A stretch of 64,000 bases of DNA from Candidatus Saccharibacteria bacterium (GTDB taxonomy: Bacteria > Patescibacteriota > Saccharimonadia > Saccharimonadales > Saccharimonadaceae), in NCBI GenBank assembly GCA_016789455.1, contig JAEUQU010000002.1, forward strand, positions 620,001 to 684,000, written 5' to 3'. Position 1 is the stretch's first letter; each line of letters opens with the position of its first letter. This document shows, in pieces, positions 1 through 64,000 of this stretch. The position numbers and the translations under genes are program-made. The notes under the pieces were generated by a model that was not told where the DNA came from, ran no database searches, and saw nothing but the letters and a program-made list of their open reading frames with translations.

Positions 1-455
1 GTCAGGCCTTCGGCTGGATGATCCTCGGCATGTATCCACTCGTATAGCTCATACGCCGGCGATCGTACATCCGAGAGTAACCGCAGACACTCCAGCCAGC
101 CACCCTGCAGCGCCAGGCAGTCCCGGTGGAGCCAGAAGTCGCCCGGGTTGCGGGCGGCCGCCGCCAGGTTCTCGATGAACGTGCCGCCGTGCAGGAACGA
201 CAGCTGCAGCGCCGCTACCAACGGACCGCCGGCCACGCCGCCACTGATACACCAGTCGAGGCAATCAAGCGACGTGCCAAAGCCGCCGCACCAGCTGGCG
301 GGCTGCAACAAAGTGCGACGGGCCAGCTCCAATCCCGTTTCGTCCAGATTGAGGCGGGCAGTTGCGAAATTCTCGTCGGGAGTCTCTGGTGCAGCCGGGC
401 CGATTTCGCGCGTCCTGACAGTAGGCGACATGTGAACGTCCGGGTCGTACTCCAT
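1..455 (-). CDS. Unknown protein, partial (paralogue of the next gene)
   Basis: This reading frame runs off the left edge, so only the N-terminal ~151 residues are present. The ATG at 455 is preceded by GAGAGG about 8 nt upstream. It aligns by eye with the neighbour at 656-1480: both have a WC/DCxDW-like block (here CLDWCISGG, there CIDWQRTGG), then a GGVAGG/GGLAGG glycine stretch, a LxGGxxxxNL block, a W-L-H-x-x-C-x-AL block and a SPxYxL block. The pair is therefore a tandem duplication. No signal peptide or membrane segment is visible and I do not recognise the family. A weak promoter (TTGCAG, 18 nt, TAAGAT) lies at 490-530, just after the neighbour's terminator, so it is probably transcribed on its own. 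Confidence 0.7.
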   Translation of the reverse strand, partial: MEYDPDVHMSPTVRTREIGPAAPETPDENFATARLNLDETGLELARRTLLQPASWCGGFGTSLDCLDWCISGGVAGGPLVAALQLSFLHGGTFIENLAAAARNPGDFWLHRDCLALQGGWLECLRLLSDVRSPAYELYEWIHAEDHPAEGL

Positions 456-523
456 GGCAGTTTCCTCTCGGATCGGGGATGGGACGCCTGGTCTTATCTT
501 AAAGAATAGGAGTAGCGGTCTGC

Positions 524-550
524 AAATAAAAACAGCCGCTCCTGCGGCTT
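524..550 (-). terminator. Terminator after the 656-1480 gene
   Basis: Six-base-pair AGCCGC/GCGGCT stem with a four-base loop, then GTTTTTATTT on the minus strand. Confidence 0.65.
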
Positions 551-655
551 AGTGCGGCAATGTGACAATCCCACACCCGGCGCCGTCTTCGTTGACGGGC
601 CGGGCGTGGAATCGTTCCTTACTGAGCAGACCAGGCAGGCGGCCAGGGCGGCAGC

Positions 656-1480
656 CTAGTGGCTCCGCACCGCGACGGCACAGATGTCCGACTCCGGGCC
701 CAACAGCGTGCCGGTCGCCACCGACAGGCTGAAGAGCTGGGCGATGGCCGCCAGCCGGCGAGCCAGAACGCGATGCGTCGTCAGCGCGCTGGCCAGGGCA
801 TCGGCCATCCAGGCCTCGATGACCACCGGCCGGCCGTTGAAACCGACGAACATGACGTCGTGCCCCGCCCAGCGCAGCCCGCTGCGGTTGTAGACCAGCA
901 GGTCCAGCAACCGATGTGGCGGTGTCTCGTTGCAGACGACGCCTGCTGCATCAGCCGCCGCCTTGCCGCCCATCTCCGACGGGAAGTACTGCGCCGCGAA
1001 GCCACCGGCCCAGTTGACGATGAAGTCGACATCAGCCGTGGTCAGCCGCCCTGGCCGTTGACCGCCGTCGGCGCGGTAGCCGTGCAGCCTGTCGCGCAGG
1101 GCGTACAGCGGCGACTGGGGATCGGCCAGGCGCCGCATAGACGCCAGCCAGTGCCGCAGGGCCACGCACTCCTCGTGGAGACTGAGCCAGACACCCGGCA
1201 GATCGGCCACCTGACTCAGGTTGGCCGTCAGGCTGTCGCCCCCGAAGAGCGCATGGTGCATCAGCGCGGCGCTCAGTCCGCCACCAGCCAGTCCGCCGGT
1301 GCGTTGCCAGTCGATGCAGTCCGGTTCGAGCGTGGCGCCGGGCGTCGCCCACATGCGGTCGCTGGAGATCATCTCGGCGGCGTCGCGGAGTTCGTCGTCA
1401 TCGAGCCGGGTGCCAATGGCAGTGCCCAGGCCGGTCTCGCCGGTTTTGAAGGTCGTGCAGAACATGCTGGAGGGTGCCAT
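656..1480 (-). CDS. Unknown 274-aa protein, tandem paralogue
   Basis: Soluble-looking protein of unknown function with no signal peptide or membrane helix. Its first ~120 residues match the partial gene to its left; the C-terminal half (with a GxxVMFVGFNGRP-type stretch) cannot be compared because the neighbour is truncated. The start is the ATG at 1480, with GAGAGG 7-12 nt upstream. A consensus-like promoter (TTGCTT, 17 nt, TATAAT) at 1542-1575 gives a leader of about 55 nt, and a hairpin plus U-tract at 524-550 ends the transcript, so it looks monocistronic. It belongs to the GC-rich, Shine-Dalgarno-led accessory gene class seen across the window. Confidence 0.75.
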   Translation of the reverse strand: MAPSSMFCTTFKTGETGLGTAIGTRLDDDELRDAAEMISSDRMWATPGATLEPDCIDWQRTGGLAGGGLSAALMHHALFGGDSLTANLSQVADLPGVWLSLHEECVALRHWLASMRRLADPQSPLYALRDRLHGYRADGGQRPGRLTTADVDFIVNWAGGFAAQYFPSEMGGKAAADAAGVVCNETPPHRLLDLLVYNRSGLRWAGHDVMFVGFNGRPVVIEAWMADALASALTTHRVLARRLAAIAQLFSLSVATGTLLGPESDICAVAVRSH

Positions 1481-1541
1481 GTCCGGCCTCTCGGTTGTGC
1501 CCTGGCCTTATGGCAGGGGCGGACGGTAAGGAACGTACATC

Positions 1542-1575
1542 ATTATATTATATCACACATATGCTTAAAAAGCAA
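1542..1575 (-). promoter_or_regulatory. Promoter of the 656-1480 gene
   Basis: TTGCTT (1570-1575), 17 nt, TATAAT (1547-1552), with a second overlapping TATAAT at 1542-1547. The leader is about 55 nt. Confidence 0.65.
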
Positions 1576-1620
1576 TGATACTCATCGTACTACGCCACAT
1601 GGCCACAGCGCCGCGCCTGA

Positions 1621-2268
1621 TTATTTGACTTCGGTCTTAAGCGGCGTCTCCGAGCTTCTGAAGTTGATGACGCGCCACTCCCCGCCGTCTTTCTCCAGTA
1701 CGACGCGCACATACACCGTGCCGCTGCCAGTAGCGATGGTGTAGACGATGGAGGCCATTTCACGGCCATTGTCGTTCTTGATGGTCCGGCCGCTGATGGA
1801 CTCCTCGCCTTGCAGGGCCGGCGAGATGGAGGAGACGATTTCTTCAAGCTGTGCTTCGGACGTCGCCCGCTTGAAATCGCCTGATGCCAAATCGTAAATG
1901 GTACCGGCATCCTCGGCCTGGATGGCGTTGACCACCTGGTTGCTGACAATTTCGGCATCTTTGGTGGCGTTGCCGACAAGGGCGAACAGCAAAGCAATCC
2001 CGCCGCCAATCAGCACGAACAGACCAAGCGCCGCCGGGATAAGTATCTTCGCCCAGGTCGGCAAGCCTTTTTTGACCGGCGCGGGCTGGGCGGGTGACGG
2101 GAGTGGCTGGCCGTAGCCAGGTGCCGGCTGAGGACCGGCGGGATCGGCTGGCTGGGGTGCTGGCGGCACTGTGCCGGCTGGAGCAGGAGGCTGGGCCATG
2201 GGCGGCGCCATCGGCACCCCCGGAGATTGTGGCTGATCAGGGTTGTTGACCGGGGGTTGCGGCTCCAT
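1621..2268 (-). CDS. Proline-rich single-pass membrane protein
   Basis: 215 aa. Residues 1-66 are a Pro/Ala/Gln-rich cytoplasmic-looking segment, a hydrophobic helix lies at about 74-97, and residues 100-215 form a probable extracytoplasmic alpha+beta domain. That domain has a DIYDLASGDFK-like stretch and a C-terminal WRVINF strand, reminiscent of NTF2-like/DUF4878 folds. The function is unknown. This tail-TM-domain layout recurs in the sortase, the DUF4367-like and the DUF3048 proteins in this window. A promoter (TTGCCC, 17 nt, TATACT) at 2303-2331 precedes it. The family assignment is tentative, but the coding call is firm from the amphipathic C-terminal domain and the promoter. Confidence 0.75.
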   Translation of the reverse strand: MEPQPPVNNPDQPQSPGVPMAPPMAQPPAPAGTVPPAPQPADPAGPQPAPGYGQPLPSPAQPAPVKKGLPTWAKILIPAALGLFVLIGGGIALLFALVGNATKDAEIVSNQVVNAIQAEDAGTIYDLASGDFKRATSEAQLEEIVSSISPALQGEESISGRTIKNDNGREMASIVYTIATGSGTVYVRVVLEKDGGEWRVINFRSSETPLKTEVK

Positions 2269-2302
2269 AGCGCTCCTGACTTTTGAGGTAGTGTTTGACT
2301 CC

Positions 2303-2331
2303 AGTATATTGGTTGCGCTTCAAGAGGGCAA
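2303..2331 (-). promoter_or_regulatory. Promoter of the 1621-2268 gene
   Basis: TTGCCC (2326-2331), 17 nt, TATACT (2303-2308) on the minus strand. Confidence 0.6.
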
Positions 2332-2350
2332 CTGGCCAGGACGGACGCCC

Positions 2351-2414
2351 AAAAAGCAAAAGCGCGCCGGACAGCCCGGCACCCACGGGTGGTGGATGCC
2401 GGACTGTCGGCGCT
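2351..2414 (-). terminator. Long-stem terminator
   Basis: Imperfect ~18-bp stem pairing AGCGCCGACAGTCCGGCA with TGCCGGGCTGTCCGGCGCGC around a 15-nt loop, followed on the minus strand by TTTTGCTTTTT. It closes the 2423-2800 gene. Confidence 0.75.
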
Positions 2415-2422
2415 GGTGCATC

Positions 2423-2800
2423 TCAGGGTTCGAGCATGTGTCGCTCTATGTGCGCGAACAGCTCATGGAAGCCGAATTGGCCTTTCTTGAAGCCCGGTAG
2501 TCCACCCGAATCATGCAGGTTGTTCACCATCTCAGTGCGACGTTCATCATTCTTCCCGCGCACAGAGCAGAGCGCCAGGTAGGACGCGTGGAGTACCCGG
2601 CGATCCCCTGGGGTCAGCACTGCACCCCATGGCGTGGTGATGTCGCGATCTTCGCGAGCCTTCATCACCAGACGCGGCCCGAAGAACAGCATGACTGCGC
2701 CGACGATGATCGCGGCGACGATTCCTCCGTCGCCCTTCTCGATGGCGTTCCAGAAGATCGCACCGACGACAACGGCGCCGATGACGATTACTCTGATCAC
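2423..2800 (-). CDS. Small membrane protein, two helices
   Basis: 125 aa starting at GTG 2800. This start was chosen because CAGGAGG sits 6-7 nt upstream and a TTGCAT/TATACT promoter (17-nt spacer, 2833-2861) ends too close to an upstream ATG-frame extension for that to be translated. Two hydrophobic helices (about residues 2-19 and 27-42) are followed by a charged ~80-residue cytoplasmic domain with no recognised motif (TPWGAVLTPGDRRVLH; HELFAHIERHMLEP). It is monocistronic, closed by a long hairpin and U-tract at 2351-2414. The function is unknown. Confidence 0.7.
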   Translation of the reverse strand: MIRVIVIGAVVVGAIFWNAIEKGDGGIVAAIIVGAVMLFFGPRLVMKAREDRDITTPWGAVLTPGDRRVLHASYLALCSVRGKNDERRTEMVNNLHDSGGLPGFKKGQFGFHELFAHIERHMLEP

Positions 2801-2832
2801 AATACCCTCCTGTCGGACGAAGATGCGTGCAT

Positions 2833-2861
2833 AGTATAACACAAATAGTATAAATATGCAA
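2833..2861 (-). promoter_or_regulatory. Promoter of the 2423-2800 gene
   Basis: TTGCAT (2856-2861), 17 nt, TATACT (2833-2838). The leader is about 26 nt and contains CAGGAGG before the GTG start. Confidence 0.7.
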
Positions 2862-2866
2862 TAGTG

Positions 2867-2898
2867 CAAAACAGGACCCGGCTGGATCCTGTTTTTTT
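2867..2898 (-). terminator. Terminator of the atp operon
   Basis: ACAGGA...TCCTGT stem with an internal GC pairing. U-rich sequence follows on the minus strand and a seven-T run on the plus strand, so it can act in both directions. Confidence 0.75.
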
Positions 2899-2913
2899 GA
2901 AGACGCTGCAGTA

Positions 2914-3336
2914 CTAGCGCATGTGCCGCCGCCGCAGCCCCGCCACCTTGATGCGGACTGCATGCCGGTCGATAAGCTGCTGGGCTTTTTCGAGCTCCAG
3001 GCTGTCTTTCGCCCGGGCTTTGAGCTCTTCGGCCCGCTTGAGGGCCTCGGTAGCCTGGGCCTCGGTGATGTCGTCGGAGTGCTCGGCTTCGTCAATCAGA
3101 AGCTTGACGCGTTCGGCCGTAATTTCAGCGACACCTCCGGTGGCAGCAAAGATTTCCAGCTGGCTGTCGCTATCACCGCGCTTACGGCGCACGCTGATGA
3201 CACCGGTCTGCATCAGGGTGATCAGCGGCTGATGGCCAGGAAAGACCGCGATCGGGCCGTTGGCCGTCGGCAGCTGCACTTCGTAGACCTCTTCGGAGAA
3301 CTTGTTGCCAGAAAGGGTGATCAGGTCGAGTTTCAT
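2914..3336 (-). CDS. atpC: ATP synthase F1 epsilon subunit
   Basis: Epsilon is the inhibitory/coupling subunit of the central stalk. The N-terminal beta-sandwich shows the family hallmarks (LDLITLSG, GPIAVFPGHQPLIT, ATGGVAEI) and residues ~85-135 form the C-terminal helical hairpin. At 140 aa it is of ordinary length. I start at the ATG at 3336 rather than an upstream in-frame TTG (3348) because GGAT lies 6-9 nt before this ATG and family members begin with M-x-L-x-L-x-x. It is the last gene of the atp operon, and the 36-nt gap to atpD contains a parS-like palindrome (3348-3365). A terminator follows at 2867-2898. Confidence 0.95.
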   Translation of the reverse strand: MKLDLITLSGNKFSEEVYEVQLPTANGPIAVFPGHQPLITLMQTGVISVRRKRGDSDSQLEIFAATGGVAEITAERVKLLIDEAEHSDDITEAQATEALKRAEELKARAKDSLELEKAQQLIDRHAVRIKVAGLRRRHMR

Positions 3337-3347
3337 AGTGTTATCCA

Positions 3348-3365
3348 ATATTTCACGTGAAATAT
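3348..3365. promoter_or_regulatory. parS-like palindrome (ParB site candidate)
   Basis: A perfect 18-bp palindrome with core TTTCACGTGAAA and flanks ATA/TAT. It matches 14 of 16 positions of the well-known parS consensus TGTTTCACGTGAAACA. It sits between atpD and atpC. A second copy of the same core is at 37520-37531. Confidence 0.6.
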
Positions 3366-3372
3366 CAAACCG

Positions 3373-4752
<1,380 letters not shown>

Positions 4753-4788
4753 TCATTATTCTCCTTGGTTGTCGGTCTAATCTCGGTA

Positions 4789-5654
4789 CTACTTCATCGC
4801 CTCTGCGCCACCGGTGATCTCGGCCAGCTCCTGGGTAATGTAGGCCTGGCGGGCCTTGTTCATCTCCAGGGTCAGGTCGTCAATCAGGCCGTTGGCGTTG
4901 TCGGTGGCGTTGTGCATGGCCATCATGCGCATCATGTACTCCGAAGCTTTGGCGCTCAGCATGGCTTGCAGCAGCTGGCTTTCCAACAGACGGATGGTGA
5001 TAGTCTCCAGTACTTCTTCGGCCGATGGCTCAAACGTTGCCTGCTGCAGGCTGGCGGGCACCTCGACATCATCGAAGCCGGCAGGCAACAGGCGGATGGC
5101 GACTGGCTCCTGGCTGACCGTCGAGACGTAGTTGGTGTAGATGATATCGACGGCATCATATTCACCATCGAGGAACTGGCGGACGGCGCTGCCGATGATC
5201 GGCTGCAGGAAGTTCTGGTCCGGTGCGTCCGGCAGGTCGGTGTGGGCACCGTCGACGGTAACGCCCGCGAGGCGCGCGGCAAAGTTCCCAGCCTGGCGGC
5301 CGAGCGTGATCAGGCTGCTTGCGATGCCATCATGCTTGTCGGCGCGCAGACGGACGGTCAATAGTTTCAGCAGGTTACTGTTGTAGGCGCCGGCCAGGCC
5401 CTGGTCGCTGGAGACGACGATGTAGAGCCGGCTTTTGACGGCGCGCTCGGCATAGAGCGGCTGCCGTTCGGCATCGCCGGCGGCATTCAGGTGGGCCAGC
5501 AGTTCACGGGCGGTCGCGGCGTACTCACGGGTAGCACCGGCAGCCTCCTGGGCACGGCGAAGATTACTCGCCGCCACCAGTTCCATAGCCCGGGTGATCT
5601 GGCGGGTGTTCTTGACGGAACCGATACGGTCGCGGATGGCGCGAGTTGCCGGCA

Positions 5655-5655
<1 letters not shown>
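4789..5655 (-). CDS. atpG: ATP synthase F1 gamma subunit
   Basis: Rotor shaft of the ATPase. 288 aa, with the N-terminal helix ATRAIRDRIGSVKNTRQITRAM and the C-terminal helix with MHNATDNANGLIDDL and LNxxRQAxITxELxEI (here EMNKARQAYITQELAEI), both typical. The start overlaps the atpA stop by one base (TAATG), implying translational coupling in the order A then G. Confidence 0.97.
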
Positions 5656-7184
<1,529 letters not shown>

Positions 7185-7205
7185 ATATGATTCTCTTACT
7201 CTCTC

Positions 7206-7592
7206 TTAGGCCTGCAATCTATTTAATTTCGTACGGACGGACTCGTCGATCTCAAGCCCGTCAAAGCTTAGGCGGACGCCGCCGATCAGGCTTTCGTCAA
7301 TGGTCTGATTAAGGGCGACCCGGTGCGCACCGGTGTGGCGGGCAACGATCTGCTTCAGGCTTTCAGCCACCCCGGCGCTCAGCTTGTGGACGCTGGTGAC
7401 CTCGGCGGTAGCGATGCCGTGGCGGGTCAGCTCGCGGCTGATATCTGCCAGGTAGCTGTCAAGCTGTTTGGCCTGCTTCGTCTCAATAAGATAGGCGGCC
7501 AATGAGCGGACCAGCGCCTTCCTGTCCTTGCCGCGGGTCAGGCCGTCGACGAAGGCACGGACGACGAGCCGGCGGCTTAACCGTTGCGCCAT
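7206..7592 (-). CDS. atpH: ATP synthase F1 delta subunit (short)
   Basis: Peripheral-stalk subunit linking F1 to the b dimer. At 128 aa it is clearly shorter than the usual ~175-180 aa. The C-terminal OSCP/delta signature is present (VALNQTIDESLIGGVRLSFDGLEIDESV). The N-terminal helical bundle appears reduced, although MAQRLSRRLVVRAFVDGL may stand for its start. The assignment rests on that signature plus position between atpF and atpA. Its ATG is 4 nt after the atpF stop, so expression is probably coupled. Confidence 0.9.
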   Translation of the reverse strand: MAQRLSRRLVVRAFVDGLTRGKDRKALVRSLAAYLIETKQAKQLDSYLADISRELTRHGIATAEVTSVHKLSAGVAESLKQIVARHTGAHRVALNQTIDESLIGGVRLSFDGLEIDESVRTKLNRLQA

Positions 7593-7596
7593 AGCC

Positions 7597-8151
7597 TTAC
7601 GCTTTTCCTTCTTTTAGCGCCTTCTCGATAAGGGCGTTATCGCGGCTGGCATCAAGCTTCTCCCCGATAATGGTCGCAGTCGCCTCGGCGACCAGCTGCT
7701 TGGCCTCCTGGCGCAGGGCGGCGCGGGCGCTGGTGATGTCGCTTTCGATGCCGTTCTTGGCTTCTTCGACGATGTGCTCGGCCCGGGCGACGGCGCGCTC
7801 CTCGGCGGCAGCCACCATGTCGCCAGCCTCTTTGTGGGCGGTGGCGACGATGGCGTCGGCTTCGGCACGGGCCTCCTTGAGCTGCTCGGCGATGCGGGCT
7901 TCGGCTTCTTCGGCCTGCTTCTGCGCAGCTTCGGATGCCTTGGCACCGGCGTCGAGCTGCTCCTGGCGGCGGTCAATGGACGCGATCAGCACCGGGTAGA
8001 CAAACTTGCCCAGCAGGAAGACAAGGACCAGGAAGGCCAGGCCCTGCAGAACCAGCAGCTCCCACTGGATACCCAGGGCGCCAAACAGGTCGCCCTCGCC
8101 GCCGGCACTTGCCTGGGCGACAGTCATAAGGTTGGTAGTCATCGTGTGCAC
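7597..8151 (-). CDS. atpF: ATP synthase Fo b subunit
   Basis: Peripheral-stalk b subunit: one N-terminal membrane helix (about residues 30-52, WELLVLQGLAFLVLVFLLGKFVYPVL) followed by a long charged Ala/Glu-rich coiled coil to residue 184. I prefer the GTG at 8151 because AGGAG lies 9 nt upstream; the in-frame ATG at 8142 is 18 nt from that site. The start is 12 nt after the atpE stop. Confidence 0.95.
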   Translation of the reverse strand: MHTMTTNLMTVAQASAGGEGDLFGALGIQWELLVLQGLAFLVLVFLLGKFVYPVLIASIDRRQEQLDAGAKASEAAQKQAEEAEARIAEQLKEARAEADAIVATAHKEAGDMVAAAEERAVARAEHIVEEAKNGIESDITSARAALRQEAKQLVAEATATIIGEKLDASRDNALIEKALKEGKA

Positions 8152-8163
8152 GTCTGACTACTC

Positions 8164-8376
8164 CTAGAGGAACTTGGCGATAATGGCAACGATGATGGCG
8201 ATGATAGCCAGGGCGTCGACGAACGAAATGGCCAGGATCATCAGACCGCGGATGTCGCCGATCTTTTCCGGATTGCGGCCGGCAGCACCGACGGCTGCGG
8301 CACCGATAAGTCCGGCACCGACACCACACAGGCCGGCTGCGATTGCGTAGGTCAGACCAAATGCTAATTCTTCCAT
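8164..8376 (-). CDS. atpE: ATP synthase Fo c subunit
   Basis: Ring-forming proteolipid of 70 aa with two membrane helices joined by the polar R34-N35-P36 loop. Helix 1 has a glycine-rich face (G18, G20, G22, G25). The ion-binding carboxylate in helix 2 is aspartate 54 (SFVDALAII), the residue used in E. coli, rather than the glutamate found in most bacterial c subunits. I see no Gln/Ser set typical of sodium-binding rings, so a proton-type ring is the simpler reading. Confidence 0.97.
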   Translation of the reverse strand: MEELAFGLTYAIAAGLCGVGAGLIGAAAVGAAGRNPEKIGDIRGLMILAISFVDALAIIAIIVAIIAKFL

Positions 8377-8427
8377 TGTTACTACTCCTTTAGTTACTTT
8401 CTACTTATTATTGCCATACCGTCATTA

Positions 8428-9306
8428 TCAATCTGAAAGCGCGGCCGCTTTGGCATGCTTATCAGGGTGGGTATGCGGGGGTGAAGTGGGGGATGGATTG
8501 TTGTCGAGCGACGTCTCGGTATCGTGCGTCTCGTGCGGGCCGTGGCTGGCGGTGCCCAGGGAAATGAAGACGATGGTCAACATGAAGAAGACGTAGGCCT
8601 GGATGGCGCCGATGAACAGCTCGAATACCATGAAGAACGGCAGGGCGATGACGGCGAAGTAGCTGGTCAAAAAGCCTACCATCACCAGCAGCACCTCGCC
8701 GGCAAAGACGTTACCGAAGAGACGCATGCTCAGGGCGACCAGGCGCGAGAACTCAGCGATGATTTCCAGGACACCTTCGAAGGCGCCGGCGGGGTCGCGG
8801 AACGGGTTGCGCAGATAGCGTCCCAGGTTGCCGAAGGCTCCGTGCGCGCGGATGGCGTAGATCTGCACCGTCACCATGCTGATGATGGCCAGGGCGAAGG
8901 TGACATTCAGGTCGGCGGCCAGGCCGCGGAACAGCGGCAGGCCGTTATACGTCACCGGACCGACGAAAGGCAGGATGCCGGTCCAGTAGTTGACGATGAT
9001 GAAGAAGAACAGGGTGATGGCCAGCGGCGCCAGTTGCCGCGCCATCTTCTTGTCATTAGTGACCTGCTCGATGGTATTCAGCAGTCCTTCGAACAGCCAG
9101 AGCAGGGCGACGGCGAAACGGTTGCGGCTGTTGTTCCTGGCGGCCTTAGCCATGAAGGCAAAGAGCCAGATGACCAGTGCATAGCCGATGATGCCCAACA
9201 GTATGGAATTGGTAATGGCAATCGGCCCCACGTGAAAAAAGGTGTCCGGCGCCAGACTGACATGCGGCGTCTCGGCAGCGAAATTGGTGAGCATATTGAT
9301 TGTCAT
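8428..9306 (-). CDS. atpB: ATP synthase Fo a subunit
   Basis: Stator channel subunit with several membrane helices. The essential arginine is R195 in SMRLFGNVFAGE. The PFRDPAGAFEGVLEIIAEFSRL and C-terminal AYVFFMLTIVFISLG segments are typical of the family. An unusual hydrophilic tail rich in His, Pro and Thr (residues ~263-292, including HGPHETHDTE and PPHTHPDKH) extends past the last helix. The ATG at 9306 overlaps the preceding gene (ATGA) and AAGGAACC lies upstream. Confidence 0.96.
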   Translation of the reverse strand: MTINMLTNFAAETPHVSLAPDTFFHVGPIAITNSILLGIIGYALVIWLFAFMAKAARNNSRNRFAVALLWLFEGLLNTIEQVTNDKKMARQLAPLAITLFFFIIVNYWTGILPFVGPVTYNGLPLFRGLAADLNVTFALAIISMVTVQIYAIRAHGAFGNLGRYLRNPFRDPAGAFEGVLEIIAEFSRLVALSMRLFGNVFAGEVLLVMVGFLTSYFAVIALPFFMVFELFIGAIQAYVFFMLTIVFISLGTASHGPHETHDTETSLDNNPSPTSPPHTHPDKHAKAAALSD

Positions 9307-9590
9307 CGTTGATCGGTTCCTTTGTCAGTCTTAACGCTTGTGAGCTGCTGCCGGACCAGCAGGACGGCCAGGGCACAGCCCAGGACGATGCCGGTCAGGG
9401 TCAACCACGGCTTGGTATGGAAACTGTTATCACCCCAGACGCCCAGCAGGGTACCGCCGACGCTCGGGACGAATAACCGCCAGGTGGTGTCTGCGATAGT
9501 GCCGAACACTAAAATGGCCGATTGCGTAGTAGGGGTACCCGCTTCGGTCATGGGTGCGTGCGCGCCATGCTTTTCGGACTTTTCTGGCAT
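9303..9590 (-). CDS. AtpI/AtpZ-like small membrane protein, first atp gene
   Basis: 95 aa with two predicted membrane helices (about 27-50 and 62-80) separated by a Gly-rich turn (VPSVGGTLLGVWGD). This is the topology of AtpI/AtpZ proteins that assist c-ring assembly or cation supply. Position as first gene of the atp operon and the four-base overlap with atpB support that role, though sequence similarity is weak. The -10 box TATAGT (9600-9605) lies only 9 nt before the ATG, so the operon mRNA should start within a few bases of this codon. No Shine-Dalgarno is visible. Confidence 0.8.
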   Translation of the reverse strand: MPEKSEKHGAHAPMTEAGTPTTQSAILVFGTIADTTWRLFVPSVGGTLLGVWGDNSFHTKPWLTLTGIVLGCALAVLLVRQQLTSVKTDKGTDQR

Positions 9591-9599
9591 TTACGGATT

Positions 9600-9628
9600 A
9601 CTATAGCAATTTTTGTAGGTTTAGGCAA
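9600..9628 (-). promoter_or_regulatory. Promoter of the ATP synthase operon
   Basis: TTGCCT (9623-9628), 17-nt spacer, TATAGT (9600-9605) on the minus strand. The expected start site is about 9593, a few bases before the ATG at 9590, which predicts a leaderless operon transcript. Confidence 0.75.
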
Positions 9629-9684
9629 CTTGATTTCATGAATATTCCAGATGTGGGGGCGCGCAAATGCCCGGTTTCATTCCG

Positions 9685-9713
9685 TTGACATGTCGCGCCG
9701 TATGTATTGTAAT
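9685..9713 (+). promoter_or_regulatory. Promoter of the 9763 gene
   Basis: TTGACA (9685-9690), 17 nt, TGTAAT (9708-9713). The leader of about 43 nt ends in AAGGAG before the ATG at 9763. Confidence 0.75.
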
Positions 9714-9762
9714 GCAGTACGACCGGCCACTGTGGCCCGTCACGGCATATCGAAGGAGCAGC

Positions 9763-10203
9763 ATGACGGATCAGCGCCCTGTGCCGGTTGAGGTCTTCGC
9801 CCAGGCCCACCTCACCGCCAGGACCCAGAAGACGCCAAGCCGGCTGCGTACCGGTGGCGGCTGGCTGAACGTCCACCGGGCAGATGCCGCCAGTCGTCGC
9901 CAGGCGCTATCGGCCCTGGAGTATGGCGACGTCCGCCTGGCCCTCATCAGCCTGGCGGTACTGACCCATGGCGTGCTCAGTGCCGCGCACAACGCGGTAC
10001 TGACTGGCATCGTGGCCGCCGCCTTCGGGCCGGATGACGAGCTGGACGAAGCGCTGCATAGCGCCCAGCCACTCGGACAGGACACGAGTGCACGCGATGA
10101 AAGCCTCATCCGCTTGCTCGACACCGTACGCAAGGTACGGAGCAGCAGGAATGCGAATGAACGGCGGCGCATCATCGCCGCGGCGCTGGAAGCGATCCTG
10201 TAG
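9763..10203 (+). CDS. Unknown 146-aa soluble protein
   Basis: Alpha-helical, Ala/Arg-rich protein without membrane segments or a recognised domain. The start at 9763 is set by AAGGAG 5 nt upstream and by the consensus promoter at 9685-9713; translation from further upstream would begin before the transcript. A central stretch (LALISLAVLTHGVLSAAHNAVLTGIVAAAF) is hydrophobic but broken by His and Asn, more like a buried helix pair than a membrane anchor. It ends with a basic helix (RKVRSSRNANERRRIIAAAL) that could contact nucleic acid. It is a member of the Shine-Dalgarno-led accessory class and diverges from the atp operon. Confidence 0.7.
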   Translation: MTDQRPVPVEVFAQAHLTARTQKTPSRLRTGGGWLNVHRADAASRRQALSALEYGDVRLALISLAVLTHGVLSAAHNAVLTGIVAAAFGPDDELDEALHSAQPLGQDTSARDESLIRLLDTVRKVRSSRNANERRRIIAAALEAIL

Positions 10204-10372
10204 CCGCCGGCCGGCCGCGCCGGTCGCTGCCTCACGTTTCTCCCGGACCGCCTGCCTCACGGCGGCGGTTCGGGACTGACCGATGCTTTCGACTTATATG
10301 TCGAAGGTGGCGGCCAGACATGCCGTGCAGACACCATTTGCGTTTTGCCAGGGGCGACCGTACCATGAGGAC

Positions 10373-10603
10373 ATGCCCCGCCGCACGCCACCATCCCGCC
10401 ACATCCCCCGTCCGCTGCCGCGGCCAGGTTCACGTTGTGAAGATAAGCGGCGCTATGAATCCCAACAGGCCGTCCAGGCCGCCCTCGATGACGCCGAGCT
10501 GATGCGCCCCTGGATCACCCTGGGCACCTACCAATGCCTGGAATGTTTCGGCTGGCATCTGACAAGCCGCCGCCAATCAGATACAATAGATGCAGAAGAC
10601 TGA
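10373..10603 (+). CDS. Small CxxC/WHLT zinc-ribbon-like protein
   Basis: 76 aa. The C-terminal YQCLECFGWHLTSR resembles the CxxCxxWHLT ending of small proteins in phage and actinobacterial genomes (YxCxxCxxWHLT). An earlier cysteine (SRCEDKRRY) may complete a metal site. I start at the ATG at 10373 because a TTGCGT/TACCAT promoter (17-nt spacer, -10 at 10361-10366) lies 6 nt before it, giving a leaderless message. Upstream ATGs in the same frame would precede transcription. The function is unknown; a nucleic-acid-binding accessory role is a guess from the motif. Confidence 0.6.
   Translation: MPRRTPPSRHIPRPLPRPGSRCEDKRRYESQQAVQAALDDAELMRPWITLGTYQCLECFGWHLTSRRQSDTIDAED
10559..10587 (+). promoter_or_regulatory. 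Promoter of the thiol/redox operon
   Basis: CTGACA (10559-10564), 17 nt, TACAAT (10582-10587), overlapping the end of the preceding gene. The leader is about 38 nt with GAGAGGAG before the glutaredoxin ATG. Confidence 0.65.
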
Positions 10604-10631
10604 CGTATATGCTTCTGAGAGGAGACTGCTT

Positions 10632-10898
10632 ATGAGTGATATCAAACTTGATGATGACAAGAAGGTAATCGTATACGGCGCCGAGTGGTGCGGATACTGT
10701 CATCAGGCCATGGCCTATTTTGACAAGAAGGGCGTCGCCTATGTTTACCACGATATCGAGCGCGAACCAGGTGCCGCCCAGGAACTGATGCAGAAGCTCG
10801 GCGGGCCGGTGCAGGGCGTACCGGTACTTGATGTGTACGGTGAGATCATTTTGGGATACGACCTGGGGCGCATCAACCAAGCTTTGGCAAAAGCCTGA
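10632..10898 (+). CDS. Glutaredoxin-family thiol oxidoreductase
   Basis: 88-aa thioredoxin-fold protein with the redox motif C20-G-Y-C23 (AEWCGYCHQAM), the cis-proline region GVPVLD and a terminal glycine-rich turn (ILGYDLGRI). This layout fits glutaredoxin/NrdH-type reductases that pass electrons to ribonucleotide reductase or protein disulfides in the cytoplasm. The start at 10632 is fixed by GAGAGGAG about 7 nt upstream. It heads a probable operon with a membrane thioredoxin and CcdA, so electrons may flow across the membrane to extracytoplasmic thiols. Confidence 0.9.
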   Translation: MSDIKLDDDKKVIVYGAEWCGYCHQAMAYFDKKGVAYVYHDIEREPGAAQELMQKLGGPVQGVPVLDVYGEIILGYDLGRINQALAKA

Positions 10899-10933
10899 TC
10901 CAATTCCTAACCTGATTTTATACGAGGAGTACT

Positions 10934-11455
10934 ATGTCCAGCACCAACCGCACATTGCTGATAACCGGCATCCTGGTCATCCTGGCTGCCGCTGGCGGCT
11001 ATTTTGCCTTGGCACAACGGGCCGATGAGACCACCCGCCAGGAACCGGCCGTCACGAAGCCCGTAGAAAATAAGCCCGCCACCGGCACTACGACTCCGGA
11101 CGAGACGGCAGCACCCGCCGCGTCGACCGCCGGCACATACACTGATTACTCCGCCGAAGCCCTGGCTGCCGCGGGCGATAATGAACGTGTCATATTCTTC
11201 CACGCGCCGTGGTGTCCGCAGTGCCGCCAGCTTGAGGCCGACATCGAGAAGAACGGCGTACCGGCCGGCGTCACCATCCTCAAGGCAGACTACGACAGCA
11301 ACCAGCCATTGCGCCGCGAATACGGCGTCGTACAGCAGACCACCGTCGTACACGTCGATAGCGAGGGCAAAAAACTAGGCCTGTTCCTGCCCTATAGCGA
11401 TCCGCGGCTCGAGCCCGCACTGACCGGCCTCGGTATCAACGGTAGCGACGAGTAA
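10934..11455 (+). CDS. Membrane-anchored thioredoxin-like protein
   Basis: 173 aa: an N-terminal signal-anchor helix (about residues 8-26), a Thr/Pro/Ala-rich linker (30-70), then a thioredoxin domain with active site C94-P-Q-C97 in FFHAPWCPQCRQL. The topology puts the redox site outside the membrane. AGGAG lies 7 nt before the ATG. The next gene begins one base after its stop and encodes CcdA, the usual electron donor for extracytoplasmic thioredoxins, so the pair should form a working reducing pathway. Confidence 0.9.
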   Translation: MSSTNRTLLITGILVILAAAGGYFALAQRADETTRQEPAVTKPVENKPATGTTTPDETAAPAASTAGTYTDYSAEALAAAGDNERVIFFHAPWCPQCRQLEADIEKNGVPAGVTILKADYDSNQPLRREYGVVQQTTVVHVDSEGKKLGLFLPYSDPRLEPALTGLGINGSDE

Positions 11456-11456
11456 C

Positions 11457-12182
11457 ATGGGTCCGGAACTGCTCTTCATCAGCCTGCTGGCAGGATTTCT
11501 GACGGTGCTGGCGCCCTGCATGCTGGCCGTGCTGCCCGTGATCGTCGGCGGCAGCATCGGCGTCTCAGCCAAGCCGGACACGGCCAAGGCACTGCGCATC
11601 GTGGCCAGCCTGGCGCTGAGTGTCACGGTATTCACCCTGCTGCTGAAAGGGACTACTGAACTATTGGCGGTTCCGCAGGAGGTATGGCGGGGGATAAGCG
11701 GCGGCCTCGTGGTGCTACTGGGTGTCTTCCAGCTGTTCCCGCAGCTATGGGAGCGGCTGGCACTGGGCATGAACCTCGGCGCCAACAGGGCGCTGCGCGC
11801 CGGCAGCAGCCGTCGAAGCGCGCTGGGCGACATCATCATCGGGGCGGCGCTCGGGCCAGTGTTCACCAGCTGCAGTCCGGTGTATGGCCTGCTGATTGCC
11901 GTGGTACTGCCGGCCTCATTCACGCTCGGGGCATTGTATGTGTTGATCTATGCCATCGGCCTGGCTGCGGCCTTGTTGCTGCTCGCTCTGGCCGGACAGC
12001 GGCTCATAGCCCGCCTGCGCTGGGCGGCCAATCCCACAGGCATGTTCCGGCGCGGGCTGGCCGTACTCTTCATCGCCGTGGGCCTGAGCATCATTTTCGG
12101 CTGGGACAAGCTGGGTGAAGCCTGGCTGCTGGAGCGTGGTCTATATGACGGCACCACCGGCCTGGAAAATCTGCTACGGTAA
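11457..12182 (+). CDS. CcdA-type transmembrane thiol transporter
   Basis: 241-aa six-helix membrane protein of the CcdA/DsbD-beta family, which carries reducing equivalents from cytoplasmic thioredoxin to the outside. The two redox cysteines sit in the expected Pro-flanked contexts: C21 in VLAPCMLAVLPVIVGG and C139 in PVFTSCSPVYGLLI. It begins at the ATG directly after the thioredoxin stop. No cytochrome c biogenesis genes are nearby, so disulfide reduction in surface proteins is a better inference than haem attachment. Confidence 0.9.
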   Translation: MGPELLFISLLAGFLTVLAPCMLAVLPVIVGGSIGVSAKPDTAKALRIVASLALSVTVFTLLLKGTTELLAVPQEVWRGISGGLVVLLGVFQLFPQLWERLALGMNLGANRALRAGSSRRSALGDIIIGAALGPVFTSCSPVYGLLIAVVLPASFTLGALYVLIYAIGLAAALLLLALAGQRLIARLRWAANPTGMFRRGLAVLFIAVGLSIIFGWDKLGEAWLLERGLYDGTTGLENLLR

Positions 12183-12208
12183 GGATATGCAGGGTCAAGG
12201 AGGTTCAG

Positions 12209-12778
12209 ATGTTTGATGATTACAAGCAGAAGCAAAGCGTCGTCGTAGTCTACACCGGCGACAGCAAAGGCAAGACCAGCGCCAGCATCGGCCTGATGTG
12301 CCGCGCCTTGGGGCGGGGCTGGCGGGTAGCCTACATCCAGTTCGTCAAGAACTGGGAGGTGGGCGAGCACACCTTCATCCGCAAGATTCAACCTTTATTT
12401 AATGATTCTTTGTTTTTCTATAAGGGTGGCCTTGGGTTTTATGAAGCGCCGGACGACCTTAGTGCCGCCGATGTGACGGACGCCGACCACAAGCAGGCAG
12501 CCCAAGAGACCCTGGCCGAAGCACGCACCGCCTTGACGGGCGGGGAATACGACCTGGTCATCTGCGATGAGATCAACAATGCCCTGCACGATGGCCTGCT
12601 GACGCGCGAGGAGTTCGAGGCGTTGCTCAAGGATAAGCCGGAAGATGTCAGCCTCTGCCTGACGGGCCGCAACTTTCCGGAGGATATGCTGCACCACGTC
12701 GACATCGCGACGGAGATGAAAAAGATCAAGCATCACTTCGACGACAAATACCTGGCCAAAAAAGGCATCGATTACTAA
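12209..12778 (+). CDS. Cob(I)alamin/corrinoid adenosyltransferase (CobO/BtuR type)
   Basis: Transfers the adenosyl group of ATP to cob(I)alamin or corrinoid precursors. 189 aa with the P-loop GDSKGKTS at residues 17-24, the DLVICDEINNAL Walker B-like block, LTGRNFPEDMLHHVDIATEM, and the C-terminal KHHFDDKYLAKKGIDY signature. All of these are diagnostic of the CobA/CobO/BtuR family. A strong AAGGAGG site lies 5 nt upstream. No other B12 gene is in the window. In a reduced genome this suggests salvage of corrinoid for an adenosylcobalamin enzyme such as class II ribonucleotide reductase, which is inference. Confidence 0.92.
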   Translation: MFDDYKQKQSVVVVYTGDSKGKTSASIGLMCRALGRGWRVAYIQFVKNWEVGEHTFIRKIQPLFNDSLFFYKGGLGFYEAPDDLSAADVTDADHKQAAQETLAEARTALTGGEYDLVICDEINNALHDGLLTREEFEALLKDKPEDVSLCLTGRNFPEDMLHHVDIATEMKKIKHHFDDKYLAKKGIDY

Positions 12779-12802
12779 CAGCTAAAAGAAAGGGGGCGGC
12801 CG

Positions 12803-13396
12803 ATGGCCAGTTTGAACGCGCTACTGAAACGCCGTACGCGCACCTTGCTGCGCAGTGCGCTTGGCCTGGTGCTGGCCTTCATCGTCTTCACGCTGGCCCA
12901 GAGCCTGGAAGGCAAGGGACCGTTCACGCCAGATGACCCGGCGCCGCCCGGGCAGTACACCGTCATCGATGTCGCGGACGGCGACACCATCTACGTCAGC
13001 ATGGACGGCATCCGCGAAAGCATCAGGCTGGTGGGCGTGGACACGCCAGAGACGCACCACCCCAGCAAGCCGGCGCAGTGCTACGGCACAGAAGCCACGC
13101 AGTTCACCCGCAATCTCGTCAAAGGCAAGCCGGTCAAACTGGTGGCAGACACCAAACAGCCCAATCGCGATAAATACGGGCGGCTGCTGCGCTATGTCTT
13201 TTTGCAGGATGGGCGGGAGTTGAATGAGCTGCTGGTGACGGGCGGGTATGCATTTGTCACGAACTTCAATACCGAGAAAAAGAAAGAGTTCAGGCAGCTG
13301 CAGGAGGCGGCGAAGAATTCGAGGACGGGGTTGTGGGGTGCTTGCACCGTCAAGGAGTCAGGGAGCTATCTGCAGACCAATAGCGTTGAGATGTAG
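12803..13396 (+). CDS. Membrane-anchored staphylococcal nuclease-like protein
   Basis: 197 aa. A basic N-terminus and hydrophobic helix (about residues 14-34) export or anchor the protein; the SNase domain follows. The calcium and catalytic residues of the family are in place and correctly spaced: D61 in VADGDTI, R75, D80, T81 and E83 in SIRLVGVDTPE, and R127 in DKYGRLLRYV. It probably degrades extracellular or imported DNA/RNA for nucleotide salvage. The last ~200 nt become notably G-rich and C-poor compared with the start of the gene. Confidence 0.92.
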   Translation: MASLNALLKRRTRTLLRSALGLVLAFIVFTLAQSLEGKGPFTPDDPAPPGQYTVIDVADGDTIYVSMDGIRESIRLVGVDTPETHHPSKPAQCYGTEATQFTRNLVKGKPVKLVADTKQPNRDKYGRLLRYVFLQDGRELNELLVTGGYAFVTNFNTEKKKEFRQLQEAAKNSRTGLWGACTVKESGSYLQTNSVEM

Positions 13397-13479
13397 TGTC
13401 ACTTTTGGATTAGTTGCCGACTGCGTAAGCTCTTTGTTATGCTTAGGTTATAGGCACAACAAGAAACAGGAACTTCACA

Positions 13480-16053
13480 ATGAAAAGGCATGGCAGTCTC
13501 TTAAATAAACTTATTGGCCTAGGGCTGCTAATGGGTTTGGGTACAATAGTTTTCAGCCAGCCAGTGGGAGCAACAGCTACTCAAATTTCAATTGGAGGTC
13601 AACCTCTGCGGTTCGTCCCGTCAGCGTTATATGCGCATCTCGACGGCAACATTTCGGCTGCATCATGCAATTTAGGCCCATATTATGATAACTATACATA
13701 TCTTAAGACTTTAACTCCTGAAGATACGCCAACAAATAATATTGTCAGCAGCAACCATGGAAGTACTACGTGGAGCCCAGTATCGTGCAACGAGTCCAGC
13801 ATAGTAGCAGGAACTGATGGGACGACCTATGTGTCGGAAGTTCGGACAATAAGTAATCACCTAGAGTATCGCTTAGCTGCTTATCGTAATAATGCCGAGC
13901 TATGGGCAATACCCCTCACGGCCTGCACTGCCACGAGTCCTGACTATATTGCTCAAGGTCGAGCAGCGCACCCGACCATAGGTCGCGATGGCACACTGTA
14001 TGTAATGTCACTAGCTTCCTCACAATGTACATCCACTGATCAAGATTCCAGGTTATACGCACTTAGTATGCTAGATGGCAGCGTCAGGGCAAATGCCCAA
14101 ATTGCCGAAAATACAGTCTACCCGTCAACTTCACCCCTGGTTATAACATCAGGCGGGGTTGCAATATTGCAAAATACCATTGACTACGATAGTAATAATG
14201 CACCACAAACCGACCACATTAGTGTCCGTTACTTTAATCTTAATAAAACAAACACTACCTACTCTTTCTCGGAGAACAGCCCCCTTAATCATGATGTATC
14301 CAGCCAGCCTTATGCCAATCGGCAAGGTGTTGCCCAGATTACCGGTGATAGCACTGGCCAGATATATGCACTACTTTATCCTGATACCCATCCATACAAC
14401 AACTGTACTAGCGACTATGAGATTGCGGTGCTAAGGCAAACTGCGAATGGCCCCGATTTAAGCTATCTAGCGAATGATGATTGCAATTTCAAATTAGGCT
14501 CTATGGCCATAACTCCAGACGGGGGACTCGTGACACTAGGGGGTCCGGACAATAGCAGTGCGAGTAGCCTTGACGACCGAATAATTAAGTTTTCCGCAAC
14601 AGGCTCTGTAGTTTTCGACATCAATCTCAATAGCACTTTAGTGAGCGCTGGGTATGAACAGCCTTATTCAAGTTCGAGTCCGATCGTCGATACTAATGGC
14701 GCAATATACATTGTTTCCAACGCTGAATTAACCGCCAGCTGGCCACGCGACCGACACAATATTGTGCGTCGTTTTGAGGCCACAACCGGAGCATCGACCG
14801 TAGTCTACTCGTCAACGGAAGTATCGGGGCTTGACGGAAATACATCCGAACGATTTGTAACAACAGGCAGAGCGGATATTCAAAATGGCACATTTTACTT
14901 TGTGCAATGCAAATCAGATTATAGTAACTGCAACGCTTCTCAAAACATTAGCATTATCAAAGCAACAGGAGTGGACATAGGCAACCGTTATCCGCAATCC
15001 GAAGTACTGCAAGCTTACACGGTAGATGGCGATAATGATGAGCTAAGCCTTAGTCAAGAAGTAATGCAAGGCACACTAGACGATAAGCCAGATACTGATC
15101 GCGACGGATTGACAGATTACGTTGAATCTAACGCATATCCCGATAGACATGCCACTTTCTGCAACACATCAGCTACTCCAATCTCATGCGCGACTCCTCA
15201 TCCCAATGCGAAGGATATATTTGTGGAAATTGACTGGATGACCAAAGTTGAATCTAACGGCCAGGGCTACGATTATTATCCTACACAGCCATCACCAAGT
15301 CAGTTGTCGCTCGTCGGACTTGCATTTCACGCAAAGAATATATATACGCATTTCGACATTGGTCCTCATACCACTACCAACATCACAACGCCAGGAGTAG
15401 AAATTGGAGACTTTGGTGGCGGGCAAAACCTACCATACATAAGGGATTTGTATTTAGAATCGGAAAATGATTTGGATGTTGACTTGTATAGCTACAAGAA
15501 CGAATTAACTCCAGTGTATTTTGACAAATCAAATCGCTACGGGAAGTGGCGCTATATGATATCCGGAAGCTATCTGGAGGATGATGATGACGACAACCCT
15601 AGTGGAATTGCATACGCCGGGGATGATGATGCGGTTATAGCTTACGATTTAATAAAAAATGATTTTTTTACTCAAAATGTAAACTGGGATAATTTTGATC
15701 AACAAATTGCAAAATTAATTATGCATGAATTGGGCCATAATCTTTGTCTTAGCCCAGATAGCCAGCAAGGTCAGTATGCGGGCCAGCCCTTAATCTGCGC
15801 TTCCGACAAGGTTCATGGCTATGCAGGCATTTATAATACCTTGGGCTTAAATGGCTACTACCCTAGTGTAATGGGTTATGCATATTTACAAGATTTTTAC
15901 ACAGTACCTAGCTACTCGAACGGCACGCACGGCAATGAAGATCATGATGACTGGACTCCGGTGCAATACGGTTTGGATGACTTTACCTGCAACACGAAGG
16001 GCGATGAAGATAACGGGCCAGCCGACTGCACTGCAAATAATGTGAATCAGTAG
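13480..16053 (+). CDS. Large secreted metzincin-like protein with propeller region
   Basis: 857 aa. A signal peptide (residues ~1-32, ending VGATA) is followed by a ~480-residue repeat-rich region resembling a PQQ/WD-type beta-propeller (repeated GxTYV, DGTLYVMS, GQIYALLYP, GAIYIVSN strands). Next is an Asp-rich calcium-binding block (DGDNDELS, DTDRDGLTDYVE). The C-terminal peptidase-like domain has H749-E-L-G-H753 and a Met-turn-like SVMGY at M798. In metzincins the third zinc ligand is the last residue of HExxHxxGxxH; here the segment reads HELGHNLCLSPD, so that position is Pro with Asp next to it. Base composition is distinctly AT-richer than both neighbours, suggesting acquisition. Confidence 0.85.
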   Translation: MKRHGSLLNKLIGLGLLMGLGTIVFSQPVGATATQISIGGQPLRFVPSALYAHLDGNISAASCNLGPYYDNYTYLKTLTPEDTPTNNIVSSNHGSTTWSPVSCNESSIVAGTDGTTYVSEVRTISNHLEYRLAAYRNNAELWAIPLTACTATSPDYIAQGRAAHPTIGRDGTLYVMSLASSQCTSTDQDSRLYALSMLDGSVRANAQIAENTVYPSTSPLVITSGGVAILQNTIDYDSNNAPQTDHISVRYFNLNKTNTTYSFSENSPLNHDVSSQPYANRQGVAQITGDSTGQIYALLYPDTHPYNNCTSDYEIAVLRQTANGPDLSYLANDDCNFKLGSMAITPDGGLVTLGGPDNSSASSLDDRIIKFSATGSVVFDINLNSTLVSAGYEQPYSSSSPIVDTNGAIYIVSNAELTASWPRDRHNIVRRFEATTGASTVVYSSTEVSGLDGNTSERFVTTGRADIQNGTFYFVQCKSDYSNCNASQNISIIKATGVDIGNRYPQSEVLQAYTVDGDNDELSLSQEVMQGTLDDKPDTDRDGLTDYVESNAYPDRHATFCNTSATPISCATPHPNAKDIFVEIDWMTKVESNGQGYDYYPTQPSPSQLSLVGLAFHAKNIYTHFDIGPHTTTNITTPGVEIGDFGGGQNLPYIRDLYLESENDLDVDLYSYKNELTPVYFDKSNRYGKWRYMISGSYLEDDDDDNPSGIAYAGDDDAVIAYDLIKNDFFTQNVNWDNFDQQIAKLIMHELGHNLCLSPDSQQGQYAGQPLICASDKVHGYAGIYNTLGLNGYYPSVMGYAYLQDFYTVPSYSNGTHGNEDHDDWTPVQYGLDDFTCNTKGDEDNGPADCTANNVNQ

Positions 16054-16084
16054 TTCTCGATGCTATAAACTACCCCGTCTCTAG

Positions 16085-16774
16085 TTATTCGAAAGTAATG
16101 CTGCGCAATATCATAAATGCCAAGGCATCATTCTCTGTTGAGTCGGAGTCGGTTTGATAAACATAAGTTTTGTTTTTGTGCCCAATTATATAGCTTACAA
16201 TCATTTGATATTGCGAGCTTGACGAAGTCCTCTTAGTGCTAACCAGCCGAACACCTTCTTTGTCGTTAAGTTTAAAAAAATCTTTAGACTTGATATCCAC
16301 CCAAATAACCAAGGGTTTCTGCACCACTCTACCGTCATCTCCAGTATCTTTATCTTCAAAATCTTTGATGACGCCCTCTACTGGAAGGTCGTAGATAATA
16401 ATTTTAAACTTTTCACTTTTTACACCATCCTTATCATAAAATAATACACTACGCTGAGTAATCGGCCCTCCGTTAGCAGTAGAGGAAAGCTCTTTTGATT
16501 TAGGGTATAGCTCGGCAGGATGACTCAAGGCCAAGCCAAGCGTTTGATCTTTGTAAGATTTCCAGTCAGCAGGCGGACTTAGCAGTGGATCAATATTGTC
16601 AATTTTATCTGCGGTCTCTATATGTTTTGAAGTTTTGTTTACAGTGCCGGTTGAGCCGGGCGTAGGAGTATCAACCTGCTGCTTTGTATTGCTTATGTTG
16701 AAGCCTACTAAAGCCACTACAGCTAACAACGCTACTGCAAAAGCACCTACTAACAACATCCTGTGGTTTTTCAT
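16085..16774 (-). CDS. Membrane-anchored extracytoplasmic protein of unknown function
   Basis: 229 aa. An N-terminal signal-anchor helix (about residues 7-26, no lipobox cysteine) is followed by a Thr/Pro/Lys linker and a beta-rich domain with Ser/Lys-rich strands (LGLALSHPAELYPKS, FKIIIYDLPVEGV, YQMIVSYIIGHKNKTYVY). This recalls PsbP-like or DUF-type lipid-side domains seen in many CPR envelope proteins. It is convergent with, and as AT-rich as, the metzincin gene, so the two may share an origin. A TATGCT -10 box ends 6 nt before the ATG, implying a leaderless message. Confidence 0.75.
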   Translation of the reverse strand: MKNHRMLLVGAFAVALLAVVALVGFNISNTKQQVDTPTPGSTGTVNKTSKHIETADKIDNIDPLLSPPADWKSYKDQTLGLALSHPAELYPKSKELSSTANGGPITQRSVLFYDKDGVKSEKFKIIIYDLPVEGVIKDFEDKDTGDDGRVVQKPLVIWVDIKSKDFFKLNDKEGVRLVSTKRTSSSSQYQMIVSYIIGHKNKTYVYQTDSDSTENDALAFMILRSITFE

Positions 16775-16865
16775 AACATAAGCATAGCATGACGTTCACG
16801 CGAGAATTAGACTGCGCGAAAGTTGTTAGATCCGAAAACTATAGTGAATCTGCGGACTCACTGCG

Positions 16866-18110
16866 CTACTCCAACGGCTGCGCGTCCTTATAAATCTCAA
16901 CCATCCGCTTCGCCAGCCGGTTGATATCAAATTCCTTGGAAAGCTTGCGCGAGGCGCTGGACATCTGCTTCAACCGCTCACGGTCAGCCAACAGCGTGCG
17001 GAAGACTTCGGCAAAGTCGGCCGGCTCCGGCGTATCAGTCAGGATGGAGTTCTCGGCGGTCAGGCCTTCCTTAAGGTTGTCGTCACAGTAGACTACCGGC
17101 AGACCGCTGGCAATGGCTTCCAGGATGACCATCGGCTGGTTATCAAAGCGGTAAGAGGCAAGCGTGAAGACATCGCTTTGGCTGAGAATGTAGGCCACGC
17201 AGGCAGGGGACTGCTTGCCGGTGAACCAGATGCGGTCGGCGACGCCCAGCTCTTCGGCCAGTTCCTCGAGGTTCTCGCGCTCCGGGCCGTCGCCAACCAG
17301 GATTAAGCGCACCTTGGGGTCGGCAATGCCGGCCATGGACTCAACCAGGACGCGCTGGCGCTTCTCGCCGCTCAGCCGTCCCACTGCCGTAATCCAGCGC
17401 TGGCCGCGCGGTTTCTTGAAGGTGCTGGTGGAATGCTCGTCGTCAGTGCGGGCTTTGTACTGTTCGAGGTCGATGCCGTTCGGCAGCACGTAGCACGGCG
17501 CCTCCAGCCCGTGGGCGGCCATAGTGTAAAACAGGTGCTCGGACGGGGCGATACAGGCCGACGTGTGGGCAAAGAAGGTGTTCATCAGCCGCCAGGCCTG
17601 CTTTTTGAACAGGTCGCGACTGTCCATACTCAGACCCTGCAAAGAACCGAACTCAAACGGCAGCACTGGCCGGGTCTTGAAGGCGATAGGATAGCCGATA
17701 GAGACGGCGATCATGCCGGAGATGACTGCCGCCGGGTAGTTATCGAGCAGCTCGGTAAACAGGGTGTGCATGGTCGAGACATGCGGAATACCCTGGCGCT
17801 TGGCCACCATGCTGCCCAGCGCGCCCATCCAGAACTGGGTGTGGCTGTGGACGACATCAAACTCATACTCATCAAACTTCTTGGCCATGCCGGGATAGAC
17901 GATGGATACCGGCCGCTTATCAAAGATATACGAGTTGAAGGAGTTGGTGCGGATGACATGATCATCATTATCCTCATAATCGGCACACTTGGGCGCGATA
18001 ATGAAGACCTCATGGCCAAGCCGCTCGTAGGCGGCCCGCAGGTTCTGGATCGATGTCGTCACGCCATGAATATATGGCAGGTAATCATCGGTAAAAAATG
18101 CAATTCTCAT
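16866..18110 (-). CDS. GT4-family glycosyltransferase
   Basis: Retaining GT-B glycosyltransferase acting on lipid or polysaccharide acceptors at the cytoplasmic membrane. The N-terminal MRIAFFTDDYLPYIHGVTTS, the acceptor-side VVHSHTQFWMG, the donor-site VGRLSGEKR and VGDGPERENLEEL, and the E-x7-E motif region (MVILEAIASGLPVV) are clear. I start at 18110 because this is the conserved family N-terminus; ATG 18131 in the same frame is also possible since the -10 box (TATAAT, 18135-18140) is very close to it. The closest functional analogues are alpha-glycosyl or mannosyl transferases of glycolipid synthesis. It is divergent from a GT2 enzyme. Confidence 0.92.
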   Translation of the reverse strand: MRIAFFTDDYLPYIHGVTTSIQNLRAAYERLGHEVFIIAPKCADYEDNDDHVIRTNSFNSYIFDKRPVSIVYPGMAKKFDEYEFDVVHSHTQFWMGALGSMVAKRQGIPHVSTMHTLFTELLDNYPAAVISGMIAVSIGYPIAFKTRPVLPFEFGSLQGLSMDSRDLFKKQAWRLMNTFFAHTSACIAPSEHLFYTMAAHGLEAPCYVLPNGIDLEQYKARTDDEHSTSTFKKPRGQRWITAVGRLSGEKRQRVLVESMAGIADPKVRLILVGDGPERENLEELAEELGVADRIWFTGKQSPACVAYILSQSDVFTLASYRFDNQPMVILEAIASGLPVVYCDDNLKEGLTAENSILTDTPEPADFAEVFRTLLADRERLKQMSSASRKLSKEFDINRLAKRMVEIYKDAQPLE

Positions 18111-18163
18111 AATTCGGAGGTTAAACTTCATCACATTATACCATAACCGTGGCGTTTTATCGA

Positions 18164-18216
18164 GAGGAAGCTGTTTTATGCAGGCACGACGGTTGGTGCA
18201 GGCTTTCAGCTTCCTC
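18164..18216. repeat. Inverted repeat between divergent glycosyltransferase genes
   Basis: GAGGAAGCT (18164-18172) and AGCTTCCTC (18208-18216), a perfect 9-bp pair separated by 35 nt. The right arm touches the -10 box (TATACT, 18217-18222) of the GT2 gene. It could be an operator or an RNA hairpin. Confidence 0.5.
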
Positions 18217-18229
18217 TATACTGGGCAGC

Positions 18230-18985
18230 ATGAACGAACCGCTGATCAGCATCATCATCCCGTGCCATAACGAGGCGGCAACCATCGGCGGCCTGCTCGA
18301 CGATCTGCGCGCCCAGACCGATCTGCCCTACGGCAGCTTTGAAGTCATCGTCGTCGATTCCGCCTCGACCGACGGCACCGGGGATGCCGTCCGCACCCAT
18401 GGGGACGGCCTGCCGCTGCAGGTAGTGCGCGTGGATGAGCCCGGCGCCAGCCTGGCCCGCAACCGTGGCGCGGCTGTCGCCCGCGGCTACTTCTTTATGT
18501 TCTGCGATGCGGACGTGCGCCTGCCACGCCTGTTCATCGAGGCCGCCCGCAAAGAGATGGGGCGGCGCGACCTGACGGTTGCCGGTTTTAAACAGCGAAT
18601 TTTATCATCGTCGCTCAGCATGCGCGCCGGCGGCCGGCTGATGAACGGCTATGCCCTGGCAATGAGCATCACGCCGTGGCCGATCTTCTTCAGCTGCTAC
18701 ATCGTCCAGCGCGACCTGTTCCGGGCCATCGGCGGCATTGATGAATCGCTCTACCTCATGGAGGACTACGACGTGGCCCTGCGCGCCAAGCGGGCCGGCG
18801 GCAGCTTTGGCATCATCACCGGCACGTATTTCCTCAGTTCGCCGCGCCGCTACGAAGGGCAGGATGGCCTGCAGCAGCTCAAGCGCGGCTTTTACGGCGA
18901 GTTTTACCGTTACACGCACGGCCTGCGCGTGGACAAACCGATTTATGAATACAAGATGGGTGGCGAGGACAAGCCCAAGAAGTAG
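18230..18985 (+). CDS. GT2-family glycosyltransferase
   Basis: Inverting GT-A enzyme using a nucleotide sugar. The N-terminal SIIIPCHNEAATIGGLL, VVDSASTDGT, the metal-binding FCDADVRLP (DxD-like) and EDYDVALRAKRAG (catalytic-base ED region) are typical. 251 aa, no multi-helix membrane domain, so it is probably membrane-associated only. The start at ATG 18230 is set by TTGGTG/TATACT, whose -10 lies 7 nt upstream, giving a leaderless message. With the divergent GT4 enzyme it probably contributes to cell-surface glycolipid or glycan synthesis. Confidence 0.9.
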   Translation: MNEPLISIIIPCHNEAATIGGLLDDLRAQTDLPYGSFEVIVVDSASTDGTGDAVRTHGDGLPLQVVRVDEPGASLARNRGAAVARGYFFMFCDADVRLPRLFIEAARKEMGRRDLTVAGFKQRILSSSLSMRAGGRLMNGYALAMSITPWPIFFSCYIVQRDLFRAIGGIDESLYLMEDYDVALRAKRAGGSFGIITGTYFLSSPRRYEGQDGLQQLKRGFYGEFYRYTHGLRVDKPIYEYKMGGEDKPKK

Positions 18986-18991
18986 GCGCGG

Positions 18992-19891
18992 CTACTCTTT
19001 TTCAGCCTTCGCCAACTGCGCCGCCGCAATCTCCGCGCACTCTTTCCAAGCATCAAAATGCAGGATGTGACCCGCGCCATGGATGACATGCGGCGTGGCA
19101 TCCGGCAACAGCTGGCGCAGCCGCGTAGCCGTGTGACGCGTCACCACGTTGTCGCGGTCGCCGATGATGTATTCCGTGCGTTGCTGGACGGCCTTGGTCA
19201 GCCGCCGCCCCTCGTAGGGATTATGGGTGTGCAGCAGGGCGGACATGGCATTGCTGACCGGCACGTCCAGAAAACTCCGTTTATATAATTCTGACTCACG
19301 CAGCCAGCGTTTGGCCTCCGGCCGCTTGCTGACGTGCAGGTACTTGATACGGATAGAAATAACCAGGTGCGAATTGTACAGCCGCCAGGCCACTACCTCC
19401 GGCAAGGCCTGTCCCATGTAGCGCAACAGGCGGGAGGCGCGGCTGATGTCCGGCGTCGGGCAGTTCAACAGCAGCTGGCAACCATCCGGCAACAGGCCTT
19501 GTTGGGCGTAGTTATAACAGATGGCGGCCGCGAAGGAATTGCCAATGACCAGATTGATGCTGACACCCTGCGCCGCCAGACTGGCCACGCAACCGTCCAG
19601 CCAGCGCCCCAGCTGGTCAAAATCCTTAGCCACCAGGCCCTTGGCGCTGCCGTGGCCGGGCAGATCCGGCGCGTAAACGGCATAGCCCTGCCGCGCCAGG
19701 TGACGGCCGAGCACCACCATGTCCAGCTTATTACCGGTGACGCCGTGCAGCAGCAATACGCCACGCTTGGCCTTGGTATTAGTGGCCAAAAAATGGTACT
19801 CCACGCCATTGTGGTGGCGCTGGAAGGTGATGAATTCTTTTTCGATATGTTGGAGCGGCTCGTGGGCGACGGTGTCAGATATGTGTCTCAT
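18992..19891 (-). CDS. Alpha/beta hydrolase
   Basis: 299 aa serine hydrolase without signal peptide. Family features: oxyanion region LLLHGVTG, PDLPGHGSAKG, nucleophile elbow GNSFA (Ser), acid in IIGDRDNVV, and the catalytic His in HGAGHILHFD. It is likely a monoacylglycerol-lipase or thioesterase-like enzyme; the substrate is unknown. Start taken as ATG 19891 (MRHISD), since TATAAT at 19902-19907 would place the transcript start beside it and downstream of the first in-frame ATG. It converges with the GT2 gene, 6 nt between stops. Confidence 0.88.
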   Translation of the reverse strand: MRHISDTVAHEPLQHIEKEFITFQRHHNGVEYHFLATNTKAKRGVLLLHGVTGNKLDMVVLGRHLARQGYAVYAPDLPGHGSAKGLVAKDFDQLGRWLDGCVASLAAQGVSINLVIGNSFAAAICYNYAQQGLLPDGCQLLLNCPTPDISRASRLLRYMGQALPEVVAWRLYNSHLVISIRIKYLHVSKRPEAKRWLRESELYKRSFLDVPVSNAMSALLHTHNPYEGRRLTKAVQQRTEYIIGDRDNVVTRHTATRLRQLLPDATPHVIHGAGHILHFDAWKECAEIAAAQLAKAEKE

Positions 19892-19937
19892 GCTTATCTT
19901 CATTATAGCTTACGGCGGGGCTGGAGCGGCAAATTGG

Positions 19938-19966
19938 AAACCCCCGCGCCGTGGTGGCGCGGGGGT
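19938..19966 (-). terminator. Terminator of the 19986-20327 gene
   Basis: CCCCCGCGCC/GGCGCGGGGG ten-base-pair stem with a short loop, followed by TTTCC on the minus strand. Confidence 0.65.
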
Positions 19967-19985
19967 GTGGAGCATGAACAGTGCG

Positions 19986-20327
19986 TCAGCGTCCACAGAT
20001 ATGGCCGCGACGAGCCGAGAAGTCAAACCATCCCCGGACTGTCATCTGTTCACTGGTGTGAGGGGGCTTGTACAGTCCCTTGAACTCGTAGAGGTGGATA
20101 TTACTGGGCGTTGGGAGCCAGATGTCAACAAGTCGCATCTTGATGTGACGCTCCTCGTCATCCACTACGACGGTCCACACCAGAGGCACCGTAGCGCTCG
20201 GATTGGTGCTGTGCTGATTCATAAGATCCACCACCTTGGCTGCAAGTGCCATGATGCGTGGCCCTCTGATAATAGCCGCCGAAAGCCGAGCGTCGCCACA
20301 ATCATGAACCTCAGGCTGCTGAGCCAT
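19986..20327 (-). CDS. Unknown 113-aa soluble protein
   Basis: Basic/mixed-charge protein with no membrane segment; Trp- and Tyr-rich C-terminal half (LVWTVVVDDEERHIKMRLVDIWLP, YEFKGLY). I do not recognise the fold. The ATG at 20327 is preceded by AGAGGTGG at about 5 nt. The promoter (TTGCTT, 16 nt, TATAGT at 20423-20450) gives an ~88-nt leader, and a GC-rich hairpin at 19938-19966 ends it. It is a member of the Shine-Dalgarno-led accessory class, divergent from the secreted 143-aa protein. Confidence 0.65.
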   Translation of the reverse strand: MAQQPEVHDCGDARLSAAIIRGPRIMALAAKVVDLMNQHSTNPSATVPLVWTVVVDDEERHIKMRLVDIWLPTPSNIHLYEFKGLYKPPHTSEQMTVRGWFDFSARRGHICGR

Positions 20328-20422
20328 GTGCCACCTCTGAAGATTCGCCGGATAGGTCTGGCGCTAGACCGTTGCTGCGTGATTATGCAGCCACTCGCTC
20401 TGCCTGAACGAGAATCTAGTAA

Positions 20423-20498
20423 ACTATATCATTTTTGTAGATAAAAGCAATATCTACACTTTATGCATTTTGACAAATGAAACTTTTATCGTTATAAC
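20423..20498. promoter_or_regulatory. Divergent promoters with a shared inverted repeat
   Basis: Minus: TTGCTT (20445-20450), 16 nt, TATAGT (20423-20428). Plus: TTGACA (20470-20475), 17 nt, TATAAC (20493-20498). TGTAGATA (20436-20443) and TATCTACA (20451-20458), a perfect 8-bp inverted repeat, bracket the minus -35 box and could be an operator. Confidence 0.6.
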
Positions 20499-20570
20499 AT
20501 TAATCAGGAGCGTCACTCAACGCTTCTCCGCAGTTCCAGCGGAGTTGGAACATGCCCGGAAGGGATCGAC

Positions 20571-21002
20571 ATGCGCATTAAATCGCGCCTGTTGGCAATA
20601 CTGCTATTGGTTGGGGCAATCCTGACCGGTGGCATCATCACTCCGCCCACGGCCTTCGCGGAAGGGCCATGGGATCCAAAGCAGGGCACTTGCCCTTCAG
20701 GGTGGTATGACCAGCGACCAGTTGCAAATCACTGCGTGGCGGTCATCTCACCTGACTTCCTGGACATCACCACCACCGCAGGGGGAGCATCAATCGGCTC
20801 CATCGGCGGTGTGCAAGGTGCTGTAGTGGGCGCAGCAATTGGCGAGGCCGCAGCCTTCATCCTGAAGAAAAACCCGAATGGGTGCATCTACATCCAGGCC
20901 AACAACCCCTGGGACCCGACATGGGCTACCCGGCCGTGGGAGTGGCGCTGGTATGTGGGTGCGTGTGACGGTTCGGCGATGTGGAGACACGCGCTGAGCT
21001 GA
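20571..21002 (+). CDS. Small secreted glycine-zipper protein
   Basis: 143 aa. Clear signal peptide (basic MRIKSR, hydrophobic core, cleavage near AFA/EG at ~residue 30). The mature part has four cysteines and a central Gly/Ala-rich hydrophobic stretch with GxxxG-type spacing (about residues 70-98, ASIGSIGGVQGAVVGAAIGEAA), flanked by Trp-rich ends (CPSGWYDQ; WDPTWATRPWEWRWYVG). Glycine zippers occur in pore-forming toxins, bacteriocins and outer-surface proteins; a membrane-active or adhesive role is inference. AAGGGAT precedes the ATG and the leader is ~65 nt. Confidence 0.75.
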   Translation: MRIKSRLLAILLLVGAILTGGIITPPTAFAEGPWDPKQGTCPSGWYDQRPVANHCVAVISPDFLDITTTAGGASIGSIGGVQGAVVGAAIGEAAAFILKKNPNGCIYIQANNPWDPTWATRPWEWRWYVGACDGSAMWRHALS

Positions 21003-21010
21003 CCTGCCTC

Positions 21011-21058
21011 GGGCGGGGCGTCGATAGTCTTCAACGCCCCGCCCATTTCAAATTTTTA
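21011..21058 (+). terminator. Terminator of the secreted 143-aa gene
   Basis: Perfect 11-bp stem GGGCGGGGCGT/ACGCCCCGCCC with a 12-nt loop, then ATTTCAAATTTTTAT. Confidence 0.8.
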
Positions 21059-21073
21059 TGAGATAATTGAATA

Positions 21074-21313
21074 ATGAACGTTGATTCGTTAATACTACTA
21101 GCTCTACTCACCTGTGCAAGCCTGCTCCTGTACGCTTTACCGAAAACGCGTCTGTTCACAGCGGCTCCACTAATGATATATTTCGCAGTAAAGCCATTCC
21201 TCGGTACCGGAGGGGTGCTTGACTGGTTGATAAGTATATTTTGGTTAATCCTTCTTTCGCTCGTATCTTACCGTGAGTGGAAAAAGTTTAACGCTACTAA
21301 TAGCAAGCTGTAA
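21074..21313 (+). CDS. Small membrane protein, three helices
   Basis: 79 aa, almost entirely hydrophobic: helices at about 5-20, 27-44 and 48-66, ending in a short basic tail (YREWKKFNATNSKL). AT-richer than its neighbours. GATAAT lies 6 nt before the ATG, consistent with the leaderless class. No family is recognised. Coding is supported by hydrophobic patterning alone, so confidence is moderate. Confidence 0.5.
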   Translation: MNVDSLILLALLTCASLLLYALPKTRLFTAAPLMIYFAVKPFLGTGGVLDWLISIFWLILLSLVSYREWKKFNATNSKL

Positions 21314-21380
21314 CTCATACATTTTCTGGATTTTTAGGCACTAAGGATAAAACAATAGGTGTGAACGTTAAGTATGCCAC

Positions 21381-21409
21381 TTGACAAAACAACACATTTG
21401 TGCTTACAT
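21381..21409 (+). promoter_or_regulatory. Promoter of the 21445 gene
   Basis: TTGACA (21381-21386), 17-nt spacer ending TTTGTGC, TTACAT (21404-21409). The leader is about 29 nt. Confidence 0.6.
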
Positions 21410-21444
21410 CCTATAGTCTTCGTACCTCAAACAGAAAGGCTGTC

Positions 21445-22422
21445 ATGCGCCCGCGCATCACACCTGCCCGTGCACTGTCCGTCGCCGCCGGCGGCTGGCT
21501 GGCAAGCGGCTACCTGCCGCGCAGCACCACGCACCGCGGTCCGTACGTCCTGGGCCTGCGCTCGGAGGTCATCGAGAGTGACCAGGTCGTCGTCATCTTC
21601 AGCGGCTGGCGCGGCCAGGGCGTCGTGGCCTCGCTGCCGCTGGCTGATGAACTGCGCAGGACCAGCCACATCGTCATGGCTGAGTATGGCGAGGTCGGCA
21701 TGGATCTGCCTGCACTGTTCCGTGAAATCGATGCCGAGGTCACGGGCATGACCCGCGCCGCCAAGCACCGCAAGGTCGTCATCATCGGCCGCTCAATGGG
21801 CGGCAGTGTCGGCGCCGAGTATGCCGTGCACTACATGAGTGCAGGGCATGCCATCGAGCTGCCGTACCTGGTGGCCTGTTCGGCCCAGGGCAGCCGGCAC
21901 AGCCTGACCATCCCGGACTGGCTGCTCGGCGCCCTGCGCTACGTGCGACTGCCCGTGGGCACCAGCCGGTTGACCTACCGTATGGGCAAGTGGTTGGCTG
22001 AGCGTGCCGACTATCCGCGCGAACCGGGGGTTGCACTCGATCGCCTCAAGATCAGCGCCGCTACTATCTGGGCAGCGCCCGGCGAGTCACTGGCAGCCCA
22101 GGCGCAGTACCTGCACGGCATGAACGTCACCCGGCTGCCGCTGGAACACGTCCTCGGCGGCCTGGTCGTCTGCGACCACGGCATCTGCGACCCGCTCGTG
22201 GACACCGAGGCCGCCTGGTCCGAGTGGCGCAGCGCCTACCCGGACGCGCTGCGGCGGATCCTGCCGGGGCAAGGCCACGACATGACGGCCAACTTCCCAT
22301 CAAGGGTGGCGCAAGTCGTCGAAGCCTGCTTCGCCGGTCGTGTCAGCGGAATTCCGCATCTCGACCATCACGAGGGCCTCATCGGCCTGCAGAGCGGCCG
22401 GACCAGCCGGATCCCGAGGTAG
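21445..22422 (+). CDS. Alpha/beta-hydrolase-like protein
   Basis: 325 aa. A nucleophile elbow GRSMGGS, the preceding strand KVVIIG, and a late GQGHDM histidine fit the alpha/beta hydrolase fold; a candidate acid lies near CDHGICDPLVD. The N-terminus (MRPRITPARALSVAAGGWLASGYL) is weakly hydrophobic and could be an anchor. ATG 21445 is selected by AAAGG upstream and the promoter position. It is a GC-rich accessory-class gene, ended by a perfect 12-bp hairpin. The substrate is unknown. Confidence 0.72.
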   Translation: MRPRITPARALSVAAGGWLASGYLPRSTTHRGPYVLGLRSEVIESDQVVVIFSGWRGQGVVASLPLADELRRTSHIVMAEYGEVGMDLPALFREIDAEVTGMTRAAKHRKVVIIGRSMGGSVGAEYAVHYMSAGHAIELPYLVACSAQGSRHSLTIPDWLLGALRYVRLPVGTSRLTYRMGKWLAERADYPREPGVALDRLKISAATIWAAPGESLAAQAQYLHGMNVTRLPLEHVLGGLVVCDHGICDPLVDTEAAWSEWRSAYPDALRRILPGQGHDMTANFPSRVAQVVEACFAGRVSGIPHLDHHEGLIGLQSGRTSRIPR

Positions 22423-22427
22423 GGGAC

Positions 22428-22469
22428 AAGCCCCGTCCACATCACAGCGTCGTGGCGTGGACGGGGCTT
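22428..22469 (+). terminator. Hairpin after the 21445 gene (weak U-tract)
   Basis: Perfect 12-bp stem AAGCCCCGTCCA/TGGACGGGGCTT with an 18-nt loop, followed by CGTCATTTC rather than a clean T run. Confidence 0.55.
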
Positions 22470-22504
22470 CGTCATTTCAAAAAGTGTTCTATACTATTCA
22501 TCAG

Positions 22505-22990
22505 ATGAAAAAAGCCGCCAACACATCCAAGGCCAAACCACAGCCCAAGGCCATCACCAACCGCCGCGCCCATTACGATTACGCGCTGGGGGATGAGTTC
22601 GTTGTCGGCCTGCACCTGAGTGGCCCGGAAGTACGGGCGGCACGCGACGGCCATATCCAGCTGAAAGGCGCCTTCGTCACCATCAAGCAGGACGAGCTCT
22701 GGCTGACCAATGCCAGCTTCAGCGTCAAACACAATGAGCCAGGCGGCCATAACGAGCGGGCAGTCGACACCTCGCCGCGCAAACTGCTGGCCCATCGCAA
22801 AGAAATCGATAAGCTGACGGCCGCCAGGAAAGAAGGCATGACCATTGTGCCGCTTAAGCTGCTCAACCAGGGCCGCTTTATCAAGCTGATTATCGCCCTG
22901 GGCAAGGGCAAGAAGCGCTATGACAAACGCGAGGCATTAAAAAAGCGCGACTTTGCGCGCGAATCCGCATTATTACGGAAACGAGGATAG
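22505..22990 (+). CDS. smpB: SsrA-binding protein SmpB
   Basis: Partner of tmRNA in rescuing stalled ribosomes. 161 aa with the family's central beta-barrel (ITNRRAHYDYALGDEFVVGLHLSGPEVRAAR, FVTIKQDELWLTN, LLAHRKEIDKL) and the basic C-terminal KGKKRYDKREALKKRD tail. The ATG at 22505 is 9 nt after a TATACT -10 box, so the message is nearly leaderless. The matching tmRNA gene is not in this window as far as I can see. Confidence 0.95.
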   Translation: MKKAANTSKAKPQPKAITNRRAHYDYALGDEFVVGLHLSGPEVRAARDGHIQLKGAFVTIKQDELWLTNASFSVKHNEPGGHNERAVDTSPRKLLAHRKEIDKLTAARKEGMTIVPLKLLNQGRFIKLIIALGKGKKRYDKREALKKRDFARESALLRKRG

Positions 22991-23057
22991 CGGAAGCGGA
23001 GATAGCGGAGCGGGCCCGACGTACGCGGTGAAGCGCACGCCGGGATCGCAGTACCAA

Positions 23058-23507
23058 CTAGCCGGATGCCGCGGCACCCGGCCGGCACGACCTGACCACG
23101 ATGGGCCATTCGTCCAACTCACTGACCCAAGGGCTGGTGAGCGTCACGACAGGCACGCCGTCACGGCTGATGTCCAGTACCACCCCCAGCTGGGAGTGGG
23201 ACCGCAGCGTTCCATCGCACTCCGGGAAACCCGGCAGCCCGACCGGCAGCTGCACGTCGAACGGGTCGTCGTAGCTGCCGTAGTACGTCATGCCGGTAAC
23301 GGGGAAGCCACCGCTGTCAGCCGTCCACTCGATGCCGCGCCCCGTCAGGAGCTGGTCCTGAGTCGGGATATGGCGCAAGCCGAAAATTACAAGCAATACG
23401 GCGACGGTGCCGATTGCCAACCACCACAGCCACCGCACCAGGCGGGACTGTGGACGAGGCGTCGTAGGGTAGGGCCGACGTTCATGCAGGGGGCGAGCGA
23501 CTGTCAC
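23058..23507 (-). CDS. Single-pass membrane protein of unknown function
   Basis: 149 aa: Pro/Arg-rich cytoplasmic N-terminus, one helix at about 25-44 (LWWLAIGTVAVLLVIFGL), then an extracytoplasmic domain of ~100 residues with two cysteines. Start is the GTG at 23507, with GGAGG 5 nt upstream. The promoter (TTGCTA, 17-nt spacer ending TTTGTGC, TATAAT at 23554-23582) and ~39-nt leader place it in the accessory class. No family recognised. Confidence 0.65.
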   Translation of the reverse strand: MTVARPLHERRPYPTTPRPQSRLVRWLWWLAIGTVAVLLVIFGLRHIPTQDQLLTGRGIEWTADSGGFPVTGMTYYGSYDDPFDVQLPVGLPGFPECDGTLRSHSQLGVVLDISRDGVPVVTLTSPWVSELDEWPIVVRSCRPGAAASG

Positions 23508-23553
23508 GCTGTCCTCCGGACGGTCCAGTTATAAAAGGGCACTGCTAATGCTT

Positions 23554-23582
23554 ATTATAGCACAAAGTGTCAATATTAGCAA
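23554..23582 (-). promoter_or_regulatory. Promoter of the 23058-23507 gene
   Basis: TTGCTA (23577-23582), 17 nt ending in TTTGTGC, TATAAT (23554-23559). The TGTG before the -10 forms an extended -10 element. Confidence 0.7.
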
Positions 23583-23630
23583 AAAGAGAGCATAGTTAAG
23601 CCATACTGCCGCGGGACGCCCGCGACGCGT

Positions 23631-24356
23631 CTAGCTGATGACCGTGCCGACGCTGTCACCGATGGCGACGCGGCGGATGTTGTCTGCCCGGTGCAGGTCG
23701 AAGATGATGATGGCTTTGTCATGCTCCATGGCCAGCCCCATGGCAGCCTTGTCCATGACGGCGATGGCGGGATTGCTGACGGCTTCCTGGAAACTGAGGT
23801 GATCGTACTTGACGGCGTCGTCGTGCTTGGCCGGGTCGCGGTCGTAGACGCCATCCACCTTAGTGACTTTGCAGACGACATCGCAATCGAGTTCGAGGGC
23901 CAGGTTGACGGCCGCCGTGTCGGTAGTGAGGTACGGCCGGCCGGTGCCGCCGCCGATGACGACGATACGCCCCTTGGACAGATGACTGTTGGCGCGGCGG
24001 GTCGTGAACTGGTCGGCGATCTGATCCATCTTGACGTTGCTGAGCAGGCGGGTCGGTACGCCGCAGGCATTGAAAATGTCAGTGACAGCCAGGCCGTTCA
24101 TCACAGTACCGAGCATGCCCATGAAGTCGGCATTGACGCGGGACAGCCCGTGCCCGGCCACCTGCGCGCCGCGCACGAAGTTGCCGCCGCCAACCATGAC
24201 GACGATCTCGACACCGGTCTCGCGCGCCAGCTTCAGTTCTTTGGCGATCCAGGCGATGACTTCGGGATCGACGCCGCTTTCGTATTTGCCAGCCAGTTGT
24301 TCGCCGGAGAGTTTAAGGAATAGTCGCTTATATCGGAGTGTTGGGGATGTGGTCAT
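23631..24356 (-). CDS. pyrH: Uridylate kinase (UMP kinase)
   Basis: Phosphorylates UMP to UDP. 241 aa amino-acid-kinase fold with LFLKLSGEQLAG, VVMVGGGNFVRGAQ, the MGMLGTVMNGLAV block, VIGGGTGRPYLTTDTAAV and CKVTKVDGVYDRDP, all hallmark PyrH segments. TACAAT (24368-24373) lies 11 nt before the ATG. frr and tsf, frequent neighbours elsewhere, are not adjacent here. Confidence 0.97.
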   Translation of the reverse strand: MTTSPTLRYKRLFLKLSGEQLAGKYESGVDPEVIAWIAKELKLARETGVEIVVMVGGGNFVRGAQVAGHGLSRVNADFMGMLGTVMNGLAVTDIFNACGVPTRLLSNVKMDQIADQFTTRRANSHLSKGRIVVIGGGTGRPYLTTDTAAVNLALELDCDVVCKVTKVDGVYDRDPAKHDDAVKYDHLSFQEAVSNPAIAVMDKAAMGLAMEHDKAIIIFDLHRADNIRRVAIGDSVGTVIS

Positions 24357-24416
24357 ACTAAAACCTTATTGTAGCAGCTGCGCCAGAGGCTGAACAGCGG
24401 CGTCAGCATGGCCTGC

Positions 24417-25046
24417 CTAGAGCCGCTCCATCCTGATCAGCGGAATAACACATGCCGTCGTCGTCGCATCGCTGCCGCTATTGTTGGCAGGGTTAGTGAG
24501 TGTATAAACGCCGCTGGAGACGACTGCCGCAGCCTTAAGGACGCAGTTCTGGTTGGCACCCTCCAGGTAATAGCGCAGTTGGAACTGTGTGCTGATGCCG
24601 TCGACGGTCGAAGGGAAGTAAGCCAGGATGGCTGCCCGGTATGGATTGTTGCCGCTGACGGGCAGCGTGGGATATTCGCCCGATATCGATCCTGCGCCCT
24701 TCAGCCAGTTCATGACAGCAGGGTTGACGCTGAAGTACGCCGAGGTGCCGTTGTAGTAGCAGTCACCGTTGCCGTCCGAGTTGACATCCGGCAAGCCCTC
24801 GCCCAGGCAGGTAGCCTCGCCGGGGCCGGACCAGAACGTCGGCACCGTGCTGTTCTGGGCCTTGGCGCTGTACAGCATCTTCTCCATCGCTTTGGCATAG
24901 TCGATGCGGGCGGTATTGCGGGTCTGCCGCTGGACCTGGCCGAAGCTGCTGATGGCGATTAGTGCCAGGATGGCGATGATGACGATAACAATTAACAGTT
25001 CAACGATGGTAAAGCCGCCCGGAACACTGCGCCGCTTGAAAATCAT
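24417..25046 (-). CDS. Type IV pilin-like protein
   Basis: 209 aa with a type III (prepilin) signal: short basic leader to G11, then F12-T-I-V-E-L-L (mature Phe1 and Glu5), and a ~25-residue hydrophobic helix. The globular part has cysteines near residues 81, 98 and the C-terminus and a Gly/Asn-rich middle. A TATGCT -10 box lies 11 nt before the ATG. It precedes, in the transcription direction, no assembly ATPase here, so the export machinery must be elsewhere. Confidence 0.9.
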   Translation of the reverse strand: MIFKRRSVPGGFTIVELLIVIVIIAILALIAISSFGQVQRQTRNTARIDYAKAMEKMLYSAKAQNSTVPTFWSGPGEATCLGEGLPDVNSDGNGDCYYNGTSAYFSVNPAVMNWLKGAGSISGEYPTLPVSGNNPYRAAILAYFPSTVDGISTQFQLRYYLEGANQNCVLKAAAVVSSGVYTLTNPANNSGSDATTTACVIPLIRMERL

Positions 25047-25080
25047 AGCTTTATCTTAGCATAAGCGACAAGAGACGATA

Positions 25081-25869
25081 TCAATAGCGCAGCGCCGAAA
25101 CCGGGATGGTCGCCGACGGACCGCTGGGCAACTGCCAGCTCAGATTGGCGCCAGCATTGCCGCCAGTATCGAACATCTGATAGGTGAGGTCGTATACCTG
25201 GCCGGCCGTCAGGCTGATGGTGGCGGATTGGCTGCCTGGATCCCAGAATGGCCGGTCGAACAGTTGGACGCCATTGACCGTCAGGCGGATGCCATCGTCG
25301 CCGCTACCGATGAAAGTATACGTTCCGGTCTCGGGCGCAACGACGCAGCCGCTCCAGCGGACACCATAGTTATCGTTCGGCATGCCGGCATACGGTGCAC
25401 CGGACCAGAAGTAGTTGATGGTCGAGGCAGTATCCGTAAAGGCCGGCGAACCGGTGAACGAGATGTTGGTGAAGTACTCCGCCCGCAGCCCGTTATTTAC
25501 GGTACAGGGGCAGCGGCCCGGCTGAGCACTGCGGTTGGCATTTGATGAATAGAACTGGCTGTCACTGTTAGTGCCGTTAATGCAGTACGTGTCGTTGGCC
25601 GGGCTGTAATAGTACTGATACGTACTGCCAGGACTGGCGGGCAGATTGGCCGGCCTGACGGACGGGTAGCTGCCGTTTTCGGCCCGGATGGACTCGATGG
25701 CACTGACTGCGCTTTTCAAGTCAGTCCGCACAGAGGCATCGCGCGCCCGCTTTGGCGCTTCAAAAAAAGCGCCGTAGGCGATAAGGGCCAGGATGCCCAG
25801 CACTACGATGACAATTAGCAGTTCGACGATAGTAAAGCCCGATGCGCGTGTTGCCGTAGAAGTCCGCAT
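25081..25869 (-). CDS. Type IV pilin-like protein with a C-terminal PA14 domain
   Basis: 262 aa. Prepilin leader MRTSTATRASG then FTIVELLIV; the helix contains the alpha1 stalk (PKRARDASVRTDLKSAVSAIESIRA), as in pseudopilins. From about residue 125 a PA14-type carbohydrate-binding domain follows: GLRAEYFTNISFTGSP, NYGVRWSGCVVAPETGTYTFIGSGDDGIRLTVNG, and the closing YDLTYQMFDTGGNAGANLSW. Start set at 25869 because TAAAAT lies 10 nt upstream and it gives a normal leader length; longer in-frame starts overlap exoA. A pilus-tip adhesin role is inferred. Confidence 0.88.
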   Translation of the reverse strand: MRTSTATRASGFTIVELLIVIVVLGILALIAYGAFFEAPKRARDASVRTDLKSAVSAIESIRAENGSYPSVRPANLPASPGSTYQYYYSPANDTYCINGTNSDSQFYSSNANRSAQPGRCPCTVNNGLRAEYFTNISFTGSPAFTDTASTINYFWSGAPYAGMPNDNYGVRWSGCVVAPETGTYTFIGSGDDGIRLTVNGVQLFDRPFWDPGSQSATISLTAGQVYDLTYQMFDTGGNAGANLSWQLPSGPSATIPVSALRY

Positions 25870-25941
25870 AATTGCTGTTATTTTACCATAAGCACCAAGC
25901 ATGGCGCAGCCAGGCCGTATTTTATTGGTATACTTGGAGCC

Positions 25942-26760
25942 ATGAAACTCTATTCCTGGAACGTCAACGGCATCCGCGCCGTCGTCAAAAAGAACCTCTT
26001 CGTGCCGTTCATACAGCAGCACCAGCCCGATATCCTCTGTCTGATGGAGACCAAGGCCGAGCAGGGGCAGGCCGAGATCGACCTGCCCGACTACCATGAA
26101 TTCTGGAATTCAGCCGAGAAGAAGGGCTACTCCGGCACCGCTATCTTCAGCCGGACCAGGCCGTTGAACGTGCTGAGCGGCTTCCTGCCCGGCATCGCCG
26201 AACAGAGCGGCCTGGCCGGCGATACGTATGGCGACCCGGCCAAGGAAGGGCGCGTCATCACTGCTGAATTCGAGCAGTTTTATGTGGTGGCAGTGTACAC
26301 CCCCAACAGCAAGGGCGACCTGAGCCGGCTGGAGCTGCGCCACAAGCAGTGGGATCCGGCGTTCCTGGCGCACTGCAAGGCGCTGGAACAGGGGACGCAT
26401 GAAGGGTACGGCGCCAAGCCGGTCATCTTCTGCGGCGACCTGAACGTAGCGCACACCGAGGATGACCTGGCCAACCCCAAGCCCAACATCGGCAAACATG
26501 GCTTTACCAACGAAGAACGGGAAGGCTTTGAGAAGTTCCTGCAGGCCGGCTTCGTCGATACGTTCCGCCTGTTCACGCAGGGGAATGGCCATTACACTTG
26601 GTGGACGCACTGGGCGAATGCGCGGGCCAGGAATGTGGGGTGGCGGATTGATTATGTGTTAGTTTCGGCCGCGTTGAGGGACAAGGTGAGAGCAGCCAGC
26701 ATCCATGTGGATGTACTGGGAAGTGACCACTGTCCGGTAAGCATTGAGATGGACATATAG
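25942..26760 (+). CDS. Exodeoxyribonuclease III / AP endonuclease
   Basis: 272 aa Mg-dependent base-excision-repair nuclease of the XthA/ExoA family. Conserved motifs in order: SWNVNGIRA, LMETKAE (metal Glu), YTPNSKG, CGDLNVAH (catalytic Asp/Asn), TWWTHWANARARNVGWRIDY and GSDHCPV (catalytic His). TATACT (25929-25934) is 7 nt before the ATG, so the mRNA should be leaderless. It is divergent from the PA14-pilin gene. Confidence 0.96.
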   Translation: MKLYSWNVNGIRAVVKKNLFVPFIQQHQPDILCLMETKAEQGQAEIDLPDYHEFWNSAEKKGYSGTAIFSRTRPLNVLSGFLPGIAEQSGLAGDTYGDPAKEGRVITAEFEQFYVVAVYTPNSKGDLSRLELRHKQWDPAFLAHCKALEQGTHEGYGAKPVIFCGDLNVAHTEDDLANPKPNIGKHGFTNEEREGFEKFLQAGFVDTFRLFTQGNGHYTWWTHWANARARNVGWRIDYVLVSAALRDKVRAASIHVDVLGSDHCPVSIEMDI

Positions 26761-26784
26761 CATACGTCGGGCTTGCGCTTTTTA

Positions 26785-26813
26785 TTGACTTTTATATATT
26801 TTTGTAGTATAAT
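26785..26813 (+). promoter_or_regulatory. Promoter of the small-protein operon
   Basis: TTGACT (26785-26790), 17-nt A/T-rich spacer, TATAAT (26808-26813). The leader is about 71 nt and ends with AGAGGA before the first ATG. Confidence 0.8.
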
Positions 26814-26891
26814 AGAAGCATAGGCCTCTCTACATCCGGCCTTGCACTGGTTGCACGTTCCATCCGGGAGCGTGCCGAGCAGAGGAATGAT

Positions 26892-27089
26892 ATGTCGTCG
26901 CACACCAAGGCACTGGGTAGCACCCGTAACCACACGCTACCCAGCCCGTACGCGCAGTTCCTGCCGCCCGTCGTGGGCGAGCCGGAGACCGTCCACACCA
27001 GTGAACGGCCGGCCCTCGTGCACGTGGCGTTCCTGGAGCCCGCCCTGCCCGCCGCCACCAGCGGCGAGGACGACGAGCATTCGGACTGA
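26892..27089 (+). CDS. Small unknown protein 1 of a three-gene operon
   Basis: 65 aa, Pro/His/Glu-rich, no membrane segment or cysteine; ends in an acidic GEDDEHSD tail. AGAGG lies 6-7 nt before the ATG. No homologue is recognised. Support comes from the strong promoter, the Shine-Dalgarno site, and the identical start-site arrangement of the next two genes before a single terminator. Confidence 0.55.
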   Translation: MSSHTKALGSTRNHTLPSPYAQFLPPVVGEPETVHTSERPALVHVAFLEPALPAATSGEDDEHSD

Positions 27090-27152
27090 CGTACTGCGCA
27101 TGGCCCGTGGCGCCACCAGGCACCACGCGAGACTTCATACGCAAGGAGCGAT

Positions 27153-27344
27153 ATGAGCAACGACCCGTCCCGCACCACCCCGGCCCAGCGTACCGCGCGC
27201 CGTCCGGCACCCTCCGGCTGTGTGGGTGATCTGTTCGCGCTGTGCGGCCTGGACTGGCAGTCCAAGTCTCAGTTCCGTGGCGACACGGGTGGCCAGCACA
27301 GGCAGGCCCGCACGACCAAGCCGTCCGCGGACGGCGGCAAGTAG
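27153..27344 (+). CDS. Small unknown protein 2 of a three-gene operon
   Basis: 63 aa, strongly basic (Arg/Lys/Gln-rich), with two cysteines in GCVGDLFALCGLDW and disordered ends. AAGGAG is 5 nt before the ATG. Its charge is opposite to that of the first and third products, so the three could interact, but that is speculation. No family recognised. Confidence 0.55.
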   Translation: MSNDPSRTTPAQRTARRPAPSGCVGDLFALCGLDWQSKSQFRGDTGGQHRQARTTKPSADGGK

Positions 27345-27416
27345 GCGATCCTCGCCGACCAGCTCCATCCGCTGCGCCGCCCGGCACAGCGACCGCAACG
27401 AAGGCAAGGAGTGACC

Positions 27417-27665
27417 ATGTCCACCACCGACTACGCACTGCCCGAGACCATCCTGGGCCTGGGCGGCGGCGTGACCGTGTTCCGCGGCATCCGCCCGGCC
27501 GGCGCGCCGGTCATCGTGGCCGTACCCACCAAGATGTGGGAGCGGCCGGAGCAGGCCCCGTCCGGCAGTGAACCGGTGACCGACAAGGCCGCCGACGCCG
27601 ACGAGGACCCGGACACCGAGGTGGACGAGATCGGCCAGCACGTGACCCTCGCCGACGAGGAGTAG
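27417..27665 (+). CDS. Small unknown protein 3 of a three-gene operon
   Basis: 82 aa. N-terminal half has beta-strand character (ILGLGGGVTVFRGIRPAGAPVIVAVP); the C-terminal half is acidic and probably disordered (ADADEDPDTEVDE). ATG 27417 is chosen over GTG 27411 because AAGGAG is 6 nt from the ATG and overlaps the GTG. Followed at once by a strong terminator. Unknown function. Confidence 0.6.
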   Translation: MSTTDYALPETILGLGGGVTVFRGIRPAGAPVIVAVPTKMWERPEQAPSGSEPVTDKAADADEDPDTEVDEIGQHVTLADEE

Positions 27666-27673
27666 GCCCCTAC

Positions 27674-27723
27674 GCGGGGCGCCATCAGCGGATCATCCGC
27701 AGGTGGCGCCCCGCTTTCCATTT
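27674..27723 (+). terminator. Terminator of the small-protein operon
   Basis: Perfect 11-bp stem GCGGGGCGCCA/TGGCGCCCCGC with a 19-nt loop that can itself form GCGGATCATCCGC, followed by TTTCCATTTT. Confidence 0.8.
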
Positions 27724-27745
27724 TATGAATGGTAAAATGAGGCGT

Positions 27746-28534
27746 ATGGATTATGACTATTGGCTCCGGCCCAAACCAGGCGAACGCGCCTTCGCCCATT
27801 TGGAGTGGGAGAAACCTGAACGCCGGGATCAGCGGGGAAGGCTGGCCACCATCGGCGGCACCAAGCTGGGATTCGCGGCCGTTGCCACCAGCTACCAGGA
27901 GTCGCTTGAGGCCGGAGCGGGCGAAGTACGGGCCGTGCTGCCCGACGCGCTCCAGCCGATGCTCGGGCGGGTGATTAGCAGCGGCATCTTTACGCCAAGC
28001 AATAAAATTGGTGCCTTTGCCGCCCAGGCCGAGCAGGACATGCGCGCCGCCGCCGGCTGGGCTGACATGTTGTTACTCCCGGGAGATGCCGGCCGCAACT
28101 CTGAGACCGCCATCTGCCTTGAGCATCTGCTGAGCGGCAGCGACACACCGGCCGTCATCACGCGTGACGCCATCGATCTGCTGCGGGCCAACCCGCAGGT
28201 ACTGCTCGACCGCGAAAAGACCGCGCTGGTCGTCTCGTTCGCGCAGCTGCAAAAGCTGTTGCAATCAGTGTATTTTCCACGCAGCATCGTCTTTTCGATG
28301 CACCTGAGCCAGCTGGTCGAGGTACTCCACAAGGCCAGCCTGAGCTATCCGGCAATGCTGGTGACGTACCACAGTGAACAGCTGGTGATTGCGCTGGACG
28401 GCAAGGTGGCCAGCCTGGGCTATGACATGCCGATGCGTATCTGGCGGGGCAGTACCGCTTCCGCCCTGGCCGTGGCCCTGATGCAGCATCCTGGCAAGTG
28501 GTTTGAGGCTGCCGTCCATGCCGCGACGGCCTGA
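27746..28534 (+). CDS. NAD(P)HX dehydratase-like (ribokinase-fold) protein
   Basis: 262 aa. The layout resembles ADP/ATP-dependent NAD(P)H-hydrate dehydratases (YjeF C-terminal domain): an N-terminal GGTKLGFAAVA segment, LLLPGDAGRNSETA in place of the family's GPGLGRxxET, AVITRDAIDLL in place of DADAL, and a late STASALAVALM. Several Gly/Asp positions differ from the family, so the protein may be divergent or non-catalytic. ATG 27746 is 7 nt after a TAAAAT -10 box (27733-27738). It lies upstream of the flavin module but has its own promoter. Confidence 0.6.
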   Translation: MDYDYWLRPKPGERAFAHLEWEKPERRDQRGRLATIGGTKLGFAAVATSYQESLEAGAGEVRAVLPDALQPMLGRVISSGIFTPSNKIGAFAAQAEQDMRAAAGWADMLLLPGDAGRNSETAICLEHLLSGSDTPAVITRDAIDLLRANPQVLLDREKTALVVSFAQLQKLLQSVYFPRSIVFSMHLSQLVEVLHKASLSYPAMLVTYHSEQLVIALDGKVASLGYDMPMRIWRGSTASALAVALMQHPGKWFEAAVHAATA

Positions 28535-28632
28535 TTCATGACCTTTTCATTAACTATTTGAGCTATTTTTAAGGCAAGACTATATAATTTATAGCGATAC
28601 AGGCTGCCACGGCCTGGTAAACGGAGGGATCA

Positions 28633-29151
28633 ATGGAAAGCAACCAACAACAGTACAAGAACCGAAGCCGGCAGGTGACGTTAAGCGCTGCGATCATCGT
28701 TATCATTGCGCTTGTCATCGCTGGTGTCCTGGCCAACAGTAATAAGCCCGCCCAGCAGAGCAGCACAGAGACACAGCAGACGACCTCCAGCACGCCAGGC
28801 GTGACCAAGACGGCCGAGCCGACCGGCGAAGCCGCAGCCGTACCGAACGGTCCATACAAGGGAGGCACTTATCGGGCGCAAGGCGTCTACACTTCGCCCG
28901 GAGGCGAGACCCGGATCAACATCACCCTGACCATCGACGGCAGCGGCAAGGTCGTCAACACCAAGGCGGAGTCGGCCTCGGACAACCCCACCTCACGCCG
29001 CTACCAGACCAAGTTCATCCGCAACTACACCGAGCTGGTCGTGGGTAAGAATGTCAACGAAATCAAACTGACGACGGTATCGGGGTCGTCGCTGACCAGC
29101 AGGGGCTTCCAGGATGCACTCCAAAAGATTAAGACAGAGGCAAAAGCATAA
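28633..29151 (+). CDS. Membrane-anchored FMN-binding domain protein
   Basis: 172 aa. An N-terminal helix (about residues 15-34) anchors it with the C-terminal domain outside. Residues ~73-170 form an FMN_bind domain: YKGGTYRAQG, INITLTIDGSGKVVN, RRYQTKFIRNY, and the flavinylation box S150-G-S-S-L-T155-S, which fits the SGAxxT pattern with Thr155 as the expected site of covalent FMN. GGAGG lies 6 nt before the ATG; TATAAT at 28583-28588. It should carry electrons delivered by the NqrB/RnfD-like fusion two genes downstream. Confidence 0.88.
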   Translation: MESNQQQYKNRSRQVTLSAAIIVIIALVIAGVLANSNKPAQQSSTETQQTTSSTPGVTKTAEPTGEAAAVPNGPYKGGTYRAQGVYTSPGGETRINITLTIDGSGKVVNTKAESASDNPTSRRYQTKFIRNYTELVVGKNVNEIKLTTVSGSSLTSRGFQDALQKIKTEAKA

Positions 29152-29160
29152 GGCACGGGC

Positions 29161-30051
29161 ATGAGCGAGCCGTCTGTCCAGCAGTCAATCAGCTTTGAAG
29201 CGCTCGGTGCGCCATGGCACATCGATATATACGATGAACTCGATCCGATAGCCGCCGAAAAACTGCGCGGCAAGATGCAGGCCCGACTGGAGCTATACGA
29301 GCAACAATACTCGCGCTTCCGGGACGATTCACTGGTCAGCGGCATCGCACGGAGAGCGGGTGAGTATCGGCTGGACAATGCCGCCCAGCCGTTGATGCAG
29401 CTCTACCGGCGGCTCTATGAATTGAGCGACGGACTGGTGACGCCGCTCATCGGGCGGGCGTTGGAGCAGGCCGGTTATGATGCCGCTTATACGCTGCGCC
29501 CGGGCGACATCCACCATCCCCCGGATTGGGATGCGGTAATGCGCTACGACCACCCGCTGTTGGCCGTCAACGAGCCGGTACTGCTCGACTTCGGCGCTGC
29601 GGGCAAGGGCTATGCCGCCGACTTGGCTGCCGATGTACTCAAAGACGAAGGAATTCGTCACTTCTGCATTAATGCCAGCGGCGACCTGGTGGCCGCCTGT
29701 CCGCCGGATACCACACTGACTATCGGGTTGGAACATCCGGGTGACCCTGAGCAGGTTATCGGCACCGCGACCCTGAGCCACGGCAGCCTATGTGGCTCTG
29801 CCGGTAATCGACGGGCTTGGGGTGAATACACGCACATCCTGAATCCGCGCAGCCTGCAAAGCCCGCGCCATATCCTTGCCACTTGGGTAGGTGCCGCCAA
29901 CGGTCTGTTGGCCGACGGCCTGGCGACGGCACTGTTCTTTATGCCGGTCGAGACGCTGGCGCAAGAGTTCACCTTTGAGTACGTCATCGTCAATGCCGAC
30001 ATGACAGCCGAGGTATCCGCTGATTTTCCGGGCACCTTATTCAGTGAGTAA
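29161..30051 (+). CDS. apbE: FAD:protein FMN transferase (ApbE)
   Basis: Attaches FMN from FAD to Thr of FMN_bind domains. 296 aa with the ApbE motifs YSRFRDDSLVSGI (residues ~50-61), LDFGAAGKGYAAD (142-154), CINASGDL, HILNPRSL and LLADGLATALFF. It starts 9 nt after the FMN-binding gene. Unlike most ApbE proteins it has no signal peptide or lipobox and begins directly with the catalytic domain. Its stop overlaps the next start (TAATGA). Modification before export is therefore one possibility. Confidence 0.93.
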   Translation: MSEPSVQQSISFEALGAPWHIDIYDELDPIAAEKLRGKMQARLELYEQQYSRFRDDSLVSGIARRAGEYRLDNAAQPLMQLYRRLYELSDGLVTPLIGRALEQAGYDAAYTLRPGDIHHPPDWDAVMRYDHPLLAVNEPVLLDFGAAGKGYAADLAADVLKDEGIRHFCINASGDLVAACPPDTTLTIGLEHPGDPEQVIGTATLSHGSLCGSAGNRRAWGEYTHILNPRSLQSPRHILATWVGAANGLLADGLATALFFMPVETLAQEFTFEYVIVNADMTAEVSADFPGTLFSE

Positions 30052-31610
30052 TGAAGCCGGTGGTGCGGCCAATAACGAAAGTAGGGAATATGCTTGATCT
30101 TTGGAACCGTTTTGACCTCAACCTGGGCCGTACCACCATGTACCGGCTGCTGCTGATCGGCCTGAACGGGCTGCTGGTAATCGCGCTTGCGTTCAGCCTT
30201 CTTGGGTGGTTGCCGTTTTCTGCGCTTGAGCTGCTGGTTAGCTCGGCAGTGTTCGTCGGTGTTTCCGCCCTGACGAACAAGACGTTCGGCTATATTTTCA
30301 ACGCGCCGCAGAATACAGAATCGGCGCTTATCACCGCGCTCATCCTGACCTTGATCGTCGCACCTGCCGCCAGCCTGGAGGAAGGTTTGATACTGGTAAT
30401 GATCGCCGTCCTGGCGCAGGCATCAAAATACCTGCTGGCTTGGCGCGGGCGGCACATCTTCAATCCGGCGGCGATTGCCATTGTCGTCCCGGGTCTGCTG
30501 GGCATCGGTCAGGCGAGCTGGTGGGTCGGCAGTCTGGTCATGCTGCCCGCGGTAGCATTGTTCAGTTTGGTGGTATTGCGGCGGATGCAGCGGTTCCAGT
30601 TGTTAGGTGCGTTCGTGGCCACGGCACTGGCAGTATTGGCCTACTTTGCCGTGCAGGATGGCCGCCCGGTCGGCGGGGTGTTGCTTGAAGCCATCACCTC
30701 GTGGCCATTGGTGTTCTTTGGTGCCATCATGCTGACTGAGCCGTTCACGTCGCCCAGCCGTCGGCGGTATCTGCTGCTGTATGGCGCGCTGGCGGGCGGC
30801 TTGATTGCATCGCGCTGGCAACTTGGCCCTGTGTATTCGACACCAGAAGTCGCACTGGTACTGGCGAACCTGTTCGCCTTTGCAGTCAACGCCAAGGGCA
30901 GTTACCGCCTGAAGCTGAAGTCTATCCGTCAGTGCGGCCATGATTGTTATCAGTTTCTGTTCACGCCCGAACGGCCACTTCACTACAAACCGGGCCAGTA
31001 CCTGGAATGGACCGTGCCGCACAAGGGCAGCGATGCCCGGGGCGTGCGGCGGTATTTCACCATCGCTTCGTCGCCGACCGAGCCGGAGATCCACCTGGGA
31101 TTAAAGACGGCGGAGGCATCAAGCTCGTTTAAGAAGGCACTGACGGGACTGAAGGAAGGGCAATATGTACGGGCCAGTAATCTGGGTGGCGACTTTGTGC
31201 TGCCAGATGATCGGAATGAGAAGCTGGTGTTCATTGCCGGCGGCATCGGTATCACGCCCTTTCGGAGCATGATCAAGTACCTGGTCGACACCGGTGAGCG
31301 CCGGGATGTGACGTTGTTCTATCTGGTGGCAAAGGCGGAGGATGTGATGTACCGGGAGGTGTTTGAGGAGGCGCGGGAGGTGGGCATGAAGATTTACTTT
31401 GTGCTGACGACGGATGCGGAGGCGCATGGGTGGGATGGCTTAAGGGGGAGGTTTGATGAAGCGATGCTGGAAGAGTATGTGAAGGATGTGGGGTTGCATA
31501 CATTCTTTGTTTCGGGGCCTGGGGGGATGGTGAGGGCGTATAAGAAAATGTTGAGGGGGATGGGTGTGAGGAGAGGGTACATCCGAACGGATTACTTTTC
31601 TGGGTATTGA
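30051..31610 (+). CDS. NqrB/RnfD-like membrane domain fused to an FNR-type reductase
   Basis: 519 aa. Residues ~30-280 form an integral-membrane NqrB/RnfD/UnbN-type domain (about nine helices) with the family marks FNPAA (137-141), MLTEPFTSPS and the closing LxAFxxN helix. Residues ~283-519 are a flavodoxin/ferredoxin reductase-like module: FAD motif R334-Y-F-T337-I-A-S, and NAD(P) motifs GGIGITPFRSM (397-407) and FVSGPGGMV near 490. The fusion should oxidise cytoplasmic NAD(P)H and pass electrons across the membrane to the FMN protein encoded first in the operon. The last ~230 nt are strikingly C-poor. Confidence 0.88.
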   Translation: MKPVVRPITKVGNMLDLWNRFDLNLGRTTMYRLLLIGLNGLLVIALAFSLLGWLPFSALELLVSSAVFVGVSALTNKTFGYIFNAPQNTESALITALILTLIVAPAASLEEGLILVMIAVLAQASKYLLAWRGRHIFNPAAIAIVVPGLLGIGQASWWVGSLVMLPAVALFSLVVLRRMQRFQLLGAFVATALAVLAYFAVQDGRPVGGVLLEAITSWPLVFFGAIMLTEPFTSPSRRRYLLLYGALAGGLIASRWQLGPVYSTPEVALVLANLFAFAVNAKGSYRLKLKSIRQCGHDCYQFLFTPERPLHYKPGQYLEWTVPHKGSDARGVRRYFTIASSPTEPEIHLGLKTAEASSSFKKALTGLKEGQYVRASNLGGDFVLPDDRNEKLVFIAGGIGITPFRSMIKYLVDTGERRDVTLFYLVAKAEDVMYREVFEEAREVGMKIYFVLTTDAEAHGWDGLRGRFDEAMLEEYVKDVGLHTFFVSGPGGMVRAYKKMLRGMGVRRGYIRTDYFSGY

Positions 31611-31651
31611 TCTTTGTCTGGGCTGGGAATCGATATTACTTCTCCAATCGA

Positions 31652-31693
31652 CCAAAGAAATGACCCCGCACTTTGGCGGGGCCATTTCTTTGG
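31652..31693 (-). terminator. Terminator of tRNA-Leu (bidirectional)
   Basis: Long stem CCAAAGAAATG-CCCCGC paired with GCGGGG-CATTTCTTTGG, interrupted by one mismatch. Its right arm includes the encoded CCA end of the tRNA, so termination and 3' maturation overlap. Confidence 0.7.
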
Positions 31694-31777
31694 TGGGCAG
31701 AGAGGGAATCGAACCCTCACTCCATTACTGGAACAGGATTTTGAGTCCAGCGCGTCTACCAGTTCCGCCATCTGCCC
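31691..31777 (-). tRNA. tRNA-Leu (CAA)
   Basis: 87 nt with encoded CCA. Acceptor GGGCAGA/TCTGCCC, D-arm with GGTAGACGC typical of class II tRNA-Leu, anticodon loop CTCAAAA giving anticodon CAA, a long variable arm, and T-arm GGGTTCGATTCCC. The anticodon stem as read (CTGGA/TCCTG) has a U-U mismatch at its second pair. Confidence 0.93.
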
Positions 31778-31894
31778 AGATGCCGGGTGTCGGAGCTGCA
31801 GTCACGCGTAAGCATTGGCCCAGGCGGCTAAAGCATAAGCTTTAGACTTCAGTCGACGGCGTAATCATTGTACAATAAAGAGTAGTAATTATCC

Positions 31895-33097
31895 ATGCGC
31901 AGCAATTCACCTCCTACCGACGACGCTTCCGTCTATCCACTCCCGCAGCAAGCGGGTATTTCGTCGTCGCAGCCGTACCCGGCGGCCAGTCAGCCTGCAG
32001 CAGGTGACGCACCGACCGCCGGCCTGGCCCGCGCTCAGCTCGACAATATCTACGCCGTCAATCCGCCACATGCCGAGGTCGCCAATCAAACCGCCACACA
32101 ACAGGCGGCCGGACAGCTGGCCGATGATTCAGTCTATAACCGCGAGCATAGCGAAGCCGGCAGCTACGACTGGAACCAGTATCACGCCGCCTGGCAACAG
32201 TATTACCAGCAGTACTATGCCCAGTACTACAACGCCGAGCTGCAGAAGCAACAACTGCTGAACCCCCAGGCGCCGACTGCCTTGACGGGCGAGAGCACCA
32301 GTCAGACCAATCAGCGCCAGGCAGCCGCCGACGCCTTGCGCCAGGAGCTGACCCGCAAGGTCAAGTCGCACGCCCGCCGGGTCCGGGCCAGCTCGCACTT
32401 CATCCCGGTACTGACGGCACTGATAGTCGGCGGCCTGTTCTTCTTTTTGCAGTACAACAAGGTGCTGGCCGCCGAGGTCAACTCGTACATCAGCCCTAGC
32501 AGTACGGTCAGCGACAACGTCATCGTCGACCCCAACGCCAACACCGAAGTCGGCTCGGAGCCGCGACTGATCATTCCCAAGATCAACGTCGATGTGCCGA
32601 TCGTCTACGGCCTGACCTCACTCGATAACGATTCCACTCAGAAACTGCTGGAAAACGGCGTCGTCCACTATCCGATTCCCGGCGCCAACAGCATGCCAGG
32701 ACAGAAAGGCAACAACGTCATCCTGGGTCACTCCAGCAATGATGTGCTCGTGCCCGGCAACTTCAAGTTTGCTTTCGTCCTGCTGGAGCGGCTCAAGCCC
32801 GGCGATCTGTTCTATATCCATCACGAGAAAAAACGGTTCATCTACCGCATCAGCCGGACCGAAGTCATCCTGCCCACCGAAGTGTCAAAGTTGGTCCTGC
32901 CGAATGACAAGCCGGTTGCCACCCTGGTGACCTGTGTGCCGATCGGCACCTCAAAACAGCGGTTGCTCGTATTTGCCGACCAGATCAGCCCCGACCCCAG
33001 CGCGGCTACAGACAATAAGGATGCCGGCAAGAATGGCAGGCAATCAGACATTCCGGGCAATGAGCCCAGCCTGTTCCAGCGAGTGTTCGGGCTATAG
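31895..33097 (+). CDS. Sortase with a long Gln/Tyr-rich N-terminal region
   Basis: 400 aa cysteine transpeptidase that joins surface proteins to the wall or pilus. Residues 1-165 are hydrophilic and low-complexity, including a Tyr/Gln block at ~96-121 (QQYYQQYYAQYY); a helix at 168-187 is the membrane anchor. The sortase domain has H279 (VILGHSS), C347 in TLVTC and R356 (SKQRLLV), the complete catalytic triad. TACAAT lies 18 nt upstream, so the leader is ~11 nt without a Shine-Dalgarno. No LPxTG substrate was seen in this window. Confidence 0.92.
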   Translation: MRSNSPPTDDASVYPLPQQAGISSSQPYPAASQPAAGDAPTAGLARAQLDNIYAVNPPHAEVANQTATQQAAGQLADDSVYNREHSEAGSYDWNQYHAAWQQYYQQYYAQYYNAELQKQQLLNPQAPTALTGESTSQTNQRQAAADALRQELTRKVKSHARRVRASSHFIPVLTALIVGGLFFFLQYNKVLAAEVNSYISPSSTVSDNVIVDPNANTEVGSEPRLIIPKINVDVPIVYGLTSLDNDSTQKLLENGVVHYPIPGANSMPGQKGNNVILGHSSNDVLVPGNFKFAFVLLERLKPGDLFYIHHEKKRFIYRISRTEVILPTEVSKLVLPNDKPVATLVTCVPIGTSKQRLLVFADQISPDPSAATDNKDAGKNGRQSDIPGNEPSLFQRVFGL

Positions 33098-34552
33098 TTA
33101 TTGGTCTGCCGGCGTCAGCAGGGTCGAACTTTGCAGGCGCAGACTGCCGTTATCCTGCTTGCCAATGCTCAGCAATGAGCGGCCTTCGGTGCCAACCAGG
33201 ACATCACCGATGCCGGCGAAGGCCGTGATGTGCTGGCTGTTAGTACCGTCAAATTCCACCAGGCGCAACGAGCCATTGCCCGTCATGGCGATGTGATGGT
33301 CATCAGCCCATTGCAGCGGCAGACGGGCCTCTGCGGGAGAGGTGAAGGTGTAGAGCTGAGACAGTTCAATGTCGAAGACGGCGATGCTCTCGCCGGTCTG
33401 GCTCATGATGAACCGGTTGCCCGGTGAGGCCTGCAGCGCAGCTGGCGTAAAGCTCAAGGACTGGCTGATGATTGTCTTGCGTGGTGCAAGCAGGGGGTCC
33501 TCCGTCACCTCCAAGTGACTGCCATAGACTTCGGTCAGATATGTATGGCTGTAGTACTGATTGAACTGCAGCTGCATTGGCACGTCTTCGTTGATGGTCT
33601 TGATGCGCGTCCGCTTCTCACCATTGCGCTGCCAGATAAACAATTGCCGCTCCGCGACGGCCGGGTCAGGGCGTACGGCGTACGCCACCGAACCCTCGTT
33701 CAATTCGTCAAACGCCACCACCGATTTGGCAATGGTAACCGGCTTCGCGGGGTCGCCACGATCGAGGCGCAGCAGGCTGGCATCGGTACCCTGGGCAAAG
33801 AATACGGCGTTGCTGCCTTCGGCAAAGCGTAGCGACGCCAGCGGCAGGCCGAACAGACGGGATACGTTCTCGGCGCGGGCCGGGTCTCCGACCGGGAGGC
33901 GGATATATTCGACGTCAGCGTCATTGAAGCTGTGTCTTATCAGGACGAAGTCACTATCCCGGCTCCACATCTGGATGTCAAAGAGGGAGGGCTTACCTTC
34001 GGCCGGAACGGTGAAGGCGGCAGCCGGCAATGCCAGCTCCGTGATGACCGGCTTACCCTCATTGCGGGCGTCAACCAGGCTGAATACCGGCGTTTCCGGC
34101 GTAGCATGAAGCAACATCCACTCGCGATCGGGCGCGGTGGACGCCTGATGAACAGCAGCCAGGTCGGCGACCGGCTGCGTGGTGACCAGGGTCGGAATCA
34201 AACGGGCGTATTCAAGCCATAGCACTTCGCCAGCGTGCAGACTGACGGTTTTCTGCCATGGATGGTATCCCTCGCGTTCATAGCGGATAGTGTGCTCACC
34301 GGTCTCGGCATTGACCTGGTAGCGGGTCTGGCGCGCCTGGACACCGTTCAGCGTCACTGTGGCGCCGCGCGGACGTGAGTCGAACTTCATCAGGCCGCCT
34401 TGCTCAACCTGAAGTGACTTATTCACCCGGTATCCTAATACGAAATAGATGCTGAGCACGGCCAGCAGAATAGTAGCGATTGTCATGGCGCCATAGCCGA
34501 AGAAGCGGAGACGGTCGCGCCGGCGGCGGATGGCAGGATCTTGGTTATACAT
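33098..34552 (-). CDS. PEGA-domain protein with beta-propeller
   Basis: 484 aa. Basic N-terminus, one membrane helix (about residues 18-40), a PEGA domain at ~50-115 (LMKFDSRPRGATVTLNG, ETGEHTIRYEREGYHPWQKTV), then a ~350-residue TolB/WD40-like propeller. Probably surface-exposed and involved in envelope or glycan interactions. TATACT at 34566-34571 lies 13 nt before the ATG. It ends base-to-base with the convergent sortase gene. Function is inferred only from domains. Confidence 0.82.
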   Translation of the reverse strand: MYNQDPAIRRRRDRLRFFGYGAMTIATILLAVLSIYFVLGYRVNKSLQVEQGGLMKFDSRPRGATVTLNGVQARQTRYQVNAETGEHTIRYEREGYHPWQKTVSLHAGEVLWLEYARLIPTLVTTQPVADLAAVHQASTAPDREWMLLHATPETPVFSLVDARNEGKPVITELALPAAAFTVPAEGKPSLFDIQMWSRDSDFVLIRHSFNDADVEYIRLPVGDPARAENVSRLFGLPLASLRFAEGSNAVFFAQGTDASLLRLDRGDPAKPVTIAKSVVAFDELNEGSVAYAVRPDPAVAERQLFIWQRNGEKRTRIKTINEDVPMQLQFNQYYSHTYLTEVYGSHLEVTEDPLLAPRKTIISQSLSFTPAALQASPGNRFIMSQTGESIAVFDIELSQLYTFTSPAEARLPLQWADDHHIAMTGNGSLRLVEFDGTNSQHITAFAGIGDVLVGTEGRSLLSIGKQDNGSLRLQSSTLLTPADQ

Positions 34553-34732
34553 AATGCTGCGGTATAGTATAACAGGTCACTTATATAAAGTGCTGCAGGT
34601 TGATACATTCCGAAGCACTTGCATATTAGAAAGTTAACTTCTATCATATGAAGTACTGGATAAAAACATAACCGCCATCAATTTCATGTTCATCTGGTGA
34701 GATTGCTAAGTCAGGGGTATACAAAGAACACT

Positions 34733-35923
34733 ATGCGGGGTTCAAACATCATTACAATCAACGGTCAGCCATATGATGCCCTTACCGGCATGCCTTTACC
34801 GAAATCGGCATACGCCCAACCTTCATCGGCTCCGGTGCCGACTCCCGCCCAAGCCCCCGTGCCCGCACCCGCGCCGGTCCGTTCGACCGATGGCATGCAG
34901 CGCACCGTCCGTACCGCCGCCACGGCGGTTCATGGCCGCCCACAGAAGTCAAAAACCCTGATGCGCTCCGTCCTCAAAGCACCACATGCCTCCGCGCTAC
35001 CCAAGCAGCCAGTCAAACGCTCTTCGCAGATCCGCCGCTTTTCACAGCCACAACCTTCCAGTCTGCACGTCCGGCCGCGTGAAACCGAGATTGTCAATCT
35101 TCGCCAGGCAGCCCAACCTGTTTCGCCCGCGCCCGCAGTACGGCAGACCGAGGCGATTCGCCCTTCACAACCACGCCAACCGCACGCAATCCAAACTCAG
35201 CAGCCTCACCCCGTCCGTGCAGCCGTTGCGGCACCACAGCAGGCACCAGTCTCCAGGCAAAGCGTAGCCACGCCGGCCGCGCACCAGCACGCCCCTCAGG
35301 GCCAGCCTACTGGCCAGCACAAAGCCGCGCATCCGGCCGTCGCCGCCGCGCAGCCGACCCGGCCTGCGCCGCTACAGGGCAGTGAGCTGAAGGAAGCCCT
35401 TATCAAGGAGCAGCTGCGCCACGTCGACGTCGAACAACAGCCCGTCGCCCACAAGAAGCAGCGCCGCCATCCTCGTCTGGCCTCGATCGTCGCCGGCGTC
35501 AGCGCCATCGTCCTGCTCGGCGGGTATCTGACATACCTGAACCTTCCCAGTCTCTCCATCAAGGTCGCCGCCGCCCAGGCAGGATTCGCCGCCACTTATC
35601 CCTCTTACCAGCCCTCCGGCTACAGCTTTAACGGCCCCGTTGCCTACAGCCCCGGAGAGGTGAAGGTCCGCTTTAAGTCGAATACCAACCAGTACGCCTA
35701 CAGCCTGGTACAAAAAGCCTCAAGCTGGGACAGCCAGGCGGTACTCGACAACTTCGTCGTCAAACAGAGCCGTGAATACGCTACGCTGCAGGAGCGCGGC
35801 CTGACCATCTACCTCTACGACAACAAGGCGACTTGGGTGAACGGTGGCGTGCTGTACACAATCGATGGCAACGCGCCGCTTTCAAGCGAGCAGATCCAGA
35901 AGATTGCTTCCAGCACTCTGTAA
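34733..35923 (+). CDS. Membrane protein with disordered N-terminus and DUF4367-like domain
   Basis: 396 aa. Residues ~1-260 are Pro/Ala/Gln/His-rich and basic, predicted disordered and cytoplasmic. A membrane helix lies at about 263-283 (ASIVAGVSAIVLLGGYLTYL). The external C-terminus resembles DUF4367 (YPSYQPSGYSFNGPVAYSPGEVKVRF, WDSQAVLDNFV). ATG 34733 was chosen because TATACA is 9 nt upstream. The N-terminal MRGSNIITINGQPYDALTGMPL segment is notable and could be a short interaction motif. Confidence 0.72.
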   Translation: MRGSNIITINGQPYDALTGMPLPKSAYAQPSSAPVPTPAQAPVPAPAPVRSTDGMQRTVRTAATAVHGRPQKSKTLMRSVLKAPHASALPKQPVKRSSQIRRFSQPQPSSLHVRPRETEIVNLRQAAQPVSPAPAVRQTEAIRPSQPRQPHAIQTQQPHPVRAAVAAPQQAPVSRQSVATPAAHQHAPQGQPTGQHKAAHPAVAAAQPTRPAPLQGSELKEALIKEQLRHVDVEQQPVAHKKQRRHPRLASIVAGVSAIVLLGGYLTYLNLPSLSIKVAAAQAGFAATYPSYQPSGYSFNGPVAYSPGEVKVRFKSNTNQYAYSLVQKASSWDSQAVLDNFVVKQSREYATLQERGLTIYLYDNKATWVNGGVLYTIDGNAPLSSEQIQKIASSTL

Positions 35924-36020
35924 GACGCCAGCCTCATCATACAGCGCATGTATTAACGATTTCTTTACTTGCCAAAAATGTATCAATATTCCGGGTTCTT
36001 CATTAAGGCTTAATGACAAA

Positions 36021-36049
36021 TTGGAGTTTGCCGGCGAGTGACTTATACT
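36021..36049 (+). promoter_or_regulatory. Promoter of gltX
   Basis: TTGGAG (36021-36026), 17 nt, TATACT (36044-36049), 8 nt before the ATG at 36058: a clear leaderless arrangement. Confidence 0.75.
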
Positions 36050-36057
36050 AGCAAACA

Positions 36058-37497
36058 ATGAATGAGAACACCCCAACCGTCCGCACCCGCTTTGCTCCCA
36101 GCCCGACCGGCGCCCTGCATGGCGGCACCATCCGTACCACTGTCTTTGCCTGGCTGCTAGCCCGCCAGGCTGGCGGCCAGTTCCTATTGCGCATCGAGGA
36201 TACCGATCAGAAACGTGAAGTGCCAGGCGCCATCCAAAACATCATGGACAGCCTGCGCTGGCTCGGCCTTGATTGGGATGAGGGCCCTGATACTGGCGGC
36301 CCCTACGCTCCCTATACCCAGTCCCAGCGTCTCGATATCTACAAGGAGTGGGCACAGAAACTGTACGAAGCGGGGAAGGCCTACGCCGATCCCTACAGTC
36401 CGGAAGAATTGCAGGCCCTTCGCGAGCAGGCACAGGCTGAAAAACGGCCGTTTTTGTACCGCGACCATCGCCCTGATCAGCCACCCGCCTGGGACGGCAG
36501 CCAGCCGCTTCGCATCAGGCTGGAGCCGAAGTCATATAGCTGGCATGATGCCGTCATGGGAGACATCACCATGGGGCCGGAGATGGTTGACGATTTCATC
36601 ATCATCAAAAGTGACGGCTTCCCGACATACAACTTCTGCCACATCATCGATGACCACCTGATGAAGATCACGCACGTCACCCGCAGCCAGGAATTCCTTT
36701 CGAGCATTCCCAAGTTCCTGGCCGCCCACGAAGCACTCGGGCTGACGCCACCTGTAAACCTGACTGTACCTCCCGTCCTGGATGAAAGTGGCAAGCGCAA
36801 GCTCAGCAAGCGCTATGGCGCCAAGCCCATCCTGGCCTACCGCGACCTGGGATACCTGCCGAGCGCCGTGCTGAATTTCCTGGCTACTATTGGCTGGAAC
36901 GATGGCACCGAGCAAGAGGTGTACACCGTCCAGGAACTGATTGAAAAATTCAGCAGCAGCCGTATTCAGAAGAGCGGCGGTATCTTTGACGAACAGCGTC
37001 TGACGTACCTGAACGGTGTACACATCCGCCGGCTGTCGCTGGATGAACTATATGAAAAGGTTGCAGACTTTTGGCCGGCAGAAGCAGCGGATGCCGACGA
37101 CGCACACAAAAAAGCCGTGCTGCGTCTCGTGCACGAGCGGCTGAAGTTCTTTGCCGAGCTGCCGGAACTGACACGGTTCTTCTTTGTCGCACCCAGCAGT
37201 GAAGCAGTCACAGAGCAAGTAGCCGCCAACAAGCAGCTGCGCAAGCTGACAGGCACCGAACGGCACGACGCTCTTGCCGCCGTCATCAGTGCGCTCGAAA
37301 ACAGCGACTTCAGCGAGGACGATCTTGAAAAGCAGCTGCGCGCGCTGGTAGAACAGCTAGGCGCCAAGCCAGGAGTGCTCTTCAGCCTGGTGCGTGTGGC
37401 CGTCACCGGCAGCAATGTCGCGCCGGGACTGTTTGAGACGTTGCATGTGCTTGGCAAGGATGCCAGTCTGTCGCGTCTGCGTAGCACCTTGCAGTAA
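36058..37497 (+). CDS. gltX: Glutamyl-tRNA synthetase
   Basis: 479 aa class I synthetase charging tRNA-Glu (and possibly tRNA-Gln in organisms with GatCAB). FAPSPTGALHGGTIRT contains the HIGH-equivalent motif as H21-G-G-T24, and KRKLSKR is the KMSKS-like loop near residue 245. RIEDTDQKR and the C-terminal helical anticodon-binding region are present. A tRNA-Glu gene lies about 2.2 kb downstream. Confidence 0.97.
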   Translation: MNENTPTVRTRFAPSPTGALHGGTIRTTVFAWLLARQAGGQFLLRIEDTDQKREVPGAIQNIMDSLRWLGLDWDEGPDTGGPYAPYTQSQRLDIYKEWAQKLYEAGKAYADPYSPEELQALREQAQAEKRPFLYRDHRPDQPPAWDGSQPLRIRLEPKSYSWHDAVMGDITMGPEMVDDFIIIKSDGFPTYNFCHIIDDHLMKITHVTRSQEFLSSIPKFLAAHEALGLTPPVNLTVPPVLDESGKRKLSKRYGAKPILAYRDLGYLPSAVLNFLATIGWNDGTEQEVYTVQELIEKFSSSRIQKSGGIFDEQRLTYLNGVHIRRLSLDELYEKVADFWPAEAADADDAHKKAVLRLVHERLKFFAELPELTRFFFVAPSSEAVTEQVAANKQLRKLTGTERHDALAAVISALENSDFSEDDLEKQLRALVEQLGAKPGVLFSLVRVAVTGSNVAPGLFETLHVLGKDASLSRLRSTLQ

Positions 37498-37516
37498 GCG
37501 CATATGATTCTTAACA

Positions 37517-37531
37517 ATATTTCACGTGAAA
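37517..37531. promoter_or_regulatory. Second parS-like site
   Basis: ATATTTCACGTGAAA, sharing 15 bases with the site at 3348 and containing the same 12-bp palindrome TTTCACGTGAAA (37520-37531). It lies in the short gap between gltX and the DUF3048 gene. Confidence 0.6.
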
Positions 37532-37570
37532 AAGCAATAGACACAAACGCTTTGCTATAATAAGTAGCAA

Positions 37571-38722
37571 ATGGAGCCAACACAAACACTACCACCAGTC
37601 TCACCGTTGCCGCCTGCAGCAGCACCAGAGCCGCAGCAACCATCGCCGCCAGAGCCCTCGCCACAATCGGAGGGTCGTGAGCCGTGGCATAAGCGCAAGC
37701 GGGTGAGGGTGCTTATTGTCGTATCCACCCTCCTGATCGCTGCAGGAGCCGTGACGTATTGGGCAGTCGTCTTTGCTTCCTACAAGCCAGTCGACATGAC
37801 CGTCAAAAAGCCGGAGGCGAAGGCACCGCCCAAAAAATACTACTCACCGCTGACGGGCAGGGAAATGCCTGATGAGGCCATGACTAAACGGACCGTCACC
37901 GCCATCATGGTCGAGAACAGCCCGGATGCCCGTCCGCAATCAGGCTTGAAGGAAGCCGGGGTGGTCTACGAAGCCATCGCCGAAGGCGGCATCACCCGTT
38001 TTGCGGCGCTGTACCAAGCGGCCCGGCCCGGCCTGATAGGCCCGGTCCGCAGTCTCCGTCCGTACTTCGTCGAATGGATAACACCGTACAACCCGGCTAT
38101 TGCCCATGTCGGCGGCAGCGCCCGGGCGCTGGAAATGGTGCGCGGCGAGGGCTACCGCGATATCGACCAGTTTTTCAACGCCGACGCGTATTATCGCAGC
38201 ACCGACCGCTACGCTCCGCACAACGTCTATACCACGTTCGACCGTCTCGATGCCTTGAACCAAAGCAAAAGCTACACCGAAAGCATCTTTGAAGGCTGGC
38301 CGCGCAAAGCTGACGCGCCCGCCGCCGAACCGAATGCGAGCAGCATCAACGTCACTATCAGCGGGCCGCTCTATAACCCTACCTATACTTACAAGAAGGA
38401 GACAAACAGCTACGACCGGCAACAGGGCGGCGAGGCACACATCGACCGCGAGTCGGGACAGATCTCCCCTAATGTCGTCATCGTCATGAAAATACCGATG
38501 ACGGCCGGGTTCGAAGACGGCTATCGCGAACAGATGGAGACATCCGGCAGCGGTGCCGCGTATATCTTCCAGGACGGCACAGTGACGGAAGGCGAGTGGC
38601 AGAAGGCCGACGTTAAGGCGCCGCTTCGGTTCATCGACGGCAATAAGCAGCCCGTCAAGCTCAATGCCGGCCAGACCTGGCTGACCGCGATTACTACTGA
38701 GCGTACAGTTTCGTGGCAATAG
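37571..38722 (+). CDS. DUF3048 (YerB-like) membrane-anchored protein
   Basis: 383 aa. Pro-rich N-terminus, one helix (about 47-68), then an extracytoplasmic DUF3048 domain recognisable by SPLTGREMPDEA, VMVENSPDARPQSGLKEAGVVYEAIAEGGITRF, IGPVRSLRPY and the C-terminal DGNKQPVKLNAGQTWL (matching the family's GxxxPVxLxxGxTWI). This is the YerB family, of unknown function, often linked to the cell envelope of Gram-positives. TATAAT ends 9 nt before the ATG. Confidence 0.9.
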   Translation: MEPTQTLPPVSPLPPAAAPEPQQPSPPEPSPQSEGREPWHKRKRVRVLIVVSTLLIAAGAVTYWAVVFASYKPVDMTVKKPEAKAPPKKYYSPLTGREMPDEAMTKRTVTAIMVENSPDARPQSGLKEAGVVYEAIAEGGITRFAALYQAARPGLIGPVRSLRPYFVEWITPYNPAIAHVGGSARALEMVRGEGYRDIDQFFNADAYYRSTDRYAPHNVYTTFDRLDALNQSKSYTESIFEGWPRKADAPAAEPNASSINVTISGPLYNPTYTYKKETNSYDRQQGGEAHIDRESGQISPNVVIVMKIPMTAGFEDGYREQMETSGSGAAYIFQDGTVTEGEWQKADVKAPLRFIDGNKQPVKLNAGQTWLTAITTERTVSWQ

Positions 38723-38741
38723 TGATACAGTATTAGTAATC

Positions 38742-39644
38742 ATGTCTATTGAGATGGCGCCCGGCGAAGATAGGCTTCGCGAGCGCTATACCGCCAGCAA
38801 TGAACTTGCCGACCTCACCGAAGAGGAACTTTTTGACCGCCTGTACATCGAGCTTGATTGCGGAGAGGTAGCTTATGAGCTATACCAGCGGCTTGATGAA
38901 GACGGCCGGCTATACATGCTGCAACACCTGGCTCAATGGCAGATTATCGAACTGATAAGCCTCGTCGACGCTACGGTCGAGCAGGAGATACTGGAGCTGC
39001 TTTCGCGTCATCATCCCGATAAAGGCAGGCATCACACCGAGCGCGTAGTCTACGACATCGAATCGGCCGAGTATTTGTTATATAAGCGGTACGCGACCAC
39101 GCCCGAGACCACTGCCATGGATATCATCGCACTCAGCAACTACGTGATTCAAACCTTCGGCCTGGGCGAATTTCTGGCCTTCAGCTACGAGACATTTGAT
39201 GACAAGGGCGGTTACGTCCGCGACCTCACACTGGATCAAGTTGAGACGCTGATCGCCGCAGCACCACAGCATGAAGCGGCTATACGGTCGGCACTCCGTG
39301 GCGAAGGAAGACATCGTGCGCTACGCACTTACGCATCACAGCTGGCCGATGGAGAGGAGCATCACTTGCCGCCCATGGACAGCATCAAGTCGATACGATG
39401 GACCAGTACGCCCGTCGAACCGAAAGAAACCATGTCTCCCGAACAAATAGCCGCCTGGGTCGCAGCATTCAATGCCCGGACGGAGGAGCCGGCCGTGCAG
39501 TGGGAAGCAGGTGTCGAATTGTTCACGCACGGCGGCAGAACCTGGTGGGCCGGACCCGACATACCATTCACCCCGGGCGATGCGGCCACGGCGCCACCGC
39601 CCGAAGAAACGCCTATCGGGCAGGCGTTCGACCAGGCAGCTTAG
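38742..39644 (+). CDS. Unknown 300-aa soluble protein
   Basis: Acidic, helical, no signal peptide or membrane segment. The first ~110 residues form repeated Leu-rich helices (LTEEELFDRLYIEL, GEVAYELYQRL, WQIIELISLV) resembling scaffold or adaptor bundles; residues ~125-170 include FGLGEFLAFSYETFDDKGGYVRDL. The C-terminus is Pro-rich. I do not recognise it. A TACAGT-like -10 element lies 10 nt before the ATG. Confidence 0.65.
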   Translation: MSIEMAPGEDRLRERYTASNELADLTEEELFDRLYIELDCGEVAYELYQRLDEDGRLYMLQHLAQWQIIELISLVDATVEQEILELLSRHHPDKGRHHTERVVYDIESAEYLLYKRYATTPETTAMDIIALSNYVIQTFGLGEFLAFSYETFDDKGGYVRDLTLDQVETLIAAAPQHEAAIRSALRGEGRHRALRTYASQLADGEEHHLPPMDSIKSIRWTSTPVEPKETMSPEQIAAWVAAFNARTEEPAVQWEAGVELFTHGGRTWWAGPDIPFTPGDAATAPPPEETPIGQAFDQAA

Positions 39645-39727
39645 TGGCGCTTGCAGCCATCTGGCATGGCATGATATAATTCACGCTGTTATGCAATGAC
39701 CGGCCAAGCCGGCTTGGCTTTACATAC

Positions 39728-39804
39728 GGCCCCTTCGTCTAGTGGTCCAGGACATCAGGTTCTCATCCTGAAGATCGCGGGTTCGAACCCCGCAGGGGTC
39801 ACCA
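39728..39804 (+). tRNA. tRNA-Glu (CTC)
   Basis: 77 nt with encoded CCA. Acceptor GGCCCCT/AGGGGTC, D-arm TCTAGTGGTCCAGGA, anticodon stem TCAGG/CCTGA around loop TTCTCAT (anticodon CTC), T-arm GCGGGTTCGAACCCCGC. Confidence 0.95.
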
Positions 39805-39841
39805 CGAAAATCGCTCACCGCAAGGTGGGCGCTTTTCGTGG
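39802..39841 (+). terminator. Terminator after tRNA-Glu
   Basis: Near-perfect hairpin CCACGAAAA-CGC-CACC, GCAA tetraloop, GGTG-GCG-TTTTCGTGG. It starts within the tRNA CCA end. Confidence 0.6.
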
Positions 39842-39907
39842 TTAGCCTCGTACAGGTCACCAAGTAAAAACCCTCCACCCGCCATCAGGCAAGTGGAGGG
39901 CCACCCC

Positions 39908-40771
39908 TCAGCCGTACCGCAGCATCCTCGCCGCCTCCGCATCCTCCGTCAGCCGCCAGTCCGTCTCCTTCTTCAGGTCGAACCAGCAGATGGCCTCGAT
40001 GCGCGGCATCTCCGGAAGCGCTCCGAGCATGCCTGCCACCCAGTTGAGCTTGCTGCCGCCGTCCAGACCGCACGCCGTCTCGGTGATCCAGACCGGCTGG
40101 CCGCCCAGCCGGCAGAGACGCTCGTAGGGCTGCCGGAACAGGTGGTGGAAGCTGCGCCAGGACATGCCTTCAACCTCGGCGGCGCTGTAGCCGTCCAGGG
40201 CGAGGATGTCCACCGCTGCGTCACCGGGGTAGTACGACTCGAGGTAGTTGTCGTACGGCACGTCGTCGGCGTTGGCCGCCCAGACCCAGCGCACATTCTC
40301 GGCACCGGCTTCGGCGAAGACCCGGCGCAGGTAGTGCCAGGCGCGGATGAAGTCGTCCGGCGTATTGCCGTTGACGCCACCGCACCATGGGTACCAATTG
40401 CCGTTGAACTCGTGCATCGGGCGCAGGTACAACTCACGCCCGTAGGCTGCGGCGGCAGCCGCCCAGCGGCTGACGTAGCCGTGATACCGGCCACCAGCGA
40501 TGTCCGACAGTCGGTACGCAGGTTGCTCCACACCGCAGCCCGGCGCCCAAGGCTCCCAGGTCACCAGTGGCAAGCGCCAGCCGATACGCTCGAACCAGAC
40601 GGGCGAAAAGCACTGACGATCACCATCGTTCCAAGCCTGGAACCAGTGGACGATCTCGATGGGCCGCGACAAGCTCCGCTCGGCCAGGCGGATCGGCACC
40701 ATGCTCACATCGGGCGCACCTAGGAAATGGCCGCCAAAGCGAACCCCGTTGCGGCGCAAGATATGACTCAT
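39908..40771 (-). CDS. GH26-like glycoside hydrolase
   Basis: 287 aa with GH26 (beta-mannanase/endoglucanase) hallmarks: acid/base E121 in YLRPMHEFNGNWYPW, nucleophile E231 in VWITETACG, plus VTWEPW and WVWAANADD. It lacks a visible signal peptide, starting MSHILRRNGVRFGG, which is odd for an enzyme on polymeric glycans; it may act on imported oligosaccharides or leave by another route. GGAAGGGG precedes the ATG. The promoter TTGACA/TATAAT (16 nt, 40845-40872) and a ~67-nt leader put it in the accessory class. Confidence 0.82.
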   Translation of the reverse strand: MSHILRRNGVRFGGHFLGAPDVSMVPIRLAERSLSRPIEIVHWFQAWNDGDRQCFSPVWFERIGWRLPLVTWEPWAPGCGVEQPAYRLSDIAGGRYHGYVSRWAAAAAAYGRELYLRPMHEFNGNWYPWCGGVNGNTPDDFIRAWHYLRRVFAEAGAENVRWVWAANADDVPYDNYLESYYPGDAAVDILALDGYSAAEVEGMSWRSFHHLFRQPYERLCRLGGQPVWITETACGLDGGSKLNWVAGMLGALPEMPRIEAICWFDLKKETDWRLTEDAEAARMLRYG

Positions 40772-40844
40772 ACCCGTACCCCTTCCAGTTGCAGCAGTCT
40801 GCCGGCAGTGGTTGACGCATGCAATCTAACGCACGTCGTCAAGT

Positions 40845-40922
40845 ATTATAGAATCTTTGCGGAGTATGTCAAAACAGGTGCGACAAGGCGCACTTTGACT
40901 ATTGGCAAATATACGGTATAGT
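40845..40922. promoter_or_regulatory. Divergent near-consensus promoters
   Basis: Minus: TTGACA (40867-40872), 16 nt, TATAAT (40845-40850) for the GH26-like gene. Plus: TTGACT (40895-40900), 16 nt, TATAGT (40917-40922) for the 40964 gene. Their -35 boxes are 22 nt apart. Confidence 0.8.
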
Positions 40923-40963
40923 ATGTTCGTCATCCATATGCTACAACCCTGGAAAGGTGGGGT

Positions 40964-41455
40964 ATGTCACCGCAGGAACTGATCTGGCCGGCCGTCGTCC
41001 TGACACTGGGCCTTGCAGCGCTGGTGCTCATCTACCGCGTTCTGCACATCCGCTTACAGTCCCTTCGCCCGGGCGAAGAGTCCGTGGCCGAACAGGCGCT
41101 GAACCTGCGTGAGCGTGAGGTGGCCGTGCGGATCGCCGAGGGCACGGTCGACCAAGCTACGCGCCTCAAGAACGCTGAGCTAGGCGAGAAGGCCGCCCTC
41201 GCCGTGCAGCGCGAACAGATCGCCGCTGAACTGAAGCAGGATCACATCACCGCCCAGCGGCGCGTCATTCAGGCACGGGCCGACGCCCAGGTGGAGCGTG
41301 CCCAGGAGTACGCCGCCGCCGTCGATGAGGCGGAACTGGCGCAGCGCGACATCATCGGGCTGTACGAACGCTACGCCAGCATCAGGCGCTCAGCGGGGAA
41401 GAAGTTCGGCGGCATCAACGAATTCATCCTCAGCATGAACCGCCTGCCGAGGTAG
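40964..41455 (+). CDS. Membrane-anchored coiled-coil protein
   Basis: 163 aa: one N-terminal helix (about residues 8-28, WPAVVLTLGLAALVLIYRVL) then a long cytoplasmic-type coiled coil rich in Ala, Glu, Gln and Arg (residues ~40-140), ending in a basic segment. It looks like a scaffold or b-subunit-like stalk, but is not part of the ATP synthase. GGAAAGG precedes the ATG. Accessory class, with its own promoter and terminator. Confidence 0.7.
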   Translation: MSPQELIWPAVVLTLGLAALVLIYRVLHIRLQSLRPGEESVAEQALNLREREVAVRIAEGTVDQATRLKNAELGEKAALAVQREQIAAELKQDHITAQRRVIQARADAQVERAQEYAAAVDEAELAQRDIIGLYERYASIRRSAGKKFGGINEFILSMNRLPR

Positions 41456-41458
41456 GCA

Positions 41459-41491
41459 CGGCCCGGGGAGCAGCAGCTCTCCGGGTCTTTC
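41459..41491 (+). terminator. Terminator of the coiled-coil gene
   Basis: Stem GGCCCGGGGAG paired with CTCTCCGGGTC around a short loop, then CTTTCAATT. Confidence 0.55.
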
Positions 41492-41593
41492 AATTGCAGA
41501 TTATCGGCCTGAATATGGTATAATAGTAGTACACGACGGCATCCAGCGCCGCGCCCTCAGTCGCTAATACATAGACACCCACAGGAGGTCATC

Positions 41594-42430
41594 ATGCATC
41601 GAGTCATCACCGCTTTTTGGCGCCCGGCCCTCTCGGCCGCAGCGGTTATCGCAGTCATCGGCCTGGCGCCCGCCCCGTCCGCCGCGGCGCTCCCCGCACC
41701 AAACGGTCCGTACGTGGCACTCGGTGACTCAGTCGCTGCCGGCATCGGGCTATCCGGCCAGGAGGACGCACTATGCGACCGCACGCTCGATGCCTACCCC
41801 CGCCGCATCGCTGCAGCGCTCAACACCAACGTCATCAACCTGGCCTGTTCCGGCGCCAAAGTCGATGAAGGCATGTATGGCGAACAGGAGCGGAACGGCT
41901 ATGATATAACGCCGCAGATTGATCAGGCCTTCGCGTTTGGCACACCGGCATTAATGACCATCACTATCGGCGCGAACGATATGCGCTGGGCCGGCTACAT
42001 CCGTGATTGCTACACCTGGCGTTGCGGCTCGGCACTGGACCGCGGCCTCACCCGGGCATACGCCCTCGACCTCAGACTGGAACTACACAAGATGTTCAAC
42101 CGGATCGAAACATTGAGCAACGGCGCGCCGCCGCGCGTATTGATAAGCGGCTACTACTTTCCATTTTCCAGCACCAGCTGCGGCGAAAGCGAAGGCATCA
42201 CCAGCACCGAAATGAGCTGGCTCAGGTCGCAGACGAGCCGCCTTAACAGCACTATCAGCAGATCAGTCAGTGGTCGCAGCTACGCCACCTACGTGCCAAT
42301 TAATTTCCGCGGTCACGAACTATGCTCCGGTGACCCATGGGTCCAAGGGTCGCGCGATGCGCAGCCATTTCATCCGACAGCGACCGGCCAGCAGGCCATA
42401 GCCGACGCCTTCCTGCGCATCCGGCGCTAA
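41594..42430 (+). CDS. Secreted SGNH/GDSL hydrolase
   Basis: 278 aa esterase/lipase-like enzyme. Signal peptide residues 1-31 (cleavage near PSA/AA). SGNH blocks: GDS with catalytic S46 in VALGDSVAAGIG, the glycine block near CSGAKVDEG, ITIGANDMRW (Asn), and the DxxH block as DAQPFHPTATGQQA. Six cysteines suggest disulfides, which fits the extracytoplasmic thiol system of this genome. AGGAGG precedes the ATG by 5 nt. The stop codon overlaps that of the convergent 1005-aa gene. Confidence 0.9.
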   Translation: MHRVITAFWRPALSAAAVIAVIGLAPAPSAAALPAPNGPYVALGDSVAAGIGLSGQEDALCDRTLDAYPRRIAAALNTNVINLACSGAKVDEGMYGEQERNGYDITPQIDQAFAFGTPALMTITIGANDMRWAGYIRDCYTWRCGSALDRGLTRAYALDLRLELHKMFNRIETLSNGAPPRVLISGYYFPFSSTSCGESEGITSTEMSWLRSQTSRLNSTISRSVSGRSYATYVPINFRGHELCSGDPWVQGSRDAQPFHPTATGQQAIADAFLRIRR

Positions 42431-45400
42431 GACGGCTGGTTGTCCAGGACACCGAAGAATCCGGTACTGGCAGCATCCGAAGGCGAAAACCATTCAACCG
42501 GGTCGGGCACGACCAGTCCGGCCATAAGGCTTGCCGGCACTACGCCCATATCACGCAGTATGTTGACGGTGGCCTGACGTAGCGGCGTAGAGGTATTATT
42601 GCCGCCGATTTGGTACGTATTGGCAGACTCAAGCCCGAACGACCAGTTGACCGTGCCGGTGCCGAAGGTGATGCCACCGTTCGTGCCCGACGGCTGCACC
42701 ACCAGGCGGTGCTCTGCGGCACCGGCGGCGTCGTAGACATCGCCTGCGTCAGTCAGCAGCATGCCGGCATTGATGTTGTATGTAACGCGAGAACAGAAGC
42801 GTGCCTGGGCATGCGGCTCGGCCAGGAACTCGGCCGCACCGGTCGTCACTCCATCAGGCCCGAATGTATCCCATTCAAAACCAAGGATCTGTGGAGGACT
42901 GATCCATTCACCCTGGGTAATATCAGCGACGGCAGTAAGCCTCCAGAGCGGCTGCTTGGAGTAACCGCCTTCAAATGGCACCTTCAGCTCGCGGAAATCA
43001 GGGCCGTTGACGACGAATATCGTACCCGTCAGCAAGTTCTCGGGGCGTCCGCCGCCCTCGCCAAAGCCGTCCGGGTCTCGCCAGGCGCCCGTCCATTCGG
43101 GGCGTTCAGCACCACGGCCATTGATGGTCGTCTTCTGGCACTCCCACGTGCGCGGACGACCGGAAGCATCCAGGTCGCTGCCAACCAGGCGCCAGTAGAC
43201 TTCATTGCCGGAGCAGCTGAAGACGGAGGTGCCGCGCTGCTTGGCGGCCTCCCAGCCAGCACGCATATGGTCAGACCAGTACTCACTATGGCCGACCATC
43301 ATTGCGACCTTGACCGGCCTTAACAAATCACCTTCGGGGTCGCCTGCCGCATCGATACAGCCGTAGTACTTCACGTCATAGCCGTTACGTTCCAAAAAGC
43401 GCACCATGTTGTACTCGCTGGTAAAGAAGTTCGAGTATTCCACAGCACCGTAGGCCTGGCCGACGTTCGCGGCGATACGGTTGACGATTGGCCGGTTATA
43501 GCTGATAAACCGGGCGCAGTTAAGCTCGTACTGATTGACATCCACGCCATAATACAGACTATTGCCCGTCAGCAAGTCAGCGCCAAGGCCGCCAAATGCA
43601 TTGTAGGCCTGCCAGGTCGAATCAGCCGGCATCATCATGATATCGGCTTCGCGCTCATCATCACGCAGGACGAAAATGATATGGCCGACACCGCCGCCAA
43701 CGCGTCTGATGCGCAGGATATACACGCCGGATACCGCCCAGGCCGGCGGTGTCCAGTGGAGCGTTTCGGTCCAGTTGCCGCAGTCGAGCGACGGCTTTGT
43801 CCTGCCGGGATCGACATTCAGCGGGACGGGCTGGTTCCTGGAGTCGCTCAGCTGCTGAGCAGTCGGCGTCAGGCTTTCAATCAGGCGTGCACCCTCATTC
43901 TCACCATAGTAGCCCAAACGATAGACATCCGCCGCCCAGTCGCCAGTATCGGACTGGGCTATCTTAAAGCTGACTACCTCGTCCTTGTTGACGCTGAACC
44001 CATCACAGAACCCCTGGACTTCCTCCATGCCGCCAAAGTTGGAGTGCGCCAAATCCCATATACTACGGGAAGTGCCAGGCAGCTTATTTTCGGCCACGAT
44101 GATGTTGGAGGCGTATGCCACGCGGATGACATCACTGCCGTCCGCGCCGTTGGAAGCTGTTGCCGTGCAGCGTATGATGGCGACGCCCTCGCCGTTGTCC
44201 GGGGCGGTATATGTCGGGGCTGCGGTCGTGGCATCCGCCAGACTGCCACCACCGGTCTCGACGGTCCAGGAATAAGCCGTAATCGTCTCGCCCTCGGGCG
44301 GATCCACCTGGGCGTCAAGCACCACGCTGCCACCATTCAGCACGGGACGGCCATTGCCGGCATTGACCGTCGGTTCCAGCGGGGCCAAGGATGTGTCACT
44401 GATGGCGACGTCAACCCAGTAGTTCGTCTGGTTAAACTGATTTTCAGGATATCCGATGCTGTCTTGGTAGAGAAAGCTGCCCTGGCCGCCGCCAGTGGCC
44501 TCGGTGGCATTGGGAGCAACCAATGGGCCATTGATATGCCCGCCGTTGCCTGCGCCGGTCGACCAGTAATGCGCGGTCGCCGGGTACTTACTGGGGAATA
44601 GGGCGGCAATGCGGTAGCGCTGGTTGGCCACTATCTGCACGGGCTCCGGAAGGGTCAGGGTTTGCCAGCCGGCAATCAAAGCGGTCTCAAATGTGCCGAG
44701 GTTGGCACCGCCCACCAAGGTGCCAGCCGTCGCCGAGTTAACTTCCCAGAGCGCCGCCGTCGGCGGAGCGATACCCGAGCCGGAGTCGTGATAATAGTAC
44801 ACACGTTTTACCCAGCAGGTCTGCGTCACGTAAAATTCCGTTCCCAGATTGACGATGGCCGTGTCGTCGCCGGAAGAGCCGCCGTTCGTCAAAGGCCAGA
44901 TGCGATATTCGTCCGGTATGCCCGTGACGGTTATGTCCAACCAGTAGTTATTGCCATTAAAGGTGGTGGAAGGGAAACCGAGCGCACCGGTCTTAAAATT
45001 ACTGACACCTTGAGCAACTTTCTGATATGGCCCCATTGTAACTGATGGCACTACCAGCGCGCCATTAACGATGCCGCCGAACGACCCGTTGAAATAACTT
45101 GCCGTCGCAGCCGTGATATGGCTGCCAGCCGGCATATGGAACACCACCCGGTACTCATTGCCAGGTACTACTTCGACTGGCTCAGCGAACGTTGTCGCCT
45201 GCCAGCCGGTGCCGCTGAATGTTGGTGTACTTTCTACAACAACTTCACCAGCGGTGGCGCCTACGTTAGTAATACGATACACCCGGACGTTGTCCGGGTT
45301 GACTGATGTGGTGCCACGGTAAAACCACGCCTGCGTCAACAGGCTGGCGTTCCTGACGCGGAAATCCATGGCTATATTAACTTCGCCATCATTCACGGAG

Positions 45401-45444
45401 GAGTCGGGGCCATTGGTGGCGGGAAAGGCGCGGTATTCTTCCAT
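42427..45444 (-). CDS. Giant DUF4082 / dimethylformamidase-like protein
   Basis: 1005 aa with no signal peptide. Two tandem DUF4082-type beta-sandwich modules (~5-175 and ~180-355; repeated FRVxxxxLLTxxWFYRG / FYVTQTCWVKRVYYY and NxYRVVF / NQRYRIAALFP strands). An Ig/PKD-like module follows (~362-455), then a ~520-residue domain like the large subunit of N,N-dimethylformamidase (GDWAADVYRLGYYG, MMPADSTWQAYNAFGG, VGHSEYWSDHMRAGWEAAKQRG, CSGNEVYWR). The start overlaps the stop of the tail-collar-like gene (TAATG), so the two are coupled. Catalytic status unknown; a surface-displayed glycan- or matrix-active protein is inferred. Confidence 0.82.
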   Translation of the reverse strand: MEEYRAFPATNGPDSSVNDGEVNIAMDFRVRNASLLTQAWFYRGTTSVNPDNVRVYRITNVGATAGEVVVESTPTFSGTGWQATTFAEPVEVVPGNEYRVVFHMPAGSHITAATASYFNGSFGGIVNGALVVPSVTMGPYQKVAQGVSNFKTGALGFPSTTFNGNNYWLDITVTGIPDEYRIWPLTNGGSSGDDTAIVNLGTEFYVTQTCWVKRVYYYHDSGSGIAPPTAALWEVNSATAGTLVGGANLGTFETALIAGWQTLTLPEPVQIVANQRYRIAALFPSKYPATAHYWSTGAGNGGHINGPLVAPNATEATGGGQGSFLYQDSIGYPENQFNQTNYWVDVAISDTSLAPLEPTVNAGNGRPVLNGGSVVLDAQVDPPEGETITAYSWTVETGGGSLADATTAAPTYTAPDNGEGVAIIRCTATASNGADGSDVIRVAYASNIIVAENKLPGTSRSIWDLAHSNFGGMEEVQGFCDGFSVNKDEVVSFKIAQSDTGDWAADVYRLGYYGENEGARLIESLTPTAQQLSDSRNQPVPLNVDPGRTKPSLDCGNWTETLHWTPPAWAVSGVYILRIRRVGGGVGHIIFVLRDDEREADIMMMPADSTWQAYNAFGGLGADLLTGNSLYYGVDVNQYELNCARFISYNRPIVNRIAANVGQAYGAVEYSNFFTSEYNMVRFLERNGYDVKYYGCIDAAGDPEGDLLRPVKVAMMVGHSEYWSDHMRAGWEAAKQRGTSVFSCSGNEVYWRLVGSDLDASGRPRTWECQKTTINGRGAERPEWTGAWRDPDGFGEGGGRPENLLTGTIFVVNGPDFRELKVPFEGGYSKQPLWRLTAVADITQGEWISPPQILGFEWDTFGPDGVTTGAAEFLAEPHAQARFCSRVTYNINAGMLLTDAGDVYDAAGAAEHRLVVQPSGTNGGITFGTGTVNWSFGLESANTYQIGGNNTSTPLRQATVNILRDMGVVPASLMAGLVVPDPVEWFSPSDAASTGFFGVLDNQPS

Positions 45445-46076
45445 TACGCGGTGACCGTCAGGGCCAGTGTCGTCCAGCGCTGCCGCCCTGCATTGTAGCG
45501 CGCAAATAACACGGCCGTCTTGCTATCGGGGATGGCAATCTCAACCGACGGTACAGCACCAGTCAGCTCAAAACCACCCGCCACGCCGACTGTCAACATG
45601 ACGACACGATTATCACCACTGGCTGTCAGTTCCCAAAGGGCATTCATGCCGTCGGCGGGATTAGCCGGCACGCCCAACGTACGATCGGCTGCCACGGTCA
45701 CTCGGAAATGCGTGGAGAGCGCAGCGTTGGTCGCAATAGTCGCCTGGTCGGTCAGCCCAAGAGGTGCAGCCAACAGGCGGGCGGTAGCCTCCTCGACCGT
45801 CTGTAAGCGGCCGTCCAGGGTGGGGTCGACGGCATTCAGCTTAGTTTGCACGTCGGCATGGAGCTGCGCCTCGGTAATTGAGCCGTCGGCGATAACGGCC
45901 GCCGTCACGGAGTTCTCTATCAGCTGGTCGGCACCGACGGAATTGGGCTTGAGCTGTTCGACACCGACCGAGTTTTCCTTAAGGGTACCGTCGCTTCCCA
46001 AGGTCTGTGAAAGATATTCATTAAGAATGTCACCCCAAGTATTTTCGTCTGAGCCAGGAATCGGTAAGCGTGCCAT
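45444..46076 (-). CDS. Tail-collar/fibre-like N-terminal protein
   Basis: 210 aa. Begins MARLPIPGSDENTWGDILNEYL followed by LGSDGTLKENSV, a signature of phage-tail-fibre-like or contractile-system-associated surface proteins. Residues ~35-100 contain triplet repeats (SVGVEQLKPNSVGADQLIENSVTAAVI; EAQLHADVQTKL) that should form a trimeric beta-helix or coiled-coil stalk. The C-terminal ~80 residues are a beta-sandwich. It is the first gene of a coupled pair; TAAAAT is about 37 nt upstream. No other phage genes surround it. Confidence 0.75.
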   Translation of the reverse strand: MARLPIPGSDENTWGDILNEYLSQTLGSDGTLKENSVGVEQLKPNSVGADQLIENSVTAAVIADGSITEAQLHADVQTKLNAVDPTLDGRLQTVEEATARLLAAPLGLTDQATIATNAALSTHFRVTVAADRTLGVPANPADGMNALWELTASGDNRVVMLTVGVAGGFELTGAVPSVEIAIPDSKTAVLFARYNAGRQRWTTLALTVTA

Positions 46077-46203
46077 TCGTTTCTGTATTCGATGTTAATT
46101 AACGTTGAATTAAATTTTACCACAAGCGGTTCACATAGGCCAGCCGCCATTTACTTTCAACTTCGAAACACTTATGCTAAAGAGGATTTAACGTAGGCAT
46201 CGT

Positions 46204-48144
46204 ATGAAACCTCAAAACAAACACGACTCCGAACCGCGGCCGGTGCCGCAAGCCAATCCGCAAACTTCTCAACCTTCACCCAGGCAGGATACGCGACCGG
46301 AAGATGTCGCCCTGACGCCACCCGCCATGACCGACGAGCACCGCGATGGGCTGGCTGACCACTCGGCTGCTGAATCATGGCTGGCGTCTTCGGGCGCCGA
46401 CACCGATAGCGATCACATCGAGCTGGAAGGCAGCGCCCAGGAAGAGAAGCCGGGCAGCCCCGTACGGCGGTTCTTTGCCTGGTGCTGGCATAAGAAATGG
46501 TTCACTATTCCGGCACTGCTGCTTATCGGCGTCGTCGGGGCATATTTCGTGCCCAGCGCCCGCTATGGCATCGGCAGCCTGGTCGTCACCCGCAGTGTCA
46601 CTGTTGTCCTGACCGATAAGCAGACTGACAAACCGGTCAGCAAGGCCACAGTCACCATCGATGGCATAAAGGGCGAGACCGACCAGACGGGCAAGGTGAT
46701 ACTGCAGGGCGTCAAGCCTGGCTATCATACCGCCACGATCACCAAGAAGCACTACAAGCAGTCCCAGCAACCGGTGGAAGTCGAGCTGTTCCATAATCTT
46801 ATCTACAAACAAGGCCTGGTGGCCACCGGCAGACAGGTCACCGTCAAGGTAGTCAACGCCATCAATCAGGCACCGGTCATCGGCGGTACGGTCAGCCTGG
46901 ACAAGGAAACGACTGCCCTGACCGACAAGAACGGCGAAGCCAGCCTGGTCATCGCCAGCACCGGCGACAAGCGCGAAGCCACCATCACCGGCAAGGATTT
47001 TCACGAGGCAAAGCTGACCATCGACCCGTTGGGTGGCGCCGACAAGAACACGGCGCGGTTAACGCCGAGCGGCACCGTCTACTTCCTGTCCAAAGCCAGC
47101 GGCACGATCGATGTGGTCAAGTCGAACCTTGACGGCTCCGGCCGAACCGTCGTGCTGGCAGGCAAGGGCACCGAAGCCGACAATGGTACGGCGCTGCTTG
47201 CCTCACGCGATTGGAAGTACGCCGCACTCAGCGCCAAGCGCCAAAGTTCAGCCCAACCTGCCGGCCTGTATCTCATCATCACCGAGAATGACACGGTCAT
47301 CCCGATTGAAGAGAGCGGGCTGAACGTCACCCCGATAGGCTGGAGCGGCCATTACTTCCTCTATGCCACTCAGGACCCTAACACCTCGCCGTGGCAGGAG
47401 AAACGGACCGTCCTCAAGAGCTATGACGCCGTCAATAAGAAGCCGATCACCCTGGATGAGAACAAAGCTTTTGGTGACCGCCCGGAAATGAACGGCTACG
47501 AGACACTCGGCTCATACAACATCATTGAGAACGCCGTGGTCTACACCAAGATCTGGCAGACGACCGGCCTGGTGGAAAGTCCTGAGATAACCCACAATCT
47601 CGAGTCGCGCGAGTCAGCCATCATGCGCGCCGAGCCGGACGGTAACAATACCAAGGCCGCCAAGACGTTCAAAGCTGTCGATATCAGCAGTCTGTACGGC
47701 GTCGCCTATGCCCCGCAGGAAGTCTATTTCAGGGGCTGGACCCGCAACGCCGGCGATTCGAACCTCTACCTCGAATACGAGAACGGCCAGGTCCGCGACG
47801 CGGAGGAGGCCAAAGTCATCGAAGCCGAGAATACGCCTTCGCCGACGTATCTGATATCCCCCAAGGGCGACAAATCGTTCTGGTCTGATGAGCGCGACGG
47901 CAAATTCGCCCTCATCACCGGCAACAAACAGGGCACCGATGGCAAGGAGATCGCCACTGGCTCCGAATACGCGGCCTATGGATGGTTCAGCGAGGAATAC
48001 CTTTTGGTCAGCAAGGGCGGCAGCGAGCTGTTCGTCATGCCGGCCAGTGGTCCGATCGAGGGCTTGCCACTGCTTAAGATCAGCGATTACCACAAGGCCA
48101 GCAGCAGCTTCCAGGGCTATGGCTACGGGTATGGCGGCTTGTAG
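46204..48144 (+). CDS. Membrane protein with carboxypeptidase-regulatory-like repeats and propeller
   Basis: 646 aa. Disordered acidic N-terminus (1-85), one helix (~98-118), two extracytoplasmic beta-sandwich repeats of the PEGA/carboxypeptidase-regulatory type (TDKPVSKATVTIDGIKGETDQTGKVILQGVKPGYHTATI; INQAPVIGGTVSLDKETTALTDKNGEASLVI), and a C-terminal WD/TolB-like propeller ending in GYGYGYGGL. Likely envelope- or glycan-binding. Its plan parallels the PEGA protein at 33098-34552. Function unproven. Confidence 0.8.
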   Translation: MKPQNKHDSEPRPVPQANPQTSQPSPRQDTRPEDVALTPPAMTDEHRDGLADHSAAESWLASSGADTDSDHIELEGSAQEEKPGSPVRRFFAWCWHKKWFTIPALLLIGVVGAYFVPSARYGIGSLVVTRSVTVVLTDKQTDKPVSKATVTIDGIKGETDQTGKVILQGVKPGYHTATITKKHYKQSQQPVEVELFHNLIYKQGLVATGRQVTVKVVNAINQAPVIGGTVSLDKETTALTDKNGEASLVIASTGDKREATITGKDFHEAKLTIDPLGGADKNTARLTPSGTVYFLSKASGTIDVVKSNLDGSGRTVVLAGKGTEADNGTALLASRDWKYAALSAKRQSSAQPAGLYLIITENDTVIPIEESGLNVTPIGWSGHYFLYATQDPNTSPWQEKRTVLKSYDAVNKKPITLDENKAFGDRPEMNGYETLGSYNIIENAVVYTKIWQTTGLVESPEITHNLESRESAIMRAEPDGNNTKAAKTFKAVDISSLYGVAYAPQEVYFRGWTRNAGDSNLYLEYENGQVRDAEEAKVIEAENTPSPTYLISPKGDKSFWSDERDGKFALITGNKQGTDGKEIATGSEYAAYGWFSEEYLLVSKGGSELFVMPASGPIEGLPLLKISDYHKASSSFQGYGYGYGGL

Positions 48145-48238
48145 TATTGCCGCGCCAACATGTATACTGAAGTAAAAGTTTAGCGGGAATGGGAGGGGAC
48201 ATATCCGCATGAAGGTCAGGGAGTAGGGGAACGTTGCC

Positions 48239-50902
48239 ATGAACCTGATGGAGCGTATTGCCGCTGGCTCACACTGGTATCGCCGGCTCAGCATACTGAG
48301 TCTGATTATGACCGGCATCATCCTGGTGCTGTTCGTAGTGTCGCTCAGCCGTGATGCCGTGCTTGACAACGCGCTGCGCATCCCGACCCTCGTCGGCGTC
48401 CTGGCGGGCATCACGGCGGTGACCGCCACCGCAGCCTTGCTGCGCGGAGCCAGGCGTTCGTCGGCCGGCATACTGGATGCCGTAGCCTATACCTTGTTGA
48501 CCATTACGCTGTCCGTACTGATTTATATGACCGGCGGCCTGGTGTCGCCATACCTTTCGCTGTGGCTGGTACTGGCCAGTTTCAGCGGCCTGTTCGGGTT
48601 TGCCGGCATCGGCACATTGGCTATCATCAGCAACTTTTTCATAGCCTGGCAGATTATCTTCCCAAGCGGCGACCATGGCATCGACCGTTTCATCCTGGCA
48701 TTCTTCACCGCCGAATTGCCGCTGCTGGTAACGTACATCGTCTGGCACAACCGGCCGCCCGTTGAGATTGCCGCCCACGAGGCCACCCAGGCACTGCAGG
48801 CCAAACTGAACGAGACGTCGAGCCAGGCCGAAGTTGTGATCAGCTCCATTGCCGAAGGCGTGATTGCCATTGACCAGCAGGGTATCATCCAGCTGATCAA
48901 CCCGGCCGCCCAGGCATTACTTGGCTGGAAGGGCAACGAGGCGCTCGGGCTTCACTACGAGCTGGTGCTGAAACTTGTCGACAGCCGCGAGCAGGCACTA
49001 GCCAACGGCAAGAACCCGGTGGAGCAGGTGCGCGTCACCAAGCAACCTATCGTCAATAACGACCTGACCGTCATTACCAACGGCGAGCACAAGATGCTGG
49101 CCTCGTTGGTCGTCTCGCCGATCATCAACCGCACCAACCAGGTCGAAGCCGTCATCGTCGTCGTCCGCGATATCACCAGCGAGAAGGCTGAGGAGCGCGC
49201 CCGCGCCGAGTTCGTCAGTACTGCCAGCCATGAGATGCGTACGCCGGTCGCGGCCATTGAGGGCTACGTCAGCCTGGCCCTCAATCCCGCCACCGCCACC
49301 ATTGACGACAAGGCCCGCAATTATCTGTTGAAAGCCCAGGCTTCCGTCCAGCACCTTGGCCGGCTGTTCCAGGACCTGCTGCAAGTCAGCCGGGCCGATG
49401 ACAACCGCCTGGTGCAGAATCCAAAGGTGACGGATGTGGTGTCATTTGCCCGTGAGATCGTCGACAGCCTGACGCAAAAGGCCCGCGAAAAAGGCCTCAC
49501 CCTGGAATTCGTACCGGACGGCAGCCACACCAAAGAAGCTGATCGCAAGCTGGCGCCAATTTTTTACAGCAATTTCGACCGCGACCATTTCAGGGAAGTG
49601 CTGGCCAACCTGATTGAGAACGCCATTAAATATACGCCGGCAGGGACGGTCAGGGTGGATGTCCAGGCAGACAACCGACGTATCAACGTCAGCATCATGG
49701 ATAGCGGCATCGGTATTCCCAGCCAGGATATTCCACACCTGTTCCAAAAGTTTTACCGGGTGGACAATTCGGCCACGCGTGAGATCGGCGGCACCGGCCT
49801 GGGCCTGTACCTATGCCGAAAGCTGATTGAATCGATGGGCGGCAAGATATGGCTCGAGAGCGAACTGGGCAAGGGCAGTACGTTCTTTGTCTCCCTGCAG
49901 CGTCTGAGCAACGTCGAGGTCAAGCAGCTCAAAGAGGCAGAGGCTATCAGCGCCGCACATGACCCGATGAAGGCCCGTATGGCCGCCGACGCCGCCAAGC
50001 AGGAAGCCGCCGCCAAGATGGCTCATGCCGTTGCAGCCACGCCGGCCCCGGCCGCCGCACCTGTTGCGCCTGCCGCTGCCGCACCGATAGCAGCCCCCGC
50101 CGTCACGCCAGCACCCGTCCAAACCGCAGTCGCGCCCGCGCCTACCACCCAGCAAGCGCCGGTCATCGACGGCTTCATCGCCACGCCAGCTCCGGTGGCC
50201 ACCCCTGCACCAAGCGCGCCGCTGGCCGCACCGGTCATTCAGGATACCGTTGTCGCCCCGCAACCTGCCGCCAGTGTCGTGACTGCCAGCTCATCCGCTT
50301 TGCCACACGGCCAGTCGGCCCCTGATCCGTATGCCACTATGAAGTCGTCCTTCAACCGCACGGTCGTCGCTCCCGCACCCATCGCCGTAGAACCGCCCAT
50401 CACTCCAGAGCCGAGCCAGACCGACGCCTACGAATTCTCCGAGGGTCTGCCGAAGCTCGATATCCCACCGGCGCCGGCCGGTCTGTTCGCTGACATTACC
50501 GCGCCGTCCAAGACCCCGCCCGCACAGGCCACGGCCGCACCGGCAAGTCCGGTCGTAGCGGTGCCGGTCCAGCCCGCGGCGCCGATAGCCGCAGTGCCCG
50601 TTTCCGCAACCGTACCGGTCGGCCCGGCGGCGACAGCGACGGATGACGACGGACTGGAAGCACCGACTCTGGCCGCCATCGAGGCCGCCTTGGCCTCGAC
50701 CGCTTCGGTGACCGCCTCGCTGGAAGAACGTCCAGCCAGCACCCCGGTTCCGCAGCGTCCCGCTCCATTGACCGCCGCGGCCAGCACGAACCCGCCCATC
50801 AGTGATGTACTACAGTCCGTCAGCTCGCCGTCCGCTCAAACTGTTACGCCAGCGCCCGCAGCCCAGCCGTTGGCCGCTCCGACAAGCCAGGCGAAGGTAT
50901 AG
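48239..50902 (+). CDS. Sensor histidine kinase with a long Ala/Pro tail
   Basis: 887 aa. About six N-terminal membrane helices (residues ~17-175), a PAS domain (~195-310; GVIAIDQQGIIQLINPAAQALLGW), HisKA with H331 (FVSTASHEMRTPVAAIEG), and HATPase with N-box NLIENAIKYTP, G1 DSGIGIP and G2 GGTGLGLYL. Residues ~570-887 form an Ala/Pro/Val-rich low-complexity tail containing a few conserved-looking islands (EFSEGLPKLDIPPAPAGLFADI). AGGGGA precedes the ATG. Its partner receiver is encoded 63 nt downstream. Confidence 0.93.
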   Translation: MNLMERIAAGSHWYRRLSILSLIMTGIILVLFVVSLSRDAVLDNALRIPTLVGVLAGITAVTATAALLRGARRSSAGILDAVAYTLLTITLSVLIYMTGGLVSPYLSLWLVLASFSGLFGFAGIGTLAIISNFFIAWQIIFPSGDHGIDRFILAFFTAELPLLVTYIVWHNRPPVEIAAHEATQALQAKLNETSSQAEVVISSIAEGVIAIDQQGIIQLINPAAQALLGWKGNEALGLHYELVLKLVDSREQALANGKNPVEQVRVTKQPIVNNDLTVITNGEHKMLASLVVSPIINRTNQVEAVIVVVRDITSEKAEERARAEFVSTASHEMRTPVAAIEGYVSLALNPATATIDDKARNYLLKAQASVQHLGRLFQDLLQVSRADDNRLVQNPKVTDVVSFAREIVDSLTQKAREKGLTLEFVPDGSHTKEADRKLAPIFYSNFDRDHFREVLANLIENAIKYTPAGTVRVDVQADNRRINVSIMDSGIGIPSQDIPHLFQKFYRVDNSATREIGGTGLGLYLCRKLIESMGGKIWLESELGKGSTFFVSLQRLSNVEVKQLKEAEAISAAHDPMKARMAADAAKQEAAAKMAHAVAATPAPAAAPVAPAAAAPIAAPAVTPAPVQTAVAPAPTTQQAPVIDGFIATPAPVATPAPSAPLAAPVIQDTVVAPQPAASVVTASSSALPHGQSAPDPYATMKSSFNRTVVAPAPIAVEPPITPEPSQTDAYEFSEGLPKLDIPPAPAGLFADITAPSKTPPAQATAAPASPVVAVPVQPAAPIAAVPVSATVPVGPAATATDDDGLEAPTLAAIEAALASTASVTASLEERPASTPVPQRPAPLTAAASTNPPISDVLQSVSSPSAQTVTPAPAAQPLAAPTSQAKV

Positions 50903-50965
50903 GCAGGGAAATAGGCAAAATACTTATGGCTTTTTTATACAATTGACCGTACAATAGGGGGTAAT

Positions 50966-51955
50966 ATGACAAAGATAATGTTAGTAGAAGACGACAAAAG
51001 CTTGCGTGAAATTTATGGCGTACGCTTGCTTGCCGAAGGCTACGATATTGTTTCTGCCGAAAATGGTGAAGAAGCATTAGCGATGGCCATCAAAGAACGC
51101 CCAAATCTTGTAGTCAGCGACGTGATGATGCCGAAGATCAGCGGTTTCGACATGCTCGATATCCTGCGGTCAACGACCGAGACGCGCGATATCAAGGTCA
51201 TCATGATGACCGCGCTTAGCTCGGATGAGCAACGCGCGCGCGGTGAACAGCTTGGCGCAGACCGTTATCTTGTCAAATCTCAGGTCGGCATCGAAGACGT
51301 CGTCCGCGTCGTCCACGAAGTGCTCGGTGACAACGTCGCCCAGGTAGCAACGCCAGCTACCAGCGTCTTCACCGATCCTAAGCAGCCAACGCCACAAGTA
51401 GCCCAACCACCAGCCGCGCCTGCTGCCGCTGCACCCGCAGCGCCACAGCCAGCACCCGCCGCCCCGGCACCCGCTGCACCAACCGAACCTGCAGCCGCCC
51501 AGCCTTCAGCTCCGGCAAGTCCGACTCCGGCCGCAGCACCTGCACCACAGACACAGCCAGCACCGGCTTCTACCAACCCGGTCGAGCCCGCCTCCAGCCG
51601 GAACCGCACCATCAGTCCGATCAATGACCCGTTCGCCAGCAAGGTGAACATAGCCGATTTGCTCGACAAGGAACTGGCCAAAGAGGCCGGCCTGGACATG
51701 AACAGCCGTCCGCCCGTCCTGGCTACAAACCAGGAACAGAGTCTGATCAACGGGCAGATCAAGCAGTTTACCGCTCCCACCACAGAACCGGCGGCGACTT
51801 CTCAGGATGCTCCTGCAACCCCGACCGCCTCACTCCCACCCGCACCGATTCCTCAGCCGCCGACCTTCACCGCTCCGACTCCGCAATCAGGCATGCCACC
51901 GCTGCCGCCAGCTCCAACCGCTCCTGGCACTCCGCCGGCACAGCCTAAGCAGTAA
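50966..51955 (+). CDS. Receiver-domain response regulator with disordered tail
   Basis: 329 aa. Residues 1-122 are a complete receiver: D9/D10, phospho-acceptor D52 (VVSDVMMPK), T82 and K104. There is no DNA-binding or enzymatic output domain; instead ~200 residues are Pro/Ala/Gln-rich with one charged island (NDPFASKVNIADLLDKELAKEAGLD). AGGGGG precedes the ATG. It probably works by protein-protein contact, perhaps through the tail it shares in style with its kinase. Confidence 0.92.
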   Translation: MTKIMLVEDDKSLREIYGVRLLAEGYDIVSAENGEEALAMAIKERPNLVVSDVMMPKISGFDMLDILRSTTETRDIKVIMMTALSSDEQRARGEQLGADRYLVKSQVGIEDVVRVVHEVLGDNVAQVATPATSVFTDPKQPTPQVAQPPAAPAAAAPAAPQPAPAAPAPAAPTEPAAAQPSAPASPTPAAAPAPQTQPAPASTNPVEPASSRNRTISPINDPFASKVNIADLLDKELAKEAGLDMNSRPPVLATNQEQSLINGQIKQFTAPTTEPAATSQDAPATPTASLPPAPIPQPPTFTAPTPQSGMPPLPPAPTAPGTPPAQPKQ

Positions 51956-51979
51956 GATTCTGTTATACTGCAAAGCGTC

Positions 51980-52672
51980 ATGCAATCCGATGAAAGCGTC
52001 CGGCTTAATAAGCTATTGGCCGAAGAACTTGGCGTATCGCGCCGCGAAGCCGATGGCCTTATTGAGCGCGGCCACGTCACACTGAACGGCGCACAAGCCG
52101 TACTTGGCAGCCGCGTCAAAAGGGGAAAGGACACCGTCGCCGTCGACGGCACGCCGGTCAGGACGCTGTTGCATACGTTTACCTATATCCTCTTCCATAA
52201 ACCGACAGGCTACGTCTGTTCGCGACGCCAGCAGGGAGAGGTGCCGACTATTTACAGCTTGCTGCCAAAAGCCTACAAATCTTTCAAGCCGGTCGGCCGC
52301 CTCGATAAGGACAGCTCGGGCTTGTTGCTCCTGACCGATGACGGTGATTTTGCCCACCGCATGACTCACCCCAGCTTCGCCAAGGTAAAACGCTATGAAG
52401 TGCGGCTCAATACGCCGCTTGCACCACTTCACCAACAGATGTTGAATGAGCATGGCATCCTGTTACCCGACGGCCCAAGCAAGTTCCAGGTCAGCCGCCT
52501 CGACGAGGGCGGCTACGAAGTAATCATGAAGGAAGGCCGCAACCGCCAGATCCGCCGGACTTTCGCCGCCCTTGGCTACGAAGTCACAGGTCTGCACCGC
52601 ACCCATTTCGGACCGTACAGCCTGGCTGGCTTGCAGATGGGACAATCCGCCAACACGACATTGCTTTCATAG
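51980..52672 (+). CDS. RsuA/RluB/E/F-family pseudouridine synthase
   Basis: 230 aa. N-terminal S4 RNA-binding domain (VRLNKLLAEELGVSRREADGLIERGHVTLNG) and a PseudoU synthase domain with catalytic D109 in GRLDKDSSGLLLLT and the closing EGRNRQIRR and LHRTHFGPYSL motifs. It modifies 16S or 23S rRNA; the exact site cannot be assigned. TATACT lies 10 nt before the ATG. Confidence 0.93.
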   Translation: MQSDESVRLNKLLAEELGVSRREADGLIERGHVTLNGAQAVLGSRVKRGKDTVAVDGTPVRTLLHTFTYILFHKPTGYVCSRRQQGEVPTIYSLLPKAYKSFKPVGRLDKDSSGLLLLTDDGDFAHRMTHPSFAKVKRYEVRLNTPLAPLHQQMLNEHGILLPDGPSKFQVSRLDEGGYEVIMKEGRNRQIRRTFAALGYEVTGLHRTHFGPYSLAGLQMGQSANTTLLS

Positions 52673-52729
52673 GGCCGTGCGTGCCACTATTTCTGGACTA
52701 TTTATTAAAGAAATGTTATAATTAAAGTA

Positions 52730-54112
52730 ATGAGTTCACGCCCCCTCCCAACCGTCGCCATCGTCGGTCAGACCAATGTCGGAAAAAGCTCGCTGTTCAA
52801 CCGTATCGTCGGCGAGCAGCGGGCCATTGTTGCGCGTGAGGCGGGCACCACGCGCGACAACGTCATCGAAAAAGTCACCTACAAACTCACCGACAATCAC
52901 GAAGGTGCTTTCTGGCTGGTCGACACCGCCGGCCTGAAGATGGCCGAGGATGAATTCGAAGCCAGTATCCAGGATCAGATCACTGAAGCTGCCGAAGCTG
53001 CCGATGTCATCCTGGTAGTCGTCGATGCCACCCAGTACGTCTCAGACCAGGACCGTATTGTCGCCAAGAAGGCCCTTAAAAGCAAGAAACCGGTCATACT
53101 TATTACCAACAAGGTCGACCTCAAGGGAAACCTGCCGCCAGAAGAGTTCTTGCGCCTCGGCATCAAGACCATCATCCGCTCCAGCGCCGAGCACGGCCAA
53201 GGCACCCAGCAGATTTTAGAGGCCATTACCGCCGAAATTCCCGCCCGTCACGACACACCGGCAGACAACACGCTGCGCATCGCCCTGATCGGTCGGCCGA
53301 ACGTCGGCAAAAGCAATCTGTTCAACCGGCTGGCCGGCAAGCAGCAGGCATTGGTTGCCAACATCGCCGGCACCACGCGCGACGTCAATAAAGTCCGCGT
53401 CCGCTACGAAAAGCGCGACGTCGAGCTGCTGGACACTGCCGGCATCCGCCGCAACGGCCGCATCGAACAAGGCCCCGAGAAATTCAGCGTCCTGCGCAGC
53501 CTGCAGGCCATTGAACAGGCGGATGTCTGTCTGTTACTGATGGATGCCGGCGAGCCGCACACCGCTCTCGACCAGAAGCTGGCGGGCATCATCAGCGAAG
53601 CTGGCAAAGGCCTGGTCATCGTCGTCAGCAAGTGGGATGCCTACGAAAAAGACGCCTTCTCGCGCGACCAGCTGGCTGCCCGCATCTCCCAGTCCTTCGA
53701 CTTCGTGCCATGGGCACCCCTGATCTTCACCAGTGCCGTCACCGGCCAGAACGTCACCAAACTCTTCGAGTTGGCCAGCCAGATCGACTTCCGTCGCCGC
53801 CAGCAGTTCCAGACTTCCAAGCTTAACCGGTTGCTGGCCCAGTGCATCGCCAAGCACCCGCCAGCCGGCCTGCGCAACCGCCATCCAAAGCTCCGCTACT
53901 TGGTACAGAGCGACACCCAGCCGCCATGGTTCATCCTTTTTGGCAGCGACCTGCGCTATCTACACTGGAGTTACAAGCGCTACCTAGAACGGGCCCTGCG
54001 CGAGACCTGCGATTTCGTCGGCACCTCCATTAAGATAAGTTATCGGGATGAAAAAGTTATGAAAAAGAATCGGGAACTTGGCATCGATCACAAAACCAAA
54101 GAACGCACCTAG
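52730..54112 (+). CDS. der: Ribosome-assembly GTPase Der
   Basis: 460 aa with two tandem G domains and a C-terminal KH-like domain. G1 motifs GQTNVGKSS (first domain, where GRPNVGKST is usual) and GRPNVGKSN (second), with DTAGLK and DTAGIR, NKVD and SKWD. It ends in the RLLAQCIAKHPP...NRELGIDHKTKERT region. TATAAT (52717-52722) is 7 nt before the ATG, so the mRNA should be leaderless. The stop codon lies inside the terminator stem. Confidence 0.96.
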   Translation: MSSRPLPTVAIVGQTNVGKSSLFNRIVGEQRAIVAREAGTTRDNVIEKVTYKLTDNHEGAFWLVDTAGLKMAEDEFEASIQDQITEAAEAADVILVVVDATQYVSDQDRIVAKKALKSKKPVILITNKVDLKGNLPPEEFLRLGIKTIIRSSAEHGQGTQQILEAITAEIPARHDTPADNTLRIALIGRPNVGKSNLFNRLAGKQQALVANIAGTTRDVNKVRVRYEKRDVELLDTAGIRRNGRIEQGPEKFSVLRSLQAIEQADVCLLLMDAGEPHTALDQKLAGIISEAGKGLVIVVSKWDAYEKDAFSRDQLAARISQSFDFVPWAPLIFTSAVTGQNVTKLFELASQIDFRRRQQFQTSKLNRLLAQCIAKHPPAGLRNRHPKLRYLVQSDTQPPWFILFGSDLRYLHWSYKRYLERALRETCDFVGTSIKISYRDEKVMKKNRELGIDHKTKERT

Positions 54113-54127
54113 TCCAGGTGCGTTTTT
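54103..54127 (+). terminator. Terminator of der
   Basis: ACGCACCT/AGGTGCGT stem with a five-base loop and a T run; it overlaps the der stop codon. Confidence 0.85.
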
Positions 54128-54255
54128 CGTAGCGTGCAAGGGTTGAGCGGCAAGAAGCACCGCCGTCCGCTCCTGCCCGCAGGGTGATGCAGGCAGGAGC
54201 GGTACAACGAAACGGCGGCCGGTGGGCCACCCATACAAGATGCCGCAATAGGCGG

Positions 54256-54510
54256 CTAGTGCAGGCTCATCGCCCGCCACCAGCGCCGACGGCACAGCGG
54301 CACACGCGACGGCTGGCAGCCGCGGCGATGACGGCCACGGAGCCGATGCGATGTGTCTCCGGTGCAGAGCAGGAACGGCGCCGGCCGGCCGCGCCTGACC
54401 AGCTCCTTCATGATGGTGCGGCTGCCGGGAGAGAAGGGCGACATCCAGTTGCCGTGCTCACCAGGCACACCGGCAGGAATAGGGTAGTCGTGGGCGGAGT
54501 GGAGGGACAT
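54256..54510 (-). CDS. Small basic protein of unknown function
   Basis: 84 aa, strongly basic (HRLRGRHRRGC, LCRRRWWRAMSLH), with two or three cysteines and an N-terminal Pro/Gly-rich segment. GATGAGGT precedes the ATG at 54510. A consensus-like promoter (TTGACA, 16 nt, TATATT at 54641-54668) gives a ~120-nt leader, and an 11-bp hairpin follows at 54167-54202. Called mainly on promoter and start-site logic; composition alone would not prove it. Confidence 0.45.
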   Translation of the reverse strand: MSLHSAHDYPIPAGVPGEHGNWMSPFSPGSRTIMKELVRRGRPAPFLLCTGDTSHRLRGRHRRGCQPSRVPLCRRRWWRAMSLH

Positions 54511-54640
54511 GCTGACCTCATCTCGATCGGGTGGACGTGCGCCTGTGCCTCATTTCTTGTATTTCAATTGCGGAGGTGCTTCTTGCGAGTATCAACAGCC
54601 GGCCGTGAGTCGATGCTCATGGCCGGCTGTGTACGGCTTG

Positions 54641-54668
54641 AATATAGCACAATCTTTATGCGTGTCAA
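54641..54668 (-). promoter_or_regulatory. Promoter of the 54256-54510 gene
   Basis: TTGACA (54663-54668), 16-nt spacer ending ATTGTGC, TATATT (54641-54646). Confidence 0.7.
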
Positions 54669-54679
54669 CCCATTGTCAA

Positions 54680-54705
54680 TTAAAAACACGCCTGGACGGG
54701 CGTGT
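54680..54705 (-). terminator. Terminator on the minus strand
   Basis: ACACGCC/GGCGTGT stem with a six-base loop followed by TTTTAA on the minus strand. It ends the long 3' region of the 54905-55975 gene. Confidence 0.65.
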
Positions 54706-54904
54706 GGTCTGGTGCTCCATCGGGAGCCGAGGTACAGTATGGTTCGTTTCACAAGAAGCGCAGCATTATTGCAGGGCGCGCCGGGGGACTCTCATGTCAC
54801 CCCGGCGCGCCGCAGAAGGCCAGTCCGCGTCCTTCCACGCGGTCAGGCGTTGCTGTGCGGACGGGGGGTGCGGCGGGGCGCGGTGCGACTGGGCCGGGCG
54901 AGCC

Positions 54905-55975
54905 CTATAAAGTTGTGGTGTGGGCGAGTTCCCTGAGCGGTCGCGTGCTCAGGACTCGCTGTACGACTGGGGGCGCAGGCGCCTCCTTCCTTCCGTCGTC
55001 CGACGGCGTGGTGGGGGTGAGGGCGGCCGCGGTCGCGGCAGCCAGCGGTGTGGCCCGAACCAGTCCCCATGAGGGAAGCGGTCCGGTCAGTGCATCGGCG
55101 GCCTCCTGCTGTCGGGTGCGGAGCTCGCGGTCACGAGCACGGTCGGCCATCCGCAGACGGCGTTCGATTTCGGTGCGGCCGAAATCGAGCGTTCCCGTGG
55201 CGCTGGCCACGTCGTAGCTGCCAGACAGTCCGCCTTCCAGGTAGTGCCGGTACGCCACCTCCTCGAGGAAGGTGTTGAGGTTGAACCCCGGCTCCAGGGC
55301 CAGGATCTTCGCCAGCTGCATCAGCTGGCGGAAGTACCGCTCGCCAGTCATGCCGCTCACCTGGAAGTACCAGTCGTGGACGGCCGAGGGGAACTCGTGC
55401 GGTTCGTACTCGGACCGCAGCGGGGGGTCGAGGTCGTCGCCTTCTTCGTCGCTCTCGCCATCCGGCTCGTCGTCCGGCTCGTCGTCCGGCTGGACTGCCG
55501 CGTCGAGTCCGGGTGCGGGCTCGACACACTCCTTGAATTCGGTGTCTCCGGCCTCCTGGCCGGTGTCGGTTGCATCGTCGGGGTCGGTCTCAGGGTCGAT
55601 CTCAGAGTCGATCTCAGAGTCGCGCTCGGGCTCTACCGGACGCGGGTCAGCGCCGGGCAGAGCCCTGCGATCACTCTCGCTTTCGTGGTCGAGGAGCGGG
55701 GACGTGCCGTCCGTCCTGATGACGGCGGACGGGGTCGTCGGCGCTCCTTGGGCGAGCCGGGTGAAAATCAGCAGCAGCATCGCGTCGGGCGAGCTGAAGT
55801 GCATGACGGTCCGGTCGTTCTCCTTCCGGGTGAGCTGGCAGCGGCTCTTCAGGCTCGCCACCAGGTTGGTGGTTGCCTGACGGTGGTGCCGCCAGAGATG
55901 ACGCAGGGCGAGGCCGGCCAGGATCAGCAGGCAGAGCATGCCTGCGACGAAGCCGAGCAGGATAGGGCCGATCAT
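54905..55975 (-). CDS. Membrane-anchored acidic-repeat protein
   Basis: 356 aa: N-terminal helix (residues ~3-25), a basic juxtamembrane part, a highly acidic low-complexity region (~95-190) with repeats DSEIDSEIDPETDPDD and DDEPDDEPDGESDEEGDD, then a predicted globular domain (~195-290; FPSAVHDWYFQVSGMTGERYFRQLMQLAKILAL, FLEEVAYRHYLEGG) and a disordered Thr/Pro end. The domain is unknown to me. The acidic part is coded by tandem 12-bp repeats at 55461-55490 and 55595-55618. Promoter TTGACT/TACAGT (17 nt) and a ~124-nt leader: accessory class. Confidence 0.7.
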   Translation of the reverse strand: MIGPILLGFVAGMLCLLILAGLALRHLWRHHRQATTNLVASLKSRCQLTRKENDRTVMHFSSPDAMLLLIFTRLAQGAPTTPSAVIRTDGTSPLLDHESESDRRALPGADPRPVEPERDSEIDSEIDPETDPDDATDTGQEAGDTEFKECVEPAPGLDAAVQPDDEPDDEPDGESDEEGDDLDPPLRSEYEPHEFPSAVHDWYFQVSGMTGERYFRQLMQLAKILALEPGFNLNTFLEEVAYRHYLEGGLSGSYDVASATGTLDFGRTEIERRLRMADRARDRELRTRQQEAADALTGPLPSWGLVRATPLAAATAAALTPTTPSDDGRKEAPAPPVVQRVLSTRPLRELAHTTTL

Positions 55976-56106
55976 GTCAGTTCACGGTTCCTTGAGGGTG
56001 GGTGGGGAGCGGACAGTTGAGGTCGGGGTGGTAAGCACCGGGTGCGGCGCTTCTTGTGAATGGTGCGTGCAGCGTTAAGGATCATTTAACACTACGCATA
56101 GCGCGG

Positions 56107-56135
56107 ACTGTAGCACATTATTAAAGTTTAGTCAA
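56107..56135 (-). promoter_or_regulatory. Promoter of the 54905-55975 gene
   Basis: TTGACT (56130-56135), 17-nt spacer ending ATGTGC, TACAGT (56107-56112). Confidence 0.7.
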
Positions 56136-56223
56136 TTGTCGGGCCAGCATAAGCACCTTGTCACAACCGGTTCAGCCCGGCGCCGGATTTCGTCATCATC
56201 GCGGCATCTAGTACTATAACCCT

Positions 56224-56787
56224 ATGAAATGCATCATCGGCCTTGGCAATCCTGGCGACGGCTACGCCCGCACCCGGCACAATACCGGCTATTATTTAGT
56301 AGAGAAGCTGTCCCATGCCTACAGCGAACCGCTCAAGCTTCAGTCCAAGTTCAAAGCGGCCGTCGGCACCGTTACCGATAGCGGGCAGAAGCTCCTATTT
56401 GTCCAGCCAACCACCTTTTATAACCTTAGCGGCGAAGCCGCCCGCAGCCTGCGCGACTTCTACAAGTTTGAAAACAGCGACATCCTGGTCATTCACGACG
56501 AGCTGGCTCTGCCGTTCGGCACCATCCGTGCCCGTATCGGCGGCAGCGACGCCGGCAACAACGGCATCAAGTCACTTACCCAGCACCTGGGGCAGGATTA
56601 CGCCCGGCTGCGCGTCGGTATCGGCAGTCCGCTCGCTACTGTGGCCGCCGCCACCGACTTCGTACTTGGACGCTTCACACAAGAGGAACAATCCCAGCTG
56701 GACGGCAAGCTGCTCGACATCACCAAACAATACGTCGATCAGTTCCTGGACGGACGGCTCGAGGCGCACACCTCCGTCGCGTCATAA
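56224..56787 (+). CDS. pth: Peptidyl-tRNA hydrolase
   Basis: 187 aa, releases tRNA from drop-off peptidyl-tRNA. Motifs: IIGLGNPGDGYARTRHNTGY (catalytic His), QPTTFYNLSGE (Asn), LVIHDELALPFG (catalytic Asp), GSDAGNNGIKSL and RLRVGIG. TACTAT (56212-56217) lies 6 nt before the ATG, predicting a leaderless mRNA. Confidence 0.96.
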   Translation: MKCIIGLGNPGDGYARTRHNTGYYLVEKLSHAYSEPLKLQSKFKAAVGTVTDSGQKLLFVQPTTFYNLSGEAARSLRDFYKFENSDILVIHDELALPFGTIRARIGGSDAGNNGIKSLTQHLGQDYARLRVGIGSPLATVAAATDFVLGRFTQEEQSQLDGKLLDITKQYVDQFLDGRLEAHTSVAS

Positions 56788-56829
56788 TCCCAGCCGGCCC
56801 TATCGCCCGGCAACAGAACTGCTCCGCCG

Positions 56830-57588
56830 CTAGTGCCCGACGCCCGTCAGACTCTCCACCAGCAAGCCCGTCAGCGGTACCACCGCGATGCCCACCACCA
56901 ACAGACCGGATTGGATATCAGCCTTCCGCTGCGGCTGCTCATGAATATCCGGAATAATATCGCTGGCCGCGATATAGATGAAACAACCCGCGACAATCGC
57001 CAGCAGATACGGCACCACCAGCTCAATGCTGCCACCCAGGAAGTAGGCGGCAAAAGCAGTTACGACGGTCGCCAGGCTACTGGCAAGATTCACCAGCAAG
57101 ACCTTGCGCGCCGGCATGCCTTTGCTCAGCAGCAACCCGAAATCACCGATTTCCTGCGGAATCTCATGCGCCGCCACCGCCACCGTCGTTGCTACGCCAA
57201 GCGGTACATCTATCAGGAAGGCCGCGCCGATCGCCACGCCGTCAATGGCATTATGGATAGTATCACCCAGCACTATCAACGATTTGTGCGAGTTCTCCTC
57301 GGCGTGCTCATGGTGCCGATGGAACCAGCGCACCGTCCGCTCCATGAGGAAGAAGAAGACGAACCCCACCAACGCCCACTGCAGGATGGCGTGGTTATCG
57401 CCGGCCTCGTGCATCGCCTCGGGCAATACATCAAAGAAGGCCGCACCTAGCAGGGCGCCAGCACCGAACGGCATTGCGAGCAGCATGATGGTTTCGCGTT
57501 TGATACGTTTATGCAGCAAAAGCAGCCCTCCGGCAAGCGAGAGCAGACCACCGGCAAGGGCGGCAAAAAACAAAATTATGACATCCAT
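56830..57588 (-). CDS. ZIP-family metal transporter
   Basis: 252 aa, seven to eight helices, with a His-rich cytoplasmic loop (RWFHRHHEHAEENSH) between helices 3 and 4 and the metal-path motifs HNAIDGVAIG (helix 4) and HEIPQEIGD (helix 5). It probably imports Zn, Fe or Mn. TATACT (57596-57601) lies 7 nt before the ATG. A Fur-family regulator is encoded about 1.4 kb away, making metal-responsive control plausible. Confidence 0.93.
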   Translation of the reverse strand: MDVIILFFAALAGGLLSLAGGLLLLHKRIKRETIMLLAMPFGAGALLGAAFFDVLPEAMHEAGDNHAILQWALVGFVFFFLMERTVRWFHRHHEHAEENSHKSLIVLGDTIHNAIDGVAIGAAFLIDVPLGVATTVAVAAHEIPQEIGDFGLLLSKGMPARKVLLVNLASSLATVVTAFAAYFLGGSIELVVPYLLAIVAGCFIYIAASDIIPDIHEQPQRKADIQSGLLVVGIAVVPLTGLLVESLTGVGH

Positions 57589-57724
57589 GGTTCTTAGTAT
57601 ACCTTTTCCGGGAGCAGGCGGAGCCGTCTGTCACCGGATCACTTGATTTTGTATTGCGGCCCGTATGGCGCACCCTCCCGCAACTAGCAGGAAAAGCACG
57701 TCATACGGACCAGGGCGACGGAAC

Positions 57725-58129
57725 TCAGCAGTCCGGCGTCGCCTGCGAACCGACCTGACGGATCGCCAGCCATGACGGCGGCAACCCCTGGCGGCTGACC
57801 AGCACGATGCAGCAGTTGAGGAAGTTGATGACCACCCCGTACTGCCGCTGGAACGCCTCGCGGGCGACATCGGTGCCGCAGATGCGCATGAGCTGCTTGC
57901 CGAGCTCCGACTTGGGATCGTGGTCGGCCTCCAGGTAGCTCTGGCCGCCAGCCGTCACGGCTGCCTCACCGGCGAGGAAGGCATCGATCTGCGCGATCAG
58001 TGCCGCTGCGCCGTCGGGCAGGTCGGCGACGATGGCGTCGTGGACAGCCTCCGTCAGTGCCGTCTCGTTGTCGGCGGTCAGCGCCAGGCCGCGCTCGGCG
58101 ACGATGGCGGCCACGCTCGAGTACGACAT
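57725..58129 (-). CDS. Unknown 134-aa soluble protein
   Basis: Ala-rich, slightly acidic, with three cysteines, two adjacent (NFLNCCIVLV). ATG 58129 chosen for AAGGA 7 nt upstream. No promoter of its own is evident in the 57-nt gap after the ParA/CooC-like ATPase gene, so the two probably share a transcript. Function unknown; an ATPase partner is a fair guess from linkage only. Confidence 0.6.
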   Translation of the reverse strand: MSYSSVAAIVAERGLALTADNETALTEAVHDAIVADLPDGAAALIAQIDAFLAGEAAVTAGGQSYLEADHDPKSELGKQLMRICGTDVAREAFQRQYGVVINFLNCCIVLVSRQGLPPSWLAIRQVGSQATPDC

Positions 58130-58186
58130 GGGTCGTCCTTCCACTTTGGTCTCCGACTCCTAATGGCCGGCAGTCAATGCCCCTTT

Positions 58187-58876
58187 TTACAGCCCGAAAA
58201 GGGCAGATACCGTCCCGACCGTCTCTTTGATGAATGTGATATCTTCATCGTCCTCAACCTTATTGGCCACGACGATCAGCGGAATCTCATAGCTGGCCAA
58301 ATGCTCCCCGAACTGGTGATAGACGCTTAGTGACTTCTGCGTCGCTTCCACGACCAGCACGATAGCGTCGACCTTGGTGAAGATGCTTGACGAGAAAGCG
58401 TCCGCCCCAGCCGTCATATCAACCAGTACGTATTCGTCCTCCCGATCCAGCATGTGCCCCAGCACCAGCTCGACAGCACCATTCAGGCCGTGATAGCACT
58501 TGACGCCGATATTTTCCGCCGGAATGTCGCCGGCTCCAGCCACCATCAGGCCTTCCGCGGAGCGCGTATAGCGCTCAATGAACCAGTCGTCCGGCCGTAG
58601 GGTCACGAACCGAGAGCCGCTACCCGGCGGGGTGGTCTTATGCATCGCTGCCGCGTCGAAACGCGGATTGTCACCGCGCAGATGCATTGCAATGTCACCC
58701 AAGCCGCTCCCCATGCCGGGCAGTTCCGCACCAATGCCCAGGGCCGCTGCCAGATGTTGATTAATGTCGGCGTCCAGCGCCAAGACCCGGCGGCCCTTTT
58801 GGGCTGCCCGGCGGGCAAATAGCGAACACACCGTCGTCTTGCCGCTTCCGCCTTTTCCTGTGAATGCGATTCTCAT
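58187..58876 (-). CDS. ParA/MinD/CooC-like P-loop ATPase
   Basis: 229 aa SIMIBI ATPase with the deviant Walker A GKGGSGKTT (residues 7-15, two lysines), LALDADINQHL, and a Walker B-like EYVLVDMTAGADAF with IVLVVEATQKS. The short form and DxN switch resemble CooC-type metal-insertion ATPases more than chromosome ParA. With no ParB gene adjacent, a metallochaperone or localisation role is more likely. TAAGG precedes the ATG; it diverges from the Fur-family gene. Confidence 0.85.
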   Translation of the reverse strand: MRIAFTGKGGSGKTTVCSLFARRAAQKGRRVLALDADINQHLAAALGIGAELPGMGSGLGDIAMHLRGDNPRFDAAAMHKTTPPGSGSRFVTLRPDDWFIERYTRSAEGLMVAGAGDIPAENIGVKCYHGLNGAVELVLGHMLDREDEYVLVDMTAGADAFSSSIFTKVDAIVLVVEATQKSLSVYHQFGEHLASYEIPLIVVANKVEDDEDITFIKETVGTVSALFGL

Positions 58877-58905
58877 GCCCTTACCGTAGCTTAGACAACA
58901 ATTAA

Positions 58906-58940
58906 TTGCAAAAATGTCGCAATAGCTGCTATATTTGCAT
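58906..58940 (+). promoter_or_regulatory. Promoter and candidate operator of the Fur-family gene
   Basis: TTGCAA (58906-58911), 18 nt, TATATT (58930-58935), 6 nt before the ATG. TTGCAAAAAT (58906-58915) and ATATTTGCAT (58931-58940) form an imperfect inverted repeat covering both promoter boxes, fitting autorepression. Confidence 0.55.
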
Positions 58941-58941
58941 C

Positions 58942-59355
58942 ATGAACGCGCTCTATCAGCGGCTGACCAAAGTATTGGCCCGCAAAAATCTCCGCTTGAC
59001 CAAACCCCGCCTGGCCATCTTCACAGCCCTTTGCGAGGCCCACGACAGCCTGGCACTGTCAGAAATCAGCCGTCAGGTGCCGGATATCGACCGCGCCACG
59101 GTCTACCGCACCCTCGAGTTATTCTGCTCGCTCGGCGTCGCCCAGCAGGTCAATCTGGGCTTCAAGCGTAAATATGAGCTGGCCGCGCCGTATCACGCCC
59201 ACCACCACCATCTGTACTGTGACGGCTGCGGGCTGGTTATCAGCTTTGACTCCAGCTCCCTTGAACAGCTACTGGAGTATATTGCCGCCCAAAAGGGAAT
59301 ACGCCTCAGTAGTCACAGTCTGGAGCTGAGCGGGCGGTGTAAGGATTGTCAGTAG
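58942..59355 (+). CDS. Fur-family metalloregulator
   Basis: 137 aa. Winged helix (LRLTKPRLAIFTAL, DIDRATVYRTLELFCSLGVAQQV), regulatory His cluster AHHHHLYCDGCG, and a structural zinc site from C93/C96 and C133/C136. Metal specificity (Zn, Fe, Mn or peroxide) cannot be read safely; the nearby ZIP transporter hints at zinc. ATG 58942 matches a leaderless start. Confidence 0.92.
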   Translation: MNALYQRLTKVLARKNLRLTKPRLAIFTALCEAHDSLALSEISRQVPDIDRATVYRTLELFCSLGVAQQVNLGFKRKYELAAPYHAHHHHLYCDGCGLVISFDSSSLEQLLEYIAAQKGIRLSSHSLELSGRCKDCQ

Positions 59356-59398
59356 TCGGGTGGGCTATTGACAAAGTATCCAAAATGCTTTTTCTTTA

Positions 59399-59427
59399 TT
59401 GACATTTATACACGTTTGTGCTATAGT
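59399..59427 (+). promoter_or_regulatory. Promoter of the 59530 gene
   Basis: TTGACA (59399-59404), 17-nt spacer ending TTTGTGC, TATAGT (59422-59427). The leader is about 95 nt. Confidence 0.8.
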
Positions 59428-59529
59428 TAATATTAAGCGTCACCAGACGCCTGCCGGCCTCGCCGGTTCCGCAGTACCTCGTCATTTCCGTCTGCCGACC
59501 ACCGTCGGCGCGTCTCTCAGGAGAACATC

Positions 59530-59853
59530 ATGCAGACCGTTATCCGCCCCACCGCCGCCGAGCGGGCCGCCATCACGGCAGACCGGCGTCGCAAGCAGGC
59601 GATCGCTCTGCTGGCGGTGATCCTGTTGCTCCTCGCCGGCGGCGCCTTCGCCATCGCCCTCAACAGCACCGGCGGAATGCCCTCGCTGGCCGAGCTGGCG
59701 AACGCCTTCCGGCTCAGCGGCATCAGCGGCCACACCAGTGAACCCGCCGGCGCGCTGCAGGTGATCGTCGTCGAGGGAGCGCCCGCGGACCACACCGCGG
59801 GCAGCATCCCGGCGTCCCTGCTCAAGCAGACCGCCGCGGCCACCGGGGCCTGA
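59530..59853 (+). CDS. Small single-pass membrane protein
   Basis: 107 aa: basic N-terminus, one helix (about 24-44, AIALLAVILLLLAGGAFAIAL), then a ~60-residue external segment without cysteines. CAGGAG lies 6-7 nt before the ATG. Promoter, leader and composition place it in the accessory class. Unknown function. An inverted repeat (GACGTGGA/TCCACGTC, 59868-59908) follows. Confidence 0.65.
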   Translation: MQTVIRPTAAERAAITADRRRKQAIALLAVILLLLAGGAFAIALNSTGGMPSLAELANAFRLSGISGHTSEPAGALQVIVVEGAPADHTAGSIPASLLKQTAAATGA

Positions 59854-59938
59854 CCAGTACTGCGGATGACGTGGAGGCGTGGCGCTACGGCGCTCACGCT
59901 TCCACGTCTGAAGCACTAGTACGACAGTATATCTTCTC

Positions 59939-59960
59939 AAGCACCGAAAGGTGTTTTTTT
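59939..59960 (+). terminator. Terminator between the 59530 and 60080 genes
   Basis: GCACC-GAAA-GGTG hairpin (GNRA-type loop) followed by seven T. Confidence 0.75.
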
Positions 59961-59961
59961 G

Positions 59962-59990
59962 TTGCATTTATTTATATTTTATTATATAAT
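59962..59990 (+). promoter_or_regulatory. Promoter of the 60080 gene
   Basis: TTGCAT (59962-59967), 17 nt of A/T, TATAAT (59985-59990), directly after the preceding terminator. Confidence 0.75.
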
Positions 59991-60079
59991 TTAGTAATTG
60001 GCACAAGCGGCCTCCACTGGCCCGCTCCCAGCCAGCACCGCCACAACCGACCACCGTATCTATCGCCCCAGGAGTCTTC

Positions 60080-60838
60080 GTGACCGAACAGCCGCCATCC
60101 CGTCCATCACGGCCGAGCCGGGCAGCACAGCGACGCCGGCGCACCAGACAGCGCCTTATCTGGCTGACCGCCATCCTGCTCACAGCCATCACTGCGGGTA
60201 GCCTGATCATCGTCTTCGCCGACGACCAGCCGGCCAAGGATGCACCTACTGCCGGCACCGCGATGCCCTCGACCGAATCCCACCCCTGCGGCAATGACCT
60301 CCCATTCCGCTACACCGCCAATGAACCCGGCAAGCAGGATGAACGGGCCATGGGCAAGCCGATCCTCAGCGATGAGGAAAAGCGACAGTCCAAGCCGAAC
60401 CGGCAGGCGCTCGTCGCCCAACGGTTCGTCGAATGGCTCTGCGGCACGCAGTACCGTGGCATGGACCCCAAGGGCCTCATGGCCGTCCTGGCAGCCACGG
60501 ACCCCAACTTCGACCCGAACCAGCCCCTGCCGTCCAAGCAGGAACTGGCACGGCTGGGCAGCGACCTGCAGTCCCGCATCGTATGGAGCAGGACACGGGT
60601 CGACCCGCTGATGCTCGACGGCAACGAGTACCTGCTGGGTGCCGCGGGCACGGGGAAGCAGATCACTTTCCGCGCCTACCAGCCAGCAGCTTCGACCACG
60701 AACCTGTGCGCCGCCATCTTTGTGCGGCCGCAGGGCAACCCTGAGGGCAAGCCCCTCCCGATCGTCCTCAACCTGGACAACGGCTTCCAGCCGGCGGGCA
60801 CAAGTGAGGACTTCCACGAGTCGGTCTTCCGGCGGTGA
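60080..60838 (+). CDS. Single-pass membrane protein with external domain
   Basis: 252 aa. Arg-rich cytoplasmic N-terminus, one helix (about 26-46), then a ~200-residue external domain with three cysteines, an EKRQSKPNRQALVAQRFVEWLCGTQYRG stretch and a C-terminal beta-rich part (ITFRAYQPAAS, PIVLNLDNGFQP). Start is the GTG at 60080 with AGGAG 5 nt upstream. The family is unknown. It may resemble the 59530 product in topology but no sequence similarity is evident. Confidence 0.68.
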   Translation: MTEQPPSRPSRPSRAAQRRRRTRQRLIWLTAILLTAITAGSLIIVFADDQPAKDAPTAGTAMPSTESHPCGNDLPFRYTANEPGKQDERAMGKPILSDEEKRQSKPNRQALVAQRFVEWLCGTQYRGMDPKGLMAVLAATDPNFDPNQPLPSKQELARLGSDLQSRIVWSRTRVDPLMLDGNEYLLGAAGTGKQITFRAYQPAASTTNLCAAIFVRPQGNPEGKPLPIVLNLDNGFQPAGTSEDFHESVFRR

Positions 60839-61060
60839 CGGCGGCTTCGGCCGCCCAAGCGACGCGACGGTCTGGGCAGCGCATTCCGCGCCGCCTGGGC
60901 CGTCCGTCGGCACCACCTATATATACCGGTCTTTTTTCTGTCTGGCCACTGTCATTTAATGAACTGCTCATAATTAAGCGCCATCCGGCGTGTTTTTATT
61001 TTTATTTAATATCTACCCGCTACACTCCCCAGTGCGGTCATGAGAGACTGCGAAACATAA
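60839..61060. other. Non-coding interval with GC-rich hairpins
   Basis: Contains GGCGGC-TTCG-GCCGCC (UUCG-type loop) just after the 60080 stop, and a long imperfect hairpin pairing CGACGG near 60866 with CCGTCCGTCG near 60900, then TCTTTTTTC. Probably the end of the 60080 transcript. No gene seen. Confidence 0.45.
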
Positions 61061-61094
61061 CAAAAATAAAAAGCCCAGACTGCAAAGGTCTGGG
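61061..61094 (-). terminator. Terminator of the candidate ncRNA
   Basis: CCCAGAC/GTCTGGG stem with a seven-base loop and an eleven-base U-rich tail on the minus strand. Confidence 0.8.
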
Positions 61095-61524
61095 AAAAGG
61101 GAATTCTTCTCGGCGCGTAGTGCAAGGAACAATTGAAGCGCGGAGTAAGTCGTACTCAAAGGGTACGGCGTCGAGCACTGGAAATTGTGACGCAGCAATA
61201 CGTGTCGAGAAACATCCCACCAACTCAAAAGGCGCTAGGTAAGGGTGGGCATCACCTAGCGCCATTTGACCCTTCAACCCACCCATAAAGGGCAGAGATG
61301 CCAGCCCGAAAGCCAGCCTCAAGCGTGACCCACCTCACAATCTCGAGAGGTCCGCCGGTTAAAGGGATTAGATTACACACCAGTGTGATGCTCGAGGCAC
61401 CAGTCTGGCTAGTGGAGGGTCAAAAACTAGGCAGACCACGATGTGCAACCTAACAGTAAAACTGTTAAATAGGGGGTATAAGGTGCATGTAGTTATTGCG
61501 CGAGGGAAGCACAATAACTTACCG
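61061..61524 (-). ncRNA. Candidate structured non-coding RNA (~460 nt)
   Basis: A near-consensus promoter (TTGACA, 17 nt, TAATAT at 61531-61559, minus) and an intrinsic terminator (CCCAGAC/GTCTGGG then TTTTTATTTTT, 61061-61094) bound ~460 nt with no convincing reading frame. Predicted helices include AGTTATTGTGC/GCGCAATAACT at the 5' end, TAACAG/CTGTTA, paired CTCGAG elements, and GGCGCTAGGT/ACCTAGCGCC. The loop of the last (CCCACCC) can pair with an upstream GGGTGGG, giving a pseudoknot. I looked for RNase P, tmRNA, 4.5S and 6S signature sequences and did not find them. Confidence 0.5.
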
Positions 61525-61530
61525 TCAGTT

Positions 61531-61559
61531 ATATTAGCACGGCAGTTCATAAATGTCAA
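61531..61559 (-). promoter_or_regulatory. Promoter of the candidate ncRNA
   Basis: TTGACA (61554-61559), 17-nt spacer ending CCGTGC, TAATAT (61531-61536). It diverges from dprA. Confidence 0.75.
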
Positions 61560-61580
61560 TACTTTTTTACATAAATAATA

Positions 61581-62444
61581 ATGAAAAGCAATACCACATC
61601 TTCAGAGAAGCATAAGTTCTTACAGAGGGGCAAAGATATTGACCCTAAAGTTGAAATATTTTATTACATCGGAGCACTGCCGCGAGGGCGTCCGCCGACC
61701 GTCGCCATAGTGGGAAGCCGGAAGCCGACCCCCTATGGCATTGAGGTCACGCGACGCCTGGCCTTTGACCTGTCGGCCAGGGGAGTCGTCATCGTCAGCG
61801 GCCTTGCTCTTGGAGTTGATGGCATCGCCCACCAGGCGGCACTCGAAGCCGGAGGCACCACCGTCGCTATCCTGGCGGGAGGCCTCGATACCATATACCC
61901 CACGCGCCACACCCGGTTGGCAGCCGACATCGTCGCAGCAGGCGGAGCACTGCTGAGCGAGCACCCTGACGGCACGCCACCCATGCAGTTCCGTTTCTTG
62001 GAGCGCAACCGCATCGTCAGCGGCCTGAGCGACGGCGTCGTCGTCGTTGAAGCGGCTGCACGCAGCGGCACGCTCTCTACGGCCAGTTGGGCGTTGCAGC
62101 AGGGCAGGGTGGTCATGGCAGTGCCGGGCAATGTCACCAGTCCGATGTCGGCAGGCTGCAACCAGCTGCTAAAAAGCGGCGCCTCGGTCGTGACCCAGGC
62201 CAGCGATGTACTGGAAGCGATCGGATTGCAGTCTGCCATAAGCCATACCCAATCATCCATCTTTGAAGCGGCCTCGGCCGAGGAGCAGGCACTCCTTGCG
62301 GAGCTGGCAGCTGGCGAGCGTGACGGAGAGTTATTACAACAAAAAAGCGGCCTGTCGATGGTCGTATATATGCAGACGATGACGATGCTTGAGATAACAG
62401 GCAAGATACGTGCCTTGGGAGCAAACCAATGGACACTCGGCTAG
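61581..62444 (+). CDS. dprA: DNA-processing protein DprA (short form)
   Basis: 287 aa. Binds incoming single-stranded DNA and loads RecA in natural transformation. Rossmann-like core with VAIVGSRKPTPYG, VIVSGLALGVDGIAHQAAL, VAILAGGLDTIYP, LLSEHPDGTPP, RNRIVSGLSDGVVVVEAAARSGTLSTASWALQQGRVVMAVPGN and GCNQLLKSGA, all DprA signatures. The N-terminal SAM domain is absent; a C-terminal winged-helix-like part is present. Together with the pilin-like genes it suggests competence. Confidence 0.95.
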   Translation: MKSNTTSSEKHKFLQRGKDIDPKVEIFYYIGALPRGRPPTVAIVGSRKPTPYGIEVTRRLAFDLSARGVVIVSGLALGVDGIAHQAALEAGGTTVAILAGGLDTIYPTRHTRLAADIVAAGGALLSEHPDGTPPMQFRFLERNRIVSGLSDGVVVVEAAARSGTLSTASWALQQGRVVMAVPGNVTSPMSAGCNQLLKSGASVVTQASDVLEAIGLQSAISHTQSSIFEAASAEEQALLAELAAGERDGELLQQKSGLSMVVYMQTMTMLEITGKIRALGANQWTLG

Positions 62445-62459
62445 GCATGGGAATGGGGT

Positions 62460-62495
62460 CCGGCCCGATGCGCCACTGGGTGCGCATCGGGCCGG
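62460..62495. terminator. GC-rich hairpin between convergent genes
   Basis: Perfect 14-bp stem CCGGCCCGATGCGC/GCGCATCGGGCCGG with an eight-base loop, no U-tract on either side. It separates dprA from the convergent 62508 gene. Confidence 0.5.
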
Positions 62496-62507
62496 GAACC
62501 CACGGAA

Positions 62508-62969
62508 TCAGGCGGCCTTGTCTTCGACCGCCGCGCGGCGAGCAGCGACCACCGCCCTGAGCGTGTTCACGCTGGCGCGCATCGGCACCACTGTGTAGCC
62601 GTTGCCGCGGGTTGACAGGACGAAGCCGAAGATCGGTCGCACGCTGCCGCCGATGCGCAGTCGATGCTGCGCCGCCAGCTGTTCAGCCAGGTGGAGATGG
62701 GTATCGACCGGCCCGATGGGCAGGCACTGCGACATCTCCCCGAACAGCCGCTGGTAGGCGGCCGCCCAGGCGGCGGTGTCGTTGCGCTTGTCAGCGCCAA
62801 GGAAGCGGAAGCTCGCCATTGAGCTCCCCTCTGCGCGTTCGGCCGCTGCCAGCTCGATGCCCAGCAGGGCGGCCAGTGCCGTGACGAACTCGCAGAAGGA
62901 GTCCCACTCCTGTTGCCAGAGCTCCGCGGACGTCAGCCCCTTGCGAGATCGGTCGTCAGTAATCGACAT
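62508..62969 (-). CDS. Unknown 153-aa soluble protein
   Basis: No membrane segment; Ala-rich helices (AELWQQEWDSFCEFVTALAALLGIEL; AAWAAAYQRLFGEM) and a C-terminal beta part (RPIFGFVLSTRGNGYTVVPMRASVNTL). ATG 62969 has GGAAGG about 8 nt upstream. Promoter TTGACA/TACTCT (17 nt, 63041-63069) and a ~65-nt leader: accessory class. I do not recognise it. Confidence 0.65.
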   Translation of the reverse strand: MSITDDRSRKGLTSAELWQQEWDSFCEFVTALAALLGIELAAAERAEGSSMASFRFLGADKRNDTAAWAAAYQRLFGEMSQCLPIGPVDTHLHLAEQLAAQHRLRIGGSVRPIFGFVLSTRGNGYTVVPMRASVNTLRAVVAARRAAVEDKAA

Positions 62970-63040
62970 GTCCAGCACCTTCCGTGAGTGTGCGATCAAA
63001 CAGACTGGCACCAACGCCGGCCTGTTCGGTGTACGCCTCC

Positions 63041-63111
63041 AGAGTACGCCCGTGCAAGGCTATTGTCAACCGTCAAAAACATTGTTAAGTATAGTTTAAG
63101 GAGCCTTGACA
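63041..63111. promoter_or_regulatory. Divergent promoters, 62508 gene and GH6 gene
   Basis: Minus: TTGACA (63064-63069), 17 nt, TACTCT (63041-63046). Plus: TTGACA at 63106-63111 with a CAATAT-like -10 17 nt later. Confidence 0.6.
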
Positions 63112-63175
63112 TACCGGCTTATACGCGTCAATATATAAGCATAAACCTCTCAGGTGGGCTGAAAGAAACACAGCA

Positions 63176-64000
63176 ATGAAAATCGAAAAAAGACGTAAAC
63201 CTAACTTTGTGATTGCCTCGGCCGTAGGCTTGTGCGTGATGGGAATCGGGCTGTACACCTTGAGCACCCTGGCCGCCGGGCCTGTCGTCAACTACGAGGC
63301 GGAAGCGAGCAATGAAGTGCCAGAAGCCAATGTGATTGACGACCCGACCGCCAGCGGCAGCAAAGCCGTCCGGTTTGGCACCGACCCGACCACCATTCCC
63401 GACAATTCCTCCCCATACCGCGGCAAAGGTATCTATAACGATGGCCGCCTGGCCGCAGAGGGACGGGCTGAGGCCATCAGTAGCACGCCGATTGCCATCT
63501 GGGTCGGCGACTGGTCAAACGACCCGGGCGGCTCAGTCAACGGTGACGTGACCGCAGCAGAAAGCCGCGGCGAAATCGCTGCTTTCGTCCTCTATAACAT
63601 TCCCGGGCGCGATTGCGGCCAGTATTCTGCAGGCGGTGCCGGCGACTCGGGGGCATACCGCTCCTGGATCGACCAGATCGTCAACGGTATCGGCCAGCGC
63701 GAGGCCATCATCGTCCTGGAGCCGGATGCCCTACCGCAACTCGAGTGTCTGAATGAGGGCGCCAAAGCAACGCGCATCGGCGACATGGCCTATGCCGTCG
63801 ACGCCTTCACCACCAAGACCAAGGCGTACGTCTATATCGATGCGGGCAATGCCAGCTGGAAGACGCCTGCCGAAGCCGCCGGTCTGCTGCAGCAGGTCGG
63901 CATCAATAAGGTTCGAGGATTCTCGCTGAACGTCTCGAACTTCGACTTTACCGCTGATGTCGCTGAGTATGGCGATGCCGTCGCCGCGCTGGTCGGCGAC
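63176..64000 (+). CDS. GH6-family cellulase, partial
   Basis: First 275 residues; runs off the right edge. Signal peptide or anchor at ~10-34 (cleavage near LAA/GP). Residues ~40-75 (VVNYEAEASNEVPEA...TASGSKAVRFG) resemble the start of a CBM6/35-type module that seems truncated. The GH6 domain shows FVLYNIPGRDCGQYSAGGA with catalytic D146, IVLEPDALPQLECL with D184, AYVYIDAGNASW and GFSLNVSNF, the family signatures for endoglucanase/cellobiohydrolase. It should cleave cellulose-type beta-1,4-glucans outside the cell. Confidence 0.92.
   Translation, partial: MKIEKRRKPNFVIASAVGLCVMGIGLYTLSTLAAGPVVNYEAEASNEVPEANVIDDPTASGSKAVRFGTDPTTIPDNSSPYRGKGIYNDGRLAAEGRAEAISSTPIAIWVGDWSNDPGGSVNGDVTAAESRGEIAAFVLYNIPGRDCGQYSAGGAGDSGAYRSWIDQIVNGIGQREAIIVLEPDALPQLECLNEGAKATRIGDMAYAVDAFTTKTKAYVYIDAGNASWKTPAEAAGLLQQVGINKVRGFSLNVSNFDFTADVAEYGDAVAALVGD

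Follow-up and report, generated by a model that had tools for sequence, protein, structure and literature searches.

A structured RNA of Saccharibacteria whose terminal hairpin loop recurs in viral contigs

The window, a 64,000-nucleotide stretch of a Saccharibacteria (TM7) genome of 1.44 Mb in two contigs, carries on its minus strand the gene of a structured RNA that ends in a hairpin with a near-invariant loop. The same hairpin stands by itself in viral contigs. Judged by sequence comparison, the RNA is a previously undescribed, new structured RNA family. We favour, with modest confidence, the view that it is a class-wide housekeeping RNA whose terminal loop docks a dedicated factor, and that phages reuse the hairpin to recruit this factor or to compete for it. 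New housekeeping RNAs that span a whole class come to light rarely, and the biology of Saccharibacteria, ultrasmall parasitic epibionts whose genomes are reduced, is largely unexplored.

Position and extent of the gene

The interval 61061–61561 is flanked by a gene ending at 60838 and by dprA (DNA_processg_A; 61581–62444, plus strand; Pfam PF02481, E = 4.7e-69). Both of its strands fold far more strongly than dinucleotide shuffles (z-scores of -6.6 and -6.5, the latter for the minus strand; 0 of 100 shuffles), and, as originally supposed, we found no convincing protein encoded in it. Its promoter and its terminator-like hairpin both lie on the minus strand, and assigning the gene to this strand corrects the first reading.

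The near-consensus promoter of the original prediction is present on the minus strand (61559–61531): a -35 box TTGACA at 61559–61554, a 17-nt spacer with TG, and a -10 box TAATAT at 61536–61531. This is a sigma-70-type promoter with an extended -10 (TTGACA-17-TAATAT) that belongs to the RNA gene itself, back to back with dprA. At the same place, at least 9 of 12 consensus positions are matched in 149 of 152 homologues versus 20% of shuffled upstream controls, and at least 10 of 12 in 128 of 152 versus 3%. At the other end, TTTT occurs within 40 nt past the loop core in 141 of 152 homologues.

Since the promoter is kept and a T run follows the terminal hairpin (P9), the conserved RNA should run from about 61525 to just past P9. 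Its predicted length is about 300–310 nt and the gene is placed at 61222–61525 (minus strand), with a putative 5' end about 6 nt past the -10 box and a putative 3' end just past P9. The covariance model R2 (see below) matches 61371–61222 (E = 7.7e-34), which covers the 3' domain. An extent of about 460 nt had been proposed; the conserved RNA is shorter, with about 310 nt and the CCCACCC hairpin (61269–61225) as its 3' end. The terminator proposed for the longer form exists as a terminator-like hairpin (61094–61074, minus strand), but it lies beyond the conserved RNA and is absent from the conserved match. It is possibly a back-up terminator of the window species. The roughly 160 bases that lead to it (61061–61225) are unconserved even relative to the other genome of the genus, which matches only query positions 177–521, that is, window positions 61226–61570.

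Fold and covariation

We assessed covariation in 30 full-length homologues over 54 pairs in five helices. Of the alignment cells at these pairs, 97.4% were paired, and pairing fell to 37–49% when partners were slid by 1–3 columns. Two-sided changes were seen in 36 of the 54 pairs, compared with a mean of 14.9 in shuffles that leave the relatedness among homologues in place, and 0 of 500 shuffles reached 36. Given this effect size and the slid controls, we consider the structure secure: in the alignment, the predicted helices are supported by covariation beyond chance.

All elements described here are on the minus strand. The predicted fold begins with a 5' hairpin, P1 (61491–61519), whose sequence varies among homologues while the inverted repeat stays. 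It is followed by the motif ACCUUAUACCCCC (61472–61484), predicted to be unpaired and located in near-invariant columns of alignment A2. Helix P3 (61454–61437 with 61384–61367) has two-sided changes in 11 of 15 pairs and encloses the variable P4 and the conserved CCCUCCAC (61419–61412). In the Nanosyncoccus-type clade, GUUAG:CUAAY of P3 becomes GUUGC:GCAAY, a double compensation. The variable domain is closed by P5, formed by CCCUUUAACC with GGUUGAAGGG (61366–61357 with 61279–61270), in which 99.3% of cells are paired and three pairs have two-sided changes; P5 is also present in other families and in a further order. The P6 hairpin, GCGGACCUC...GAGGUGGGUCACGC (61356–61346 with 61334–61322), has two-sided changes in 6 of 10 pairs. 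In some lineages (seen within L203–L222) P6 is replaced by other, larger domains, which gives the RNA swappable modules. The larger domain found at L203–L205, L210, L212–L215, L220 and L222 contains the conserved motif GACTAT.CAGTAGTG...CAGGCGCGCACC.

The 3' terminal hairpin P9 (61225–61269) has two-sided changes in 15 of 17 pairs. A T run follows it or is merged with it in most relatives, and P9 is a probable terminator. In one locus (L116, 551–619) two P9-like hairpins in tandem end a single RNA.

Distribution

Within the window's GTDB family, searching at the DNA level recovered the element from 175 of 198 genomes, which represent 55 of 61 genera. Among the matches listed for the exact 19-mer of the terminal hairpin, the named relatives are almost all Candidatus Saccharibacteria and include Nanosyncoccus alces and TM7 oral taxa 348, 350 and 352. 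R1, a covariance model built on the 3' domain, matched 85 of 86 genomes of the same family, 29 of 39 from other families of the order and 0 of 32 from other orders of the class. R2, a second covariance model with divergent families included, matched 7 of 7 genomes of the same family, 6 of 6 from other families of the order and 1 of 2 from other orders of the class; the scores of the divergent order-level sequences that went into R2 are not independent. Two results are independent of model building: R2 matched 8 of 11 genomes from a second order of the class, and it matched none of 177 other Patescibacteria. Where matches in this second order had enough flank, they showed divergent dprA and pth neighbours and the same order of motifs as in the window.

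On the distribution of R1 and R2 matches, the RNA is class-wide in Saccharibacteria and undetected in the sampled Patescibacteria outside the class. Its presence in most samples of the main order and in the second order, and its lack of detection elsewhere in Patescibacteria, indicate a lineage-specific core function.

A fixed loop on a variable stem

The P9 loop (61241–61253, minus strand) reads GAUGCCCACCCUU in the window's family and GGUGCCCACCCCCU in other families; the form found in the other order is U(G/A)(A)CCACC. Its core, UGCCCACCC, is constant across the family and the order. The closing pairs and the stem of P9 vary freely, with compensation, whereas the loop is fixed. In a sample of the phylum, each of the 16 genomes bearing the motif had exactly one copy, with zero mismatches (one was allowed). 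At up to one mismatch, the motif was missing in eight further genomes of the same family, at least some of which lack it owing to different closing pairs, as in the fetched relatives. The hairpin motif was not found in wider Patescibacteria. One family member (L221, G086:C42) has another hairpin at the end of its RNA, and the conserved loop is missing from it.

We also looked for the 9-nt complement of the loop (GGGTGGGCA) in seven genomes. It had no conserved site shared among them, and it was not found within the RNase P or tmRNA genes. As the seven genomes share no conserved complementary RNA, a protein is the likelier partner of the loop.

Stand-alone hairpins in viral contigs

In IMG/VR, 28 viral contigs carry the exact 19-mer but not the remainder of the RNA. 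A relaxed pattern for the type-1 loop (GAUGCCCACCCUU-type) hit 59 places in IMG/VR, 34 of them with six or more stem pairs. The type-2 loop (GGUGCCCACCCCCU-type) was found at 37 places, 33 of them with such a stem; none of the 33 places found with the reversed loop as a control had one. There are 67 stand-alone viral hairpins in total, of both loop types and with different, fully paired stems. The invariance of the viral loops is partly built in, because the sets were found by exact loop patterns, and the stems alone constitute independent evidence. In known phages (INPHARED) and plasmids, hairpin matches were at chance level only.

Most viral sites (64 of 73) are intergenic. In L162 the hairpin lies between the genes for the portal protein and the head maturation protease, and in L324 it is just upstream of the terminase large subunit gene. 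One site, between genes of about 720 and about 270 amino acids, holds a type-1 hairpin in L170 and a type-2 hairpin in L297, L307, L315 and others. A T run directly follows 16 of the viral hairpins. Some of the hairpins with a T run stand just past a -10 box, and the predicted RNA then barely exceeds the hairpin (L174). Type-2 hairpins with different stems also occur inside open reading frames in L292 (2766–2782) and L306 (3593–3609), apparently in the same gene.

The link between the viral contigs and a host comes from a single contig, L322, which carries genes for RecT, an FtsK-exonuclease and a cytosine methylase as well as a complete RNA with a type-2 loop. A separate hairpin in L322 is also of type 2, the loop type of its own full RNA. 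L322 is either a provirus or a phage that captured the RNA. Phage genes together with the full RNA tie at least one such phage to Saccharibacteria.

Long stretches that resemble further structured RNAs precede the hairpin in L163, L168, L173 and L181, and L163 and L181 share the element AACTAATCTTTTCGAAAGGTTCTTTT. Rfam searches of the structured-looking viral stretches ahead of the hairpin gave no match.

The hairpin is also present in two Actinobacteria isolates, Antrihabitans sp. YC2-6 (L058, 4218–4236) and Arthrobacter terricola (L134, 4898–4916). Both copies sit in islands of lower G+C content (about 50–57% versus about 64%), which are probably integrated elements and which share gene types with the viral loci L163, L173 and L181. 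A phage-like contig with the hairpin (L151), labelled Aeriscardovia, is probably misbinned.

Proposed function of the RNA and its hairpin

A fixed loop on freely varying stems, in host and viral genomes alike, argues that a trans factor reads the loop. In the scheme that we favour, the RNA would be transcribed from its own strong promoter and fold into a multi-helix body (P1–P6), and P9 would end the RNA, act as its terminator and display the fixed loop. A single dedicated trans factor, most likely a protein, would dock on the loop. We infer that the RNA and the docked factor form a ribonucleoprotein, in which the RNA carries or titrates the factor, and that phages exploit this factor. Phage transcripts would contain the same hairpin, mostly in the gaps between genes (some of them structural) and in some cases as very short RNAs directly past a promoter, where it would recruit the factor or compete for it.

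The main rival to docking is that P9 is a mere signal for RNA-end protection or processing, such as a nuclease-resistant or nuclease-recognised hairpin. P9 would then stabilise the 3' end, phages would use the hairpin to protect or process their mRNAs, and the function of the RNA would lie in its body. The 3'-terminal, terminator-like position of P9 is consistent with such a signal, and so is the intergenic location of the viral hairpins, often between co-oriented genes such as those for the portal and the head protease. However, a stem that merely protects would not require a constant loop of 13 nt, and here it is the loop that is fixed and the stem that is free. In addition, some viral hairpins make up almost the whole predicted transcript (in L174, a -10 box, about 7 nt, the hairpin and a T run). 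We consider a mere end signal the less likely of the two.

The docking scheme leads to a more specific suggestion about the phages, namely that those of Saccharibacteria mimic the hairpin of the host RNA, matched by loop type, to hijack or block its factor, and that the mimic is also present in integrated elements of Actinobacteria, the group that hosts Saccharibacteria epibionts. We put this forward tentatively, as something a little short of probable. Lambda boxB and HK022 put are phage leader hairpins that bind host factors. Together with phage processing hairpins they resemble the proposed mimic as short, factor-recognised hairpins in phage transcripts. The present case differs from boxB and put in that the loop also ends a cellular non-coding RNA, and in that its two types match those of different host lineages. 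The virus-shared hairpin could serve as a bait for its partner and as a marker for phages of the mostly uncultivated Saccharibacteria, and it offers a way to ask whether phages make use of a non-coding RNA pathway of their host.

A possible partner for the loop within the RNA

The original prediction had stressed a pairing between the CCCACCC loop (61253–61241) and an upstream GGGTGGG (61284–61278, minus strand). If the loop paired with this GGGUGGG, phage hairpins could invade in trans and misfold the host RNA. Both segments are present and can pair: all seven positions are complementary in nearly all of the 30 aligned homologues, and GGUGGG also occurs before UUGAAGGG in most other families. 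However, the two segments do not covary, and the pairing is gone from several lineages with an intact loop. The Nanosyncoccus-type clade has GGUGUG, GAUGCG or GAAGCG with an unchanged loop, L208, L209 and L211 have GGGUGCG, and in the other order the partner is slight or absent. The pairing is not conserved, the emphasis placed on it was not borne out, and we judge this contact, with its invasion by phage hairpins, improbable. An alternative loop partner in P6 (GGUGGGU) was rejected because P6 has its own covariation support.

Comparison with known RNAs

With Rfam 15, the RNA locus in the window had no match at gathering thresholds and none with a sensible score up to E = 10, and 20 divergent homologue loci had no match up to E = 0.5. 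Weak matches on either strand (cripavirus IRES, VqmR) were far under the cut-offs and were rejected. The only matches of the window at gathering thresholds were tRNA genes at 31694–31777 (minus strand) and 39728–39801 (plus strand). The covariance models of RNase P RNA (RF00010) and tmRNA (RF00023) were unmatched in the window; the genome encodes these RNAs at C2:916132–916503 (263 bits) and C2:910527–910935 (89.8 bits), respectively. The 6S and SRP models were unmatched in the window (to E = 10) and in the 20 homologue loci (to E = 0.5). Rfam 15 includes models of GOLLD, ROOL, OLE and raiA, and these were absent among the matches within the same limits. The claim of a structured RNA distinct from RNase P RNA, tmRNA, SRP RNA, 6S RNA, GOLLD, ROOL and raiA thus withstood both the Rfam search, at gathering and relaxed thresholds, and the covariance analysis. 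We found no description of a non-coding or structured RNA of Saccharibacteria in a search of open-access papers that took in a minority of preprints.

If the RNA were 6S, SRP or another known RNA in strongly diverged form, this would account for its single copy per genome and near-universal presence in the family, as seen for housekeeping RNAs; the RNAs located genome-wide were RNase P RNA and tmRNA. Against this, neither the window nor the 20 divergent homologues gave an Rfam match even at relaxed E-values, the genome has separate loci for RNase P RNA and tmRNA, and the branched fold is unlike 6S RNA, which is a single long hairpin. We regard such an identity as very unlikely.

GOLLD and ROOL are also phage-linked; here the viral contigs bear the hairpin only and not the body, L322 being the exception. 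Like the window RNA, GOLLD, ROOL and OLE are ornate RNAs of bacteria, highly conserved and without a known function, and they are large (PMC12286853). The window RNA differs from them in its length of about 310 nt, its lack of an Rfam match, its chromosomal location by dprA and its restriction to Saccharimonadia. The raiA RNA is mid-sized and structured, as is the window RNA, which differs in having no Rfam match, in its phylum and in its motifs. The raiA RNA is often found near competence genes. The proposed working, in which an abundant RNA keeps hold of a protein factor, would recall 6S and CsrB-type titrating RNAs, with which the window RNA shares neither a sequence nor a structure match. 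CsrB has many binding sites, whereas the window RNA has one loop copy per host genome (16 matching genomes).

The dprA neighbourhood

A divergent dprA adjoins the RNA in 114 of 142 assessable loci, and pth is near the RNA in many loci, including those of the second order. This synteny would suit an RNA that controls dprA, or a gene downstream, for example pth, in cis, whether as leader, attenuator or antisense. However, dprA is transcribed in the opposite direction, the next gene downstream in the window is convergent, and pth is found in both orientations. The RNA is also kept in 28 of the 142 loci without dprA detected alongside, which argues that it is not a mere dprA leader. A cis-regulatory role is accordingly highly doubtful. 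In Tn-seq of the saccharibacterium Southlakia epibionticum, dprA is reported as not significant for fitness (PMC10633639); the same paper describes a method of natural transformation. A complete Saccharibacteria RNA was also seen on a contig labelled Chloroflexi (L042, SEAL01000024.1), which is probably misbinned.
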